Source: Methylococcus geothermalis | Lineage (GTDB): Bacteria > Pseudomonadota > Gammaproteobacteria > Methylococcales > Methylococcaceae | Length of the DNA stretch: 64,000 nt | Assembly: GCF_012769535.1 (NCBI RefSeq) | Contig: NZ_CP046565.1 | Coordinates: 2,370,501-2,434,500, forward strand | Direction of reading: 5' to 3' | Shown here: positions 1 through 64,000 of the stretch, piece by piece | Layout of the letters: each line of letters starts with the position of its first letter | Numbering within the stretch: position 1 is the stretch's first letter | Made by a program: the position numbers and the translations under genes | The notes under the pieces: model-generated | What the model was told of the DNA's origin: nothing | The model's database searches: none | Seen by the model: only the letters and a program-made list of their open reading frames with translations

Positions 1-720
1 GCAAAGAAGCGGGTCTGGATGCCGTTGAATCTCGCCGCCACCACACCTGTGGCCGAGTGGCCCAGGCACTGCCAAACACCGGCCGAGATCCCCGGCGCGA
101 TCCCGAGGGAACACTCCCAGCCTCACAACAGCATTCACCGCCAGACCGGCACCACCGGGGAAGGCCGCCAGTTCGTGCCCTACGCCATGAACCAGCTCTG
201 GTACGGCGATGACGCGGAACTTGACATCTATGTGGTGCTGGATGACGCGCGATTGAACGCCCAGGAACTGGAAACCCTGTTCAACGATATGGGCGCCTTC
301 GGTTTCGGCCGCGATGCCAGCGCCGGTCTGGGCAAGTTCCGGGTGAAAAGCCTCGAGCCTTTTTCCTGGCCTGAGCCGCTCAGCGCCGATGCCTGGCTGA
401 CCCTGGCCCCGTGCGCACCGCAAGGACTGGGGTTCGACGCCAGCCGGAGCTTTTACCGGGTGTTCACCCGCTTCGGCCGACATGGCGACATGGGCGTGCA
501 CCAGGGGCATCCCTTCAAAACGCCGGTCCTGCTGGCTCAAACCGGGGCGGTCTTGACGCCAACGGCGGACGGCAAGGGCCCGGCGGAACGGACGAGGCTT
601 TTCCTCGGCCAGGGCCTGGGCGGCGACGGCCAACTGTCCCGTTCCCTGCCCGCCACGGTGCACCAGGGTTATGCACCCGTCATCGGAATCCAACTGCCGC
701 GAAGGGAGGCGGCCGTATGA
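1..720 (+). CDS. csm4: Csm4, type III-A CRISPR RAMP subunit (5' end outside window)
   Basis: Open from the first base in the frame that ends with TGA at 718-720, so the gene starts upstream; 239 residues are visible. Csm4 caps the 5' (repeat-handle) end of the crRNA in the Csm complex and contacts Cas10. The visible part has the Gly-rich RAMP loop GFGRDASAGLGKF at about residues 101-113 of the fragment, the pattern usual for Csm4 proteins, and a C-terminal RAMP fold region. Its stop overlaps the ATG of the next gene (ATGA), which is Csm5, as expected for a csm operon. An internal ATG at 19 is not a credible start because the family needs a further N-terminal ferredoxin-like domain. Family assignment is by motif and neighbour; the rest of the complex (cas10, csm2, csm3) must be upstream. 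Confidence 0.85.
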   Translation, partial: AKKRVWMPLNLAATTPVAEWPRHCQTPAEIPGAIPREHSQPHNSIHRQTGTTGEGRQFVPYAMNQLWYGDDAELDIYVVLDDARLNAQELETLFNDMGAFGFGRDASAGLGKFRVKSLEPFSWPEPLSADAWLTLAPCAPQGLGFDASRSFYRVFTRFGRHGDMGVHQGHPFKTPVLLAQTGAVLTPTADGKGPAERTRLFLGQGLGGDGQLSRSLPATVHQGYAPVIGIQLPRREAAV

Positions 721-2423
721 AGGCTTTCACCAGTTACCGGCTGCACATCACGCCACTGTCGCCCCTCCACATCGGCACTGGCGAAAGCTACGAACCGACC
801 CACTACGTGATCGAGGACGGCGTCCTCCATGAATTCGATAGCGTGGCCGTGATGGATGTGTTACCGATGCAGGATCGGAAAGAACTGCTCGCCATCGTCA
901 GCCGCAAACCGAACCCGGACATGATCAAGGCGATGCAAGGCTATTTTTATAAGCGCCGCGGCGCCCTCATGCCTTGGGCCATCAACCGGATCCCGGTGTT
1001 GCCTGGCGTAGCCCGTTTGTATGCCAGCCGGGTGGGACAGACCGCCAACCCCGAGAGCCAAGGCGGACAGGATAACAACTGGTTGGAAATCGACCGTACC
1101 GCCTTCAACCCCATCAGCCGGAAACCCGTATTGTTCGGCTCTTCGCTGAAAGGCGCGATCCGGACGGCCTTGCTGGACAAGGCCAATGGCGGCGCGCGGG
1201 CGCACGAACCCAAAGGATTGCACGAGTTTCAAGGCCGCGTGTTCGGCTATCCCCCTCTTGAACTCGATCCCCTGCGCCTGGTGCAGTTGTCGGACGCAAG
1301 CTGGCAGAGCGAGTCCGGACTCACGGCCACCGAGGTTCATTGCGCCGTCAACCGCAAGAAAGCACCGGTCAGGGATGAAAAAGGCCAGCTGCGCAAGGCC
1401 CTGGGCGAGAACAAGAATCTGTATCAGATCCTGGAATGCGTATCGGCTTGGCGCTACCGGGCGTTTTCGGCCCAGCTCAATCTGCAACGAGTCGATGACC
1501 TGCCGCAGCAGGACAAACTGCCCGCCCGGAAATTCCGGTATTCCCTGGAGGCGCTAGCCCACGACTGCAATAACTTTTACCTCCCCGTGCTTAGCGGAGA
1601 AATCCGGCTGTTGAAAGAACGAGCTTTCATCGACAACGATTGGTTTGAAAGCATCCAGCAACTATTGAAACTGTGTCAGGACAAGCTGAAAAGCGGCCAG
1701 GCCTTCCTGCTGCGCGCCGGACGTCACAGTGGAGCCGAGTCGGTCACGGTCAGCGGCGCCCGTAACGGCAACATCAAGATCATGAGGGGCAAGGGGCAAC
1801 AGCCCGAATACGCCGACGCGCCCAAAACCCTCTGGCTCGCCGCCCAAACCAAGGAACAGCAAACCGGCCTGCTGCCGTTCGGCTGGCTGCTGGTGGAAGT
1901 CGAACCCCTGGACGCTCCCGAAACCGACTGGCCGGAACTGCAAGCCTTGTGCGAGGCGCGCCTGGGGGACGCGCGCAAGCTGGCGGAACGGCTCGAAGCG
2001 CAGGCGTCGAAGGCTGCGCAACAGCGGGCGGACACCGAGGCAAGACGCCGCGATGAACAAGAACGGGCGCGGCTGGAAGCCGAAAGGCAGGCGCAAGCCG
2101 CGCGTGAACAGGCGGAACGCGAGAAGCGGCTGGCGGCGATGGCGCCGGAACGGCGCGCCGTCGAGGAATTCCGCGCGTATTACGAGGAACAAAAACACAA
2201 AGGACGCTACCAGCCGGGCAGCCAGTTCGACGAAAAGCGCCGCGCCTTCTTTCAGACCGCGCAGGCCTGGACCGATCAGGAAGCACGCCAGGCCGCGGCG
2301 GCCCTGCTGCGCGAAACCATCAAGGACTGGACCGATTGGCCAGCGAAGAAGGAGCGCAAAGCCGAGTTCCGCAGTGGCCTGGAAGCGCTGGAGGGGACCT
2401 TCCGCGCATCCGGCAACCCCTAG
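717..2423 (+). CDS. csm5: Csm5 with long charged C-terminal extension
   Basis: 568 residues. Csm5 is the RAMP at the 3' end of the type III-A crRNP and helps recruit nucleases for crRNA 3' maturation. The N terminus has the family pattern PLSPLHIGTGESYEP (about residues 13-27) followed by YVIEDGVLHEFD; a second hallmark, FGSSLKGAIRTALL, lies near residue 140. The start ATG overlaps the csm4 stop; an in-frame ATG further upstream at 411 would lie inside csm4 and is rejected. Typical Csm5 proteins are about 350-420 residues. Here residues of about 420-485 form an Ala/Glu/Arg/Gln-rich predicted coiled coil, then an approximately 80-residue tail (RAVEEFRAYYEEQK onward) rich in aromatic and charged residues. 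The extension is in frame and GC-consistent, so it is not an assembly artefact at first sight; its role is unknown. Confidence 0.88.
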   Translation: MKAFTSYRLHITPLSPLHIGTGESYEPTHYVIEDGVLHEFDSVAVMDVLPMQDRKELLAIVSRKPNPDMIKAMQGYFYKRRGALMPWAINRIPVLPGVARLYASRVGQTANPESQGGQDNNWLEIDRTAFNPISRKPVLFGSSLKGAIRTALLDKANGGARAHEPKGLHEFQGRVFGYPPLELDPLRLVQLSDASWQSESGLTATEVHCAVNRKKAPVRDEKGQLRKALGENKNLYQILECVSAWRYRAFSAQLNLQRVDDLPQQDKLPARKFRYSLEALAHDCNNFYLPVLSGEIRLLKERAFIDNDWFESIQQLLKLCQDKLKSGQAFLLRAGRHSGAESVTVSGARNGNIKIMRGKGQQPEYADAPKTLWLAAQTKEQQTGLLPFGWLLVEVEPLDAPETDWPELQALCEARLGDARKLAERLEAQASKAAQQRADTEARRRDEQERARLEAERQAQAAREQAEREKRLAAMAPERRAVEEFRAYYEEQKHKGRYQPGSQFDEKRRAFFQTAQAWTDQEARQAAAALLRETIKDWTDWPAKKERKAEFRSGLEALEGTFRASGNP

Positions 2424-2483
2424 GGATGGGAACCCGGCACGACCGCTCTCTCGCCGGCTTTAGCCATGCATCGTTTTTTCCGA

Positions 2484-2783
2484 ATGACCACCTTCTTCAT
2501 CACCCGTCATCCCGGCGCCCGAGTTTGGGCCGAGCAGGAAGGCATCCGCGTCGACCGGCTGCTCGATCATCTCGACCCGGTGGAAATCCAGGCCAACGAC
2601 GCCGTGCTCGGCACGCTGCCGGTCCATCTCGCCGCCGAGGTCTGCGCCCGTGGCGCCCGCTATCTTCACCTTACCCTGGCCTTGCCGCCGGAATGCCGCG
2701 GCAAGGAGCTCTCCGCCGAGGATCTCCGCCGCTTCGGAGCCAGCCTGCGGGAATTCGAGGTAAGGGCCGTCGATAGTGCTTGA
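2484..2783 (+). CDS. csx16: Csx16 (VVA1548-type) CRISPR accessory protein
   Basis: 99 residues from the ATG at 2484. The start is chosen because Csx16 proteins begin with a beta strand of the form MTTFFITRHPGA; an in-frame ATG at 2466 would add MHRFFR. Recognisable family features are TRHPGAxxWA near the N terminus, VDRLLDHLDP, the segment IQANDAVLGTLPVHLAAEVC and YLHLTLALPPECRGKELS. Csx16 occurs almost only beside type III systems with cyclic-oligoadenylate signalling and has recently been discussed as a ring-nuclease type protein that switches signalling off (from memory). It sits between csm5 and a CARF-HEPN effector, which fits such a role. Family assignment is firm, biochemical function is inference. 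Confidence 0.8.
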   Translation: MTTFFITRHPGARVWAEQEGIRVDRLLDHLDPVEIQANDAVLGTLPVHLAAEVCARGARYLHLTLALPPECRGKELSAEDLRRFGASLREFEVRAVDSA

Positions 2784-2810
2784 CGCCTGCCGCCACCCCG
2801 GCTTGGATAG

Positions 2811-4028
<1,218 letters not shown>

Positions 4029-4127
4029 TCTTGCCGGACGCCGCCTGCCCCCCCGAGTGGAACAGCGCCACGAGACGGCAAGCTTGCCACCCCACCCTTT
4101 TCCCTTCCCGCCGGGTAATCTTGCCCC

Positions 4128-4412
4128 ATGGCCAAACGCACCCTGTACCTCGGCGCCTACGACGTCTCGGACGACAACCGGCTGCGGGCCGCGCTGAAAG
4201 TGCTGCGCAACTACAGCACCGGCGGCCAGAAATCGGTGTTCGAGTGCTTTCTGAGCAGCAGCGAAAAGCGCGAGCTGATCGAGGAAATCGGAGCCGTCAT
4301 CGACCCCAGCGACGACCGGTTCTTTCTGATCCGGCTCGACCCGGCGCACAAAGTCGCGGTCCTGGGCATCGCCGTACCCCCGGCCGATCCAGAGTATTAC
4401 TACGTCGGATGA
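4128..4412 (+). CDS. cas2: Cas2 (first copy)
   Basis: 94 residues, ferredoxin-like fold. Cas2 forms the central dimer of the spacer-integration complex. The first strand ends in YLGAYDVSDD, with the usual metal-site aspartate D12; then STGGQKSVFECFLS and a second strand FFLIRLDP follow. It differs strongly from the second Cas2 in this locus, so the two are not a recent duplication. It is seven bases upstream of cas1 and probably co-translated with it. Confidence 0.88.
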   Translation: MAKRTLYLGAYDVSDDNRLRAALKVLRNYSTGGQKSVFECFLSSSEKRELIEEIGAVIDPSDDRFFLIRLDPAHKVAVLGIAVPPADPEYYYVG

Positions 4413-4419
4413 CATTCCC

Positions 4420-5394
4420 ATGGGCACACTGTATCTCGACCGCAAGGACCTCGAACTCCGCCATGAAGGCAAACACCTCTGTCTCTACGAAAACGGCGCA
4501 AAAAGCGGCACCGTGCCGATCAATCTGATCGACCGCGTAGTGATCCGAGGGGCCGTGACCCTGAGCGCCGGCGCCATCGGCGCGCTCACCGAAGAAGGGG
4601 TCGGCCTGGTGCTGCTCAGTGGCCGGCATGGCAAACACATGGCCACCGTGCTCGGGCGGCCGCAAGGCGATGCCTGGCGCCGCATAGGCCAGTATCGCTG
4701 GTACCACCATGCCGAAGACCGCGGCCGCTGGGCCCGCAGCCTCGTTCTGCTCAAGCTGCGCGCGCAGCAGCGCATGCTCACCGACGCCCTGTCGCTGCGG
4801 CCCGATTGCCGCAAGCCCATCAAGGACGCCCAGCGCACCTTGACTGAACTCCTCGGCAAGGTGCAAGCCCTTCCGCTCGATACCGGCACCCTGGCCAGCC
4901 TGCGCGGGCTCGAAGGCGCCGCCGCCGCCGCCCATTTCAACGCGCTGCAAAGCCTGTTTCCCCCGGCGCTCGGCTTCACCGGACGCAACCGCCGGCCCCC
5001 GCGGGACCCGGTGAATGCCGTCCTGTCGCTGGCCTATACCCTGTTGCATTTCGAAGCCGTCGCCGCCTGCCATGCCGGCGGGCTGGACCCGTACATCGGC
5101 TTCTACCACGAACCCGCCTACAACCGCGAATCGCTTGCCGCCGACCTGATCGAACCGTTACGCGCCCACATCGACGGCTGGGTCTGGCGGCTGTTCGCCG
5201 ACCGCGTCCTGCGCGACGAGCACTTCACCCGCGCCGGCGACACCTGCCTGCTCGGCAAGGCCGGACGCGAACGCTTCTACAGCGCCTTCGAAATCCGTTG
5301 CCGACCGCTGCGCCGCCTGCTCCGGCGCTATGTCCACCGCATCGCCATGCGCCTCGTCGACGACCATGACACCCCGAGGAACGCCGCCGCATGA
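4420..5394 (+). CDS. cas1: Cas1 integrase (canonical copy)
   Basis: 324 residues. Cas1 inserts prespacers at the leader end of the array. It has the N-terminal beta domain (residues about 1-85, with LIDRVVIRGAVTLSAGAIGA) and the helical catalytic domain. The metal-binding set is visible: E165 in LRGLEGAAAAAHF, H230 in GFYHEPAYN, and the acidic segment D242-LI-E245. Length is normal for the family. Its last four bases (ATGA) contain the start of the second, degenerate Cas1, so the two proteins are translationally coupled. Confidence 0.93.
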   Translation: MGTLYLDRKDLELRHEGKHLCLYENGAKSGTVPINLIDRVVIRGAVTLSAGAIGALTEEGVGLVLLSGRHGKHMATVLGRPQGDAWRRIGQYRWYHHAEDRGRWARSLVLLKLRAQQRMLTDALSLRPDCRKPIKDAQRTLTELLGKVQALPLDTGTLASLRGLEGAAAAAHFNALQSLFPPALGFTGRNRRPPRDPVNAVLSLAYTLLHFEAVAACHAGGLDPYIGFYHEPAYNRESLAADLIEPLRAHIDGWVWRLFADRVLRDEHFTRAGDTCLLGKAGRERFYSAFEIRCRPLRRLLRRYVHRIAMRLVDDHDTPRNAAA

Positions 5395-6164
5395 AACCGC
5401 TCTACCTGTACGGCGCCGGCCTTCAGGTCACGATCGACGGCGCGGCGCTACGAATCCTCCAGCCCGAGCACGCCCCCCGCTGGTATCCGCTGGTCCGGCT
5501 GTCGCGGGTGATCTCCGCCCGCGGGGTCGATTGGAGCACCGCCGCCCTGCTTCTCTGCGCCGAGGCCGGCATCACCGTCACCTTTCTCGGCGCCGATGGC
5601 GCCGTCGCCATGCGCTGCATCGGGCCGAGCCCCTCGCCCAACGACGGCTTCGCCCAGCGTTTCGCCGAATTCCTGCAACACCCCGACCGCGACTCGCTAT
5701 ACACCGACTGGCTCAACGGCGTGGAGCGCAGCGCCATCCACAGCCTGATCCGCCGCGCCGGACTCGGCGCCGCCCCCGACCTCACCGCCCCGGAACTGCG
5801 CCGGTTATTCTTCGAATCGGCCCGGGCAATGGGAGGATATGAAGCCTACCGGACCATCGGCGCGCAACTGCGCACCCTGCTCGCCTCCCACGTCACCCAG
5901 GCGCTGCAAGACCTCGGCGTCGACCTCAGCCTGGCGGCCGCCCTCGGCTTCGACCCGGTGGCCGGCTGGGTGCGGCTGCTGCGCTGGGAGTTCGAACTGC
6001 CCTGCGCGGCCTGGCTGGAATACCGGCTCCAGCACAACCTGATCGGCCAGCCCCCGGCGCCAGGCGAAATCCTCGCCTGGTACGAACAGCGGACCGAACG
6101 GCTGGATTGGCTCACGCGCAGCATCACCCGCCGCATGCACCGCTGGCTGGTCGAAATCGGCTGA
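5391..6164 (+). CDS. Short divergent Cas1 paralogue, probably catalytically inactive (Cas1')
   Basis: 257 residues, about 70 fewer than the neighbouring Cas1. Residues 1-79 clearly form the Cas1 N-terminal beta domain: PLYLYGAGLQV, then LSRVISARGVDWSTAALLL and AGITVTFLGADG line up with strands of the canonical copy. The remainder is helical (E151 in MGGYEAYR may correspond to the first catalytic Glu), but the G-x-x-H-E-P histidine motif is missing. The matching stretches, GVDLSLAAALGFDP and WEFELPCAAWLEYRL, have no His and lack the DLIEP acidic patch. The gene overlaps cas1 upstream by four bases and is three bases from the second cas2. It could be a structural partner in a hetero-oligomeric integrase, a DNA-binding or PAM-reading subunit, or decay in progress; the clean frame argues against decay. 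Family membership by eye is good, inactivity is inferred. Confidence 0.75.
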   Translation: MKPLYLYGAGLQVTIDGAALRILQPEHAPRWYPLVRLSRVISARGVDWSTAALLLCAEAGITVTFLGADGAVAMRCIGPSPSPNDGFAQRFAEFLQHPDRDSLYTDWLNGVERSAIHSLIRRAGLGAAPDLTAPELRRLFFESARAMGGYEAYRTIGAQLRTLLASHVTQALQDLGVDLSLAAALGFDPVAGWVRLLRWEFELPCAAWLEYRLQHNLIGQPPAPGEILAWYEQRTERLDWLTRSITRRMHRWLVEIG

Positions 6165-6167
6165 ACC

Positions 6168-6485
6168 ATGGCCCACAACGCACCCCGGCTTCACCTCATC
6201 AGTTACGACATCGCCGATCCCCGGCGTCTGACCCGGCTCCATCGTTACCTCAGCGGCGTCGGCATGCCGCTGCAATATTCGGTCTTCGTGGTGGAACTCT
6301 CGCCGCGTAAGCTGGCTCGCGTGCTCAAAAGCATCGAAGACATCATCGACCCGCGCCGTGACGACGTCCGCGTCTATCCCTTCCCGCGCAACGGCGAACG
6401 CATCCGGATGGGCCGCCAGAGTTTTCCGGAAGGCGTATTCCTCATCGGCCAAGGCTGCGACCTCCTCTCCCTGGCCAAATGCTGA
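6168..6485 (+). CDS. cas2: Cas2 (second copy)
   Basis: 105 residues. Typical Cas2 signatures: LISYDIADPRRLTRLHRYL with D14 as the metal-site residue, then GMPLQYSVFVVEL and a conserved IDPRRDDVRVYPFP segment, followed by GRQSFPEGVFLIG. It belongs to a different Cas2 lineage from the copy at 4128 and is more like Cas2 proteins commonly found with type III loci. Only three bases separate it from Cas1'. It is the last cas gene before the leader and array. Confidence 0.9.
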   Translation: MAHNAPRLHLISYDIADPRRLTRLHRYLSGVGMPLQYSVFVVELSPRKLARVLKSIEDIIDPRRDDVRVYPFPRNGERIRMGRQSFPEGVFLIGQGCDLLSLAKC

Positions 6486-6656
6486 GTTTCCCCCTTGCCC
6501 GGCATGCCGGCCGATGGTTAACTACCCAAGACCCCCTCAGCCACCGCGAAACGGACCGAAGACGCGCCCCGCATGAGAGTCAGCTTTTCAAGCGCGCGAT
6601 TTTTTGCCAACCCCCTTTACAACCCATTGACTCAAAAGGAGAAAAAAGACGAAGCA
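6486..6656 (+). promoter_or_regulatory. CRISPR leader
   Basis: The 171 bases between the second cas2 and the first repeat have no ORF. The 5' part is GC-rich like the host; the last 75 or so bases are AT-rich with poly-purine and poly-T runs (GATTTTTTGCC, AAAAGGAGAAAAAAGACGA), as in many leaders. Orientation is supported because the opposite end of the array is degenerate. TTGCCA or TTGACT could serve as -35 boxes, but I could not pair either with a convincing -10. Confidence 0.65.
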
Positions 6657-8151
6657 GTAGTAATCGAGACCTGATGAAGAAGGGATTAAGACGACTCGAT
6701 TTTGAAGTAAACAGTTATGTTTTTTGTAGTAATCGAGACCTGATGAAGAAGGGATTAAGACTCCAAAGCATTGATATTCCTCCAGTTTTACAATGTAGTA
6801 ATCGAGACCTGATGAAGAAGGGATTAAGACATTGGTTGTCAGAGTAGTGATTGTCCGCTGCATAGGTAGTAATCGAGACCTGATGAAGAAGGGATTAAGA
6901 CATTCCCGCAGCTCGCGGGCCGAAAGCTCGATCTGTAGTAATCGAGACCTGATGAAGAAGGGATTAAGACCCCAGGGCGGCTGGCCTAGTCATTGGGCCG
7001 GGCCGTAGTAATCGAGACCTGATGAAGAAGGGATTAAGACAGTTTAAGCACCGGACGCGTAATCGTCGCGATGCGTAGTAATCGAGACCTGATGAAGAAG
7101 GGATTAAGACCAATTTTGACAATCCGCTTCAAACTCCGACTCCAGTAGTAATCGAGACCTGATGAAGAAGGGATTAAGACCTGCTATGTGCGCTCTATCA
7201 ATACGCATAATTCGTAGTAATCGAGACCTGATGAAGAAGGGATTAAGACGGAAGGGTTCGCGCTCCCATGATACTGATACATCGTAGTAATCGAGACCTG
7301 ATGAAGAAGGGATTAAGACATGTCAGATTCGACAGTTTCAACGATATCGCCGGTAGTAATCGAGACCTGATGAAGAAGGGATTAAGACATCTGCTCGTCC
7401 ATGAGTTTCGCTTCCGGGAAGTGTAGTAATCGAGACCTGATGAAGAAGGGATTAAGACGTCTTTTTTGACGTGCTTCTGAAGCACTGGGTAAGTAGTAAT
7501 CGAGACCTGATGAAGAAGGGATTAAGACCGTATGCAGAGCCGTAGCTATAATCGCCCCAATGTAGTAATCGAGACCTGATGAAGAAGGGATTAAGACCAG
7601 GCAACGCTGCTCGATGTCGCCACAATCAGGGTAGTAATCGAGACCTGATGAAGAAGGGATTAAGACCTCAAAGATGCGGGCGACCTTACGGCATTCGGTC
7701 GTAGTAATCGAGACCTGATGAAGAAGGGATTAAGACGACAAAACAGAATCAACAGATTTAAAATGACGGTAGTAATCGAGACCTGATGAAGAAGGGATTA
7801 AGACGCACTTTTTCGCGGTCGTAGGGCGAAATTTCGGCGTAGTAATCGAGACCTGATGAAGAAGGGATTAAGACCCTTCAGACTCGGGCATCTTTGCATC
7901 TCCGGTGAGTAGTAATCGAGACCTGATGAAGAAGGGATTAAGACGGTGCGAATGGCTTGCAATAATTGATTCATGCCGGTAGTAATCGAGACCTGATGAA
8001 GAAGGGATTAAGACTCTCAATTCCATAGTCATCGCAATCTCCTCGAGTAGTAATCGAGACCTGATGAAGAAGGGATTAAGACCGAGCTTCAGTAATAGGC
8101 TTACCGGTTTTTTCAGTAGCAATCGAGACCTGATGAAGAAGGGATTAAGAC
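6657..8151 (+). CRISPR. CRISPR array, 22 repeats of 36 bp and 21 spacers
   Basis: Repeats start at 6657, 6726, 6795, 6866, 6935, 7005, 7075, 7145, 7214, 7284, 7353, 7423, 7493, 7562, 7631, 7701, 7769, 7839, 7909, 7979, 8047 and 8116. Each is 36 bp, beginning GTAGTAATCGAGACC and ending GAAGGGATTAAGAC. The first 21 are identical by eye; the 22nd has C for T at its fifth base. Spacers are about 32-35 bp and all different. The repeat end ATTAAGAC would give the usual 8-nt crRNA 5' handle of type III systems if read on the plus strand. Degenerate repeats lie just beyond the right end, so the leader is on the left. Spacer targets cannot be judged without a search. Confidence 0.97.
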
Positions 8152-8185
8152 TTGCTTAGTTTGCGGAGGCCGTCTACGATTAAAC

Positions 8186-8276
8186 GTCGTAATCGAGACT
8201 TGGTAGAAAAAGGATTAAGCCATTCATGGCAGGGGCGGGTTTCAAACCTGCTCCTGCGATAGGTAGCAATCGAGAC
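8186..8276 (+). repeat. Degenerate distal repeats of the CRISPR array
   Basis: At 8186-8221 there is a repeat copy with about nine changes from the consensus (GTCGTAATCGAGACTTGG at its start, AGGATTAAGCC at its end). At 8263-8276 only the first 14 bases remain (GTAGCAATCGAGAC, sharing the T-to-C change of the last good repeat). Such decay is normal at the leader-distal end. The shared substitution suggests the last intact repeat and the fragment derive from one older variant. Confidence 0.85.
8229..8257. repeat. REP-like palindrome in the array trailer
   Basis: A 29-base inverted repeat of the form GCAGGGGCGGGTTT, C, AAACCTGCTCCTGC. The two 14-base arms match except for two G/A differences that would be G-U pairs in RNA. 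The form (GCGGGTTT ... AAACC.GC) resembles short dispersed REP-type elements seen in many gammaproteobacteria including methanotrophs (from memory). It lies exactly between the two degenerate CRISPR repeats, where a spacer would be. It could also end array transcription, although no T-run follows. Confidence 0.5.
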
Positions 8277-8391
8277 ATGCCCCTGATCGATTTTCACCAT
8301 CCGCGCGCCGGTTCGACACGAAGACCGAACGAGCCGATGCCGGGCAGCGGCCACCCGCCGGCATCTCGCCGAAGATATCCCGGGCCGAGCG

Positions 8392-9816
8392 ATGCGTACT
8401 GAATGGCAAAATCTCAGCGTCGCGCTGGCCTATGCCGCGGCGGGGTTCGGCACCTCGGCACTGCTCTCGGGATTCAGCTTTTTCCCCTCGCCTTTCTGGC
8501 CCCCTGCCGGCATCGCGCTGGCGGCGGCACTGCTGGGCGGCACCCGGCTATGGCCCGGCATCTTCGCCGGCGCCTTCTTCGTCAACTGGCGCCTGTTCGG
8601 CTTACCTCTTCCGCTGGCGATCGCCATATCCGTGGTCAATGTTGCCGCTCCGGTTTTCGGCGCGCAGCTCGTCCGCTGGACGACGCACTCGAAGCTGCCA
8701 TTTGCCCGGCTCCGGCAGGTGGTCTGCTTCGTCGTTTTCGGCGCGATCGTGCCGGCTTGTCTTGCCGCTTCCGTCGGGGTCGCCCTGGCGGTCGCGGCCA
8801 GCCTCGTCCCCTTGAAGGGCATCGACAGCGCCTGGTGGCGCTGGATGCTTTCCGAAGCGGGCGGCATATTTCTTCTGGGACCGACGCTGATCCTGTGGCT
8901 CGCCCATCGCCGCGAGCGCCGGCGTCGCGGCATGCCTTGGGAGGCCGCCGCCGTGGCGACCGCGACGCTGGTCTTCGCCGTGGCGGTTTTTCTCGGCATC
9001 CGTGCGCCGGAACATCCGTTCGAGGGACTGCCCTACCTGCTGTTCGGGCCGGTTCTGTGGCTGACCGTGCGCTGCTCCCTGCGTGCGGCGACCACCCTGC
9101 TTTCGGCCGTGGCGCTGATCGCCATCGGCGGAACCCTGCTCCGGCATGGGCCGTTTCATCTCTTGGGGAATTCGCAGCCCTTGTTGAGCGTGGGCCTGCT
9201 GGTGGTCGCCCTGGGGATTTCCACCTTGGCCATGGGAGCCCTCGTCAGCGAGCGCCGTGCCGCCGAGGAAAAACTGATGCGGTTGAACGAGACGCTCGAA
9301 AAACGCGTGGCGGAGCGCACCGAAGAACTTCACCGCCGTGCCACCCGCGACGGCCTCACGGGGCTATGCAATCGCGCCTACTTTTTCGAGCGGGGCGAAA
9401 CGATGCTGGCCGACGCCCGCACCTCCGGCCGGCCGCTGGCGGCCCTGATAATCGACGTGGACGGCCTGAAAGTCATCAACGACAGCTACGGCCATCACAT
9501 GGGCGATGCGGCCATCACTCGGGTCGCCGAGGCTTGCCGGACCGGCCTGCGGGAAGGCGATCTGGTCGGGCGGATCGGCGGCGACGAATTCGCCGCGCTC
9601 CTGCCGGCCACCGACGAGGCCGGCGCACGCAAGGTGAGCGCCCGGATCGAGCGGACGCTGCGGTTGGCCGCTACGCCCGGACTCGATGTGGGGGCCAGCA
9701 TTGGCGTGGCGGTACGTGCCGAATCCGACACGGCGCTGGACGCATTGCTGCGCCGGGCCGATGCCGCCATGTATGCGGAAAAGCAAAACCGCCCCGGGGC
9801 AGGCGCGGAGACGTAG
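8392..9816 (+). CDS. MASE1-domain diguanylate cyclase
   Basis: 474 residues. An N-terminal MASE1 membrane-sensor domain (about residues 8-290, with the characteristic SPFWPPAGIALAAALLGG followed by RLWPGIFAGAFF and eight or so hydrophobic segments) is joined by a short coiled coil (ETLEKRVAERTEELHRR) to a GGDEF domain. The active site is intact, G396-G-D-E-F400, and the allosteric inhibition site R387-EG-D390 is at the correct distance, so it should make c-di-GMP with product feedback. The ligand sensed by MASE1 is unknown. The stop is one base from the start of a PilZ-like gene, suggesting an enzyme/receptor pair. Confidence 0.93.
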   Translation: MRTEWQNLSVALAYAAAGFGTSALLSGFSFFPSPFWPPAGIALAAALLGGTRLWPGIFAGAFFVNWRLFGLPLPLAIAISVVNVAAPVFGAQLVRWTTHSKLPFARLRQVVCFVVFGAIVPACLAASVGVALAVAASLVPLKGIDSAWWRWMLSEAGGIFLLGPTLILWLAHRRERRRRGMPWEAAAVATATLVFAVAVFLGIRAPEHPFEGLPYLLFGPVLWLTVRCSLRAATTLLSAVALIAIGGTLLRHGPFHLLGNSQPLLSVGLLVVALGISTLAMGALVSERRAAEEKLMRLNETLEKRVAERTEELHRRATRDGLTGLCNRAYFFERGETMLADARTSGRPLAALIIDVDGLKVINDSYGHHMGDAAITRVAEACRTGLREGDLVGRIGGDEFAALLPATDEAGARKVSARIERTLRLAATPGLDVGASIGVAVRAESDTALDALLRRADAAMYAEKQNRPGAGAET

Positions 9817-9817
9817 G

Positions 9818-10153
9818 ATGGCCCAGGCCCATGCCGCCCGCCGCGAACTCCGCCTGGCCTGCAGGCTCGAACTTCCCGGCAGTTCGACGATCACCGGCAA
9901 CACCCGCGACCTCTCGCCCCAGGATGTCTCTCTGCAAAGCGCCGCCCTGTTGACGCCCGGACCTCGCCGGCCCAAGCCGGGAGACCGGGGCATACTCACC
10001 CTCATCATCCGCGGCCCCGGCCTGCCCAACGCGCTGCTGAAAATCCCCTGCCGGGTGACGTTCATCAACGGCAATATGCTCCATTTGCAGATCACGACCG
10101 CCGGCCTGGACACCCGCCAGCAGGAAACCTTCGATCTGCTGTTCAAACGCTGA
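9818..10153 (+). CDS. Small PilZ-like protein
   Basis: 111 residues from the ATG at 9818; the same open frame extends upstream inside the cyclase gene but this start gives the compact domain. It has the PilZ-type R-x3-R (RRELR at about residues 8-12), then a beta-rich region with NTRDLSPQDVSLQS. The second c-di-GMP motif is normally D/N-x-S-x-x-G. Here the glycine position is Asp, so binding may be weakened or altered. It follows the cyclase by one base and ends one base before the convergent cti stop. Assignment rests on the motif layout and context. Confidence 0.7.
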   Translation: MAQAHAARRELRLACRLELPGSSTITGNTRDLSPQDVSLQSAALLTPGPRRPKPGDRGILTLIIRGPGLPNALLKIPCRVTFINGNMLHLQITTAGLDTRQQETFDLLFKR

Positions 10154-10154
10154 A

Positions 10155-12506
10155 CTAACGGTTTTCGAGGCGATTGAGGTCGAACAGCGCCGCTTCCACC
10201 GGCTCGGCCTTGCGGAAGGCCTCGTGCAAGGCATCGCTGTGGGCCCAAAACCGCGGATTCGTGCGACGCACGGCGAAGCGGGCGGCGAGCGCGGCATAGT
10301 CCTGTTCCGAGCGGAGACGGCCGACCCGATCGACGAACGCCGCCAGCCGGTTGCTCCGGAGCCGATAGTAAGCGTTTGGATAGGCGCCGATGAATCCGCG
10401 CGCCACCAGCAAGGTATCCTCGTCGGGCAGGCGCCGGTCTTCTTCGGAAAACAGCTCGGAAATGTTGCTGTGGGCGCTGTTTCGGATCAGGGTGTAATGG
10501 CGGTCGACGCCGTCCGCGCCCTGGACGGTCAGGAAACTGGATTCCGGAAGATAGGAGAGCACCCTGCCCCGCAAGGCGGCGAGCGTTTTCAGCAGCTCCG
10601 CATTCGGATCGTCCTGCGCGCTTTCGGCAAGATCGTGGCGATGATCCAGCACCGGCGACAGATGCGCTTTCCACAGACCGTAGAGTTCCGATAGCGAGTC
10701 GCCGGTTCGGTAGGCGATGCCCGTGCGCTGGGTGAAATAGGCCTTGCTGCCGTTGAGGTAGGATTTCACCGCATCTCCCGCTCCGCGATACCACAGGTCG
10801 CGCACCTCGTTGCGGTCGCCCGCGGGCAGCAGCGCAAGAACATTCAGCTCTCCCTCCATGCGCAGGAAATCCATGTATAGCCGGGCCTCGAGTTGATGCG
10901 CGGTGTTGCCGTAGACGTCGAACCCGGCCACCAGCAGGTAGTGGATGCGCTCCAGCAAGGGATAGCCCATGATGAGGGCGGTCTGCGGCCGATCGCCGAG
11001 CAGCCCCTTGACCACGCTGGCACTGTCGAAATGGCGGAACACCGTGAGCGCGGCATTGCGGTTGGTCCCGTCGCCGTCCCACAGCATGGACAAGCTGGGA
11101 CTGTTCTCTCCCGTGAACTGCCGGTTCAAGAGTTCGGATTTGCGCTTCAGGTATTCGGTTTCCCCGCGGGAATACGACAGCCATTTGGTGAGGAGCGCAT
11201 CGCTTTGCTGTTCCGTCGGCAGACTGACTTCCTTGAGGACGTCGGCCAGGAAGGCCGACGTTTCGTTGGACGTCGGAGCGTCGGGATGCAGGAAGCCGAT
11301 CCAGAAGTGATCGGTGATCACGTTGAGCGCCACCTGGCCGCGGCAGACCGGCCCCTTGATGAAATTCATGATGGTGAACTGGGCCTCGTCCAGCAGCAGC
11401 CGATAGCGCGAACGCACCGGAATCTGCTCGAAGGCGAGGAACGGATTCGCCGCGACCTTCGGATCGTAGGACGGCAGCGCCTTGACGGCATAGGGCTGGT
11501 CCAGGAACCACGCCCGGATGCGCGCCATTCGTGCCGCGTTCAGGGCATAGGGCATGTGGGTCTTGGAGACCAGGGTCGGGCGATGCTGGCGCAGGCGGTA
11601 GTAGACCCGCGCCACGCCGGGATCGTCGTAGGGGCGGCGGGTCACGATGAGGTCGATGGGCTGGCCCGGCGGGGTGCGGGAGCGGACGAGCTCGAAGTAG
11701 TCGCCGGGCGGAAGGTCGTCGAAATAGAGATGGGCCAGGAACCAGTGTTCGTACAGGTACCGGCTCATCAGGCGCGTTTTCGGATCGGCGCCGTTGAGAA
11801 ATGCCTCCCAGCGGGCGATCCGATCGCGCTGCGCCTCGCTCGGGGAAGGCTCCGGAGCGGCGGGGGCGCCGGCCTCCAGCCAGGCCGTCACGGCGCGGTT
11901 TTCCCGCTCGGAGAGCGGTGGCAGGCCGTAAGGCATGCCCCATTCGGGGTGCTCCGATTCGAAGCGGCCGATCTCTTCGATGGCCGGGCATTGCTGACTG
12001 CGGTCCAGGGAAAAATCGTAGCGGTCCTGCGCCAGCACGCCGTATGGGGGAAATTCATATCGGCGCTTGAGCGCCAGCAGGCGCGCCAGCACGCTGGCTT
12101 CGCGATTGGCTTCGGCGCCGGGGCTGCGCTCGTTGAGCACGGGGTGGAATCCCTTGGTTCGCCATTCGGCGTTGCTGGCGGCATCCTGGAACAAGCGGGT
12201 CGGCTCGGCCGCCAGCAGGCGGGCGGCGTCGTAGACCCGTTCGCCGTTGGCGCCGCGCGTCACTCCCTGGTAGCTGCCCAGCTGCAACTGGCAGGGCGCG
12301 TCGTAGCAGGCGTGGCAAACCACGCAGCGGCTGTCCAGGATGGGTTTGATGTCGCGCCGGTACTCGATGGGCGATGCCGCCGTAGTCCGGGATCCGTCGA
12401 AACGTCCCGGATCGGGTGCGCCGTAGCGCTGATCCCACGGGTACCGGCCATAGGCGGCGCAACCCGCGACGAGCACGACGAGGATCGACGCGAACAAGAC
12501 ACGCAT
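10155..12506 (-). CDS. cti: Periplasmic fatty acid cis/trans isomerase (Cti)
   Basis: 783 residues from the ATG at 12506. It converts cis to trans unsaturated acyl chains in membrane phospholipids as a rapid response to solvent or heat stress. The start gives a clean lipoprotein-type signal, MRVLFASILVVLVAGC with Cys16; an in-frame ATG eight codons upstream would spoil it. The c-type haem site C61-VV-C64-H65 is present, followed by further Cys (ACYDAPC), as in Cti proteins. The rest matches the family in length, with FDSASVVKGLLGDRP and YPLLERIHYLLVAGFDVYGN segments typical of it. It is convergent with the PilZ-like gene and stands alone. Confidence 0.92.
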   Translation of the reverse strand: MRVLFASILVVLVAGCAAYGRYPWDQRYGAPDPGRFDGSRTTAASPIEYRRDIKPILDSRCVVCHACYDAPCQLQLGSYQGVTRGANGERVYDAARLLAAEPTRLFQDAASNAEWRTKGFHPVLNERSPGAEANREASVLARLLALKRRYEFPPYGVLAQDRYDFSLDRSQQCPAIEEIGRFESEHPEWGMPYGLPPLSERENRAVTAWLEAGAPAAPEPSPSEAQRDRIARWEAFLNGADPKTRLMSRYLYEHWFLAHLYFDDLPPGDYFELVRSRTPPGQPIDLIVTRRPYDDPGVARVYYRLRQHRPTLVSKTHMPYALNAARMARIRAWFLDQPYAVKALPSYDPKVAANPFLAFEQIPVRSRYRLLLDEAQFTIMNFIKGPVCRGQVALNVITDHFWIGFLHPDAPTSNETSAFLADVLKEVSLPTEQQSDALLTKWLSYSRGETEYLKRKSELLNRQFTGENSPSLSMLWDGDGTNRNAALTVFRHFDSASVVKGLLGDRPQTALIMGYPLLERIHYLLVAGFDVYGNTAHQLEARLYMDFLRMEGELNVLALLPAGDRNEVRDLWYRGAGDAVKSYLNGSKAYFTQRTGIAYRTGDSLSELYGLWKAHLSPVLDHRHDLAESAQDDPNAELLKTLAALRGRVLSYLPESSFLTVQGADGVDRHYTLIRNSAHSNISELFSEEDRRLPDEDTLLVARGFIGAYPNAYYRLRSNRLAAFVDRVGRLRSEQDYAALAARFAVRRTNPRFWAHSDALHEAFRKAEPVEAALFDLNRLENR

Positions 12507-12821
12507 TGGAAGTCTTCGGAAGCAGTCCACGGCACTTTCCCCTCTGGGTCACGCATCTGGCCCGGAAAGGTAACAAAGATGCCCGAGCGCGGCTAATGCC
12601 ATTCTTGGTTTCGCCGAAGCGATCCGCTATCCTCCCGCCTGCATCGAGCCGGCATCAGTCGCACGGACAGGTCGTCACTACCCGCGAGGCGACCGATGAC
12701 AACGCCGTTTCCGCGCCGGTCGAAACGAAACTGGACGACATCACTCCAACCGTCGCGTTTTGAAACCGCATCCCGCATCCCGCCATCCCGGCGGATCGCA
12801 GCCGACCATGAAGGAAAGCCC
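12507..12821. other. Divergent intergenic region between cti and the GH94-like gene
   Basis: 315 bases with no credible gene. It must hold the promoters for cti (minus) and the phosphorylase (plus), but I could not pick boxes with confidence. An open frame from 12696 runs into the downstream gene, but the ribosome-binding site AAGGAAAG just before 12822 marks the real start. Confidence 0.5.
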
Positions 12822-15800
12822 ATGAACCCACAGCATCCGCTGGCGGCGAAGCCGGCGCTCCGCCTCGAAAGCCCTTCCGGTCTGGTCTTCCGGCTCACAT
12901 CCAGCGGCTCGATCCGGCGCATGGATCACGGGGATATTCTCATCAACCTGTTCCCCGGCTCGGAAGCCGAGGGCGGACCGGCCAATCTCTATCTGCGCCG
13001 CCTCGGTTCCCCCTGCGAGGCCGTGCCGCTGCTCGGTCCGCGCGGTCCCGGCCGCATACGGTGCGACGGTCGAGGGCTATCGATCGAGGGGGAATGGGCG
13101 GGCATCCGGTTCGGCGTCTGCCTGGTGCTGGCCGAAGCCGCGCCCGCCTGGTTCTGGCACGTGGCGCTGGAGAACACCGGCCGGACCGCCTCAACGGTGG
13201 AGCTGGTCTACGCCCAGGACCTGGGGCTGGCGCAATACGGGGCGGTGCGGCTCAACGAATACTACGTCAGCCAGTACCTCGACCATACACCGCTCCCTCA
13301 CCCCTCGCGGGGTACGGTCCTGGCCTCCCGTCAGAATCTGGCGATGGGCGGCCGTTTTCCCTGGGTCGCCATCGGCTCGCTGAACCGGGCTCGGAGCTTC
13401 GCCACCGACGCGCTGCAATTTTACGGCCTGGAAAGCCGGGCCGGGCGCCCGCCGCGGGGGCTGATGGAGGGCCTCCCCGGCTCGCGCCGCCAGCACGAAC
13501 ACGCCATGGCCGTGATCCAGGATGCCCCGCTGACACTGGCACCTGGCGAGGCATCGGCGGCGGGGTTCTTCGGCTGGTTCGAACCGGATCACCCGGAGGC
13601 GACCTCCGAGGCCGATCTGACCTTGGCCGACCGGGCGCTGAGCCTGCCGGAAGCCGCGCCTCCCCCGGCAAGGCCGGATCGATCCGAAGGTTTCGCGCCG
13701 TCAGCCAATCTCTTCAGCGCCGCACCGCTCCTCGAAGCCCTCGAGCTCGGCGATGCCGAGATCGCCGAGCTGTTCGGCGGCATCCGGCGGGAGCCGGAAT
13801 CGGAGCATGGCCGCCTGCTGTCCTTCTTCGCCGGCGACCGCGGCCACATCGCGCTCAGGGCCAAGGAGCTCGAGGTGCTGCGCCCCCACGGCCACATCCT
13901 CCGCACCGGCAACGGCCTGGTGCCGGACGAGGCCGGCCTGACCTCCACCGTCTGGATGGCCGGCGTGTTTCATTCGATGGTGACCCAGGGCCATGTGAGC
14001 ATCAACCGCTTCCTGTCCACCACCCACAGTTACCTGAGCCTGTTCCGGGCGCACGGTCAACGGCTGTTCGTCGAGATCGAAGGCCGCTGGCAGCTGCTCG
14101 ACGTGCCCTCCGCCTTCGAGATGAAGCCGGAGGGCTGCCGCTGGATTTATAAACACGCCGGCGGATCGTTGCAGATACGCAGCGAGGCCGCCACCGGAAG
14201 TCATGAACTCTCGGTAACCCTGGAGGTACTGGAAGGACCGCCCGTCCGCTGCCTGCTCAGCAACCATGTCGCCCTCAACGGCGACGACGGCGCCGAGGCC
14301 GTCCCGGCGCGGTTCGTCCGCGACGGGACGGGGGTGTTGGTTCGCCCGGTACCCGGATCCGACCTCGGCCGCCGTTTCCCGGACGGCGGCTTCCGCATCG
14401 ATCCGCTGCCCGGCACTCCGCTCGAGACCGTGGGGGGGGACGAGCTGCTGTACGCCGACGGCCAGTCCCGAGGGGAACCCTTCCTGTGCCTCGTCACGGC
14501 CCCGGTCTCGTCGGCCGGCTTCCGCATCACCGGCAGCCTGGTGCCGGCTCCCCCGGCCACAGCCGAAACCGGCGCGGGCCACTATTGGCGCGACATGACC
14601 GCGGGATTGCGGGTCCATCCGCCGGCCGGCAGTGCGTTGGGGGGAGACATCGAGCGCCTGCGGGAAATCCTGCCCTGGTTCGCCCATGACGCCCTGGTTC
14701 ATTACCTCAGTCCGCGCGGGCTGGAGCAGTATTCCGGCGGCGGCTGGGGTGTCCGCGACGTCTGCCAGGGACCGGTGGAAATGCTGCTGGCCCTGGGCCG
14801 GTTCGAGCCGATTCGCGACCTGCTGTGCCGGGTGTTCAGGAACCAGAATCCGGATGGCGATTGGCCGCAGTGGTTCATGTTCTTCGAGCGCGAGCGCAAC
14901 ATCCGCCCCGGCGACTCGCACGGCGACATCGTGTTCTGGCCGGTCCTGGCCCTCGCCCAATACCTGCTGGCCTCCGGAGACGGCGCGCTGCTGGACGAGG
15001 TTCTGCCCTTCTTCCATCCGGAAGGCGGCGACAAGGCCGAACGGGCGACGCTCTGGGAGCACGTGGAGCGCGCGCTGCTGGTCGTGGCTGCCCGGACCAT
15101 CCCCGGGACCCGGCTGGCCGCCTACGGCCACGGCGACTGGAACGATTCCCTCCAGCCGGTCAACCCGGCCATGCGCGAGCGCCTGTGTAGTTCCTGGACG
15201 GTGACCCTGCACCACCAGACCCTGGCCACGCTGGCGGAGGCGCTGCGCCGCTTGAAGCGCGATGACCAGGCGGCGGCCTTCGAGGCCGCGGCGGCGGAAG
15301 TGCGCGACGACTTCCAGCGTCTGCTGATCGTCGACGGCATCCTCGCCGGCTATGCCCATGTCAGGGAAGATGAAAGCATCGACTATCTCGTGCATCCGCT
15401 TGACCGGGCCACCGGACTTTCCTATAGCCTGCTGCCGATGATCCATGCCATCACCCACGGGCTGTTGACGCCCGGACAGGCGGCGCGGCACCTGCAACTC
15501 ATCGAGGACCACCTGCTCGGGCCCGACGGCGCCAGGCTGTTCGACCGGCCGATGGCCTACCGCGGCGGCCCGCAGACATACTTCCAGCGGGCCGAGAGCA
15601 GCAGCTTCTTCGGCCGCGAAATCGGGCTGATGTACACCCACGCCCATCTCCGCTATGCGGAAGCGCTGGCCCGCTACGGTGACGCGGAGGGCTTCTTCAA
15701 GGCGCTATGCAAGGCCAATCCCATCGGCCTCCGCGCGCTCGTACCCACCGCGACCTTGCGCCAGGCCAACTGCTATTACTCCAGCTCCGACGCCGCCTTC

Positions 15801-16211
15801 GCCGACCGCTACCAGGCTTACGCCGAGTACGAGCGGGTTCGGAAGGGGGAAATCGCCTTCGACGGCGGCTGGCGGGTGTATTCGAGCGGCGCGGGCATCG
15901 GCATGGGCCTGATCTTGCGCGGATTGCTGGGGTTGCGGCTGGAAAGCTCGAGGCTGGTGATCGACCCGGTCATCCCGAAAGCGCTGGACGGCCTCCGTAT
16001 CGAACTGGATCTCGCCGGCTGCCAGTTCGAAGTCGTCTACTCCGTCCGGAGTTCCGGCTGCGGTCCCCTGGCGCTCAGCCTGAACGGTGCCGATCTGCCG
16101 TTCAGCCGGGCGGCCAATCCTTACCGGATGGGCGGCGTGGAAGTCGCGCTGGAGGCGTTACGGGCGAAGTCGACGGAAGACCGGAACCGGCTGGCCGTGA
16201 CCTTGAATTGA
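12822..16211 (+). CDS. GH94-like (GH36-type fold) disaccharide/beta-glucan phosphorylase-like protein
   Basis: 1,129 residues, no signal peptide. It resembles the phosphorylase part of the cyclic beta-1,2-glucan synthase/cellobiose phosphorylase (GH94) group: an N-terminal beta-sandwich ([31 protein letters not shown]), a linker, and an (alpha/alpha)6 barrel with [20 protein letters not shown] and the catalytic-site segment [14 protein letters not shown] (DWND at about residues 772-775). The C-terminal part [20 protein letters not shown] and [19 protein letters not shown] also fits. GH94 enzymes split beta-glucosides with phosphate to give a sugar 1-phosphate. Length exceeds simple cellobiose phosphorylases (about 800) and lacks the glycosyltransferase of NdvB. 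It precedes xfp and ackA by 155 bases on the same strand, suggesting a role in sugar-phosphate supply. Substrate is unknown. Confidence 0.75.
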
Positions 16212-16366
16212 GACGCCCGCGCCGGCATCGAGACCGTTTCGCCGCATCCGCGGACCGCTTCGGTTCTTGCGCTGTCATAATGGCGGAGCAAAATAGGCAG
16301 CGTCATCCGGGCCCTGCCCCCTGCTCAAACGCTCCTCTGTCACGCAGTTCACCACGGAGAGTACCG

Positions 16367-18802
16367 ATGGAAACCCAGCTCCCCCCTTCTTCCGAATTCG
16401 AGCAGCTCAGCGTCTACGGCCCGACCCGCGCCACCGTGAGCGAAACGCCGCTGGATGCCGAAGAAGTCCGGAAAATCCACGCCTTCTGGCGGGCCTGCAA
16501 TTATTTGGCGGTGGGGATGATCTACCTGCGCGACAACCCGCTGCTGCGCGAACCGCTCAAGCGCGAGCATATCAAGAACCGCCTGCTCGGCCATTGGGGC
16601 TCCAGCCCCGGCCTTTCGTTCACCTACACCCACCTGAACCGGGCCATCAAGAAACACGACCTGAACATGATCTTCATGGCCGGGCCCGGCCACGGCGCCC
16701 CCGGTGTGTTGGGACCGCTGTATCTGGAAGGCAGCTATACCGAAATCTACCCGGACAAGGACCTGAGCGAAGAAGGTTTGTTGAATTTCTTCAAGCAGTT
16801 CTCCTTCCCCGGCGGCATCGGCAGCCATTGCACCCCGGAAACGCCGGGCTCGATCCATGAAGGCGGCGAGCTGGGCTATGTGCTATCGCACGCCTGCGGC
16901 GCGGCCTTCGACAACCCCGACTTGATCGTGGCCGCCGTGGTCGGCGACGGCGAGGCCGAGACCGGCCCGCTCGCCACCTCCTGGCACATCAACAAATTCC
17001 TCAACCCGATCCGCGACGGCGCGGTGCTGCCTATCCTCAACCTCAACGGCTACAAGATCAACAACCCCACCCTGCTGGCCCGCATCAGCCACGACGAGCT
17101 GGAAAACCTGCTCAGAGGCTACGGCTACACGCCTTATTTCGTGGAAGGGTCGGAGCCGGAAAGCATGCACCAGGCGATGGCCGCCACCCTGGACCGCTGC
17201 ATCGAGGACATCCGCGCCGCCCAGACCGAGGCTCGCGCCTCCGGCATCGCCCGGCGACCGCGCTGGCCGATGATCGTGCTGCGTTCGCCCAAGGGCTGGA
17301 CCGCGCCGCGCCAGATCGACGGCCGCAACGTCGAGGGCTTCTGGCGCGCCCACCAAGTGCCGGTAGCGGACGTGCTGAAAAACCCCGAGCACCTGAAGCT
17401 GCTGGAAAGCTGGATGCGCAGCTACAAACCGGAAGAACTGTTCGACGCCGAAGGCCGGCCCGTCGCGGAAATCCGGGAAATGGCGCCGGCCGGCTTCCGC
17501 CGCATGGGACTCAATCCCCACGCCAACGGCGGCTATCTGCGCAAGGCCCTGCGCATCCCCAATTTTCGGAACTACGGCATCGAGGTCGCCAAACCGGGCC
17601 AGATCGAAGCGCCGAACACCCAGCCGCTGGGGGTGTTCCTGCGCGACGTGATGAAGGAGAACATGCACAACTTCCGGGTGTTCGGCCCGGACGAGAATAC
17701 CTCCAACAAGCTGGACGCCATCTACGCCGCCGCCAAGAAATTCTGGATCGCCGAGTATTTCCCCGAGGACCAGGACGGCGGCGAACTGGCCCCCGATGGC
17801 CGGGTCATCGAAATGCTCAGCGAGCATACGCTGGAAGGCATGCTGGAGGGCTATTTGCTGACCGGACGCCACGGCTTCTTCTCGACCTACGAAGCCTTCG
17901 TGCATGTCATCGACTCGATGTTCAACCAGCACGCCAAGTGGCTGTCCATCTGCAACCACCTGTCCTGGCGCCAGGACATCGCCTCGCTCAACCTCCTGAT
18001 CACCTCGACGGTCTGGCGGCAGGACCACAACGGCTTCACCCACCAGGACCCCGGCTTCCTGGACGTGGTCGTCAACAAGAGCGCGGACGTCACCCGCATC
18101 TACCTGCCGCCGGACGTCAACAGCCTGCTGTCGGTCGCCGACCACTGCCTGCGCAGCCAGAACTACATCAACGTGATCGTGTCGGACAAGCAGTTGCACC
18201 TCCAGTTCATGGACATGGACGCCGCGGTTGCCCATTGCACCGAGGGCTTGGGCATCTGGGAATGGGCCAGCAACGACGAGGGTCGGGAGCCCGACGTGGT
18301 CATGGCCTGCGCCGGCGACATCCCGACCCTGGAAGCCCTCGCCGCCACGACCCTGCTCCGCGAGGAATTCCCGGAACTGAAGATCCGCTTCATCAACGTG
18401 GTGGACCTGTTCAAGCTGCAGCCCGAATCCGAGCATCCGCACGGCCTCAGCGACAAGGATTTCGACAGCCTGTTCACCAAGGACAAGCCGATCATCTTCA
18501 ACTTCCACGGCTACCCCTGGCTGATCCACCGCCTGGCTTACCGACGCACCAACCACGCCAACATGCACGTGCGCGGCTACAAGGAGAAAGGCAACATCAA
18601 TACCCCGCTGGAACTGGCGATCAACAACCAGATCGACCGCTTCAGCCTGGCCATCGACGTCATCGACCGGATTCCGGAAATCGCGGTTTCCGGCGCTCAC
18701 GCCAAGGCCAGGTTCCGCAAGCAGCAGATCGCCTGCCGCCAGTACGCCTACGAACATGGCGTCGACATGCCGGAAATGGTCGAGTGGCGCTGGCCGTATT
18801 GA
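16367..18802 (+). CDS. xfp: Xylulose-5-phosphate/fructose-6-phosphate phosphoketolase
   Basis: 811 residues, the usual length. The ThDP enzyme splits xylulose 5-phosphate (or fructose 6-phosphate) with phosphate into acetyl phosphate plus glyceraldehyde 3-phosphate (or erythrose 4-phosphate). Visible signatures: [12 protein letters not shown], the ThDP-binding segment [28 protein letters not shown] near the N terminus, and the C-terminal PYK-like domain [15 protein letters not shown]. The ATG at 16367 follows GGAGA and gives the standard N terminus; the open frame upstream overlaps the preceding gene and is a shadow. Acetate kinase follows after six bases. In methanotrophs this pair gives a carbon-saving route from the RuMP cycle to C2 units (established idea). 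Confidence 0.97.
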
Positions 18803-18808
18803 TCCCCC

Positions 18809-19990
18809 ATGAACCCTATCGCCGTCGTCAATGCCGGTTCCTCGACCGTCAAGTTCTCCCTGCTGAACGGCGAAAAACGGCTGCTGGGCGCCCTGCTCGA
18901 CCGGCTCGGAGGCAAATCCGGCAGCAGCGCCTGCGCCAGCTTGCGCGATGCCGAAGGCGCCATGCTGTTTCAAGGCCCGATTCCGGCGCATACCCATGAG
19001 GAGGCCCTGGTCTGGCTGTTCGATTGGCTGACCCGCAACGACGGGGGATTCAAGCCCGCCGCGGTCGGCCACCGGGTGGTCCACGGCGGCGACGGCCTGG
19101 TTCGACCGGAACGGGTGACCGACGAGATCATCGGGCGGATCGAGGCGCTGATCCCGCTGGCGCCGCTGCACCAGCCGCATAACCTCGCTCCCATCCGGCT
19201 GCTGGCGGCGAAGTTCCCCGACTTGCCGCAAGTCGCCTGCTTCGACACCGCCTTCCACGCCACCCAGTCTGCCGTCGAAAAGCGCTTCGCCCTGCCCAGG
19301 GAATACGAGGCGGCCGGCATCCGCCGCTACGGCTTCCACGGCCTGTCCTACGAGTACATCGCCTCGCGTCTGCCGGAGGTCGACCCCGTCGCGGCGGAAG
19401 GCCGCACCATCGTCTGCCATCTCGGCAACGGCGCCAGCCTTTGCGCCATGCGGGCGGGCCGCAGCGTCGCCACCACCATGTCGTTCACCGCCCTGGACGG
19501 CATCCCCATGGGCACCCGCTGCGGCGCCATCGATCCCGGCGTGCTGTTGCACCTGATGACCCAGCCGGGCATGGATGCCGCAACGCTCTCGGACCTGCTC
19601 TACAAGCGCTCGGGACTGCTGGGGCTGTCCGGCCTGAGCGGCGACATGCGCGATCTGCTGGCCAGCGACCGCCCGGAAGCCGCCGAAGCCGTCGAGTATT
19701 TCTGCTACCGCATCGCCCGCGAAATCGGCTCGCTGAGCGCCGCATTGGGCGGGCTGGACGCCCTGGTCTTCACCGCCGGCATCGGCGAACACGCAGCGCC
19801 CGTGCGCGCCCGCATCTGCGAGCTTGCGGCCTGGCTCGGGGTCGTGATCGATCCGGCCGCCGACCGAATCCTGCACACGCCGGACAGCCGTGTCCGCGTG
19901 CTGGTGATCCCCACCAACGAGGAAGCCATGATCGCCCGCCATGTCCGGCAAACCCTGGGGCTGGCGCGAGGTTTCGCGGAACCCCCTTAA
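18809..19990 (+). CDS. ackA: Acetate kinase
   Basis: 393 residues. It interconverts acetyl phosphate plus ADP with acetate plus ATP. Family motifs in order: NAGSSTVKFSLL (substrate/N7 site), GHRVVHGGDG with the conserved Arg, FDTAFHAT, RYGFHGLSYEY with the catalytic-region His, CHLGNGASLCA, PMGTRCGAIDPG with the second active-site Arg, GIGEHAA, and IPTNEEAMIAR at the end. It is directly downstream of xfp (six-base gap) and very likely co-transcribed. No phosphotransacetylase is nearby, so acetyl phosphate from Xfp is probably cashed in as ATP plus acetate, or pta is elsewhere. Confidence 0.97.
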   Translation: MNPIAVVNAGSSTVKFSLLNGEKRLLGALLDRLGGKSGSSACASLRDAEGAMLFQGPIPAHTHEEALVWLFDWLTRNDGGFKPAAVGHRVVHGGDGLVRPERVTDEIIGRIEALIPLAPLHQPHNLAPIRLLAAKFPDLPQVACFDTAFHATQSAVEKRFALPREYEAAGIRRYGFHGLSYEYIASRLPEVDPVAAEGRTIVCHLGNGASLCAMRAGRSVATTMSFTALDGIPMGTRCGAIDPGVLLHLMTQPGMDAATLSDLLYKRSGLLGLSGLSGDMRDLLASDRPEAAEAVEYFCYRIAREIGSLSAALGGLDALVFTAGIGEHAAPVRARICELAAWLGVVIDPAADRILHTPDSRVRVLVIPTNEEAMIARHVRQTLGLARGFAEPP

Positions 19991-20040
19991 GCCTTAATAT
20001 TCGCCCCTCCGAGATCATTCAAGCCTACAGGACCCCCTCC

Positions 20041-20577
20041 ATGAGCAACCCCCTCCAGGAGCAGCTGCGCAAGGCAGGCCTGGTCAACGACAAGCAACTG
20101 AAGAAAGCGCAAAAGGACCAGCGCAAGGAGCGCCAGCGCGCCATCGAAAACAAGGGCGCCGATGCCGACAAGGCCAGGATACAGCAGGCCCAGGCGGAAA
20201 AAGCCGCGCGCGACCGCGAGCTGAACCTGCAGAAGAAGGAGGCCGACGATCGCAAGGCCCTCGCCGCCCAGATCCGCCAGCTCGTCGACGCCAACCGACA
20301 GTCCGCCGAAGGCGATGTGGCGTTCCACTTCGCCGATGGCGGCTCCGTCAAACGCATCTATGTCGACGAGGCCATGCGCAAGCGGCTCGCCGCCGGCCAG
20401 GCCGCCATCGTCAAACTGGACGGCAAGTACCAGCTTGTGCCCGCGGAAATCGCCGATCGCATCGCCGCCCGGGACGCCTCATATATCGTTCTCAAGAATG
20501 AATCACGGCAGACCGGCGAGGACAATTCGGACGACCCCTACGCCGCCTACCCAGTGCCGGACGATCTGAGGTGGTAA
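20041..20577 (+). CDS. DUF2058 (YaiL-type) protein
   Basis: 178 residues from the ATG at 20041. The first 85 residues are a strongly charged helical stretch (KQLKKAQKDQRKERQRA, QAEKAARDRELNLQKKE), followed by a small globular domain, FHFADGGSVKRIYVDEAMRK, typical of the DUF2058/YaiL nucleoprotein family. Function is not established; the basic helix suggests nucleic-acid or ribosome contact. The start gives the family N terminus SNPLQEQLRKAGLV. The frame also continues upstream antisense-like through ackA, which is ignored. Confidence 0.85.
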   Translation: MSNPLQEQLRKAGLVNDKQLKKAQKDQRKERQRAIENKGADADKARIQQAQAEKAARDRELNLQKKEADDRKALAAQIRQLVDANRQSAEGDVAFHFADGGSVKRIYVDEAMRKRLAAGQAAIVKLDGKYQLVPAEIADRIAARDASYIVLKNESRQTGEDNSDDPYAAYPVPDDLRW

Positions 20578-20648
20578 TCAGAATGGCTATTGCGTCCTTG
20601 TGCAAGGCCTCGCTAACAGGCATAATGCCCCTTCTCTGATGAGCACCC

Positions 20649-20778
<130 letters not shown>

Positions 20779-20806
20779 CCATTCCCTACTCTTTCGCCGC
20801 AACTCC

Positions 20807-22456
20807 ATGCTCTACCAGGCACTTGCGCGTAAGTGGCGACCCCACAATTTCACCGAAGTCGTCGGCCAGGAGCACGTCGTCAAGGCGCTGACGCATGCGC
20901 TGGAAGCCGGCCGCATGCACCATGCCTATTTGTTCACCGGCACCCGCGGCGTCGGCAAGACCACGCTGGCCCGGATTCTGGCCAAGGCGCTCAACTGCGA
21001 AGACCTCCAGGGGGCGAATCCCTGCGGCCACTGCCTGATCTGCCGGGAAGTGGACGAAGGCCGTTTCATCGATTTGATCGAAGTCGACGCCGCCTCCCGC
21101 ACCAAGGTCGAGGACACCCGCGACCTTCTGGACAACGTCCAGTACGCTCCCAATCAGGGGCGCTACAAGGTCTACCTGATCGATGAAGTCCACATGCTCT
21201 CCGGGCACAGCTTCAACGCCCTGCTGAAGACCCTGGAAGAGCCGCCGCCGCATGTGAAATTCCTGCTGGCGACCACCGATCCGCAGAAGATTCCGGTCAC
21301 CGTGCTGTCGCGCTGCCTGCAGTTCAACCTCAAACGGCTGACGCCGGAGCAGATCCGCGCCCAGATGACGCGGATTCTGGCATCGGAAAACCTGGACTTC
21401 GAACCCGGCGCCGCCAAGGCTCTGGCCCGTGCCGCCCAGGGCAGCATGCGCGACGGCCTCAGCCTGCTGGATCAGGCCATCGCGCACTGCGGCGGCCGCC
21501 TGACCGAAACCGGCGTCAGCGCCATGCTCGGCACCGTCTCGCGGGAACCGGTCTATGGCCTGCTGGACGCGCTGGCCGACGGCGCCGCCGACGCCCTGCT
21601 CGCTGTGTCCGCCGCACTCGCCGAATTCTCACCGGACTACCAGGACGTGGTCCAGCAACTGCTGGCGATCCTGCATCAGGTCGCGATCGCCCAGTGGGCC
21701 CCCGAAGCCGCCCGCCGCGACGACGAAGCCGAGCGGATTCTGGAACTCGCCCGCCGCCTGTCCCCGGAGGATACCCAGCTCTACTACCAGATCGCGCTCC
21801 AGGGGCAGAAGGACCTTCCGCTGGCGCCGGACCCGCGCGACGGCTTCGAGATGCTGCTGCTGCGAATGCTGGCCTTCCGCCCGCACTCCGCCGAAGCCGC
21901 GCCGAGGATCGTCCCGCCGGCGGCCGCCCCGGCGATGCGGGCACCCGCCGACGCCGGCATTCGGGAGCCGCACCGCGCTCGGGAAGTCACCCGGCAGGCC
22001 CCTAACCCGGCCGCTTCCGAAGCGTCTCCGGCGGCGGCGAACCCCGTGGCGACGAGCGATGCGCCGAACTGGCCGAGGATGATCGATACCATGAACCTCG
22101 CCGGCATGACCCGCCAGCTCGCCAGCCATTGCTTGCTGAGGAGCTTGACCGAGCACGCGTGCGAACTGGTGCTGGACCCCCGACAAGCGCAGATTCACAC
22201 GCCCACTGTGGCGAACAATCTCGAAAACGCCTTGCAAAAGCTCCTCGGCCGCCCCATCAAATTGACGATCCGCAGTGAATCCTTGAACGAGGAAACGCCC
22301 GCTGCCGCCGAGCAACGGACGCAGGCCGAAAGGCAGCGCGAGGCCGAGCTCGAAATCGAAAACGATGCGACCGTCAACGCCCTGAAAGATATGTTCGGTG
22401 CACAGATCCTGCCAGGCTCGACCCGGCCGCTAGACAGTCACGAAAACTCAAGGTAA
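20807..22456 (+). CDS. dnaX: DNA polymerase III subunits tau/gamma
   Basis: 549 residues. The clamp-loader ATPase has the Walker A GTRGVGKT at residues 45-52, the zinc module C64, C73, C76 and C79 (NPCGHCLIC), Walker B YLIDEVHM, and the sensor-1 region LLATTDPQKIPVTVLSRC. After residue 370 comes an Ala/Pro-rich linker, then the tau C-terminal domain that binds the polymerase. I see no A-AAA-AAG type slippery site of the E. coli kind in the expected place, so a shorter gamma form is not predicted from sequence. It is followed after four bases by ybaB and then recR, the standard gammaproteobacterial cluster. Confidence 0.96.
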   Translation: MLYQALARKWRPHNFTEVVGQEHVVKALTHALEAGRMHHAYLFTGTRGVGKTTLARILAKALNCEDLQGANPCGHCLICREVDEGRFIDLIEVDAASRTKVEDTRDLLDNVQYAPNQGRYKVYLIDEVHMLSGHSFNALLKTLEEPPPHVKFLLATTDPQKIPVTVLSRCLQFNLKRLTPEQIRAQMTRILASENLDFEPGAAKALARAAQGSMRDGLSLLDQAIAHCGGRLTETGVSAMLGTVSREPVYGLLDALADGAADALLAVSAALAEFSPDYQDVVQQLLAILHQVAIAQWAPEAARRDDEAERILELARRLSPEDTQLYYQIALQGQKDLPLAPDPRDGFEMLLLRMLAFRPHSAEAAPRIVPPAAAPAMRAPADAGIREPHRAREVTRQAPNPAASEASPAAANPVATSDAPNWPRMIDTMNLAGMTRQLASHCLLRSLTEHACELVLDPRQAQIHTPTVANNLENALQKLLGRPIKLTIRSESLNEETPAAAEQRTQAERQREAELEIENDATVNALKDMFGAQILPGSTRPLDSHENSR

Positions 22457-22460
22457 TTCC

Positions 22461-22784
22461 ATGAAAAATCCATTGGCCCATTTGATGCAGCAGGCGCAGC
22501 GCTTCCAGGAGAGCTTCCAGAAGACCCAGGAGGAAATCGCGGCGACCGAAATCCAGGGTGAATCCGGCGGCGGCCTGGTGAAGATCCGCATGACCGGCAA
22601 GCGCGAGGTGCTGAAGGTGGACATCGATCCCAGCCTGCTGCGGGAAGAACGCGAAGTGCTGGAAGACCTGATCGCCGCGGCCTTCAACGACGGCGTGCGC
22701 CGGGTCGCCAAGCTAAAGCAGGAGAAGATGGCCGCCCTGACCGGCGGGTTGGGCATCCCGCCCGGATTCAACATGCCGTTCTAG
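22461..22784 (+). CDS. ybaB: YbaB/EbfC nucleoid-associated protein
   Basis: 107 residues. A small dimeric DNA-binding protein with helical N terminus (HLMQQAQRFQESFQKTQEEI) and the family core GGGLVKIRMTGKREVLKVDID, ending in GGLGIPPGFNMPF. It lies between dnaX and recR with gaps of four and six bases, as in most proteobacteria. GTG/ATG ambiguity is absent: the ATG at 22461 follows an AAGGTAATTCC box. Confidence 0.96.
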   Translation: MKNPLAHLMQQAQRFQESFQKTQEEIAATEIQGESGGGLVKIRMTGKREVLKVDIDPSLLREEREVLEDLIAAAFNDGVRRVAKLKQEKMAALTGGLGIPPGFNMPF

Positions 22785-22790
22785 CCCCGC

Positions 22791-23387
22791 ATGCGGCAAT
22801 CCGGCGCCATTTCCGAGCTGATCGACGCATTGCGCTGTCTGCCCGGCGTCGGGCCGAAGACCGCGCAGCGCATGACGCTGCATCTGCTGCAGCGCGACCG
22901 CGATGCCGCCCGCAGGCTGAGCGAAGCCCTGCATGACGCCCTGACGAAGGTGGGCCTGTGCGGCCAGTGCCGCACCCTGACCGAGAGCACCCTGTGCGAG
23001 CATTGCGCCAACCCCGCCCGGGACCGGTCGCAGTTGTGCATCGTGGAATCGCCCGCCGAGGTATACGCGATCAGCCGGGCCACCGCCTACAAGGGCTTGT
23101 TCTTCGTCCTGAACGGCCGGCTTTCTCCGCTCGACGGCATCGGCCCGGCCGAACTGGGCCTGGGCGCCTTGGAGAAACGGCTGAAGGAAGACGGTGTCGC
23201 GGAGCTGATCCTGGCGACCAATACCACGGTCGAGGGCGAAGCCACCGCGCATTACCTCAGCGACATGGCCCGGCGCCACGGCATCCGGACCACCCGGATT
23301 GCCCACGGCATCCCGTTCGGCGGCGAGCTGGAATACGTCGACGGCACCACGCTTTCGCACGCCTTCGACGGCCGCAAGGATTTCTAA
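22791..23387 (+). CDS. recR: Recombination protein RecR
   Basis: 198 residues, normal length. It acts with RecF and RecO to load RecA at gaps. Visible: helix-hairpin-helix near the N terminus (LRCLPGVGPKTAQRM), the four-Cys zinc finger C57, C60, C69, C72, the Toprim domain starting LCIVESPAEVYAI, and the C-terminal Walker-B-like tail region HGIPFGGELEYVD. It is third in the dnaX-ybaB-recR operon. Confidence 0.97.
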   Translation: MRQSGAISELIDALRCLPGVGPKTAQRMTLHLLQRDRDAARRLSEALHDALTKVGLCGQCRTLTESTLCEHCANPARDRSQLCIVESPAEVYAISRATAYKGLFFVLNGRLSPLDGIGPAELGLGALEKRLKEDGVAELILATNTTVEGEATAHYLSDMARRHGIRTTRIAHGIPFGGELEYVDGTTLSHAFDGRKDF

Positions 23388-23413
23388 ACCCCCTTACCCC
23401 AAGGAGCCGAACT

Positions 23414-23758
23414 ATGCCGCAATGTATCTTCTGCCAGATGGTCGCCGGGGAAATCAAGCCCGCCGTCGTTTATGAGGACGATCTGACGCTGGCGTTCCGG
23501 GACATCCATCCGCAGGCGCCGGTGCACGTGCTGGTGATTCCCAAGGCGCACATCGCGAACCTCAACGAATTGCCCGCTGACGCGCCGGGATTGGCCGCGG
23601 CGCTGTTCGATACGGCCAAGAAGGTCGCGGCGCTGGAAGGGATTGCCGAATCGGGCTACCGCACGGTGGTCAATTGCCTGGGCGATGCCGGCCAGGCAGT
23701 CGACCATCTGCATCTGCACGTCCTCGGCGGCCGCCGCCTGCACTGGCCGCCGGGCTGA
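23414..23758 (+). CDS. hinT: HIT-family nucleotide hydrolase (HinT type)
   Basis: 114 residues from the ATG at 23414, preceded by AAGGAG. It has the histidine triad H98-L-H100-L-H102-V, N-terminal CIFCQMVAGEI with two Cys, and YEDDLTLAFRDIHPQAPVHVLVIPK. HinT hydrolyses purine phosphoramidates such as AMP-lysine. It is 26 bases after recR and probably the last gene of that operon. Confidence 0.95.
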   Translation: MPQCIFCQMVAGEIKPAVVYEDDLTLAFRDIHPQAPVHVLVIPKAHIANLNELPADAPGLAAALFDTAKKVAALEGIAESGYRTVVNCLGDAGQAVDHLHLHVLGGRRLHWPPG

Positions 23759-23792
23759 GCCGCCCGTTCATTGCAGGAGGGACGGTCAAAAA

Positions 23793-24230
23793 CTACTCGG
23801 CGCCGCCCTCGGCGGGATTCAGCTCGGTGCCGAGGATGGACCAGCTGTCCGGATTCGCCTGGTCGTCGCCCGTCATGCGCAACTTGCACACGAATTTCTG
23901 GGCAATCCTTCCCTCCTGGGAGTCGGCCAGAACTTCGGACCTCAGGATGTAGTTCCTGCCGCCCAGCGCCCAGGCTTCATACTTGTCGCTCGGGAACTCC
24001 GAATTCTCGGGCACCACATGCTCATCCAGCATCGCCGCCTTGCAATGCATGAAAGCGAAGTCGGTGCGCTCGTTCCTGATCTTGCCGAGCTGTTCTTCCT
24101 CCTCTTCCTTGACATCGAAGAGATCCGACTCCAGAACCTTCATCACGAACGGAACGACACCCTTGTTCTGCAGCACGTAAAGGCCAATGATGAATAAAAC
24201 CAATAATACGAGGGAGATGTTGCGGCGCAT
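23793..24230 (-). CDS. Membrane-anchored protein of unknown function
   Basis: 145 residues from the ATG at 24230, which has a good box (GAGGAGC) just upstream. Residues about 4-20 (ISLVLLVLFIIGLYVLQ) are a membrane anchor or uncleaved signal; the rest is predicted periplasmic, with an acidic stretch VKEEEEEQLG and two Cys that could pair (FMHCKAAM and KFVCKLRM). I do not recognise the family. It is convergent with hinT and divergent from the 5'-nucleotidase, so it is a single-gene unit. Confidence 0.7.
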   Translation of the reverse strand: MRRNISLVLLVLFIIGLYVLQNKGVVPFVMKVLESDLFDVKEEEEEQLGKIRNERTDFAFMHCKAAMLDEHVVPENSEFPSDKYEAWALGGRNYILRSEVLADSQEGRIAQKFVCKLRMTGDDQANPDSWSILGTELNPAEGGAE

Positions 24231-24357
24231 GATGCTCCTCTTGTTTTGTTCTGCTTTTGTTCTGATTATGAGGAATCCGGGAACCCCTTGAGGGGCCGCC
24301 GCGGAATCACGAAAAACGCTCAATTGTGCGGCACCGGCGTCCAAATGTATACCGGCG

Positions 24358-25287
24358 ATGCCGAAACCCTCTGATTTTCAAGCCATGAACCCACCCTCCA
24401 AGCTTGTCGTCGCCATTTCCTCTCGGGCCCTCTTCGACCTCGACGAATCGCACCGCATCTTCGAACAGGAAGGCCGAGAAGCTTATTGCCGCTACCAGAT
24501 CGAGCACGAAGACGAGATCCTGACGCCAGGTGTCGCCTTCCCGCTGGTCCGCAAGCTCCTGGTCATGAACGAACACCTCGGCACGCCATTGGTCGAGGTC
24601 ATCCTGCTGTCACGCAACAGCGCAGACACGGGCTTGCGAATCTTCAACTCCATCCAGCACCACGGCTTGGACATCACCCGCGCCGCCTTTACCGGCGGGC
24701 GATCTCCGTTCAAGTACGTCGCGGCCTTCGGCGCCCAACTTTTCCTGTCGGCGGATGCCGGCGACGTCGCCGACGCACTCAATGACGGCCAGGCGGCCGC
24801 CACCATCATCACCGCGCCCGCCCGCGGCAGCGAATCCGACCAACTGCGCATCGCCTTCGATGGCGACGCGGTGCTGTTCTCGGACGAATCCGAACGCATC
24901 TATCGCTCGGCAGGACTGGAGGCTTTCGCCGAGAACGAACGCGCCAGCGCCCGCGAACCGCTGCCCGGCGGTCCGTTCCGGAACTTCCTGGCGGTGCTCC
25001 ACCACATTCAGACCCAGTTCGACGCCGACAGTTCACCGCTACGCACCGCCCTGGTGACCGCCCGGGGCGCCCCCGCGCACGAACGGGTGGTGCGGACCCT
25101 GCGGGCCTGGAACATCCGGATCGACGAGGCGCTGTTCCTGGGTGGCCTGGACAAGAGCCAGTTCCTGGCAGCCTTCGGCGCGGACATCTTCTTCGACGAC
25201 CAGAAAAGCAATTGCGAGGCGGCCAGCCGCCATGTCGCGACCGGCCATGTGCCGCACGGCGTGGCCAACCCGCCTCCGCCTAGCTGA
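24358..25287 (+). CDS. Cytosolic 5'-nucleotidase (NT5C1/PF06189 type)
   Basis: 309 residues. The family hydrolyses nucleoside 5'-monophosphates (often AMP or IMP). Recognisable blocks are LVVAISSRALFDLDESH with the paired Asp of the HAD-like site, GVAFPLVRKLLVMN, EVILLSRNSADTGLRIFNSI, AAFTGGRSPFKYVAAF and a late TARGAPAHERVVRTLR. Either ATG 24358 or ATG 24385 could start it; the conserved part begins at about SKLVVAIS. Its end overlaps the convergent epmB stop by eight bases. Confidence 0.85.
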   Translation: MPKPSDFQAMNPPSKLVVAISSRALFDLDESHRIFEQEGREAYCRYQIEHEDEILTPGVAFPLVRKLLVMNEHLGTPLVEVILLSRNSADTGLRIFNSIQHHGLDITRAAFTGGRSPFKYVAAFGAQLFLSADAGDVADALNDGQAAATIITAPARGSESDQLRIAFDGDAVLFSDESERIYRSAGLEAFAENERASAREPLPGGPFRNFLAVLHHIQTQFDADSSPLRTALVTARGAPAHERVVRTLRAWNIRIDEALFLGGLDKSQFLAAFGADIFFDDQKSNCEAASRHVATGHVPHGVANPPPPS

Positions 25288-26251
25288 CCGCCTGTTTGTA
25301 CGGCTGCCCCTCGATTTCCCGAACCAGGCGCGGCACCAGGTATCCCGGCAACCGCCGGCGCAAGGCTTCGTGCAGCTCCAGCGCTTCGGCTTCGGACACT
25401 TCGAAATGGGCCGTACCGCGCACCCTGTCCAGCAAATGCAGGTAGTAAGGCAGCACCCCGTGGTCGAACAGGCATTCGCTGAGGTCGCACAGGGTCTGGA
25501 CGGAATCGTTCACTTGCCGCAGCAGCACGGCCTGATTCAGCAACGTCATGCCCGCATCCCGCATCCCGGCCAGCGCACCACCGACGTCGCCGCCCAGTTC
25601 CCGGGGATGATTGGCATGAATGACCACGACGGTCTGCAGACGGTGGCCGGACAGGATTTCCAGGAGCCGCCCCTCCATTCGGGAAGGCAACACCAGCGGC
25701 ACCCGGGTATGGATACGCAATCGCCGCAAATGGGGGATGGCCGCCAATTGGCCGATCAGGTGGGCCAAACGGGCGTCGCTCAACAGCAGCGGGTCGCCCC
25801 CGCTCAGGATGATTTCGCTCAATTCCGTATCAACGGCAAGGTAATCCAGCGCCTTCTTTTCCCTCTGGGGGGTGAATTGGCTCTCGGCGTAAGGAAACTC
25901 GCGGCGGAAACAATAGCGGCAATGGATCGCACAAGCCCCCGTCGTGATCAGCAAAGCCCGCCCCCGGTATTTGTGCAGCAGGCCGGGCGCCTTGAGCGCA
26001 TGCCGGTCGCCGACGGGATCACTGACGAAGCCGTGATGCGACGCCAGTTCCTCCTCGATCGGCAGGACCTGGCGGAGCAGCGGGTCATGCGGATCCCCCG
26101 GCCTCATCCGCAGGGCATAGGCGCGCGGAACACGAAACGGAAATCGTTGCGCGGCCTCCGGCGAGAACGCCGCGGCAAGGCCGAGATAGCCGAACAACTC
26201 GTGAACGGTGGCGAAGCCTTCGGCCAGTTCGGCCTGCCAATTCTTGCTCAT
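25280..26251 (-). CDS. epmB: EF-P beta-lysylation protein (lysine 2,3-aminomutase-like)
   Basis: 323 residues from the ATG at 26251. A radical-SAM/PLP enzyme that turns alpha-lysine into beta-lysine for attachment to EF-P. The SAM cluster C107-x3-C111-x2-C114 (TGACAIHCRYCFRREFPY) and the downstream SGGDPLLLSD and HTRVPLVLPSR blocks are typical. An open frame reaches an ATG at 26302, but the family starts with NWQAELA, and starting at 26302 would put the codon on the probable -10 box; 26251 is preferred. It is divergent from efp, its partner pathway gene. Confidence 0.92.
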   Translation of the reverse strand: MSKNWQAELAEGFATVHELFGYLGLAAAFSPEAAQRFPFRVPRAYALRMRPGDPHDPLLRQVLPIEEELASHHGFVSDPVGDRHALKAPGLLHKYRGRALLITTGACAIHCRYCFRREFPYAESQFTPQREKKALDYLAVDTELSEIILSGGDPLLLSDARLAHLIGQLAAIPHLRRLRIHTRVPLVLPSRMEGRLLEILSGHRLQTVVVIHANHPRELGGDVGGALAGMRDAGMTLLNQAVLLRQVNDSVQTLCDLSECLFDHGVLPYYLHLLDRVRGTAHFEVSEAEALELHEALRRRLPGYLVPRLVREIEGQPYKQAVS

Positions 26252-26280
26252 GTCGATGATCGTGTCTGACAAATTCAGCG

Positions 26281-26298
26281 CTGTTTCATGGGAAACAG
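26281..26298. repeat. Short inverted repeat in the epmB 5' region
   Basis: CTGTTTC, four bases, GAAACAG: a perfect seven-base inverted repeat just downstream of the epmB -10 box and upstream of the efp promoter. It could be an operator or a leader hairpin. Only the symmetry is seen; no binding protein is known. Confidence 0.4.
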
Positions 26299-26304
26299 CC
26301 ATCC

Positions 26305-26333
26305 ATTATAATGATTTACATTTTTTTCCAAGC
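26305..26333 (-). promoter_or_regulatory. Probable divergent promoter core between epmB and efp
   Basis: The eight bases ATTATAAT at 26305-26312 are a palindrome, so both strands read a perfect -10 (TATAAT). On the minus strand a TTGGAA-like -35 lies about 15 bases away toward efp, and transcription would start near 26298 and give an epmB leader of about 50 bases. On the plus strand the same -10 would drive efp from about 26319, but its -35 is weak. Opposed transcripts from one box would compete. Confidence 0.45.
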
Positions 26334-26350
26334 ACCGACTCGAGGTACGC

Positions 26351-26917
26351 ATGGCTTTTGTTAGCACGAGTGAATTCAAAAATGGTTTGAAGGTAATGCT
26401 GGACGGCGATCCCGCCACGATTCTCGAGAGCGAATTCGTCAAGCCGGGCAAAGGCCAGGCCTTCAACCGGGTCAAGCTGCGCAACCTCAAGACAGGCCGG
26501 GTGATCGAGCGCACCTTCAAGTCCGGCGATACGCTGGAGACCGCGGACGTGGTCGATGTGGAGATGCAGTATCTTTACAACGACGGCGAGCTTTGGCACT
26601 TCATGGTGCCCGAATCGTTCGAACAGTACGCCGCCGACTCGAACGCGGTGGGTGACGCCAAGAAATGGCTGAAGGAGCAGGATATCTGCATTCTGACCCT
26701 GTTCAACAACATCCCGCTGGCGGTGCAGCCACCCAATTTCGTGGAACTGACGATCGTCGAAACCGACCCCGGCGTCCGTGGCGACACCTCGGGCGGCGGC
26801 GGCAAACCGGCGACCCTGGACACCGGCGCCGTGGTCCGGGTGCCGCTGTTCGTCCAGACCGGCGAAGTCATCAAAGTGGACACCCGCACGGGGGAATACG
26901 TCTCTCGTGTCAAATAG
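26351..26917 (+). CDS. efp: Elongation factor P
   Basis: 188 residues. EF-P relieves ribosome stalling at polyproline. The acceptor lysine K34 is present in the loop K-P-G-K34-G-Q-A-F, the form that is beta-lysylated by EpmA/EpmB. The three OB/KOW-like domains are all there: [13 protein letters not shown] at the start, [18 protein letters not shown] in the middle and [21 protein letters not shown] at the end. The divergent epmB and overlapping epmA complete the modification set. Confidence 0.97.
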
Positions 26918-27896
26918 GGCGCCGTCCGACTGGCGTCCGTCCTGCTCGCCGGCGATGCTGCGCCGGCGGGCGGAACTCCTGCGGAAAATCCGGCAGTTTT
27001 TTGCCGAACGGGAAGTTCTCGAAGTCGAGACCCCCCTCCTCTCGCACGGCACCGTCACCGATCCGCACCTGAGCGTTTTCTCCACGGCCTACGGCGGCGA
27101 CCCTTCGCAGCGGCTGTACCTGCAAACCTCGCCGGAATTCGCCATGAAGCGGCTGCTGGCCGCCGGCACCGGGTCGATCTACCAGATATGCAAGGCCTTC
27201 CGCAACGAGGAATACGGCCGTTTCCACAACCCCGAGTTCACCTTGCTGGAATGGTACAGGGTGGGCTTCGGACTCGATGAACTGATCGAGGAGACCGATG
27301 CGCTGCTGCGCATGGTGAGCCAAGCAACGCGCAACCTGGCGCCCTCGGAACATACGAGCTACCGGGGGGCTTTTCTGACCCACGCGGGCCTCGACCCGCT
27401 GGACGCGGGGTTGGAGGATTTCGCCGATTGCGCATCGCGCCACGGGTTGCAGGAGGCCGCGGAAATAGGCGGGGCGGATCGCGCGATCTGGCTCGACCTG
27501 CTGTTCAGCCACCTTGTCCAGCCCCGTCTGGGGCGAAACCGCTTCACCTTCGTCCGCGATTTCCCGGCGATCCTACCCTCATTGGCCAGGTTCAAGTCGA
27601 ACGATGAGCGGCTGGTGGAGCGGGTGGAAGTCTTCCTGGACGGGATGGAGCTGGGCAACGGCTTTTTCGAACTCAACGATCCGCTGGAGCAGGAACGCCG
27701 CTTCGACCGGGACATCGCGGCCCGCCTCGACGCCGGACGCCCCGTTCCGGAAAAGGACGGCCGCCTTCTGGAGGCCTTGCAAGCCGGACTGCCCGATTGC
27801 GCCGGCATTGCCATCGGCGTCGACCGACTGCTGCTCGGCCTCAACCGGCTGGAGGCGATCGCCGAAACCCTGGCGTTTCCGCTGGCGACGGCATGA
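26907..27896 (+). CDS. epmA: EF-P beta-lysine ligase (GenX/PoxA)
   Basis: 329 residues from a GTG at 26907. A class II lysyl-tRNA-synthetase paralogue without anticodon domain that joins beta-lysine to EF-P K34. The GTG is chosen because the family N terminus (DWRPS, then a helix into [13 protein letters not shown]) requires residues before the first ATG at 26955; the GTG lies inside the last codons of efp, so the genes overlap by 11 bases. Motif 2 ([26 protein letters not shown]) and motif 3 ([13 protein letters not shown]) of class II synthetases are clear. Confidence 0.94.
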
Positions 27897-27907
27897 CTGG
27901 GCGGGGC

Positions 27908-28648
27908 CTAGGACGGTATTCGCACCCGGCGGTGCCCCTCCGGCGTCCAGCACAGAAATTCGCCTTCGTCGCGCCACTCCGCCAGGACGATCCGGCGGAC
28001 CGGACGGCCGCCGCAGGTCAGCTCGTGATCCGCCGGGCGGTGGGTGTGGCCGTGGATCATGGCGTCGACGCCGAAGCGCTCGAACACCCGCTCCACCTCG
28101 CCGGGGTTGACGTCCATGATCTCCGGCGCATTGCCGCGCTTATCGAGCGCCGAGCGCAGCCGATACCAGCGCGCGTAGAGCCTGCGGGCCCACAACGGCT
28201 TGCCCAGGGCATGGCGTTTCCATTCGTCGGTGCGAATCCGGGCCCTGGCCCGTTGATATTTGAGATCGTCCGTACAGAGAAGATCGCCGTGCATGACCAG
28301 CACGTTGCAGCCGTACAAGCCGATCACGGCGTGATCATCGAGCAGGCTCGCCCCGGTGGCCGCGGCGAAACCCGAGCCCGCCAGGAAATCGCGGTTGCCC
28401 TGCTGGAAGAACACCCGGGTGCCGGACTCCGTCAACTGCCGGAGACTCCGCCGAACCGCGCCGGCAGGAAAAGCGGTGTCGTCGTCACCGACATAGGCAT
28501 CGAACAGATCGCCGAGAATGTACAAGGCCTCGGCGCCCCGGGCATGTCCTGCGATGAAATCCTGGAACAGCCGGACCCGCTCGGGCCCCGCCACGCTCAG
28601 GTGCAAATCGGCAATGAACAGCGTCTCCGGCCTCAAGGGCGACTCCAT
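27908..28648 (-). CDS. lpxH: UDP-2,3-diacylglucosamine diphosphatase
   Basis: 246 residues. This metallophosphoesterase forms lipid X in lipid A synthesis at the inner membrane face. Calcineurin-type motifs in order: FIADLHLS, YILGDLFDAYVGDDD, QGNRDFLAG (the LpxH form with Arg), MHGDLLCTDD and IHGHTHRPADH. Convergent with epmA (11-base gap). Confidence 0.95.
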   Translation of the reverse strand: MESPLRPETLFIADLHLSVAGPERVRLFQDFIAGHARGAEALYILGDLFDAYVGDDDTAFPAGAVRRSLRQLTESGTRVFFQQGNRDFLAGSGFAAATGASLLDDHAVIGLYGCNVLVMHGDLLCTDDLKYQRARARIRTDEWKRHALGKPLWARRLYARWYRLRSALDKRGNAPEIMDVNPGEVERVFERFGVDAMIHGHTHRPADHELTCGGRPVRRIVLAEWRDEGEFLCWTPEGHRRVRIPS

Positions 28649-28748
28649 GATTCAAACGGGAACGCGCCGATCCAACCGCACGGCGCCGCAAAATACTTGA
28701 GAAATTGGGGGTTTATCTCGGTGTGGCGTTTATGTTAGCATACGCGGA

Positions 28749-28861
28749 CTGATGAGACGGGTCTTCAGACCGGAGACCTCCGTCCCGAGCGGCGCCCCTT
28801 GCGGGCGTTTTTAGTTTCTGAAGGAACGGGATAATAACATTGGGCCTTGCGCCCTTTTTTT
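28749..28861 (+). promoter_or_regulatory. rimP leader with two tandem intrinsic terminators
   Basis: Between lpxH and rimP lies a structured leader. GACGG and CCGTC can pair around an inner hairpin GGTC-TTCA-GACC (about 28756-28785). It is followed by the terminator CGCCC-loop-GGGCG plus TTTTT at 28793-28812, and a second one, GGGC-loop-GCCC plus T7, at 28842-28861, only 19 bases before the rimP ATG. A rimP-leader RNA with a terminator is known in gammaproteobacteria (Rfam, from memory); the double terminator suggests attenuation of the whole rimP-nusA-infB operon. The regulator (possibly NusA itself) is inference. Confidence 0.6.
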
Positions 28862-28879
28862 GTGGGCCGGAAACTGACC

Positions 28880-29332
28880 ATGCGGATGCCCGAACACTTG
28901 CAGCGTTTGATCGAACCCGTCGTGACCGGACTGGGTTACGAACTGGCGGGAATCGAATTTGACGCTCGCGCCAGGATTCTGCGCGTTTATATCGACCGTC
29001 CCGAGGGGATCGGTCTCGACGATTGCTCGAAGGTCAGCTACCAGCTCAGCGGCATGCTGGATGTGGAAGATCCCATCCCCGGGCAGTATCAACTGGAAAT
29101 ATCCTCGCCCGGCCTCGACCGTCCGCTGTTCACCATCGAGCATTTCGAACGCTTCACGGGCCGCCAGGTGCGGCTTCAGACGGTACGTTCCCTGGATGGC
29201 CAGCGGCGGTTCAAGGGCCGTATCGCCGGCGTTCGCGAGGGGATGGTCGACATCGAGGACGAGAACGGCCTGCATGCCATCCCTTTCGACGCGATCGACA
29301 AGGCGCGATTGATACCCGAATTTGACATTTGA
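28880..29332 (+). CDS. rimP: Ribosome maturation factor RimP
   Basis: 150 residues from the ATG at 28880; an in-frame ATG at 28847 would lie within the second terminator hairpin. RimP is needed for 30S assembly. The N-terminal domain includes PVVTGLGYELAGIEF and LRVYIDRPEGIGLDDCSKVSYQL, and the conserved block YQLEISSPGLDRPLF precedes the SH3-like C-terminal domain. First gene of rimP-nusA-infB-rbfA-truB-rpsO-pnp. Confidence 0.96.
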   Translation: MRMPEHLQRLIEPVVTGLGYELAGIEFDARARILRVYIDRPEGIGLDDCSKVSYQLSGMLDVEDPIPGQYQLEISSPGLDRPLFTIEHFERFTGRQVRLQTVRSLDGQRRFKGRIAGVREGMVDIEDENGLHAIPFDAIDKARLIPEFDI

Positions 29333-29351
29333 ATTTTTGTAGGACGACCTG

Positions 29352-30857
29352 ATGGCGAATAAAGAAATCCTGCTGGTAGTCGACGTGGTGTCGAATGAAA
29401 AGGACATCGAAAAAGAAGTCATTTTTTCCGCGATCGAAGAAGCGCTTCGCACCGCCACGATCAAGCGGCACGACGGCAAGTACGACGTGCGCGTGAGCAT
29501 CGACCGCAAGACCGGCGACTACGAGACTTTCCGCCGTTGGCTGGTGGTGGAACCCCGTGAAGAATTCGGCGGCGGCGTCGAATTCCCGGAAAAGGAGATC
29601 CTGCTCGAGGAAGCGCGCAAAACCCATCCCGGCATCGCGGCCGGCGAGTTCGTGGAAGAGCCTTTCGACTCCATCGAGTTCGGCCGCATCGCCGCCCAGA
29701 CCGCCAAGCAGGTCATCGTGCAGAAAGTGCGCGAAGCCGAGCGGAGGAAGATCGCGGACGCCTATCAGGGCCGAGTCGGCGAGCTGATCACCGGCGTCGT
29801 CAAGCGCATCGAGCGGGGCAACGTCTTTCTCGACCTCGGAGGCAATGTCGAAGCCTTCATCCCGCGCGACGAGATGATTCCCCGGGAATCGGTCCGCTCC
29901 GGCGACCGCCTGCGCGGCATCCTGAGCGCCGTCCGGCCCGATGTCAGGGGACCTCAGTTGTTCGTCAGCCGCACCGCGCCGGAACTCCTGATCGCCCTGT
30001 TCCGGCTGGAAGTCCCGGAGGTCAGCGAGAACCTCATCGAAATCAAGGGCGCGGCGCGCGATCCCGGCGTACGCGCCAAAGTGGCGGTCAAGAGCAACGA
30101 CCCCCGGCTCGACCCGGTCGGCGCCTGCGTCGGCATGCGCGGTTCGCGGGTACAGGCCGTGTCCAACGAACTGGCGGGCGAGCGCATCGACATCATCCTG
30201 TGGAACGAAAACGAGGCCCAGTTCGTGGTCAATGCCATGTCGCCGGCCGAAATCGTGTCCATCGTCGTGGACGAAGACCGCCACAGCATGGACATCGCCG
30301 TCGCCGATGAAAACCTGTCGCAAGCCATCGGCCGCGGCGGCCAGAACGTGCGGCTGGCTTCCGAACTCACCGGCTGGACGCTCAACGTCATGAGCTCCAC
30401 CCAGGCCAACGCCAAAACCCTGGAAGAAACCCAACGCCTGATCCAGACCTTCGTCGAGCAACTCGGCGTCGACGAAGACGTCGCGGAAATCCTCGTCAGG
30501 GAAGGCTTTTCCAGCGTGGAGGAATTGGCTTACGTGCCGAGCAAGGAATTGCTCGAAATCGAGGAATTCGACGAGGATATCGTGGAAGAATTGCGCAACC
30601 GGGCACGGGACGCGCTGCTCATCAAAGCCATCGCCTCCGAGGAAAAGCTCGAGGACACCGAGCCCTCGCAGGATTTGCTGGAACTCGAGGGCATGGACCG
30701 CGAACTGGCCTACCGCCTTGCGCGCCATGGCATTCGCACGCTGGAAGACCTGGCCGACCTGGCCGTCCCGGATCTTTTGGACATCGAAGACATGGAAGAG
30801 GCGAAGGCCGCGGCGCTCATCATGAAGGCGCGCGCCTCGTGGTTTTCCAAAGACTGA
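29352..30857 (+). CDS. nusA: Transcription termination/antitermination factor NusA
   Basis: 501 residues. NusA binds RNA polymerase and modulates pausing, termination and antitermination. Domains: N-terminal RNAP-binding domain (about 1-125), S1 (about 135-200, [20 protein letters not shown]), two KH domains (about 205-345, with [16 protein letters not shown]), and two C-terminal acidic helix-hairpin repeats (about 360-500). The long proteobacterial form. 19 bases after rimP. Confidence 0.97.
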
Positions 30858-30884
30858 GGACGATTACCGATAAGGGGCTGAATC

Positions 30885-33491
30885 ATGAGTGACGTAACAG
30901 TGAGACAACTGGCCGGGATCGTGGGCATTCCCCTCGACAGGCTGCTCCATCAGCTGGGAGACGCAGGTCTTCATATCTCCGACGCAGACGATGTGCTGAG
31001 CGATGCCGAAAAGATGAAGCTGCTCAACCATCTGCGGCAGAGCCACGGCAAGGTGCAGGAGAGTGTGACCGAGCCCAAGCGGGTCACCCTTCAGCGCCGC
31101 TCGGTAACCGAACTCAAGCAGGGCACGGTGCCGGGCAAGGGTGCCAAGACCATCAGCGTCGAAGTGCGCAAGAAACGCACCTATGTGAAGCGCAGCGAGC
31201 TGCCGGAAACCAGTGAGCGACTCTCCGAAGCCGAACAGGCGCGGCGGGCCCTGGAGGAGCAACAGCAGCGCGAACTGGCCGAGCAGGAAGCCCGCCGGCA
31301 ACAGGAAGAACTGCGCCGGCAACAGGCCGCTGAAGAAGAGCGCCGCAAACGGGAGGAAGCGGCCCGAGCCGCCGAAGAACAGGCGCGCCTGAAAAAAGAG
31401 GAAAGCAAGCCGACTGCCGAGCGCGAAGCCCCGCCGTCCAAACCGGCCCCGGCCACCCCCTCCGCCCCGCGCCCCGCGCCGGAAGCTCGCCCCGCGGCTC
31501 CACGTCCGGTCGCCGCCAAACCCAAAGGCGAAGCGCCCCGAGGACACCTTGCCGAACGCGAAACCGAAGCCCGCGGTGAAAAACGGGGGGCTGGCCTCAG
31601 CCGCAAGGATGAATACCGCGAACTCCAGGGCGACGATTTCCGCAAAGGCGGCGGAAAAAAGAAAAAAACCCGATTCGGCAAGCCCATGGTCATGCCGGAG
31701 CAGAAACACGGCTTCGAGAAGCCGACCGCACCCATGGTGCATGAAGTCGCCGTTCCGGAATCCATCACGGTGTCGGACTTGGCGCAGCGCATGTCGGTCA
31801 AGGGCATCGAGGTCATCAAGACCCTGATGAAAATGGGGATCATGGCCACGATCAACCAGGTGCTGGACCAGGAAACCGCCATGCTGGTGGTCGAGGAAAT
31901 GGGCCACAAGGCGTCCGCGCAGAAAGAAGACGATCTCGAGGCGGAAATCATGGCCAATCTCGCCGCCGAAGCCGAAGCCCCGCATCTGCCGCGTCCGCCC
32001 GTGGTCACCATCATGGGCCACGTCGACCACGGCAAGACCTCGTTGCTGGACTACATCCGCAAATCCCGGGTCGCCGCTGGCGAAGCGGGAGGCATCACCC
32101 AGCATATCGGCGCCTACCAGGTGAAGACCGACCACGGCTCGATCACCTTCCTCGACACCCCCGGCCACGCCGCCTTCACCGCGATGCGCGCACGCGGCGC
32201 CAAAGTCACCGACATCGTGGTGCTGGTCGTGGCGGCGGATGATGGCGTCATGCCGCAAACCAAGGAAGCCGTGGAGCATTCCCGCGCCGCCGGCGTGCCC
32301 ATCGTCGTCGCCATGAACAAGATGGACAAGGCTGACGCCGATCCGGACCGGGTCAAGCAGGAGCTGGTCGGACTCAATGTGGTTCCGGAGGAGTGGGGTG
32401 GCGACGTGCAGTTCGTTCCGGTATCCGCCAAAACCGGCACCGGCATCGACGCCCTGCTGGACGCCATCCTGGTTCAGGCCGAAGTGCTCGAACTCAAGGC
32501 GCCGACCGATATTCCGGCCAGCGGCGTGGTTCTGGAATCGAAGCTGGAAAAGGGGCGTGGCCCGGTGGCGGACATCCTGGTCCAGCGCGGCACCTTGCGC
32601 AAAGGCGACTTCCTGCTGTGCGGCAAGGAAATCGGCCGCGTTCGCGCCATGTTCAACGAGAACGGCAAACCGCTGAAGGAAGCCGGCCCCTCGGCGCCAA
32701 TCGAAGTGCTCGGCCTATCCGGCGCGCCGGACGCGGGCGACGAATTCATCGTGGTGGCCGACGAGCGCAAGGCCCGTGAAATCGCCATGCACCGCGAAGA
32801 GAAGCTGCGCACCACCAAGCTCGCCGCGCAGCAAGCCGCCAAGCTGGAAGACGTGTTCTCGCTCATGGGCGGCGAGGAAACCATCGATCTCAATCTGGTC
32901 ATCAAGGCCGACGTCCAGGGCAGCCTGGAAGCCCTGCGCAGCTCGCTGACAGAGCTGTCCACGGACAAGGTCAAGGTGAAGGTGATCGGCGGCGGCGTCG
33001 GCGGGATCTCCGAAACCGACGCCAATCTGGCGCTGGCCTCCAACGCCATCCTGATCGGCTTCAACGTTCGCGCCGACGGCAGCGCGCGCAAGCTGATCGA
33101 GGAACGTGGCATCGACCTCCATTACTACAGCGTGATCTACAACGCCATCGACGACATCAAGAAATCGATCAGCGGCATGCTGGAACCGGAGTTCCGCGAG
33201 CAGATCGTCGGCATCGCCCAGGTCCGCGAGGTGTTCCGCTCCACCAAGTTCGGCACCGTCGCCGGCTGCTTGGTCATCGAAGGCCATGTCCGCCGCAACC
33301 TGCCGATCCGCGTGCTGCGCGACAACGTGGTCATCTTCGAGGGCCAGCTCGAATCGCTGCGCCGCTTCAAGGACGATGTCAACGAGGTCAAGTCCGGGAT
33401 GGAATGCGGCATCGCCGTCAAGAATTACAACGACGTGCGCGAAGGCGACCAGATCGAGGTGTTCGAAAAGATCCAGGTCATACCGCATTGA
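30885..33491 (+). CDS. infB: Translation initiation factor IF-2
   Basis: 868 residues. The GTPase brings fMet-tRNA to the 30S subunit. A short N-terminal domain ([19 protein letters not shown]) is followed by a long charged and Ala/Pro-rich region (about 90-240), IF2N domain 2 near residue 290, then the G domain with [12 protein letters not shown] (G1), DTPGHAAF (G3) and NKMD (G4), and the C-terminal fMet-tRNA-binding domain. Internal ATGs could give a shorter beta form as in E. coli; I cannot decide this from sequence. Confidence 0.97.
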
Positions 33492-33508
33492 TACGGTGAT
33501 CCCAGAAA

Positions 33509-33868
33509 ATGCCTAGAGAATTCAGCCGCAGCGACCGGGTATCCGCCCAGATGCAACGGGAAATCGCGGAGTTTCTGCGCACCGGCATCGATGCGCCGGA
33601 ACTCGGCATGATCACCGTCAGCGACGTCGAGGTCAGCCGCGACCTCGCCGTGGCCAAGGTGTTTGTGACCTTCCTGGGCGGGCGCCTGGAAACCAAGGCG
33701 GCCGTGAAGCGCTTGGGAGAATTCGCGCCTCAGCTCCGGCAAGCGCTGGGACGGCGGATGCGCATGCGCGTCCTTCCCGAAATCCGTTTCGTCTATGACG
33801 ACTCCATCGAACGCGGCCTGCACATGGACCAGGTGCTGCGTTCACTGGACGGGGACGGCGAAACCTAA
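33509..33868 (+). CDS. rbfA: Ribosome-binding factor A
   Basis: 119 residues with the KH-type fold: [21 protein letters not shown] at the start, [22 protein letters not shown], then [24 protein letters not shown]. Cold-shock 30S maturation factor. It follows infB by 17 bases and precedes truB by three. Confidence 0.96.
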
Positions 33869-33871
33869 GAC

Positions 33872-34801
33872 ATGGGTTTGGCGTTGACGAGCCCGCTGTC
33901 GGGAATTCTGCTGCTCGACAAGAGTTCGGGGCTCACCTCTAACCGCGTCCTGCAATGCGCCCGTAGGCTGTTCGGCGTACGCAAGGCCGGCCATACCGGC
34001 AGCCTCGATCCCCTCGCCAGCGGCATCCTGCCGCTCTGCTTCAATGAGGCCACCAAGCTGTCCGGCTATCTGCTGGATTCGGACAAGCGCTATCGCGTTC
34101 TGGCCCGGCTCGGAGCCACCACCCACACCGGCGATGCCGACGGCGAGGTGCTGACGCGGTCTGCGATCCCCGCCCTCGACGAACCGGCGCTTCTCGCGCT
34201 CCTGGCGAGGTTCACCGGTCCCATCCTGCAGGTGCCGCCGATGTTTTCGGCCCTCAAGCACCAGGGAAAACGGCTCTACGAATTGGCACGCAAAGGCGTG
34301 GAAGTCGAACGGCAGGCGCGTTCGGTCACGATCTTCGGGCTCGCACTGACCGGTTGGGGTCCCGATCATCTGGAGCTGGACGTGCATTGCTCCAAGGGCA
34401 CCTATATCCGCACCCTGGTGGAGGATATCGGCAACGCCATCGGTTGCGGCGCACATGTCGAAGTGCTGCGGCGGACGGCCGTCGCCGGATTTTCCGTCGA
34501 TCAAGCCGTTACCCTGGACGAACTGGAAGCGATGACGCCGGCAGCCAGGCTGGCATGCCTGCGCCCGATGGACAGCATGGTGCCGCATTGGCCCGCGGTG
34601 CGGCTTGATGCCGAAACCTCCCGGCTTTTTCTGCACGGCCAAGCCGTTGCGGTCACCGACGCGCCCTGCGGCGATCTGCTGCGGGTCTATGACGAAGAAC
34701 ACGCGTTTCTCGGCATAGGCTGCAGCGACGGTCATGGCCGGGTGGCACCCAGGCGCGTGATCACCCCGCATGGTGGCGACGTGGAACCAAGGTCTCGATA
34801 A
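33872..34801 (+). CDS. truB: tRNA pseudouridine-55 synthase
   Basis: 309 residues. It makes Psi55 in the T-loop of tRNAs. The catalytic aspartate D46 sits in GHTGSLDPLASGILPLC; other family blocks are LLLDKSSGLTSNRVLQ, YRVLARLGATTHTGDADG, PPMFSALKHQGKRLYELAR and VHCSKGTYIRTLVEDIG, ending in a PUA-like domain. Placed between rbfA and rpsO as usual. Confidence 0.97.
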   Translation: MGLALTSPLSGILLLDKSSGLTSNRVLQCARRLFGVRKAGHTGSLDPLASGILPLCFNEATKLSGYLLDSDKRYRVLARLGATTHTGDADGEVLTRSAIPALDEPALLALLARFTGPILQVPPMFSALKHQGKRLYELARKGVEVERQARSVTIFGLALTGWGPDHLELDVHCSKGTYIRTLVEDIGNAIGCGAHVEVLRRTAVAGFSVDQAVTLDELEAMTPAARLACLRPMDSMVPHWPAVRLDAETSRLFLHGQAVAVTDAPCGDLLRVYDEEHAFLGIGCSDGHGRVAPRRVITPHGGDVEPRSR

Positions 34802-34823
34802 CATCGTCTCGCTCGACTGCACC

Positions 34824-34853
34824 TTGTCCTTTTCCCGCCCCTGACGGTACAAT
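34824..34853 (+). promoter_or_regulatory. Probable rpsO promoter
   Basis: TTGTCC at 34824-34829 and TACAAT at 34848-34853 with an 18-base spacer form a good sigma-70-type promoter in the truB-rpsO gap. Transcription would begin near 34860 and leave a leader of about 40 bases before the S15 start. A local promoter for rpsO-pnp is known in enterobacteria. Confidence 0.6.
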
Positions 34854-34900
34854 TGGCGATTGTTCAAAAGGTTTTCAACGAGTTTTTTGGAGATTATCCC

Positions 34901-35170
34901 ATGGCTTTCACAGCAGCAGAAAAAAGCGCCATCGTGCAGGAATTCCAACGCGCCCCAGGCGATACCGGTTCCCCCGAGGTTCAGGTGGCCCTGCTGACCA
35001 ACCGCATCAATTACCTGACCCCGCACTTCGTCAAGCACAAGAAGGACTTCCATTCGCGCCGCGGCCTGCTCCGTCTGGTCAACCAGCGCCGCAAATTGCT
35101 GGACTACCTGAAGAGCACCGACAACGAACGTTACCGCACGCTCATCGAGCGGCTGGGTCTCCGTAAATAA
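34901..35170 (+). CDS. rpsO: 30S ribosomal protein S15
   Basis: 89 residues, the standard length. Recognisable segments: [37 protein letters not shown] and [17 protein letters not shown]. The ATG at 34901 has GGAG eight bases upstream. S15 binds 16S rRNA helices 20-22. Confidence 0.98.
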
Positions 35171-35202
35171 CTCTCGCCCGCCGATACCCCCAAGGAGAAC
35201 CC

Positions 35203-37278
35203 GTGAACCCGATCCGGAAGCAATTTCAGTACGGCGATCATACCGTCTCGATGGAAACCGGCGAGATCGCCCGTCAGGCCGACGCCGCGGTCATGGTGGA
35301 CATGGCCGGCACCGTGGTGCTGGTCACCGTCGTGGGGCGCAAAGAGGCGTCTCCCCACGTCGATTTCTTCCCCCTCACCGTCAATTATCAGGAAAAGGCC
35401 TACGCTGCCGGACGCATTCCGGGCGGTTTCTTCAAGCGGGAAGGACGTCCCAGCGAAAAGGAAACGCTGACCGCCCGCCTGATCGACCGGCCTATCCGGC
35501 CCCTGTTCCCGGACGGATTCACTCACGAAGTCCAGGTCGTCGCCACCGTCATGTCGCTGAACCCGGAAGTGGACCCGGACATCCCGTCCATGCTCGGCGC
35601 ATCGGCCGCGCTGACGCTGTCCGGCCTGCCCTTCAAGGGTCCGATCGGCGCGGCCCGGGTCGGTTTCGTGAACGGCGCCTATGTCTTGAACCCGGACAGA
35701 TCCGGCATGGAAGCTTCCGAACTCGACCTCGTGGTGGCGGGTACCGCCAACGCCGTTCTCATGGTCGAATCGGAAGCGCGGATACTCCCCGAGGAAGTCA
35801 TGCTGGGCGCGGTCGTCTTCGGCCACGAACAGATGCAGGCAGCCATCCGGGCCATCAACGAGTTGGCCGCCGATGTCGGCGTCACCGCCTGGGACTGGGC
35901 GCCACCTGCCGTAGACACGGCGCTGGCCGCGGCCGTCGACGAACTCGCCCGGCCCGCATTGTCGGAAGCCTACAGCATCGCCGACAAGCAGATCCGCCAG
36001 CAGAAGCTCAAGGACGCCCGCAAGAGCGTGATCGATGCCCTCACCGCCGAGGGCGCCTACGAGGAAAACTCGGTAAAACGGCAGATCGAAAAGCTGGAAG
36101 AAGAGATCGTCCGCGGCAACATCCTCCGCCACGGCAAGCGGATCGATGGACGCGACCTCGCCACGGTCCGTCCCATCAGCATCCGCACCGGCATCCTGCC
36201 GCGGACCCACGGTTCGGCCCTGTTCACCCGCGGCGAAACCCAGGCCGTGGTCGTCGCGACTCTGGGCACCGGCCGCGATGCGCAGCTCATCGACGCGCTG
36301 GAGGGTGAGTACAAGGAAAACTTCATGCTGCACTACAACTTCCCGCCTTACTGCGTGGGTGAAACCGGCGCCATCGGCTCGCCCAAGCGGCGCGAGATAG
36401 GCCATGGGCGCCTGGCCAAGCGCGGGGTGCAGGCGATCATGCCGACGATGGACGAATTCCCCTACGTCATCCGCATCGTCTCGGAAATCACCGAATCGAA
36501 CGGCTCCAGCTCCATGGCCTCGGTCTGCGGCAGCAGCCTGGCACTGATGGATGCCGGCGTGCCGACCAAGGGCGCCGTGGCCGGCATCGCCATGGGCTTG
36601 ATCTTGGAGGGCGACGAATTCGCCGTGCTTTCGGACATCATGGGCGACGAGGACCATCTGGGCGACATGGATTTCAAGGTGGCCGGCACCCGCGACGGCG
36701 TCACCGCGCTGCAGATGGATATCAAGATCGACGGCATCACGCCGGAGATCATGCGTCAGGCGCTGCATCAAGCCCGTGACGGACGCCTGCATATCCTCGA
36801 CAAAATGGCGCAATCCCTGCCGGCGCCGCGCAACGAAATGTCCGATTATGCGCCTCGCATCACCAGTTTCACCATCGACCCCAGCAAGATACGGGAAGTG
36901 ATCGGCAAGGGCGGCGCGACCATCCGCGCCATCACCGAAGAGACCGGCACCAGCATCGACATCACCGACGACGGCGTCATCAAGATCGCCTCGGTCGACA
37001 AGCAGGCCGGTTTGGAAGCACGCCGCCGGATCGAGGACATCACGGCGGAAGTCGAGGTTGGCAAGGTCTACGAAGGCAAGGTGGCACGGCTCATGGACTT
37101 CGGAGCGTTCGTCACCATCCTGCCGGGCAAGGACGGACTGGTGCACATATCCCAGATTTCCGACGAGCATGTGGAGAAAGTCAGCGACAAGCTGGCGGAA
37201 GGCGATGTGGTTCGCGTCAAGGTGCTGGAGATCGACCGCCAGGGCCGGGTCCGGCTCAGCATGAAAGCCGTCGACTGA
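35203..37278 (+). CDS. pnp: Polynucleotide phosphorylase
   Basis: 691 residues from a GTG at 35203, preceded by AAGGAG. This trimeric 3'-5' exoribonuclease degrades RNA with phosphate. Two RNase PH domains (first with [22 protein letters not shown]; second, catalytic, with [12 protein letters not shown] and [13 protein letters not shown]), then KH ([17 protein letters not shown]) and S1 ([19 protein letters not shown]) domains. Only 32 bases separate it from rpsO, with no room for the long RNase III-cut leader hairpin of E. coli pnp. Confidence 0.97.
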
Positions 37279-37291
37279 TCTACCGTCGTCA

Positions 37292-37329
37292 GCACAAAAA
37301 ACCCCGGCCTAGGCCGGGGTTTTTTGTGC
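37292..37329. terminator. Perfect bidirectional terminator after pnp
   Basis: A 38-base perfect palindrome: arms GCACAAAAAACCCCGGCCT and its reverse complement. It contains a GC core (CCCCGGCC/GGCCGGGG) flanked by A6 and T6 runs, so it ends both the pnp transcript and the convergent yccA transcript. Confidence 0.95.
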
Positions 37330-37346
37330 CCGAAAGATCGGCGCGA

Positions 37347-38024
37347 TCAATCGTCGCTGTTGAACACGCCGAGCAGCTGCAGCAGGCTGGTGAACAGGTT
37401 GAAGATCGTCACATAGAGCGATACGGTGGCCAGGATGTAATTGGTTTCGCCGCCGTGGATGATCGCGCTGGTCTGGAACAGGATCATCCCGGCCATCAGC
37501 ACCACGAACATCGCCGATACCGCCAGGCTCAGACCCATCAGGCCCGGCACGAAAGCGGCGACCAGCCCGGCCAGAAAGGCGACCAGGATGCCGGCGGCCA
37601 ACATGCCGCCGAGGAAGCCGAAGTCCTTGCGGCTCGTCAGCGCATACGCCGAAAGGCCCAGGAACACCGCCCCGGTGCCGCCCATGGCCATCATGACGAG
37701 CTGGGTGCCGTTGGCGAAGTGCGTGACATAGGCGTTCAGGATCGGGCCCAGGGTATAGCCCATGAAGCCGGTCAAAGCGAAGACCCACAGGATGCCGACG
37801 GCGCTGTTGGAAAACTTGTTGATCAGCCACAGCAGGCCGAAATAACCCACGAGGGTGATGACGATGCCCGGATGAGGCAGGGCGAGCGCCATGGAAGCGC
37901 CTGCGGTCACGGCGCTGAACAGCAGCGTCAGTGACAGCAGTGCATAGGTGTTGGTCAGAACCTTGTGGCGGGGCACGACGGCATAGACGCCGCGGCTCAC
38001 GACCTGTTCACGGGGTGTACTCAT
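37347..38024 (-). CDS. Bax inhibitor-1/YccA family membrane protein
   Basis: 225 residues with seven hydrophobic segments, from VLTNTYALLSLTLLFSAVTAG to the last, YVTIFNLFTSLLQLLGVF. Family-specific blocks include GYTLGPILNAYV and QTSAIIHGGETNYILATVSLYV. YccA-type proteins modulate FtsH; other BI-1 proteins leak calcium. It has GAGGAG before the ATG at 38024. Single gene, terminated by the shared palindrome. Confidence 0.93.
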   Translation of the reverse strand: MSTPREQVVSRGVYAVVPRHKVLTNTYALLSLTLLFSAVTAGASMALALPHPGIVITLVGYFGLLWLINKFSNSAVGILWVFALTGFMGYTLGPILNAYVTHFANGTQLVMMAMGGTGAVFLGLSAYALTSRKDFGFLGGMLAAGILVAFLAGLVAAFVPGLMGLSLAVSAMFVVLMAGMILFQTSAIIHGGETNYILATVSLYVTIFNLFTSLLQLLGVFNSDD

Positions 38025-38103
38025 GCTATCTCCTCAAGTTGTTTTACATTCACCCAATAGACCGCCTTATGTTAGCGGAGTTTCGTTGCAACCAGGCGCG
38101 ATT

Positions 38104-38541
38104 TCACACGCCGATGTCCTCGTTCCATAGCGCGGGATAGGCGGCGATGAAATCCTGCATCAGCGCCATGCACTCCGCATCGTCCAGCACGGCCAGCTCC
38201 ACGCCGCGCGACCGAAGGTAGGATTCCGGCCCCTGAAAGGTCCGGTTCTCCCCCGCGACGATGCGGGGAATGCGGTACAGCAGCGCCGCGCCACTGCACA
38301 TGTCGCAGGGCGACAAGGTGCTGTAAAGCGTCGCTCGCCGGTAGTCCGCGGCACTCAGGCGCCCGGCGTTTTCCAGGCAATCCATTTCCGCATGCAGAAT
38401 CGCGCTGCCCTGCTGGACCCGACGGTTGTGGCCCCGGCCCACGATCTCGCCGTCGATCACCAGCACCGAGCCGATCGGAATGCCGCCTTCTTCCAGCCCT
38501 TTACGGGCTTCGGCGAGGGCCGCCTGCATATAGATGTCCAT
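38104..38541 (-). CDS. Cytosine deaminase-like nucleoside deaminase (fungal FCY1 type)
   Basis: 145 residues of the zinc CDA fold: H50-A-E52 and P78-C79-D-M-C82 form the zinc and proton-relay site. Around it, the run STLSPCDMCSGAALLYRIPR, then VAGEN and the C-terminal DDAECMALMQDFIAAYP, WNEDIGV closely follow the layout of yeast cytosine deaminase, rather than tRNA adenosine deaminase TadA (no TadA-type C-terminal helix) or bacterial CodA. Cytosine or a related base or nucleoside is the likely substrate. Monocistronic, downstream of hsp70-like genes on the same strand is a separate unit. Confidence 0.8.
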   Translation of the reverse strand: MDIYMQAALAEARKGLEEGGIPIGSVLVIDGEIVGRGHNRRVQQGSAILHAEMDCLENAGRLSAADYRRATLYSTLSPCDMCSGAALLYRIPRIVAGENRTFQGPESYLRSRGVELAVLDDAECMALMQDFIAAYPALWNEDIGV

Positions 38542-38570
38542 GTCACCTCCATGGAACGGGGATAAACCGG

Positions 38571-41309
38571 CTATTCAACCAACCGCAAGCCCGGCGGCAG
38601 ACCCTCGCCGAAGATGCGCTTTTCGTCTGCCGCGTCCAGCATTTTGACAACGGTCACCAGTTCCAGCCAGGATTCGGGCGAGCGGGATGCGGCCAGCTTT
38701 TCCGCCACCCGGTTTCTCAGCGAGGCATCGAGGTCGCGCTCGCGGTCGCCGGTGAGCCGCGCCATCATCGTCGCGGCGAAGGCGACGAAGCTCTGCTTCT
38801 TCCAGTCCCGCTGCAAGGCTTTTTCCAGCCAGCCTTCGACGACGTCGCTGCCGACCAGATTGTGGGCACTGCCGTGGAAGGGCGCGCGCGCACCGACCCT
38901 CCCCAAGGCCCACCACAGCTCCGCCGAATCCGGCGCCTTGTCCAGCCGCTGGAGGAGCCAGTCGCCCAGCATGGCCTTGTCCCCGGACGGCAGCCGCTCC
39001 AGCGATGCCGACAGCCGTAGCATGTCCTCGAAACCGCGCTTCCTGGCCAGCGCTTCGGCATTGCCCCGCCGTGCCCGGACCGGGTCGATGAAACCGGCCA
39101 TGTCGGCGAAGATGCGCCGCTGCGCCTGCGCATCGAGGCCGCCGGCGACCCGCCGCCACAGTATCCACCACTCGGACCAGTTCTGCGCCTCGTTCACGAA
39201 CTGCAAGCCTTGGGAATACAGGTTCCAGAGCTGCCCGACCCGCCAGTCATCGAGCGGCGCGCCGAATCCGGGCCTCAGGCAGTAGCCGGTCAGACTCAGC
39301 CAAAGCCTTTCGTGATCGGCCGAGCGGCGCCGGTGCGGGGCGCCTTCGAGCAGGGCCGCGAACAGCTCGCGGCACAGCGCGGTGTCCCAGTCCTCGCGTT
39401 TGCCCAAGATCTTTTCGAGATCGTTGCGCAAGGTTTTGACGGCCTTGGGATCGAGCTGGCGGGTCTTCTTGCCGAAAATCAGCGCGATGTGCTCCAGCGC
39501 CTCGGCGGCGCGCGGATGCAATCCCGTTGGCAGCGACGGTTGGGCGGCCCCCGGCCGGAGTTGCAGTTCGACGTTCCAGCGCCGGGCGGCATCGGCCACC
39601 GCCACGCATTGCAATTGCAGCGTGCCGATTTCGGTGAGATGCGCGGCAAGCCGCACCTCGATCTCGCCACCCTCCCCGCCCTCGAAAACCACGGCCAGCG
39701 GCGGCAGTTCGCCGAAGACACCTTCATCCAGCGCCACCAGGTCGCCGGGGGCGTGGCCGGAATCGACGGTCGAGGAGAACACATGAAAGCGCACCGGCTG
39801 GCCGACGCTCAGCAGAAAATGCCGCTGCTCCACCACCCATTCCCGCCCCTCGCCGGCGCCGCGCGGCAGGATGCACACGCCGCGGCGGGCGTCGCTGCCG
39901 CCATCTCCGACCAAGAGGTAATAGCTGCGGGCCGAACCGCTCTCGATCCGCTGCACCGCCAGTCCACGCCTAGCAAGTCCATAGGCTACGGCGCCGAAGG
40001 CGACGGCCTGGTCGGGGCGCTGATTCCGCAGCAGGACCGGCGCGCGCCCCGCCCAGGAGCCGACGACTTCGGCCATCCTTCCGGCGATCACCGGACTATG
40101 GAAAGCGCCGCCATTGAACAGCAAGCCGTCGGGCACGGCCGTCCCCGTCTCGCTCCGATGCTGGGCCAGGAATGCCGCGGCATGCCGGGTGATCGCCGGA
40201 TCGGACGCATATGGCAGGCCGAATTCGACCACGCCGCTGCGCCGCTCCGGCACCGCCCCGGCTTCGACCCGCGGAAAGAATCCATCCAGGACGACCTCCA
40301 GCACTTCGCTCCGGCTCAATTCGACGGAACGGGCACCGCCCACGAGGCCGCCGCCCTTGCCGAGCAGGGTGACGGTCACGGCTTCCGGCCCCTGCTCCGC
40401 CAGCAGTTGCTCCTTCGCCGCCCGGCACCGTTCCGCCAGCAGGATCACATCGGTGGCCGACAGGCTGCGCTCCGCGCCGGTCAGGCGCGGCTCCAGCCGG
40501 TACGCCAGGGTCAGGTCGATGTTGTCCCCGCCCAGCATCAGATGGTTGCCCACCGCGATGCGTTCCAGCTTGGGTTCAGGCGCGCCCGCCCCGATGCGGA
40601 TGAGGGTGAAATCGGTGGTGCCGCCGCCGACATCGCAGACCAGCAGCAGGCTCACGCCTTCCAGGGTCTCGGCGAGGCGGTCGCGGTGGGCCCACAGGAA
40701 GTCGTAACAGGCCGCCTGCGGTTCTTCGAGCAAACGGATTTTGGCGAGGCCCGCCTGGCGCGCCGCCTCGACCGTCAAGGCGCGGGCCGCATCGTCGAAC
40801 GATGCCGGAATGGTGACGATGACTTCCTGCGCCTCCAGCGGATGACCCGGAAAGCGCAGGTTCCAGGCCTGCCGCACATGCAGCAGGAAACTCGCGGACG
40901 CCTCCACCGGCGAGACCTTGGGCACCGTATCCGGCGCGCCCCAGGGCAGGATCGCGGCGGTGCGGTCGACGCCTGCATGACACAGCCAGCTCTTGGCGCT
41001 GGCGACCAGCCGGCCCCGACTGCGGCTGCCGAGCTGGCGGGCCAGCTCGCCGATCACCGGGCGGCAACCCGGCGCCACTTCCTCCACCGGCCAGGGCAGC
41101 GCATAGTCGGCTTCGGCCAGTTCGCCTTCGGCCGGGTGGTAGCGTACCGAGGGCAGCAGCGGCCGTTCGGCGACCTGTCCCGGCGCCACCAGCTGTTCGA
41201 TGGGAAACAGCTCGATCCGCGCGGCGTCCGCACCCTCGGCGTAGGCGACGACGGTGTGGGTGGTACCGAGGTCGATGCCTACGATGTAGCGTGGCGCGAT
41301 GGAAGACAT
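38571..41309 (-). CDS. Hsp70-family ATPase, long form
   Basis: 912 residues. The actin-like ATPase domain (1-about 400) has the phosphate-1 loop VGIDLGTTHTVVAYAEG, the VCDVGGGTTDFTLIRIG phosphate-2 loop and GGDNIDLTLAYRLE. Unlike DnaK it has no EEVD-like tail; after a beta region (about 480-590) comes a long helical C terminus (about 600-912, ALEHIALIFGKKTRQLDPK onward). It lies 58 bases downstream of a second Hsp70 homologue and a DUF2760 gene, an arrangement recurring in proteobacteria. Clients are unknown; it is not dnaK itself. Confidence 0.88.
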   Translation of the reverse strand: MSSIAPRYIVGIDLGTTHTVVAYAEGADAARIELFPIEQLVAPGQVAERPLLPSVRYHPAEGELAEADYALPWPVEEVAPGCRPVIGELARQLGSRSRGRLVASAKSWLCHAGVDRTAAILPWGAPDTVPKVSPVEASASFLLHVRQAWNLRFPGHPLEAQEVIVTIPASFDDAARALTVEAARQAGLAKIRLLEEPQAACYDFLWAHRDRLAETLEGVSLLLVCDVGGGTTDFTLIRIGAGAPEPKLERIAVGNHLMLGGDNIDLTLAYRLEPRLTGAERSLSATDVILLAERCRAAKEQLLAEQGPEAVTVTLLGKGGGLVGGARSVELSRSEVLEVVLDGFFPRVEAGAVPERRSGVVEFGLPYASDPAITRHAAAFLAQHRSETGTAVPDGLLFNGGAFHSPVIAGRMAEVVGSWAGRAPVLLRNQRPDQAVAFGAVAYGLARRGLAVQRIESGSARSYYLLVGDGGSDARRGVCILPRGAGEGREWVVEQRHFLLSVGQPVRFHVFSSTVDSGHAPGDLVALDEGVFGELPPLAVVFEGGEGGEIEVRLAAHLTEIGTLQLQCVAVADAARRWNVELQLRPGAAQPSLPTGLHPRAAEALEHIALIFGKKTRQLDPKAVKTLRNDLEKILGKREDWDTALCRELFAALLEGAPHRRRSADHERLWLSLTGYCLRPGFGAPLDDWRVGQLWNLYSQGLQFVNEAQNWSEWWILWRRVAGGLDAQAQRRIFADMAGFIDPVRARRGNAEALARKRGFEDMLRLSASLERLPSGDKAMLGDWLLQRLDKAPDSAELWWALGRVGARAPFHGSAHNLVGSDVVEGWLEKALQRDWKKQSFVAFAATMMARLTGDRERDLDASLRNRVAEKLAASRSPESWLELVTVVKMLDAADEKRIFGEGLPPGLRLVE

Positions 41310-41367
41310 GCGAAATGCTGGCGCCCGAGAGAGGCGATGCCGGCCGCCGCCCCCCTTCGGTCAAAGT

Positions 41368-43323
41368 TTATTTGTTGAAGGACCAGAACGGCTTCCTCTC
41401 GCCCGGTTCGCCTCCGGCCTCCGGTTCTGGGTCGGCAGTGCCCAGATAAGGCGCTTCCGGAACCGCCTCGTCGAAAGCTTCCGCCGGCTTCTCGCCCTGG
41501 CGCACCTCGAACTCGACCTTCCAGCGCTGCTGGCCGTCGCGCGCCACGGCTTCGAGCTGGAGCGTGCCGACCTCGGTCACCTTCGCCGCCAGCCGCACCG
41601 GCACCACCTCGCCGGGCTGATGGCCTTCGACGGGCAGGGTCACCTCGATTTCGTCCAGTTCGTCGATCTCGTCCTCGCCCCAGTCTTCCATCCGCGTGCC
41701 GACCAAGTCCTCGCGGCGCAGCGTCGAGGCGAAGAAGCGGAAACGCACCGGCTCGCCGACCACCAGGCCGAACTCTTCGGGCGGCAACTCGGCTTCGGTG
41801 CCCTCTTCCATGCCGAACGGGGCGATGCACAGCGCTTGCAGCGGCGCGGGGAAGCCGGGCACGGCCGGCATCGCGCTCTCCACGCCGACGTAATAGGCCG
41901 CCGCCGTGCCTCCTCGGATGCGCACGCCCCGGCCCTTGCGCACATAGCCGTAATAGGCCGCGCCGCGGGCCACGGCCAGATCGAGATCGGCGCCGTGCAG
42001 CATCCTCGCTTCCGGCGCGCCGTCGGCCTGCAGCCAGCCGTTGAGCACTTCCAGCAGCCGCCGCCCCAGCGCCTCGGACTTGAAAACGCCGCCATTCAAG
42101 AGCAACGCGGTGGGATGGATGAAGCGTGCGCCGTCCGGCGACGAGAACCCTTCCAGCTCGTTGGCGGCGTTGACCTGCTTGCTCAGGAACCCGGCCAGAT
42201 GGCAGGTGATGCGGGCGTCCTTGGCGTAGGGCAGGCCGATCGTGGTCAGACCGGTGCGGGCCTGGACCAGCGGCTTGTCCGCGATCGAAACCTTGGGGAA
42301 GAAGCCTTCGATCAGCGTCCGGTTGACTTCGTCCTTCGTCAGCGCGGTGCGGAGCGTCCCTCCGATCAGCGAGGAGCCGCGGCTGGGCACCACCACCGCC
42401 ACCTCGGAGAGGTCCGGATCGGACAGCAGCGATTCCTTGGCGTCCCGGCAGCCGTGCATCAGCGCCTGCACCTGCCAGGCTTCGAGCTTCCTGCCCTCGC
42501 CTTCCAGCTTCAGCTTGAGACCGTAGGCCAGCGCCAGATCCATGTTGTCGCCACCCAGCAGGATGTGGTCGCCGATGGCGACGCGGTTGAGTTCCAGGTT
42601 GCCCTCGGCTTCGGTGACCGCGATCAGCGAGAGGTCGGTCGTGCCGCCGCCGACGTCGACCACCAGGATGATGTCGCCCGGCCGGACCTGCTCGCGCCAG
42701 CCGCCGCCGCTGCTCTGGATCCAGCTGTACAGTGCCGACTGCGGCTCTTCCAGCAGGATCGCCTGGCGCAGGCCCAGAGCGTGGGCCGCTTCCACCGTCA
42801 GCTCGCGCGCCGCCGGGTCGAACGAGGCCGGCACCGTGATGGTCAGGTCCTGCTCGCTCAAGGGATATTCGGGATGGCGCGCGTTCCAAGCATCGCGCAT
42901 GTGGCGCAGATAGGCGATCGAAGCCTGCAAGGGCGAGACCCGCTGCACTTCTTCCGGCGACTGGATCGGCAGGATCGGCGCGCGGCAATCCACACCGCTG
43001 TGGCACAACCAGCTCTTGGCGCTGGCCACCAGGCGGATCGGGGTCTTGGAGCCGAGCTGGCGGGCCAGATCGCCGGTGATGGTCTCCGGATGCTCGTCCC
43101 AGGGCAGGACGACATCGCCGGGCGCCAGTTCGGCCTCGTGGGCCTGATACATGAAGGACGGCAACTGCTTCTTGTCGCCGACCGTACCCGGCGCGGTGAG
43201 CTGCGGAATGTCCAGGACTTCCAGCGGCGCGTTTTCGCCGTCGCAGCCGCTCAAGTCCACGTAGGCCACCACGCTATTGGTGGTGCCGAGGTCGATGCCG
43301 ACCGAAAAGCGGGTCTCGCTCAC
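41368..43323 (-). CDS. Hsp70-family ATPase, short form
   Basis: 651 residues. ATPase signatures: VGIDLGTTNSVVAYVDLSG, DIILVVDVGGGTTDLSLIAV and LGGDNMDLALAYGLKL. The substrate-binding part is beta-rich and short (about 470-620), ending KPFWSFNK, without the DnaK helical lid. It overlaps the DUF2760 stop by four bases (ATGA), so translation is coupled. The two Hsp70-like proteins differ enough to suggest a heteromeric or sequential pair and not a recent duplication. Confidence 0.9.
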   Translation of the reverse strand: MSETRFSVGIDLGTTNSVVAYVDLSGCDGENAPLEVLDIPQLTAPGTVGDKKQLPSFMYQAHEAELAPGDVVLPWDEHPETITGDLARQLGSKTPIRLVASAKSWLCHSGVDCRAPILPIQSPEEVQRVSPLQASIAYLRHMRDAWNARHPEYPLSEQDLTITVPASFDPAARELTVEAAHALGLRQAILLEEPQSALYSWIQSSGGGWREQVRPGDIILVVDVGGGTTDLSLIAVTEAEGNLELNRVAIGDHILLGGDNMDLALAYGLKLKLEGEGRKLEAWQVQALMHGCRDAKESLLSDPDLSEVAVVVPSRGSSLIGGTLRTALTKDEVNRTLIEGFFPKVSIADKPLVQARTGLTTIGLPYAKDARITCHLAGFLSKQVNAANELEGFSSPDGARFIHPTALLLNGGVFKSEALGRRLLEVLNGWLQADGAPEARMLHGADLDLAVARGAAYYGYVRKGRGVRIRGGTAAAYYVGVESAMPAVPGFPAPLQALCIAPFGMEEGTEAELPPEEFGLVVGEPVRFRFFASTLRREDLVGTRMEDWGEDEIDELDEIEVTLPVEGHQPGEVVPVRLAAKVTEVGTLQLEAVARDGQQRWKVEFEVRQGEKPAEAFDEAVPEAPYLGTADPEPEAGGEPGERKPFWSFNK

Positions 43324-44426
43324 AGTTCCACCTCTGCCGGGGCGATGATGCGGGTGTCATGGCCCTCCGCGACCTTGGGCAAGCGGATGTTTTCCACCTT
43401 CCAGCCGCGGTGCACCAGGGTGCCGGTGAACGGCGGCTCGCCCACGACGTTGCCGGCCAGCCGCACGCTGGCGGCATCGAAACCCTTGGGGAGCGTCAAC
43501 CGGCTGCCTTCGGTCTCGGTGCGCACCGGCGCCAGCTCGAAGACCTGGCCGATCACCTTGCGGCAGCCCTCGTGCACCACCCGCGCCGCCGCGCCGATTT
43601 CGGCGTCGGAATACTGCGCCACGTTTTCCTGCACGAAATCCACGAAGCGCGCCTCCTTCTGCAACAAGGCCAGAAGCTGCAACGCGGCATCGGGGGTCGA
43701 TTCCTTCAGCACCACGGTTTCCTTCTTCACCACCGGCTCAGGCAGCTTCGCGGGCTCGGCTACGGGGACGGCGGCGGGTGCAGCAGCCGCGGGCTCGGGC
43801 CTGCGCCGCAGCAGGGCGATCACTGCCACCGAAAGCAGGATGACTTGCACCAGCAGCAAGGCCACCACCACGGCGGCAAGGCCGACGTGCACCGCGTCCA
43901 GTTTCGCGGGAATCAGATTCAGATCAATTTCCATGGATTTCCCTTCGGGGTTTTTTTGAGGATTTTGGGAGGGCGTCTCGGCCGCGGCCGGCGGATTCGA
44001 CTCGGACGCGCCCGCCGCCGCACGCATCGCCTGGGCGGACATCAGCAGTCGAACCAGCTCCCGGGCGCCCCGGGTGCGATGCGAGCGCATGTAGCGTTCA
44101 CTGATCGAATCCGGCACATTCTCGGCATCGAACGCGGCTTTCATCGGCGCCAGCCGGCTTTCGCAGGTGTGCAGAATCCGGTCGGCCTGAAGGCGCGAAT
44201 CCACACCCTCGTCGCCATGGGCGACGAATTCGCCGTTCAGGCAGTCCTGGTACGCCTTAGCCGCTTCATGCACCTTGGCCAGGGTCGCCTCCGACAGCGT
44301 CGACGGCTGCCACTCGCCCTCCGCACGGACGAGGCTCGACGCTGCCAGCGCCGCCACCAGCGCAGCAGAGGCCACGCATCGGGTATGCAGTCTTGTGTTT
44401 ATCAAGGTTCGTCTAATCTTCGACAA
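43320..44426 (-). CDS. Signal-peptide protein fused in frame to DUF2760
   Basis: The open frame codes for 368 residues in two parts. Residues 1-about 38 look like a Sec signal (CVASAALVAALAASSLVRAEG), then an approximately 120-residue helical domain (LAKVHEAAKAYQDCLN, RILHTCESRLAPMKAAF) containing two Cys. From M165 (ATG at 43934, with GAAGGGAAATCC before it) comes DUF2760 proper: EIDLNLIPAKLDAVHVGL, a transmembrane helix, then TPDAALQLLALLQKEARFVDFVQENV. DUF2760 usually stands alone as about 200 residues upstream of Hsp70-like genes. Either this is a true fusion, or two genes share a frame because a stop was lost, with independent initiation at 43934. Topology would conflict in a full-length fusion unless the second helix returns to the cytoplasm. 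Confidence 0.7.
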   Translation of the reverse strand: MSKIRRTLINTRLHTRCVASAALVAALAASSLVRAEGEWQPSTLSEATLAKVHEAAKAYQDCLNGEFVAHGDEGVDSRLQADRILHTCESRLAPMKAAFDAENVPDSISERYMRSHRTRGARELVRLLMSAQAMRAAAGASESNPPAAAETPSQNPQKNPEGKSMEIDLNLIPAKLDAVHVGLAAVVVALLLVQVILLSVAVIALLRRRPEPAAAAPAAVPVAEPAKLPEPVVKKETVVLKESTPDAALQLLALLQKEARFVDFVQENVAQYSDAEIGAAARVVHEGCRKVIGQVFELAPVRTETEGSRLTLPKGFDAASVRLAGNVVGEPPFTGTLVHRGWKVENIRLPKVAEGHDTRIIAPAEVEL

Positions 44427-44627
44427 CAGCGGGGGGCGATTTTACGCCATGTCGGAGTGCTTCTCATGCACCTTGGGCCGATATGAGGCTGCCGCATCGG
44501 CATTGCAAGCATGCTAGCGGGAACGGTGCCGAATTCGGGAATGCGCCGTTTCCGGATCGGGGCTTGCTCGCCGGACCGAGCTGGTGAGGCTTTCCGGCCC
44601 AAATCCGCGACCGACGAACCGCACCCG

Positions 44628-44987
44628 ATGAAACTCTACATGACCCCGGGTTCCTGCTCCACCGGCATCCCCCATCCTGCTGGAAGACTGGACATTCGTT
44701 TCGAAGCGTACCTCCTGAACCTGCCGGCAGGCGATCACCGCAAACCGGAGTATCTCGCGATCAATCCCAAGTCCACCCTACCGATGCTGGTGCGCGACGA
44801 CGGATCGGCGCTGACCGAATGCCAGGCCACCGCCTCTTGGCTGGCGCTGGCGTACCCGAAAGCCAAGCTCCTGCCGGAAGACCCCGACGGTGCGGCCAGA
44901 GTGATCGAAATGCTGGCCTATGTGGTCGGCACCTTGCACGGACACGGCTTCGCCCGGATATTCACCACCGAGAGCTTTACCACGTAG
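44628..44987 (+). pseudogene. Decayed glutathione S-transferase, N-terminal part only
   Basis: 119 residues of the thioredoxin-fold half of a GST: KLYMTPGSCSTGI, LVRDDGSALTECQATASWLA, YPKAKLLPEDPD. The normal family has about 200 residues; here the alpha domain stops after RIFTTESFTT. Near residues 15-20 the expected GI-H-ILLEE is read as GIPHPAGR: the DNA around 44670-44695 still contains ATCCTGCTGGAAGA in the next frame, meaning a +1 and a compensating -1 change. Its 3' end overlaps the convergent gene by 11 bases. Confidence 0.75.
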
Positions 44988-47172
44988 TCCAATCGAGCGC
45001 CTGGAGGCTCCAGGTTTCCGAGTCGGAGGTCATCGCGCCGTCGCAGGACATCGACCAGCTCACCGTATACACCACCGTGGCGTAGAGCGGCGTCAGAATC
45101 TGGTCGTGGCCGAAGGGATCGGCGGCGAAAACCGGGACGCTGACGGAGAACACCCCCGTGTCGGACGACAGGTTGTAGCTCTGGATCTGCCCCGCGGCAT
45201 CGACGGAAAAATACTGAAGCCGATAATGGTTGACGGTCATGCCGTAAACGACAAAGCATTTCCCTTCCACGGTCTCCCAGGCATTCGAGCGGTTGGCCGC
45301 GCTCAGCCTGATTTCGTAGTCGAATTTGAGCGTATCGCCTTCGACCCGGTCGAAAGTGGCCACGACGGACCGAAACGGCGCCGGCGGCGACGAGGTCGAC
45401 TCCTTGAGGATGCGCGCTCCCTGCCCCGTGAGTCGGCCCGACTGGAACAGCTCGAAGGTCGTTCCACGATACTTCCATCTGTCCGTGCCGCCGAAACTCG
45501 CCTCCACGGCCGAGCGTTTCACGAGGTAGTAGGATTCGCCCGCATCGAACAGAGACACACTGGCTTCCTGGGCCTGGTCGTCGTAGCCTCGCTTGGAGAG
45601 GGCCACGATGTAGGTCTCGTAAGGATGCACCTGATCGAAGACGAACCGCCCCGTGGCATCCGTCGAGGTACTCCTTTCGCCGGGATCATACCGCCCCCCT
45701 CTGAGCACGACCGACACCCGCGCCACCGGCTTGTGGCTCTTGGAATCGTAGACCCTGCCGTGGATCCGGGTGCGCCAGCCGTCGAAGGCCTGCGCGGCCG
45801 CGTTGTCGGAGGTCTGCAGGCCGGAAACCCATACCCGCCGGCCCGTGCGGATCTGGCCGGAATAGAAGGTGGTGCCCGCCGTCTCCTCCCGCCGGATGGC
45901 GAGATAACGTTCGAGCACCCGCCGGCCGTTGACGAAATACCGCCCCACCGTTTGCGGCCTGCCGTCGCGCCAGACTTGCAGCGCCCGTCCGCCGCCGTCG
46001 GCATCCGGACTCAGATACATGAATTCGTTGGCGACCACCCACCAGCCCATGACGTCATCGGCCGGCGCGTCGTTGCACGCCGTCCCGTTCAGGTATCCCC
46101 AGGCGGCGTTGATGAATTCGTCGGTACAGGCGTCGTCCGTGCCCGTGGTCGGGATGAGCGTGTCGTAGCCGACCTCGCCGATGCAGGCGTCATGGGCATA
46201 GCATTCCGCCGTGACGGTGTAGTCGCTGTTGCCGAGATAATCGCCGAACGAGCCGAAGCAGCCCGGTCCGCACCGACCGACGCAGAAGGCGTCCGGCGGA
46301 TTTCCGGGATAAAGGCGGATATGCCCGACGGGCATGTTGCCGCCATGCATGCGGGTACGCCGCCGCCGGTCGTGCGCGGTGGCCGCGTCCAGCAGCGGCA
46401 GGATGCTGACGTAGCCCGGCCGCCCCCGGTATGGCCGTCCGATCGTGCCGCACAGCCGGGTATAACCCAGCCCGCAGATTTCCCTGCGGCCACGGTCATA
46501 GGTCCAGCCGTGGTCCATCAGCCATACTTCCATCAGGCCCTGCTCGATGAGCGTGGTCGGCACCTCGCCGAGGAGATAGGACAGGGTGACCCCGAGTTCC
46601 ACGCACAAACCGGGCGCGGCCTGCATCGGCTCCACCGGAACCTTGCGGAAATGCAGGGACAGCGGCACGCCTTCCGGCGCCTTGGCGATCGCGAATTCGA
46701 CGAGCCTTGCGAAAGCGGCGCGGCCCGTGTCGCCGAACGACTTGCCGAGGGTCCGAAGGAACGATCGCAGCAGACGCTTTTCCTCGTCGCTGACGGCGGT
46801 GACGGCGCCGTTCCCGGCGATAACCTCGACCCGCAGGATGTCCCCCTCGGCATCCAGCTCCCCGAACAGCCGCTTGCCGCCGGGATGGAGGACGATGGCG
46901 ATTTCCGTGGTTCCGCTGAAGTCCCGCGTAGAGGCGAAGGAGATCGTCACCGGGCCGTTCGCGCTCGCTGCGATGCGGACTTCGCCGTCGATCATCTGGT
47001 CCGTGCGCTGGCTGATGTGCAGTTCGCCCGGCGCGACGTCGACACTTTCGCCGAGGGACCATGGCTCGACCGGATCGCTTTGTCCCGCCCCTGACGATTG
47101 CATCGCCAGAGCCGCGATGAACGCCGCTGCCGCCAGGCAAACCGTTCTTAATTTCGACTGCTCCGTGCTCAT
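44977..47172 (-). CDS. Secreted phospholipase A2-like protein with carboxypeptidase-regulatory-like domain
   Basis: 731 residues from the ATG at 47172 (GGGAGG seven bases upstream; an in-frame ATG at 47250 is too far back). A Sec signal, LRTVCLAAAAFIAALAMQSSGAG, is followed by an unassigned region of about 200 residues. Then comes a Cys-rich block with CVGRCGPGC and the PLA2 active-site pattern C324-YA-H327-D328-A-C330, then CTDEFINAAWGYLNG. At about 466-545 there is a peptidase-associated Ig-like (CarboxypepD_reg) domain, IHGRVYDSKSHKPVARVSVV to DATGRFVFDQV. The C-terminal 180 residues are beta-rich. Calcium-dependent lipase activity is inferred from the His-Asp pair only. It is convergent with the GST remnant. 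Confidence 0.6.
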   Translation of the reverse strand: MSTEQSKLRTVCLAAAAFIAALAMQSSGAGQSDPVEPWSLGESVDVAPGELHISQRTDQMIDGEVRIAASANGPVTISFASTRDFSGTTEIAIVLHPGGKRLFGELDAEGDILRVEVIAGNGAVTAVSDEEKRLLRSFLRTLGKSFGDTGRAAFARLVEFAIAKAPEGVPLSLHFRKVPVEPMQAAPGLCVELGVTLSYLLGEVPTTLIEQGLMEVWLMDHGWTYDRGRREICGLGYTRLCGTIGRPYRGRPGYVSILPLLDAATAHDRRRRTRMHGGNMPVGHIRLYPGNPPDAFCVGRCGPGCFGSFGDYLGNSDYTVTAECYAHDACIGEVGYDTLIPTTGTDDACTDEFINAAWGYLNGTACNDAPADDVMGWWVVANEFMYLSPDADGGGRALQVWRDGRPQTVGRYFVNGRRVLERYLAIRREETAGTTFYSGQIRTGRRVWVSGLQTSDNAAAQAFDGWRTRIHGRVYDSKSHKPVARVSVVLRGGRYDPGERSTSTDATGRFVFDQVHPYETYIVALSKRGYDDQAQEASVSLFDAGESYYLVKRSAVEASFGGTDRWKYRGTTFELFQSGRLTGQGARILKESTSSPPAPFRSVVATFDRVEGDTLKFDYEIRLSAANRSNAWETVEGKCFVVYGMTVNHYRLQYFSVDAAGQIQSYNLSSDTGVFSVSVPVFAADPFGHDQILTPLYATVVYTVSWSMSCDGAMTSDSETWSLQALDWTTW

Positions 47173-47295
47173 TGGCATGCCTCCCAGATCCGGACCTTGG
47201 TAGGGTAACGATACGCCTCCGGGACCGTTTTCGAAATTGGCCCAAGACATTGGTTGGCATTGGCTACGGCGCTACGCCTCCCCCGAATCTCCCCC

Positions 47296-48369
47296 TTATG
47301 ACCTTGTTTGCCTTCCCAAGCCCCACGCCACATGCTCGCGCACCAGCGGAGAGGCGGCATCGAGCCGCTGCCTCAAGGCTTCGGCCAGGTCCGGATGGGG
47401 CGGCGCATTGCCGATGGCCACCGCCAGATTGCGCAGCCAGCGCTCATGGCCGATACGGCGAATGGCCGACCCCTCCGTGCGGCGCAGGAATTCGGCCTCG
47501 TCCCAGGCGAAGAACTCCAGCAGCAGGGCACGATCGAGGCCCTGCCGGGGCAGGAAGTCGGCTTCTTCCGTCAACCGCGCGAAGCGGTTCCACGGACAGA
47601 CCATCTGGCAATCGTCGCAGCCGTAGATGCGGTTGCCGATGCCGGGACGCAGCGGCTCCGGGATCGGGCCCTTGAGTTCGATGGTGAGATACGAAATGCA
47701 GCGGCGGGCGTCGAGCCGGTAAGGCGCGACGATCGCCCGGGTCGGACAGACGTCGATGCAGGCCCGGCATTGGCCGCAGTGGTTCGCGACTGGCCGATCC
47801 GGAGCCAGCGGCAGGTTCGTGTAGATCTCGCCGAGAAAGAACCAGGAGCCGGCCTCGCGGTTGATGAGATTGGTGTGCTTGCCGATCCAGCCGAGTCCGG
47901 CGTTCTCCGCCAGCGCCTTTTCCAATACCGGCGCGCTGTCGGTGTAGACGCGGTAGCCGAACGGCCCGACCTGCTCGGCGATGGTCTCGGCGAGCCTCTG
48001 CAGGCGCCGGCGCATGAGCTTGTGGTAATCCCGCCCCAGGGCATAGCGGGACACGTACGCGGCCGCGGGGTCCGCCAGCGCCTCCTTCATGTTCCGCATG
48101 GACTCGGGCAGATAGTCCATCCGCACGCTGATGACCGACAGCGTGCCGGGTTCCAGCTCCGCGGGACGGCTGCGCTTCACCCCGTGCCGGGCCATGTAGT
48201 CCATTTCGCCGTGAAACCCCGCCGCCAGCCATTCGATCAACCGGGTTTCGTGTTCGCCCAGATCGACGCCGGCGAAGCCGATCTGCTGAAAGCCCTGCGC
48301 CCTGCCCCATTCGCGGATGCGCTCCTTCAGCTCCGCGAAGTCGGGGGATGAAATGGCGGCATGGGGCAC
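47296..48369 (-). CDS. queG: Epoxyqueuosine reductase
   Basis: 357 residues. This cobalamin and 4Fe-4S enzyme carries out the last step of queuosine synthesis in tRNA. Two ferredoxin-type clusters are visible: CGQCRACIDVCPTRAIV and CDDCQMVCPWNRF, plus the N-terminal FAGVDLGEHETRLIEWLAAG, MDYMARHG, the central Asp-containing DSAPVLEKALAENAGLGWIGK and a HEAT-like tail. Divergent from nnr, as often seen. Confidence 0.95.
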   Translation of the reverse strand: MPHAAISSPDFAELKERIREWGRAQGFQQIGFAGVDLGEHETRLIEWLAAGFHGEMDYMARHGVKRSRPAELEPGTLSVISVRMDYLPESMRNMKEALADPAAAYVSRYALGRDYHKLMRRRLQRLAETIAEQVGPFGYRVYTDSAPVLEKALAENAGLGWIGKHTNLINREAGSWFFLGEIYTNLPLAPDRPVANHCGQCRACIDVCPTRAIVAPYRLDARRCISYLTIELKGPIPEPLRPGIGNRIYGCDDCQMVCPWNRFARLTEEADFLPRQGLDRALLLEFFAWDEAEFLRRTEGSAIRRIGHERWLRNLAVAIGNAPPHPDLAEALRQRLDAASPLVREHVAWGLGRQTRS

Positions 48370-48452
48370 TCAGGAATCCTTGGCGTAGTCACGGGGTTCG
48401 GCCAGAATAGCGCCTTTCCCATCACTCCGCACAACGTAGCCTCGCCCAGCCG

Positions 48453-49940
48453 ATGCCGTCCCATTCGAACGACACCCTTCCCACGTCACTTTTCACCGCG
48501 GCCCAGGTGCGAGCCATGGATCGCCATGCGATCGACGGCCTGGGCATCCCGGGGCTGGAACTGATGCACCGGGCCGGCACAGCGACCTTCGCGGCGCTGC
48601 GCCGGCGCTGGCCGGATGCGAAGACCCTGTCCGTCGTCTGCGGCCCCGGCAACAATGGCGGCGACGGCTATGTGATCGCCCGGCTGGCGCTAGCGGCGGG
48701 CTTCGACGTCCGCGCCTATCCGGTAGGTCCCCTCGAGCGGCTGCGCGGCGACGCCGCGGCCGCTTTCGCCGAATACCGCGACGCCGAAGGGCCGGTGCTG
48801 AACTTCATTCCGCCCGGCTTCGAAGGCGCCGAGATCCTGGTCGACGCCCTGCTCGGGACCGGGCTGGACCGGGACGTGGCCGGTGAATACGCCGCCGTCA
48901 TCGAGGCGATCAACGATTTCCCCGGCGGGGTGGTCGCCGTGGACATTCCGTCCGGACTCAACGCCGACACGGGCGCAGTGATGGGAAACGCGGTCCATGC
49001 CGATCTGACGGTCAGCTTCATCGGCCTCAAGCAGGGCCTGTTCACCGGCGCCGGTCCCGCGCATTGCGGCGAAATCGTCTTCGACGATCTGGACACGCCG
49101 CCGGAGGTCCGGCTGGAGCAGACGCCTTCGTCGCGCTTGCTGCGGAGCGGCGATTTCGCCCTGCCCCCCCGGCGCCGGGATGCACACAAAGGCCAGTGTG
49201 GACACGTGCTGGTGATCGGCGGGGAATGCGGTTACAGCGGCGCGGCGCGGATGGCGGGCGAGGCGGCGGCACGCATCGGGGCGGGTCTGGTCAGCATCGC
49301 CACCCGCGCGGCCCATGCAGCCCTCATCAACCTGGGCCGGCCGGAGCTGATGGCGCATGGCGTCGAATCCACCGAACAGCTCCAGCCGCTGCTGCAACGC
49401 GCATCGGTGCTGGCGGTCGGCCCCGGCCTGGGCTGCTCGGACTGGGCGAAGACCCTGTTCGACGCCGCCATCGCCAGCGGCAAACCCCTGGTGGTCGACG
49501 CCGACGCGCTGAATCTGCTGGCGGAGCATCCCCGCTCAAGCGATCACTGGCTACTGACGCCGCACCCGGGCGAAGCAGCGCGTCTGCTCGGGCTCTCCGC
49601 CGCCGAAATCCAGCGCGACCGCTTCGCCGCCGTCACGGCACTGCAGCGCCGCTACGGCGGCATCGCCGTGCTCAAGGGCGCCGGCACGCTGATCGCCGGA
49701 CCGGCTGGCGTCCCGCATGTCGCCCGCTGGGGCAATCCCGGCATGGCCAGCGGCGGCATGGGCGACGTGCTCACCGGCGTGATCGCAGGGCTCTTGGCCC
49801 AGCACCTCCCGCCGTTCGAGGCCGCCTGCCTGGGGGTGCGGATACATGGCCAGGCCGGCGACCTGGCCGCCTCGGCCGGCGAGCGGGGCCTCCTCGCCGG
49901 CGACGTGATCGAAGCCTTGCGCACCTGTGTCAACCGATGA
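48453..49940 (+). CDS. nnr: Bifunctional NAD(P)H-hydrate epimerase/dehydratase
   Basis: 495 residues. The N-terminal YjeF-N epimerase (about 1-225; VVCGPGNNGGDGYVIARLAL, LVDALLGTGLDRDV, VVAVDIPSGLNADTG) is fused to the C-terminal ADP-dependent dehydratase (about 235-495; GHVLVIGGECGYSGAARMAGE, LLTPHPGEAARLLG, GNPGMASGGMGDVLTGVI). It repairs damaged NAD(P)H. Its stop overlaps the tsaE start (ATGA). Confidence 0.95.
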   Translation: MPSHSNDTLPTSLFTAAQVRAMDRHAIDGLGIPGLELMHRAGTATFAALRRRWPDAKTLSVVCGPGNNGGDGYVIARLALAAGFDVRAYPVGPLERLRGDAAAAFAEYRDAEGPVLNFIPPGFEGAEILVDALLGTGLDRDVAGEYAAVIEAINDFPGGVVAVDIPSGLNADTGAVMGNAVHADLTVSFIGLKQGLFTGAGPAHCGEIVFDDLDTPPEVRLEQTPSSRLLRSGDFALPPRRRDAHKGQCGHVLVIGGECGYSGAARMAGEAAARIGAGLVSIATRAAHAALINLGRPELMAHGVESTEQLQPLLQRASVLAVGPGLGCSDWAKTLFDAAIASGKPLVVDADALNLLAEHPRSSDHWLLTPHPGEAARLLGLSAAEIQRDRFAAVTALQRRYGGIAVLKGAGTLIAGPAGVPHVARWGNPGMASGGMGDVLTGVIAGLLAQHLPPFEAACLGVRIHGQAGDLAASAGERGLLAGDVIEALRTCVNR

Positions 49941-50356
49941 TGCTGTACCTGCCCGACGAGGAGGCGACGCTGGCCTTCGCCGCCCGCCTGCAGACGACTC
50001 TGCCGCCCGGACACGTGGTGTTCCTCCACGGCCATCTGGGCGCCGGCAAGACCACCCTGGTGCGCGGTTATCTGCGCGCCGCCGGCTATCGGGGCACGGT
50101 CAAGAGCCCGACCTACACGCTGGTCGAGGAATACCCTCTGGCCGACCGCACCGTCTATCACTTCGACCTGTACCGCCTGAGCGACCCGGAGGAACTCGAA
50201 TGGATGGGCATTCGCGATTATTTCCGGCCGGACAGCCTGTGTTTCGTGGAATGGCCGGAGAAGGGCGAAGGTTTCCTGCCCTTGCCCGACCTGGAGATTT
50301 ACCTGGAACCGGAAAACACGGGAAGGCGGCTCAGGATCAGCCCGAAACCGATCTGA
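49937..50356 (+). CDS. tsaE: tRNA threonylcarbamoyladenosine synthesis ATPase TsaE
   Basis: 139 residues from the ATG at 49937. Walker A G32-HLGAGKT39, followed by KSPTYTLVEEY, FDLYRLSDPEELEWMGI and FVEWPEKG, all characteristic. Required with TsaB and TsaD for t6A37 in tRNA. In most gammaproteobacteria the next gene is amiC; here about 5 kb of other genes intervene. Confidence 0.95.
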   Translation: MMLYLPDEEATLAFAARLQTTLPPGHVVFLHGHLGAGKTTLVRGYLRAAGYRGTVKSPTYTLVEEYPLADRTVYHFDLYRLSDPEELEWMGIRDYFRPDSLCFVEWPEKGEGFLPLPDLEIYLEPENTGRRLRISPKPI

Positions 50357-50381
50357 TCCCGCCTCCCTCCCCGCGGCACGG

Positions 50382-50513
50382 TCAGCGCCGTTGAGCCTTG
50401 CCGGAAACCCACGCATCCATGCTGTATCGCCCGGCGCCGCCGAACAACAGCGGAAGGAGCATGACGAGGTACATCAGCGGCAGCTTGAAGTTGCCGTGCC
50501 CTTCGTCGGTCAT
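50382..50513 (-). pseudogene. 3' remnant of a DoxX-family membrane protein gene
   Basis: Read on the minus strand, 43 codons from ATG 50513 to TGA give [20 protein letters not shown] followed by [17 protein letters not shown], the C-terminal end of DoxX/SURF4-like proteins (the last transmembrane helix and the Y/L-S-x-D-x-W signature). The frame stays open only a few codons further upstream (KDLAKGYA) before entering the sigma-factor remnant, so the first three-quarters of the gene are missing. Confidence 0.65.
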
Positions 50514-50719
50514 CGCATACCCTTTGGCCAAGTCCTTTCGCTGGACTCCCCCGACCGTTGAACCTGCGCCGACATGGCGGCAAGCAGGGTCTCCTGAACC
50601 AGATCTTCGGCCGTGCTTTCGTTGCGCACGCGAATCAGGGCATACCGGAACAAGTAGTCGCCGTGCTCGTCGAGCCAGCGCTCCGGAGCGGATGGCTGCG
50701 GAGATCTGCGATTTGTCAT
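50510..50719 (-). pseudogene. 5' remnant of an ECF sigma factor gene
   Basis: 69 codons: [20 protein letters not shown], then [15 protein letters not shown] and SGESSERTW, typical of sigma-70 region 2 of extracytoplasmic sigma factors. After SSERTW the family continues with a hydrophobic LxGILKxKIxD segment; here it becomes PKGMR and stops, because DoxX-derived sequence begins. A single deletion between a sigma gene and a downstream doxX gene explains both remnants. No sigma-4 DNA-binding domain remains. Confidence 0.7.
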
Positions 50720-50752
50720 GAAATTTGCTCCGCGCCTGGCGGGTTTACCCGC

Positions 50753-51070
50753 TTACTCGCTCAGCCGCCGGGTCTGCTCGACCGGCGTGACCCACACGAT
50801 GCCATCGCCCAGCCGGCCGGAATGGGTGTTCTCGTAGATGATACGGATGATTTCCTCGACCTGGGCTTCTTCCGCGAGAATTTCGATCCGCACCTTGTGC
50901 GAGAAATCGGTCAGCTCGCAACGCAAGCTGTCATGCACTTCCTCGCCTTCGTGCGAACTGCAACCCTCGACCCGCCACACGCTCATGCCGGGAAATCCGC
51001 TCATGCGGCGGAAGGCGTTGCGCAGGGCCCTCAAACGGTAGGGTTGAATGACTGCCTTGATCTCTTTCAC
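50753..51070 (-). CDS. PII-like protein of the metal-efflux operon
   Basis: 105 residues. The ferredoxin-like PII fold is suggested by MKEIKAVIQPYRLRALRNAF at the start and the C-terminal PII signature region HSGRLGDGIVWVTPVEQTRRL. The T-loop region (WRVEGCSSHEGEEVHDSLRC) is not GlnB/GlnK-like: there is no uridylylated Tyr, but there are Cys, His and Glu. PII-like proteins are known beside HME-RND pumps; sensing of metal or a nucleotide is a guess. It is 37 bases downstream of the efflux pump gene. Confidence 0.75.
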   Translation of the reverse strand: MKEIKAVIQPYRLRALRNAFRRMSGFPGMSVWRVEGCSSHEGEEVHDSLRCELTDFSHKVRIEILAEEAQVEEIIRIIYENTHSGRLGDGIVWVTPVEQTRRLSE

Positions 51071-51107
51071 ATCATCACCTGAAGTTTCTTGATTTTATGG
51101 TTCGCGC

Positions 51108-54100
51108 TCAGGCTTCGATCCGCTTTTCCTCGAACCAGCGATACACGGTCGGCAAGACCAGCAGGGTCAGTGCGGTGGAAAACACCAGTCCGCTGATCAC
51201 CACGATCGCCAACGGACGCTGGATTTCCGAACCCGGACCGGTGCCGAACAGCATGGGGATCAACCCCAGCAATGCGGCGGATGCGGTCATCAATACCGGC
51301 CGCAAGCGCTGCATGCAGGCTTGCACGCAAGCATCGTACTGGCTGTAGCCGTCCTTGCGCAGATCGATGATGCAGCTCACCAGCACCACACCGTTCAGCA
51401 CCGCGACGCCGAACAGGGCGATGAAGCCCACCGAGGCCGGCACCGACAGATATTCGCCGGTCGCGAACAGGCCGAAAATCCCGCCGATGCAGGAAAACGG
51501 CAGTTCCAGCAGGATCAGCGCTGCGTAACGCAGGGAGTTGAACAGCACGAACAGCAGGAAGAAGATCATGGCAATGGTGATCGGCACCGTGACGCCGAGC
51601 CGGGCCATGGCCCGCTGCATGTTTTCGAACTGTCCGCCCCAGTCCAGCGAATAGCCGTCCGGCAGGTCGACCAGACGGGCGATCTTTTTCTGCGCTTCCG
51701 CGACATAACCGCCGACGTCCCGGTCCTCCAGATTGGCGCCGATCACGATGCGGCGCCGTCCCGTCTCGCGGCTGATCTGGGCCGGACCGTCCTGCAGCCG
51801 GATCTGGGCGACATCCTCCAGCGGCACGACGGCCCCGTTGGGTGAAACCAGGGCGATGGTGCGAATGTGTTCGATACTGTTGCGGAAGCGCTCCGGATAG
51901 CGCACCACCGCGTCGAACCGGCGCTGGCCTTCGTAGATTTCGGTCCCTTTCTTGCCGCCCACGGCGGTCTCGATGATGTCGTGGACGTCCGAGGCATTGA
52001 TTCCATGGCGCGCAATGGCTCCGCGGTCCACCTCGATGGTGAGATACTGCTGGCCCGTCACGCGCTCGACCCGCAAGTCCTTGGTGCCCTTGATGTCCTT
52101 CAACACCTTGGCAATCTCGTCGCCCTTCTCCTTCAACACGACCAGATCGTCGCCGAACAGCTTGATGGCGACCTGGGAACGCACCCCGGACACCATTTCG
52201 TCGAGCCGGTCGGCAATGGGCTGGCTCATCACCAGCTGGATGCCCGGCAACACGTCGAGCTTGCGCCGGATTTCTTCCTCGATGCGGGTCTTGTCCCAGC
52301 CGTCCGGCATGTCGTTTTTCGGCAGCAGCGTCACCACAGGATCGGCCTCGTTCGGCCCGGCCGGATCGGCCGGACTCTCGCCGCGGCCCAGCTTGGACAC
52401 GGCCATCTTGACGCCCGGGACTTCCATCACCAGCTTCATGGCCTCCATTTCCATGCGCAGCGATTCGTCGAAGGCGATGCTGGGCACGCGGGTCACACCG
52501 GGCGTGATCGTGCCTTCGTCGAGCGTGGGGATGAATGACGTGCCGAGGAAGGGGACCATCCCCAGCGCCGCGATCAGCAGTGTCCCCATGACCCCGCAGA
52601 CCAGGACGCCGCGCGGCATCAGCCAATGCAATGCCTTGGTGTACGGACGCTTGATCAGGGTGATGATCCGGGTTTCCGCATGCGCCTGCGGCTTGAGGAC
52701 ATAGGACGACAGGACCGGCGCCAGCACCATGCCCAGGACCAGCGAAATCGCCTGGGCGATGGCGATGGTCAGGGCCAGCGGGGCGAACAGCTTGCCCTCC
52801 ATCCCTTCCAGCATGAGCAGGGGCAGGAACACCAGCACGATGATCCCGACTCCGAAGATCACCGGAATGCCGACTTCCAGGGTTGACTCGAACACGATGC
52901 GAACCTGGCTTTCGCCGCTGTCCCGGCGCTCGCTCAACTGGCTCACGGCGTTCTCGACCACTACCACCGAGCCGTCGACCACCATGCCGATGGCGATGGC
53001 GAGCCCGCCGAGTGTCATCAGGTTGGCCGAGATGCCGTAGTGATTCATGACCATGAAGGTCAGAAGGGGAGTCAGGACCAGTGTGGAAACCACGATCAGG
53101 CTGGAGCGGATTTCCCCCATGAAGACGAAAAGTACCCCGATCACCAGGAGGATGCCTTCGGTCAGGCTCTTGGTGACGGTGTTCAGGGCCGCATCGACCA
53201 GGTCGGTCCGGTCGTAGAACGGCACGATCTTGAGTCCTTCCGGCAGCACGTCCTTGTCGTTGATCTCGGCCACCCGCGCCTTGATCCGGGCAACGATTTC
53301 CTTGGCGTTGCCGCCGCGCACCATCATCACCACCCCGGCAACGGACTCCGTGTAACCGTTCTTGACGATGGCGCCGGCGCGCTCCTCATGACCGAACCGG
53401 ACTTCCGCCACGTCCCCCAGATGTACCGGCACGCCGCTGATTTCCTTGAGTACGATGCTGCGGATGTCGTCCAGGTTGGAGATCAGGGCGACGCCGCGGA
53501 TCAGATATTGCTGGGAGAAATGCGGCAGCACCCCGCCGCCGCTGTTGGCGTTGTTACGGGCCAGGGATTCGTAGACTTCCCGCAGGCTGATCTGGTAGTG
53601 GCGCAGCCGGTCGGGGTTTGCCAGCACCTGGTATTGTTTGACGAAACCGCCCTGGGAATTGATCTCCGCCACGCCCGGGATGCTCCGCAGCAGCGGCCGC
53701 ACCACCCAGTCCTGCACGGTGCGGCGCTCCACCAGCTCGTCGTAGCTCAGCGCCCGCTGGCCGTCGTCGGGGCGTTCCAGGGTGTATTGGTAGACCTCCC
53801 CCAGCGCCGTCGACACCGGCCCCAGCACCGGCGTGACGCCCTCCGGCATGCGCGAGGACACCTCGATCAGCCGCTCCATCACCAACTGGCGGGCGAAGTA
53901 GACGTCGGTGGCATCGGTGAACACCAGGGTCACGATGGCCAAGCCATTCTTGTTCAGCGAGCGCAGCTCGGTGAGGCCGGGCAATCCGGTCATGGCGACT
54001 TCGATCGGCACCGTGATGAAGCGCTCGATCTCCTCCGGCGAGCGGCCGGGCGCTTCCGCGGCGATCTGCACCTGGACGTTGGTCACGTCGGGAAAGGCGT

Positions 54101-54209
54101 CGACCGAAAGTTTGCGCGCCGCATCGAGACCGAAGCCCAGCAAGGCCAGGGCCACGACCAGCACCACCAGCCGCTGTTCGAGCGCGGCGCGCAGCAGAGC
54201 GGCGATCAC
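51108..54209 (-). CDS. HME-RND heavy-metal efflux transporter (CusA/CzcA family)
   Basis: 1,033 residues with twelve transmembrane helices and two large periplasmic loops. Proton-relay TM4 reads AIAIGMVVDGSVVVVENAV: one Asp and one Glu, without the DFG...D pattern of CzcA (Zn/Co/Cd) and unlike the Cu/Ag CusA form AIGAMVDAA. In the Nies scheme this looks like the class usually called HME5, whose substrate is poorly defined (from memory). The N terminus has the family VSVDAFPDVTNVQVQI. The last residues are YRWFEEKRIEA. It follows the adaptor gene by three bases. Confidence 0.92.
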   Translation of the reverse strand: MIAALLRAALEQRLVVLVVALALLGFGLDAARKLSVDAFPDVTNVQVQIAAEAPGRSPEEIERFITVPIEVAMTGLPGLTELRSLNKNGLAIVTLVFTDATDVYFARQLVMERLIEVSSRMPEGVTPVLGPVSTALGEVYQYTLERPDDGQRALSYDELVERRTVQDWVVRPLLRSIPGVAEINSQGGFVKQYQVLANPDRLRHYQISLREVYESLARNNANSGGGVLPHFSQQYLIRGVALISNLDDIRSIVLKEISGVPVHLGDVAEVRFGHEERAGAIVKNGYTESVAGVVMMVRGGNAKEIVARIKARVAEINDKDVLPEGLKIVPFYDRTDLVDAALNTVTKSLTEGILLVIGVLFVFMGEIRSSLIVVSTLVLTPLLTFMVMNHYGISANLMTLGGLAIAIGMVVDGSVVVVENAVSQLSERRDSGESQVRIVFESTLEVGIPVIFGVGIIVLVFLPLLMLEGMEGKLFAPLALTIAIAQAISLVLGMVLAPVLSSYVLKPQAHAETRIITLIKRPYTKALHWLMPRGVLVCGVMGTLLIAALGMVPFLGTSFIPTLDEGTITPGVTRVPSIAFDESLRMEMEAMKLVMEVPGVKMAVSKLGRGESPADPAGPNEADPVVTLLPKNDMPDGWDKTRIEEEIRRKLDVLPGIQLVMSQPIADRLDEMVSGVRSQVAIKLFGDDLVVLKEKGDEIAKVLKDIKGTKDLRVERVTGQQYLTIEVDRGAIARHGINASDVHDIIETAVGGKKGTEIYEGQRRFDAVVRYPERFRNSIEHIRTIALVSPNGAVVPLEDVAQIRLQDGPAQISRETGRRRIVIGANLEDRDVGGYVAEAQKKIARLVDLPDGYSLDWGGQFENMQRAMARLGVTVPITIAMIFFLLFVLFNSLRYAALILLELPFSCIGGIFGLFATGEYLSVPASVGFIALFGVAVLNGVVLVSCIIDLRKDGYSQYDACVQACMQRLRPVLMTASAALLGLIPMLFGTGPGSEIQRPLAIVVISGLVFSTALTLLVLPTVYRWFEEKRIEA

Positions 54210-54212
54210 GGA

Positions 54213-55418
54213 TTAGCGCTCCAGTTCCTTGCGGAGCCGTTCGTTGTTGAGATGGAACGAACCCTCGGTAACCACCTCTTCGCCGGCGGCGAGGCCCGAC
54301 AGCACGGGCCGCAGCCCGCCGATTTCCTTGCCCAGCTTCACCGGCTTCAGCCGGAACCGGCCGTCGCCGGCCGGCACGAACGCGGCATCGTGATCGCCGT
54401 CGCGGACCACGGCTTCCGCCGGCAGCATGGGAAGCCGGCTCACCTTGCCGGAAATCAGCATGGTCGCCAGCATTTCGGGCTTGAGCGAGCCGTCCGGATT
54501 GGCCACCTCCATGCGGACGGTGACGGTGCGGGTCTCGGGATCGACGGTGGGCGCGATGTAGACCAACTGGCCCTTGACACGGCGGTCCGACAATGCGGGG
54601 ATTTCTGCTTCGACCTGCTGACCGACGCGTGCCCACTCGGCCTGCTGCTCGGGCACTTCGGCGACGATCCAGAGCTGCGACAGATCGGCCACCACGAACA
54701 GAACATCCGCGGGCTGGACCACCAGCCCCTGGCTGACATGGCGCTCCATCACAATGCCGTCGATGGAGGAGGCCACCGGCACCAGCGGCTGGATCGTCCG
54801 GTTCTTTTCCAGCACGGCGATGGATTCGTCCGACATGCCGAGTACCTGCAATTGATCGGCCATCGCGTTGTACTCGGTTTCCGCCTGGGACAACTCGCTG
54901 GCGCGGCGCTGGAACTCCAGCTCGCTGATCACGCCGGATTTGTAGAGCTTGCGCGCCCGCTCGACGATCACTGTGTGCAACTGTTTCTGGGCGAGCGCCT
55001 TGAGGAACGCCCTTTGGGTATCGGAAAACTCGGTGCTGTTCAGGACGGCGAGCTTCTGGCCCCGCTTCACGCGTTGCCCTACCGAGGCATCGATATGGGT
55101 GATGCGCCCCGTCACCGTCGCACCGATGCGCGCAAGGCGGCTGAATTCTTCGATGCTGACCCGGCCCGGCACCCGCAGCGGCTCGTGCAGTTCGCCTTCG
55201 GACAGCACCGCCACGCGCAGCCGTTTCAGGAGGTCCGGTGCCGCTGTGACCAGCGTGGAATCCTGCGCCGTGGATTCCTGTTGAGCCACCATACCGGGCT
55301 CTTCCGCCTGCGCCGTTTCGGGAGATTTTTGTTCAGGTTCGCCGTGGCAAGACCAGAGAGGGACGGCGGCTCCGATAAACAGCGCCACGCGCATCGCACA
55401 CGCCAACGCGAACCTCAT
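54213..55418 (-). CDS. Efflux RND periplasmic adaptor (CusB/CzcB type), lipoprotein
   Basis: 401 residues from the ATG at 55418 (AAGGAG upstream). The signal ends PLWSC, a lipobox, so it is probably a lipoprotein. Visible adaptor parts: barrel-sandwich halves (GRITHIDASVGQRVKRGQKLAVL, VVQPADVLFVVADLSQLWIVAEV), a helical hairpin between them (TQRAFLKALAQKQLHTVIVE to EYNAMADQLQVLG), a beta-barrel and a membrane-proximal domain. The earlier ATGs in the same frame lie upstream of the promoter-like TATAAT at 55479-55474 (minus). No outer-membrane channel gene is present. Confidence 0.9.
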   Translation of the reverse strand: MRFALACAMRVALFIGAAVPLWSCHGEPEQKSPETAQAEEPGMVAQQESTAQDSTLVTAAPDLLKRLRVAVLSEGELHEPLRVPGRVSIEEFSRLARIGATVTGRITHIDASVGQRVKRGQKLAVLNSTEFSDTQRAFLKALAQKQLHTVIVERARKLYKSGVISELEFQRRASELSQAETEYNAMADQLQVLGMSDESIAVLEKNRTIQPLVPVASSIDGIVMERHVSQGLVVQPADVLFVVADLSQLWIVAEVPEQQAEWARVGQQVEAEIPALSDRRVKGQLVYIAPTVDPETRTVTVRMEVANPDGSLKPEMLATMLISGKVSRLPMLPAEAVVRDGDHDAAFVPAGDGRFRLKPVKLGKEIGGLRPVLSGLAAGEEVVTEGSFHLNNERLRKELER

Positions 55419-55473
55419 ATCGCCAACTCCTTCACCCATGGAAAAACGGACGGCGGCCATCATGCCGCGGTCC

Positions 55474-55479
55474 ATTATA
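55474..55479 (-). promoter_or_regulatory. Probable -10 box of the efflux operon
   Basis: On the minus strand the sequence GGCTATAATGG contains a perfect TATAAT, about 56 bases before the adaptor start. I see no matching TTGACA at normal distance, which would suit an activator-dependent promoter such as those controlled by metal sensors; no regulator gene is adjacent. Confidence 0.4.
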
Positions 55480-55637
55480 GCCATGCCGGCTTCCGCGTCC
55501 TGCACGGGACGTCGAAACCGGTCGCCGTTGTTGCGCGACGGCAACGCACTTTTGTACGATGAGCCGTTTGAATCCGGGGCGCTGTTGCGGGCCCCCAATA
55601 CGCGGAGTATCGTTACCCGTCCTGCCTGACGCTGCCA

Positions 55638-56852
55638 ATGATGCGATATTCCTTCATAGCCGCTCTCGCCTTCGCTGCCCTCGCCCTGCTCTCGCCCGGC
55701 AGCGTCGCGGACTCGGCTGCGAACGCCTCGCTGAGCATGAAATCCGGGGCGAATGTCACGCGCCTGCTGCTGCGGGGTCCGAAAGGCGCGAGCTTCGACC
55801 TGCGGGCCACCGGCCGCGCCGACCGTTTGATCGTTGCGCTGGGCGGCGTCGAAGCGCTGCCGGGATTGCCGAACCCGGCGGGCGACCGTTACGTATCCGC
55901 CCTGCACACCCGCAGCGAGGCCAAGGGCAAGCTCGAATTGATCGTGGAACTGCGTCCCGCCGCCCAATGCCGCACCGCGCTCTCGATCACCGAGAGCGGC
56001 GGCCCCCTCCTGATCGTGGACGTGACGGCAAGCACCGCGGCGGCCTCCAAAACGCAGCAACCCACCCTGGTCAAGCCCGGAGACGGGCCGCTCCGCAAAC
56101 CCTTCGTGGTCGCCATCGATGCCGGCCACGGCGGAAAAGACACCGGGGCAGTGGGCGGGGAAGGCACTCAGGAAAAAGACATCGTGCTGGCAATCGCGCG
56201 GAAACTGGAGATTCTGCTCAAGGCCGAACCGGGCATCCGTCCCGTCCTGATACGCCAGAACGACGAGTTCATCGATCTACGGCAGCGCATGGAACGGGCC
56301 CGCAAGGAACACGCCGACCTGTTCATCTCGCTGCATGCCGATGCCTATTACGATACCCATGCCAAAGGCGCGTCGGTATTCACGCTTTCGGAGCACGGCG
56401 CCACCAGCGAAGCCGCCCGGCGCCTGGCTGACCGCGAAAACGCGGCGGACCGGATAGGCGGCGTCGCCCTGCACGACAAGGACGAAGTCCTGGCGTCGGT
56501 GCTGCTGGATCTGACCCAGAACGCCACGCTGGAAGCCAGCGACCGGGCTGCGGCCAGCATCCTGCAGGCGCTGCAGAAAACCCACGCACTGCATCAGCCC
56601 GGGATACAGAAGGCCGGTTTCGTCGTGCTGAAATCGCCGGACGTGCCGTCGATCCTGGTTGAAACCGCCTTCATTTCGAATCCCGAGGAAGAGGCGAAAC
56701 TGCGTACCTCGGCGTATCAGGATCAGATCGCCGCCGCCATTACCGAAGGGATTCGCACCCATTTGAAGCATACGCGTCCCGCTGCCATGCCCCCGAGCCG
56801 GAACGCCCGTCAGGACCTAGCTGTCTCGGCAACGGAAAAAATGGTGAAATAA
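55638..56852 (+). CDS. amiC: N-acetylmuramoyl-L-alanine amidase (AmiC type)
   Basis: 404 residues. A Sec signal (RYSFIAALAFAALALLSPGSVADS) is followed by an AMIN domain (about 35-140) that binds peptidoglycan/septum, and the zinc Amidase_3 domain (about 150-380) with VVAIDAGHGGKDTGA, EKDIVLAIARKLE, LFISLHADAYYD and SILVETAFISNPEEE. It cuts peptide stems during cell separation. ATG 55638 or 55641 may start it. No LysM domain. A probable promoter is TTGCGC...TACGAT about 80 bases upstream. Its usual neighbours nnr-tsaE are 5 kb away. Confidence 0.93.
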   Translation: MMRYSFIAALAFAALALLSPGSVADSAANASLSMKSGANVTRLLLRGPKGASFDLRATGRADRLIVALGGVEALPGLPNPAGDRYVSALHTRSEAKGKLELIVELRPAAQCRTALSITESGGPLLIVDVTASTAAASKTQQPTLVKPGDGPLRKPFVVAIDAGHGGKDTGAVGGEGTQEKDIVLAIARKLEILLKAEPGIRPVLIRQNDEFIDLRQRMERARKEHADLFISLHADAYYDTHAKGASVFTLSEHGATSEAARRLADRENAADRIGGVALHDKDEVLASVLLDLTQNATLEASDRAAASILQALQKTHALHQPGIQKAGFVVLKSPDVPSILVETAFISNPEEEAKLRTSAYQDQIAAAITEGIRTHLKHTRPAAMPPSRNARQDLAVSATEKMVK

Positions 56853-56861
56853 CGGGCCCTT

Positions 56862-57152
56862 TCAGGCTTCGTTTCCGCGCTCGCGGTCACCCTGCAAAAC
56901 GAAGAGGCCCAGCGCAACCGCCGCCACCCCGCCGGCCAGTATGGCGACTCCCTCGACCGTGCCGTCCGCGTAGCGTTCGTAGTGGTGCACGGTCCCACCG
57001 TAAACCAGGCGAACACTCCAGTCGACGAACATGTATATGAAGTAATACGCCACAATCCCCATGATCGCCGCGGTGGCGGGATTCCGCTTGCGGACCATGG
57101 CGCGATGAAAGAACCAGGCGGCGATGCCGAGAGCAACCAAGAGACTGAGCAT
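56862..57152 (-). CDS. Small membrane protein, unknown
   Basis: 96 residues with three hydrophobic segments: LSLLVALGIAAWFFHRAM, AAIMGIVAYYFIYMFVDWSV and GVAILAGGVAAVALGLFVLQ. The topology (short basic loop RKRNP after the first) suggests an inner membrane protein. I do not recognise the family. Ends ten bases from the amiC stop on the opposite strand. Confidence 0.65.
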   Translation of the reverse strand: MLSLLVALGIAAWFFHRAMVRKRNPATAAIMGIVAYYFIYMFVDWSVRLVYGGTVHHYERYADGTVEGVAILAGGVAAVALGLFVLQGDRERGNEA

Positions 57153-57355
57153 GACACACCCTCCCCGATGTGGTTATGTCGGCCAGTCTATCGGGGCAAT
57201 ATTGCAACGGCTTTACTCGGAACGACCGCCGGCGAACTCTGCCTGGCCACCATGCGATAATTCTTCTTCTTTGAAAACATCCAGCGCAGTTCGTGCCTGC
57301 GGCGCGAACGCGCGATCGTTTTCCATCCCGATGGAAACCTTCGGACAACCCGACG

Positions 57356-58708
57356 ATGAATTTAGCCGAACTCGCAAAATGCCTTCCCGATGCAACGCTG
57401 ATCGGGAAGGCCGAAACCGGTTTCGACGGCGTATCGACCGATACCCGCACCATCCGGCCCGGCTCGCTGTTCTTCGCCTTGCGCGGAGATCGCTTCGATG
57501 CCCACGATTTCATCGCTGACGCGGTGAATCAGGGTGCCGCCGCACTGGTCGTGGAGCGTCCGGTCGATGCCGCCCTCCCCCAGCTTGTCGTTCCCGACAG
57601 CCGGCGGGCGCTGGGCTCGGCGGCGGCCGCCTGGCGTGCGCGGTTCGACGTCCCGCTGATCGCGGTCACCGGCAGCAACGGCAAAACCACGGTCACCCAG
57701 ATGATCGCCGGGATTCTGGCAGCCGAATTCGGCGAGGAACATCGTCTGGCAACGCGCGGCAACCTCAACAACGACATCGGCCTGCCGCTGATGCTGTTCG
57801 AGCTGAAAGCCGACCACCGGATCGCCGTGCTTGAACTGGGCATGAATCATCCCGGAGAAATCGCCTACCTCGCGGGCCTGGCCCGGCCCACCGTGGCCCT
57901 GGTGACCAATGCCCAGCGTGAACACCAGGAATTCCTGGCCAGCGTGGACGCCACGGCCCACGAAAACGGCGCGGTGATCTCGGCACTGCCGGCCGATGGA
58001 ACCGCCGTATTCCCGGCCGACGATGCCTGCGACGGCATCTGGCGGGAACTGGCCGGCGCACGCCGGGTGATGGACTTCGCGCGCAGCGGGGCGGCTGCGA
58101 TCACCGGAACATTCCGGACCGGAGCCGGCTGCACCGAAGTTTCGATCACGACGCCCGCCGGCGCTTTTCAGGTCAATCTCGCACTCGCCGGCGAACACAA
58201 CGTCCACAACGCGCTGGCCGCGACCGCGGCGGCACTGGCCGCCGCCATCCCTCCCTCGGCGGTGCGGGAAGGCCTCGAAGCCTTCCGGCCAGTTGCCGGC
58301 CGCGGCGTCCATCTGCGGACGCGAACCGGCGCGCGGCTGATCGACGATACCTACAACGCCAACCCCGATTCCGTCCGGGCAGCGATCGACGTGCTCGCCG
58401 GCTTCCCCCCGCCGCGGATTCTGGCCTTGGGCGACATGGGCGAAGTCGGCGCGCAGGGCCCGGCGTTCCACCGCGAAATCGGGCGCTATGCCCGCGAGCG
58501 CGACATCGACGCCCTGCTCGGCCTCGGCGACCTGTGCTACGAAGCGATCCGGACATTCGGCGAAAACGGCGGACGCCACTTTGGTTCGATGGACGAACTG
58601 ATCGACGCGCTGGCATCCGCCGACAGGCCAGACGCCACGCTGCTGGTCAAGGGTTCGCGCTTCATGAGGATGGAGCGCGCGGTCAAGGCGCTGGCGAAAC
58701 CCGAATGA
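57356..58708 (+). CDS. murF: UDP-N-acetylmuramoyl-tripeptide--D-alanyl-D-alanine ligase
   Basis: 450 residues from the ATG at 57356. It adds D-Ala-D-Ala to the UDP-MurNAc tripeptide. The ATP loop VTGSNGKTTVTQMI, GNLNNDIGLPL, ELGMNHPGEIAYLAGLARP, LAGEHNVHNALAATA and DDTYNANPDSVRAAIDVLAG are all Mur-ligase/MurF blocks. It is separated from the usual dcw cluster (mraY, murD) and overlaps the next gene by four bases. Confidence 0.96.
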   Translation: MNLAELAKCLPDATLIGKAETGFDGVSTDTRTIRPGSLFFALRGDRFDAHDFIADAVNQGAAALVVERPVDAALPQLVVPDSRRALGSAAAAWRARFDVPLIAVTGSNGKTTVTQMIAGILAAEFGEEHRLATRGNLNNDIGLPLMLFELKADHRIAVLELGMNHPGEIAYLAGLARPTVALVTNAQREHQEFLASVDATAHENGAVISALPADGTAVFPADDACDGIWRELAGARRVMDFARSGAAAITGTFRTGAGCTEVSITTPAGAFQVNLALAGEHNVHNALAATAAALAAAIPPSAVREGLEAFRPVAGRGVHLRTRTGARLIDDTYNANPDSVRAAIDVLAGFPPPRILALGDMGEVGAQGPAFHREIGRYARERDIDALLGLGDLCYEAIRTFGENGGRHFGSMDELIDALASADRPDATLLVKGSRFMRMERAVKALAKPE

Positions 58709-59688
58709 AGCCGTCCCGTTTCACGGTTCTCCTGGAGCTGCTTCTATGGCTGGGAGGCGTCCCCGCCTGCATGGCCGTGCCCATGGAAGGCATCTTCAAC
58801 GCCGACCGGGATTGCCCGGCCTACGTCTCGAAAAACAAGCAAACCAACCCGGATGGCGCCCACATCAATACCGGAAAAGCCTATCCGGTGATCGAAGCCA
58901 ACAAACCGGATGCGGCCGACTGGTACCGGCTCCGCCTGCCGATGGCCGATCCGCCCGAGCGCTGGGTGAGCCGGGACTGCGGGCGGGCGCAGGCAAGCGC
59001 GGGGCCAGAGCCGGTCGCGGGCCGCTGCGATCTTGCCGGGCAGGCGGACGCTTATGTCCTGGCCCTGAGCTGGCAGCCGGCTTTCTGCGAACTAAAGGCC
59101 GGCAAGCCGGAATGCCGTGACGCCGGCCCCGCGGCCTACGCCGCCCGCAACTTCAGTCTGCACGGACTTTGGCCGACCAAAGCGAGCTGCGGGCAGGACT
59201 ACGGGTTCTGCGGCGAAGTGAAGCAGCCCAAGCGCGAATTCTGTGACTATCCCCCCGTCGCACTCGACGCGGCCACCCAGGCCGTACTGGCCCAGGTCAT
59301 GCCCGGTACCGCTTCCTGTCTGGAGCGTCATGAATGGCATAAGCATGGCACCTGCCAAACCGCATGGTCGAGCGATGCCTATTTCGCCTTGGCTGCGGAC
59401 CTGACCCGACAGTTCAACGGCTCCGGCATCGCGGATTTTCTCGCGCCCCGCATCGGCCGGACGGTGCGGACGGAGGATTTTCTGGCTAGACTGGATACGG
59501 ACTTGGGTACGGGCGCGCGCGACCGGATTCGACTGAACTGCGAGCGCGGCATGCTGGTCGAGGTGCACCTGAACTTGCCGCCCAAGCTGGAGCCCGGCGC
59601 CAGGCTCGAATCTCTGCTGCGGCTTGCCGGAAGGAACAGCGGCTCGAACTGCGGAAGCAGCTTCCGGCTGGACCCGATGGGCCCCTAG
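58705..59688 (+). CDS. Secreted ribonuclease T2
   Basis: 327 residues from the ATG at 58705, overlapping the murF stop. A Sec signal (FTVLLELLLWLGGVPACMA) targets the periplasm. The T2 active site is complete: H153 in NFSLHGLWP and H209-E210-W-H-K213-H214-G in the second motif. Many Cys suggest disulfides. Residues 28-108 form an extra N-terminal domain (DRDCPAYVSKNKQTNPD, WYRLRLPM, WVSRDCG), seen in some proteobacterial T2 enzymes. Translational coupling to murF is odd, since RNase T2 scavenges nucleotides. Confidence 0.92.
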   Translation: MKPSRFTVLLELLLWLGGVPACMAVPMEGIFNADRDCPAYVSKNKQTNPDGAHINTGKAYPVIEANKPDAADWYRLRLPMADPPERWVSRDCGRAQASAGPEPVAGRCDLAGQADAYVLALSWQPAFCELKAGKPECRDAGPAAYAARNFSLHGLWPTKASCGQDYGFCGEVKQPKREFCDYPPVALDAATQAVLAQVMPGTASCLERHEWHKHGTCQTAWSSDAYFALAADLTRQFNGSGIADFLAPRIGRTVRTEDFLARLDTDLGTGARDRIRLNCERGMLVEVHLNLPPKLEPGARLESLLRLAGRNSGSNCGSSFRLDPMGP

Positions 59689-59719
59689 CTCGTCGTCTCA
59701 ATCGAAACAGAGGGCTGAC

Positions 59720-60094
59720 ATGATGCGCCTGATCGTCGCGCTGTTCGGAATGCTCATCGCCTCGTTCGGGGCTTTCGGCCTGATCAGACCGGCGGATTTC
59801 GTCGGCCTCGTCCGCCATTTCTGGGCTACGTCGCGGGGCGCGCATTACGCCGCAGCGCTGCGTCTGGCGCTCGGCCTCGCCCTGCTCCTGGCCGCGGCCG
59901 ACTCGGCCTATCCCAGAACCCTCACGGCGCTCGGCTATCTGTCCATCGCCGGTGCCGTAATCATCCTCCTCCTCGGCCACGTCCGCCTTGCGAAGATCAT
60001 CGAGTGGTGGGCGCAGCAACCGGAAACCGCCGTCCGGCTGTGGGGCTTCCTCGCGCTCGCCGTCGGAATTTTTCTCATTGCCGCAGTACGCTGA
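59720..60094 (+). CDS. Small four-helix membrane protein, unknown
   Basis: 124 residues with hydrophobic segments at about 3-22 (LIVALFGMLIASFGAFGLI), 44-60, 66-86 (TALGYLSIAGAVIILLLGH) and 104-122. Resembles small integral membrane proteins annotated as hypothetical in proteobacteria. The start at ATG 59720 (or 59723) is 31 bases after the RNase T2 stop. Confidence 0.65.
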   Translation: MMRLIVALFGMLIASFGAFGLIRPADFVGLVRHFWATSRGAHYAAALRLALGLALLLAAADSAYPRTLTALGYLSIAGAVIILLLGHVRLAKIIEWWAQQPETAVRLWGFLALAVGIFLIAAVR

Positions 60095-60190
60095 CGATGC
60101 CGATCGGGCTACCATGGCGGCCGTTCCGAGCGGAGCCCGAACTCGAGGCAGCGCCGGCAGCACACTTTCTTCACCTCAAGGAGTCCACGA

Positions 60191-60700
60191 ATGGCAGAAC
60201 TCATCTCGATCGTATATCCCGACGAATTCCGCGCCGCCGAAGTCATGGCCACGCTCAAGCGCCTGCAGCGCGGCTACCTGGTGGACCTCGAAGACGCCTG
60301 CGTCGTGGTGCGCGACAAGGAATCCGGCAAGATCAAGCTGCACCAGGCGGTCGATCTCACCACCATCGGCGCCACTTCCGGGGCGCTCTGGGGCGCGCTG
60401 ATCGGCCTCATTTTCCTCTCACCGCTGGCGGGCATGGCAGTCGGCGCCGCGGCGGGCGCGATCGGCGGCTCGTTAAGCGACTACGGCATCGATGACGGCT
60501 TCATCAAGAACATCAGCGAGAAGATGCGGCCCGGCACCTCCGCCATCTTCATGGCGCTGCGCAACATCACCCGGGACAAGGTCGAACCGGAACTGGCCCG
60601 GTTCGGCGGCGAGATTCTCTATACCAGCCTGCCGAAGGAAAGCGAGGAGGCGTTGCGGAAACTGCTCGCCGAGCACCGCTCGGCCAACCTGTCCGCCTAA
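60191..60700 (+). CDS. DUF1269 membrane protein
   Basis: 169 residues. The family pattern is clear: ELISIVYPDEFRAAEVMATL, DLEDACVVVRDKESGKIKLHQ, a Gly-rich hydrophobic pair GALWGALIGLIFLSPLAGMA and VGAAAGAIGGSLSDYGIDD, then FIKNISEKMRPGTSAIFM and a C-terminal helix. DUF1269 proteins are stress-linked in some bacteria, with function unproven. Preceded by CTCAAGGAG. Confidence 0.88.
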   Translation: MAELISIVYPDEFRAAEVMATLKRLQRGYLVDLEDACVVVRDKESGKIKLHQAVDLTTIGATSGALWGALIGLIFLSPLAGMAVGAAAGAIGGSLSDYGIDDGFIKNISEKMRPGTSAIFMALRNITRDKVEPELARFGGEILYTSLPKESEEALRKLLAEHRSANLSA

Positions 60701-60785
60701 CCCATGGGCGATGAAATGCCCGCATCCGCGAAGCAGCCCGTCGCCCCTGGCCGTTCCTTGAATATTCCACGATTTTCCGCCAACC

Positions 60786-61271
60786 GTGCTCAAGCAGCTC
60801 TTTTCGTCCGTCCTCGCCTTGCTCGTCCTGTTCGAAGAATGGCTGTGGGACCTCCTGACCGCTCTCGGTCAGTGGCTCTCCCGCATTCTGCATCTGGAAC
60901 GCTTCGATGCCTGGCTGTCGCAAGCTTCGCCCAAGCTTGCGCTGATGGCGTTCGTGATCCCCCTGCTCGTGGTCGCACCGCTAAACGTCGGTGCGGTCGT
61001 GCTGATGGTTCACGGCGCGATGACTGCCGGCATCCTGCTGGAGGTCGTCGCCAAGCTGCTTGGCACGCTGCTGGTCGCCCGGGTATTCAGGCTGACGCGG
61101 CCGGCTCTGATGTACTTCGCCTGGTTCGCCCGGCTTTATGAAGGGATCATGCGGATTTTGCGCTGGGCCCACGCCATGGTGCAGGAATCGCATTGGTACC
61201 GCGCGGCTCTCGCTTTCAAGGCATCCATCGACCGCTCCGTTCGCAATCGCCTGGATCGATGGCCGCACTGA
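60786..61271 (+). CDS. Membrane protein of unknown function
   Basis: 161 residues from a GTG at 60786. Amphipathic/hydrophobic N terminus (LKQLFSSVLALLVLFEEWLW), two membrane segments (LALMAFVIPLLVVAPLNVGAV, LMVHGAMTAGILLEVVAKLL), then a basic, aromatic C-terminal part. Not recognised. A ribosome-binding site is not obvious, so the start is uncertain. Confidence 0.6.
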   Translation: MLKQLFSSVLALLVLFEEWLWDLLTALGQWLSRILHLERFDAWLSQASPKLALMAFVIPLLVVAPLNVGAVVLMVHGAMTAGILLEVVAKLLGTLLVARVFRLTRPALMYFAWFARLYEGIMRILRWAHAMVQESHWYRAALAFKASIDRSVRNRLDRWPH

Positions 61272-61478
61272 GCGCAAAGATGCCGATAGTCTCGTTGCAA
61301 TGATTTCAAGCCCCTAAGACAGATCAGGAAATATTGCCGGGGGCGGGTTTCCGGCTAAACTGCACTTGCACCCCTTCGGCAAGCGGTTCATCGAACGAGG
61401 GCTGCCGCAAAACTTACCGGCCTTGCCCTAAGGCCCTGCTGGGTATTTTCCGGCTTCCGCCAATCGGAGGATTCAGCC

Positions 61479-62750
61479 ATGCTGAAAACCATCGACATTC
61501 TGTTAGGGATCACCGTGGTCATGCTCATCGCCAGCATGGCCGTCACCGTACTGACCCAGCTCATCACCGATTTGGCGAATACGCGGGGAAAACATCTGGC
61601 GCGCGGGCTGGGCGATCTCCTGCGGCAAATCGACCCCAGCCTCAGCAGCGAGATGGCCGAGCAGGTCTCCCGCGCCGTGCTGACCCACCCGATGATCAGC
61701 GATGTCGGGCAGCGGTTGGGAGCCACGATACACCGTGAGGAATTCACCAAGTTGCTGCTGGACATCGCCAGCGGCCAGACGCCGAGAAACGACAAGAACC
61801 GTTTGTCCGACCCGGCCAAACAGATTCTCGCCAAACTGATAGAAAATAACGGCATCCGAGACCCCGCCGCCACCCTGGAAAACGTCCGGGCCTATGCCTT
61901 GCAGCTCGAAATGAGCCGTCCGGAACTCGCCACCAACGTGCGCCACAACATGGCGCTGCTGCAGGAGGCCAACAGCCGGCTGGTGGCCAAGATCAACGCC
62001 TGGTTCGATCAGACCATAGACCGGGTTTCAGAACGCTTCACCGCCTCCACCCGGATGATCACGGTGGCTTGCTCGGTGGCAGTGGTTGCCGCGGTTCAGC
62101 TCGATACCATCGACATCATCAACCGGCTGTCCATCGACGAAGGACTGCGAAACGCCCTGGTCGAAAAGGCCTTCGCGCTGGATGAGCGGCCGAGGGATCC
62201 CGGCAGACCCGAGAGGTCAGGTGATACCTCCAAACCGAGGGTATCTGCCGGCTCCTCCGGCAACGCCAGCCCCGTCCCGAGTCCGTACGCCAAGGGATCG
62301 AACGGTACGCCGGCCAGTCCGGGCCGGACGGACGAAGCCAAAGGCAAACCCCCCGTCGTTTCGACGGCGCCGGCGAGCGCATCGATGCCGCAGCCCGCCG
62401 TGTCCGCCCCGGACCCCACGGGCAAGCCGGCCCCGGCCAGCGTCAGGACAGACCTGGAATATCTGCAGGACCTCGGCCTCATCAACGTGTTGGGTAGCAG
62501 TAAGAGCTGGTACGGACGCTGGCGCGAGGTCAATCCCATCGGCATGATCCTGTCGGTCTTCCTCCTCAGCCTCGGCGCGCCATTCTGGTATGCCGTGCTG
62601 CAGAACCTGCTCAAACTCCGGGGCATTCTGGCCGTCAAGGACGACGAGCAACGGCGCGAACGGCAGAATCCCCAACCCCCCGCTGACCTGACCGCCGGCG
62701 GTACGCAGGCCGCACCGCCCCTCGTCGGCGAGCGCGGCGTACTGGGATAG
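61479..62750 (+). CDS. Three-TM membrane protein with disordered linker, unknown
   Basis: 423 residues. TM helices at about 4-26 (IDILLGITVVMLIASMAVTV), 193-208 (MITVACSVAVVAAVQL) and 353-380 (PIGMILSVFLLSLGAPFWYA). Between the first two is a helical, probably cytoplasmic domain with long amphipathic helices; between the last two is a Pro/Ser/Gly-rich low-complexity stretch (about 230-325). The C-terminal tail is Pro/Ala-rich. It precedes the amidase gene by 11 bases, so the two are likely one transcript. I do not know the family. Confidence 0.65.
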   Translation: MLKTIDILLGITVVMLIASMAVTVLTQLITDLANTRGKHLARGLGDLLRQIDPSLSSEMAEQVSRAVLTHPMISDVGQRLGATIHREEFTKLLLDIASGQTPRNDKNRLSDPAKQILAKLIENNGIRDPAATLENVRAYALQLEMSRPELATNVRHNMALLQEANSRLVAKINAWFDQTIDRVSERFTASTRMITVACSVAVVAAVQLDTIDIINRLSIDEGLRNALVEKAFALDERPRDPGRPERSGDTSKPRVSAGSSGNASPVPSPYAKGSNGTPASPGRTDEAKGKPPVVSTAPASASMPQPAVSAPDPTGKPAPASVRTDLEYLQDLGLINVLGSSKSWYGRWREVNPIGMILSVFLLSLGAPFWYAVLQNLLKLRGILAVKDDEQRRERQNPQPPADLTAGGTQAAPPLVGERGVLG

Positions 62751-62761
62751 GAGACGGCGCC

Positions 62762-64000
62762 ATGCTGAAGCAATGGATCGGCTGTCCGTCGGACAACTTC
62801 ACCCAAGGCCGGCGCGGCCATAAGCCGGTGGCGGTCGTCATCCACGCCTACCCGAGCCTGGAAGCCGCCGAAACCCTGTTCGCCAACCCGAAATCCAGCG
62901 AGTCCTGCCACTATGTGGTGGGCGCTGCCGGTCAGGTCCAACAATACGTGGACGAAACGGACACGGCCTATCACGCCGGCCTGGTCGTCAACCCGAGATG
63001 GACACTGTACCGCCAGGGCATCAATCCCAATTTGATGACGGTGGGGGTCGCCGCGGCCATCCAGGCAGGCGCAGCCTGGCCCGATGAGCTGTATCGCGCG
63101 GTGGCGGAGCTGATAGGGGAGATCGCCGCCCATTGGGGCTTTCCGCCGGACCCGGACCACATCGTGCTGCACTCGGAGGTACGGGCTTCCCGAGACTGCA
63201 CCGGTCCCGGCTTCGACCGCGCCGAGCTGCTGACGAGAATCGCCTCCCAACCCGCTCCGCCTCCGCCGTCCCCGTTGACACAGCACTTCGTGCAGTTGGT
63301 CAGCGCCGCCCACCTGCGCGACGGTGCGCCCAATACCCGCGCCCGCATCCTTCGCACCCTGCCGAAAGGGACCGACGTGGCGATCGCGGGCTTCAGCGAC
63401 CGCGGCGAACGGATCGAGGGGAACGCCATCTGGTACGAGACGCCGGAAAACGCCTTCCTCTGGGCAGGAGCCACGGACAGGCCGCAGCCGCTGGCGCCTC
63501 CGCCGGTGACTCCCGAGCCGCCGGCCCCCCAACCGATGGCCGGCATCGAGTGCGGGATTCCCCGGATCGACGCCCTGTTCGGCGGGCAAAGCGGCGAGGC
63601 CATCGGCGCCCAGGAGCCGGCAAGCGATGCCGTCGGCGCCATCCAGGACCTGCTGTCGGGCCACGGCCATATCGGCCTGCCCAACCTCCTCGCCGCCAGC
63701 TACGGACGGTTCGGCAGCAAGACCGCAGCCGCTGTGCAAAGCTTTCAGGCCAAGCACGGACTCCCCGTTTCAGGCGAAGTGGATGAAGCGACCCTGCGGA
63801 CCCTGATAAAAACCCCCGCGAGCAAGCCCAGGATTTCCCAGGTCTATCTCTCCCTGGTCTTGGGAATGCCTTATCGCGGCCTGTACAAGATATTGTGCAT
63901 CGTCGCGCAGATGGAAGGCGTCGGCAAATTCGGCGCGCTCAATCTCAATACCGACGCCGCCGGACTGTCCTATGGCATCATCCAATGGGCGCAGCGCCCC
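62762..64000 (+). CDS. Multidomain peptidoglycan amidase without signal peptide (3' end outside window)
   Basis: 413 residues are visible, open to the window end. Residues 1-160 are an Amidase_2/PGRP-type zinc domain: H28 in VVIHAYP, H137 in IVLHSEVRASRDCTGPGF, C146 as third ligand. Residues about 174-238 look like an SH3-type domain, followed by a Pro-rich linker (240-258), a PG_binding_1 domain (about 285-350; FGSKTAAAVQSFQAKHGLPV) and the start of another domain (from about 357) with AQMEGVGKFGALNLN and AGLSYGIIQWAQRP, where E385 could be catalytic. The N terminus MLKQWIGCPSDNF has no export signal. It may be a phage- or toxin-like lytic enzyme exported by another route. Confidence 0.75.
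   Translation, partial: MLKQWIGCPSDNFTQGRRGHKPVAVVIHAYPSLEAAETLFANPKSSESCHYVVGAAGQVQQYVDETDTAYHAGLVVNPRWTLYRQGINPNLMTVGVAAAIQAGAAWPDELYRAVAELIGEIAAHWGFPPDPDHIVLHSEVRASRDCTGPGFDRAELLTRIASQPAPPPPSPLTQHFVQLVSAAHLRDGAPNTRARILRTLPKGTDVAIAGFSDRGERIEGNAIWYETPENAFLWAGATDRPQPLAPPPVTPEPPAPQPMAGIECGIPRIDALFGGQSGEAIGAQEPASDAVGAIQDLLSGHGHIGLPNLLAASYGRFGSKTAAAVQSFQAKHGLPVSGEVDEATLRTLIKTPASKPRISQVYLSLVLGMPYRGLYKILCIVAQMEGVGKFGALNLNTDAAGLSYGIIQWAQRP

Follow-up and report, generated by a model that had tools for sequence, protein, structure and literature searches.

How a CRISPR adaptation locus comes to use two cas1 and two cas2 genes, when a homomeric Cas1-Cas2 module is made from one of each, is the question raised by a stretch of the Methylococcus geothermalis genome, here called the window, which is the whole 64,000 nucleotides of DNA that were analysed. 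An earlier note on this DNA had described a four-gene adaptation block, cas2-cas1-cas1'-cas2', at 4128-6485 with gaps of 7, -4 and 3 bases, and the open reading frames and Pfam matches confirm it; the genes are called here cas2A, cas1A, cas1' and cas2B, together the quartet. The features concerned, in window coordinates, are as follows.

720..2423, + strand: gene resembling csm5 within the type III-A operon, its start being inferred; PADLOC Csm5 at E 4.6e-15, NCBIfam Csm5 at 22.9 bits, below the cut-off of 38.3
2466..2783, + strand: csx16 (PF09652, 117.8 bits); context
2856..4028, + strand: CARF-HEPN effector gene of the Csx1/TM1812 kind (TIGR02221, 225.9 bits; PADLOC CARF_HEPN); context
4128..4412, + strand: cas2A, 94 aa; Pfam PF09827, 50.1 bits; Y11 and D12 do not vary across 25 aligned rows
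4420..5394, + strand: cas1A, 324 aa; Pfam PF01867, 237.7 bits over residues 4-291; catalytic E165, H230 and D242
5391..6164, + strand: cas1', 257 aa; diverged Cas1 without active site; PF01867, 28.0 bits; PADLOC PDLC01185, 42 bits; Foldseek matches to Cas1 chains
6168..6485, + strand: cas2B, 105 aa; PF09827, 61.9 bits; Y13 and D14 do not vary across 26 aligned rows; a clade of its own
6486..6656, + strand: leader, taken as the stretch from cas2B to the first repeat; 171 bases, the last 75 or so conserved in four genomes of the genus
6657..8221, + strand: CRISPR array; 23 repeats, each 36 bases long and the last carrying 8 mismatches, separated by 22 spacers of 32-35 bases

All four open reading frames are on the + strand, with spacings of 7 bases (cas2A/cas1A), -4 (cas1A/cas1') and 3 (cas1'/cas2B), and the quartet sits between the type III-A (csm) operon and the CRISPR array. 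The genes upstream include Csm1 (712.8 bits), Csm2 (52), Csm3 (214.4) and Csm4 (111.2), each above its NCBIfam cut-off, and the surrounding locus thus has Cas10/Csm1 and Csm2-Csm5 of a type III-A system, Csm5 being recognized through PADLOC only. Two further cas1 loci lie elsewhere in the host genome. Both Cas2 proteins belong to the Cas2 family by their domain matches (cut-off 23.8 bits for PF09827) and by the invariant N-terminal aspartate, and the Cas2A product has, besides the Y-D pair conserved near its N-terminus, a conserved, FYVG-like C-terminal end. Cas1A is a Cas1 by a full-length family match (cut-off 22.3 bits for PF01867) together with the E-H-D triad.

The arrangement is not unique to this strain, and its recurrence goes beyond chance. 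Among 75 loci, at 73 places in 72 genomes plus two plasmids, cas2A-cas1A-cas1'-cas2B is complete and ordered in 64, a count that leans towards Cas1'-bearing loci because the 75 were mostly found through Cas1'; nine of these 64 lie close to a contig or stretch edge. Scored as ordered though loose are G040, with 1023 bases from cas2A to cas1A, and G869, G925 and one G998 locus, with about 1 kb from cas1A to cas1'; G032, with a short Cas1A frame (279 aa), was also scored as ordered. The other 11 loci comprise one that is reordered, three without Cas1' and seven that are cut by contig ends or incomplete. Of 38 loci, 19 have cas1A and cas1' overlapping by exactly 4 bases. Recurrence can also be gauged from a class sample that was not chosen through Cas1', where a Cas1A search matched 21 of 369 genomes and Cas1' is present in 20 of the 21, the exception being G210. 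The Cas1' query found matches in 15 of 61 genomes, the window's among them, and a Cas1' profile matched 29 of 369 genomes in the class, 16 of 398 in the phylum and 58 of 301 in the order, counts that include ordinary Cas1 proteins matching through their N-domain. When the loci were read, Cas1' was found in 20 of the 29 class matches and 7 of the 16 phylum matches, the window's genome being in both; within the order sample 52 of 301 genomes have a profile match of at least 66 bits, the loci of four of them (G976, G863, G980 and G908) being outside those read. Cas1' of the quartet kind occurs in 17 family codes.

Departures from the compact order take several forms. The only reordered block, cas1A-cas2A-cas1'-cas2B, is in G936 (L138:3918-6289). 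The kilobase between cas2A and cas1A in G040 is occupied by an open reading frame (L079:6464-7597) that is Cas6-like by eye and has no match among the NCBIfam models at E <= 1e-5. Three contigs from one genus carry a small histidine kinase gene of the HisKA-HATPase kind between cas1A and cas1' (L130:3933-4715, L131:1356-2147 and L132:1943-2734), and the L130 copy matches BarA-type kinases.

The shortening of Cas1', pointed out in the earlier note, is borne out at 257 aa against 324 aa for Cas1A, and the catalytic residues are lacking too. In a joint alignment of 39 Cas1A, 37 Cas1' and 19 ordinary Cas1 proteins, the catalytic positions hold E in 0 of 37 Cas1' rows, H in 1 of 37 and D in 18 of 37, with no row having two of the three, while Cas1A has E in all 38 rows with a letter there and H and D in every one of its 39 rows, and the 19 ordinary Cas1 proteins all have the full triad. 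The RxRRPPxDPxN loop is likewise absent from most Cas1' rows. Homology to Cas1 is nevertheless found by three routes. The Pfam Cas1 match (28.0 bits, over the cut-off) is confined to residues 4-83 of the N-domain; the Cas1' profile has seven matches among PDB sequences at E <= 1, five of them Cas1 or Cas4-Cas1 and two unrelated; and the best AlphaFold2 model (pLDDT 85.7, pTM 0.64; the other four models 56-59) gives 141 Foldseek matches at E <= 0.001, the best 50 of which are all Cas1 or casposase chains, with E from 5e-8 and probability 1.00. For the same 50 matches the TM-score, normalised by query length, is 0.25-0.41 and the rmsd 14-20, such that the domain arrangement of the model is not reliable, and a control fold of Cas1A from three sequences was itself poor (pLDDT 57.2) and gives no calibration of these low TM-scores. 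The protein is related to Cas1 and lacks an active site. Two complete integrases side by side are ruled out because Cas1' lacks the catalytic residues, and the suggestion that the block encodes two integrases sharing a subunit has little likelihood, none of the 37 Cas1' rows having more than one of the three residues.

Cas1' might instead be a duplicate in decay and without function. It is the fastest-changing of the four proteins (mean distance 3.69), and it is absent or a remnant in 3 of the 75 loci, both of which would be expected of such a duplicate. Against this, dN/dS for Cas1' is 0.14-0.39, well below 1 in 11 of 11 pairs, with 0.07-0.21 for Cas1A, 0.07-0.18 for Cas2A and 0.01-0.23 for Cas2B (a simple counting method, rough where dS exceeds 1, as it does in some pairs); the frames stay open and the order single over 17 family codes; and Cas1' forms one old clade. 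Decay is therefore extremely improbable as an explanation and is largely refuted. Of the results that the earlier note said would refute its reading, two did not arise: the order is not confined to this strain, and Cas1' is under purifying selection, though a looser one than Cas1A in 9 of 11 pairs. The distribution of conservation within the protein is also informative, the N-domain of Cas1' being better conserved than the remainder (0.345 vs 0.203) with the reverse in Cas1A (0.415 vs 0.479), a pattern in keeping with a protein that would be maintained for its contacts rather than for catalysis.

The trees, from which near-identical and short rows were left out, as they were from the distance test, place Cas1A and Cas1' each in one clade (support 100/94 and 100/99) and Cas2A and Cas2B each in one clade (100/100 and 99/94; 31 and 30 rows). 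The two Cas2 proteins are thus of different lineages, as had been proposed, and 10 of 16 ordinary Cas2 rows cluster with Cas2B, not with Cas2A, at a moderate support of 91/77. Across 27 loci the distance matrices of the four proteins correlate at r 0.48-0.61, and for each of the six pairs 0 of 2000 permutations reached as high a value; shared ancestry explains part of this correlation. A recent duplication is ruled out by the Cas1 and Cas2 trees together with the spread across loci, and the separate clades, the spread and the recurrent order uphold the earlier view of an old, co-inherited unit. A phage or plasmid origin of Cas1' was rejected: tblastn against 72,556 plasmid and 50,697 phage records gave no hit at E <= 1e-3, and a search of viral contigs, for close relatives only, confirmed none. 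One pair of genomes hints at recombination within the block: in G003 and G002 (L006 and L007) the Cas2A proteins are 97% identical and the other three proteins 77-89%.

Three loci without an intact Cas1' offer a view of what the block can do without. On a plasmid of Sphaerotilus sulfidivorans (L129:11981-13688) there is an intact cas2A-cas1A-cas2B, in which a 4-base overlap joins cas1A to cas2B and beside which lie BREX genes, and effector genes were not seen in the 20 kb around the triplet; the locus falls inside the quartet tree, next to L032 (99/83), and Cas1' was therefore lost there. A plasmid of Aeromonas media (L171:7640-9240) carries cas2-cas1-cas2, followed by a toprim-domain gene and then a type III-B operon; its Cas1 joins Cas1A at 100/100 and its Cas2 proteins join Cas2A at 100/99 and Cas2B at 97/85, its place within the lineage being unsure. 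The third locus, that of G210, has a gap of about 160 bases holding a remnant of the start of Cas1'. The Cas1A lineage is present on two plasmids, both without Cas1'. All three loci retain both Cas2 genes, which makes the two Cas2 genes the more constant feature, and the two intact plasmid loci and the one remnant locus mean that Cas1' is dispensable at least there.

These loci lend themselves to a reading in which the unlike Cas2 pair alone is the core, with Cas1A homodimers of the usual kind flanking a Cas2A-Cas2B heterodimer, and with Cas1' as a helper that stands outside the hexamer and is optional. The persistence of both Cas2 genes in the three loci speaks for it, as does the position of the Sphaerotilus locus beside L032, which marks a secondary loss sparing both Cas2 genes. 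It is harder to square with the presence of Cas1' in 20 of the 21 genomes that the Cas1A search picked out of the class sample, and with purifying selection on that protein, and we consider it unlikely. The same loci bear on the idea of two parallel units, in which Cas1A and Cas2A would integrate and Cas1' and Cas2B would act otherwise, for example by binding another repeat or nucleic acid. Such a division would suit the mirror order of the genes, cas1' adjoining cas2B in all 64 ordered loci; however, cas2B persists without Cas1' in the three loci and Cas1' has no active site, which together make parallel units highly improbable.

The quartet is not bound to one type of effector. Csm genes accompany it in the window and in G002, Cmr4 in G003, and a III-B operon in Aeromonas. 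L072 and L073 illustrate this within one genus, the same quartet standing with different effectors, Cmr4 (III-B) in G003 and csm genes (III-A) in G002. Large CARF-adenosine-deaminase proteins are encoded upstream of the quartet in five loci (L051:2983-5181, L052:1600-3852, L074:11768-13918, L075:10154-12304 and L095:2589-4649), PADLOC CARF_ADA having been tested on L051 and L095; a scan of 61 flanking proteins with adenosine deaminase models gave matches in 6. The array starts no more than 600 bases after cas2B in 14 of the 38 loci with enough sequence and is elsewhere farther away, upstream, or not seen. Among four congeneric genomes, the first repeats lie 1-2 positions from that of the window and the end of the leader is conserved, and the 22, 10, 7 and 13 spacers of the four arrays include no pair at >= 80% identity. 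The arrays, as their spacers indicate, have been renewed since the species parted, which points, short of proof, to action of the quartet on these arrays. The spacers of the window array had no protospacer match in phage records at E <= 0.01.

One plausible explanation of these observations, and the one that we prefer at an even chance of being right, is that the quartet encodes a single heteromeric spacer integrase. Cas1A would be its catalytic subunit, in the Cas1a place; Cas1', as a Cas1 relative with its active site lost, would take the non-catalytic, Cas2-contacting Cas1b place; and at the centre an unlike pair of Cas2A and Cas2B would replace the usual Cas2 homodimer. That the four proteins unite in a complex, which place each of them fills and how orientation is affected are what we infer. 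Because Cas2A is unlike Cas2B, the twofold symmetry of the integrase would break, and the differing ends of the complex could set which of them meets the leader, with the direction of integration fixed without a PAM. According to the part of a preprint that treats the Cas1-2/3 integrase, that complex is C2 symmetric and yet has to engage the leader in a single orientation (PMC12259127), and direct adaptation by tested type III systems is described, in a passage of another source, as PAM-independent (PMC9048733). A bolder proposal, possible but somewhat doubtful, is a hard-wired asymmetric integrase of which the halves are unlike (Cas1A with the dead Cas1', Cas2A with Cas2B), and of which different ends would therefore carry out leader-side and spacer-side integration, polarity being independent of a PAM. 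Weighing against the heteromeric integrase are the array's nearness to cas2B in only 14 of 38 loci, the fast evolution of Cas1' and its dispensability in the plasmid loci; the two intact plasmid loci with cas2-cas1-cas2 only also argue against a strict need for Cas1'.

Whether Cas1' belongs to the integrase at all bears on this reading. Other CRISPR types have accessory adaptation proteins, Cas4 and Csn2, and in Cas1 the N-domain makes the dimer contacts. Cas1' might by comparison be a separate accessory protein with no more than passing contact with the integrase, acting for instance in the capture, trimming or protection of prespacers or in the regulation of Cas1A. Its strongly diverged catalytic domain and differing length are in keeping with such a role, and Csn2 is presented as an accessory protein in a passage on type II-A adaptation (PMC6620040). 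The best-conserved part of Cas1' is, however, the N-domain, through which Cas1 contacts its dimer partner and Cas2, and its gene overlaps cas1A by 4 bases in half of the loci compared, so that an accessory role of this kind seems quite unlikely. The type II-A passage has the C-terminal strand of Cas2 contacting the N-domain of one Cas1 (PMC6620040).

Parallels with better-studied integrases are instructive for the heteromeric reading. The E. coli type I-E integrase shares the Cas1 and Cas2 families with the quartet and, in the account given in part of PMC10011333, has in each dimer one Cas1 that catalyses and one that contacts Cas2; it has one cas1 and one cas2 gene, the same protein filling both places, whereas the quartet has two of each. 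RT-Cas1 integrases of type III systems have in common with it type III adaptation and, in the text concerned, a catalytic Cas1a and a non-catalytic Cas1b (PMC8102632), but theirs is a single Cas1 fused to a reverse transcriptase, and Cas1A of the quartet (324 aa) is unfused. The relevant passages of the literature cited here describe integrases each made from one Cas1 and one Cas2 gene. By analogy, the quartet looks as if the places of Cas1 and Cas2 had been assigned to separate genes.

The Cas1' family itself is already known as a library model, PDLC01185 of PADLOC-DB, 'Cas1, diverged variant, second in the loci', which matches 29 of 29 Cas1' rows at E <= 0.001 (best E 1.2e-75). Its name marks the second Cas1 of its loci, as Cas1' is; the model states no function and is silent on the paired Cas2 and the lost active site. 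Two cas1/cas2 copies in a type III locus receive a one-sentence mention, without analysis in the text around it, for Methylobacter KS41 (PMC6119699) and for Acidithiobacillus ferrivorans YL15 (PMC5438186). The copies are placed there beside genes of type III-A or III-B, together with csx1 or csx16, as the quartet is, and they are likely to be quartets. Three other candidates were set aside: the relevant text on 'Diverged Cas1' in PMC12669027 and on 'inactivated Cas1' in PMC3150331 concerns Cas10, and the relevant part of PMC6688271 on 'Two Cas2 proteins' does not show the quartet arrangement. A search of the mainly open-access literature turned up no functional work on either the second Cas1 or the paired Cas2.

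In the biology of these bacteria the quartet is probably a lopsided machine for recording infections, and as such it would help to explain the direction in which new spacers are inserted. With a separate gene for each place, each place could be mutated alone, which is impossible with one cas1 and one cas2, and the plasmid loci without Cas1' provide a natural comparison.
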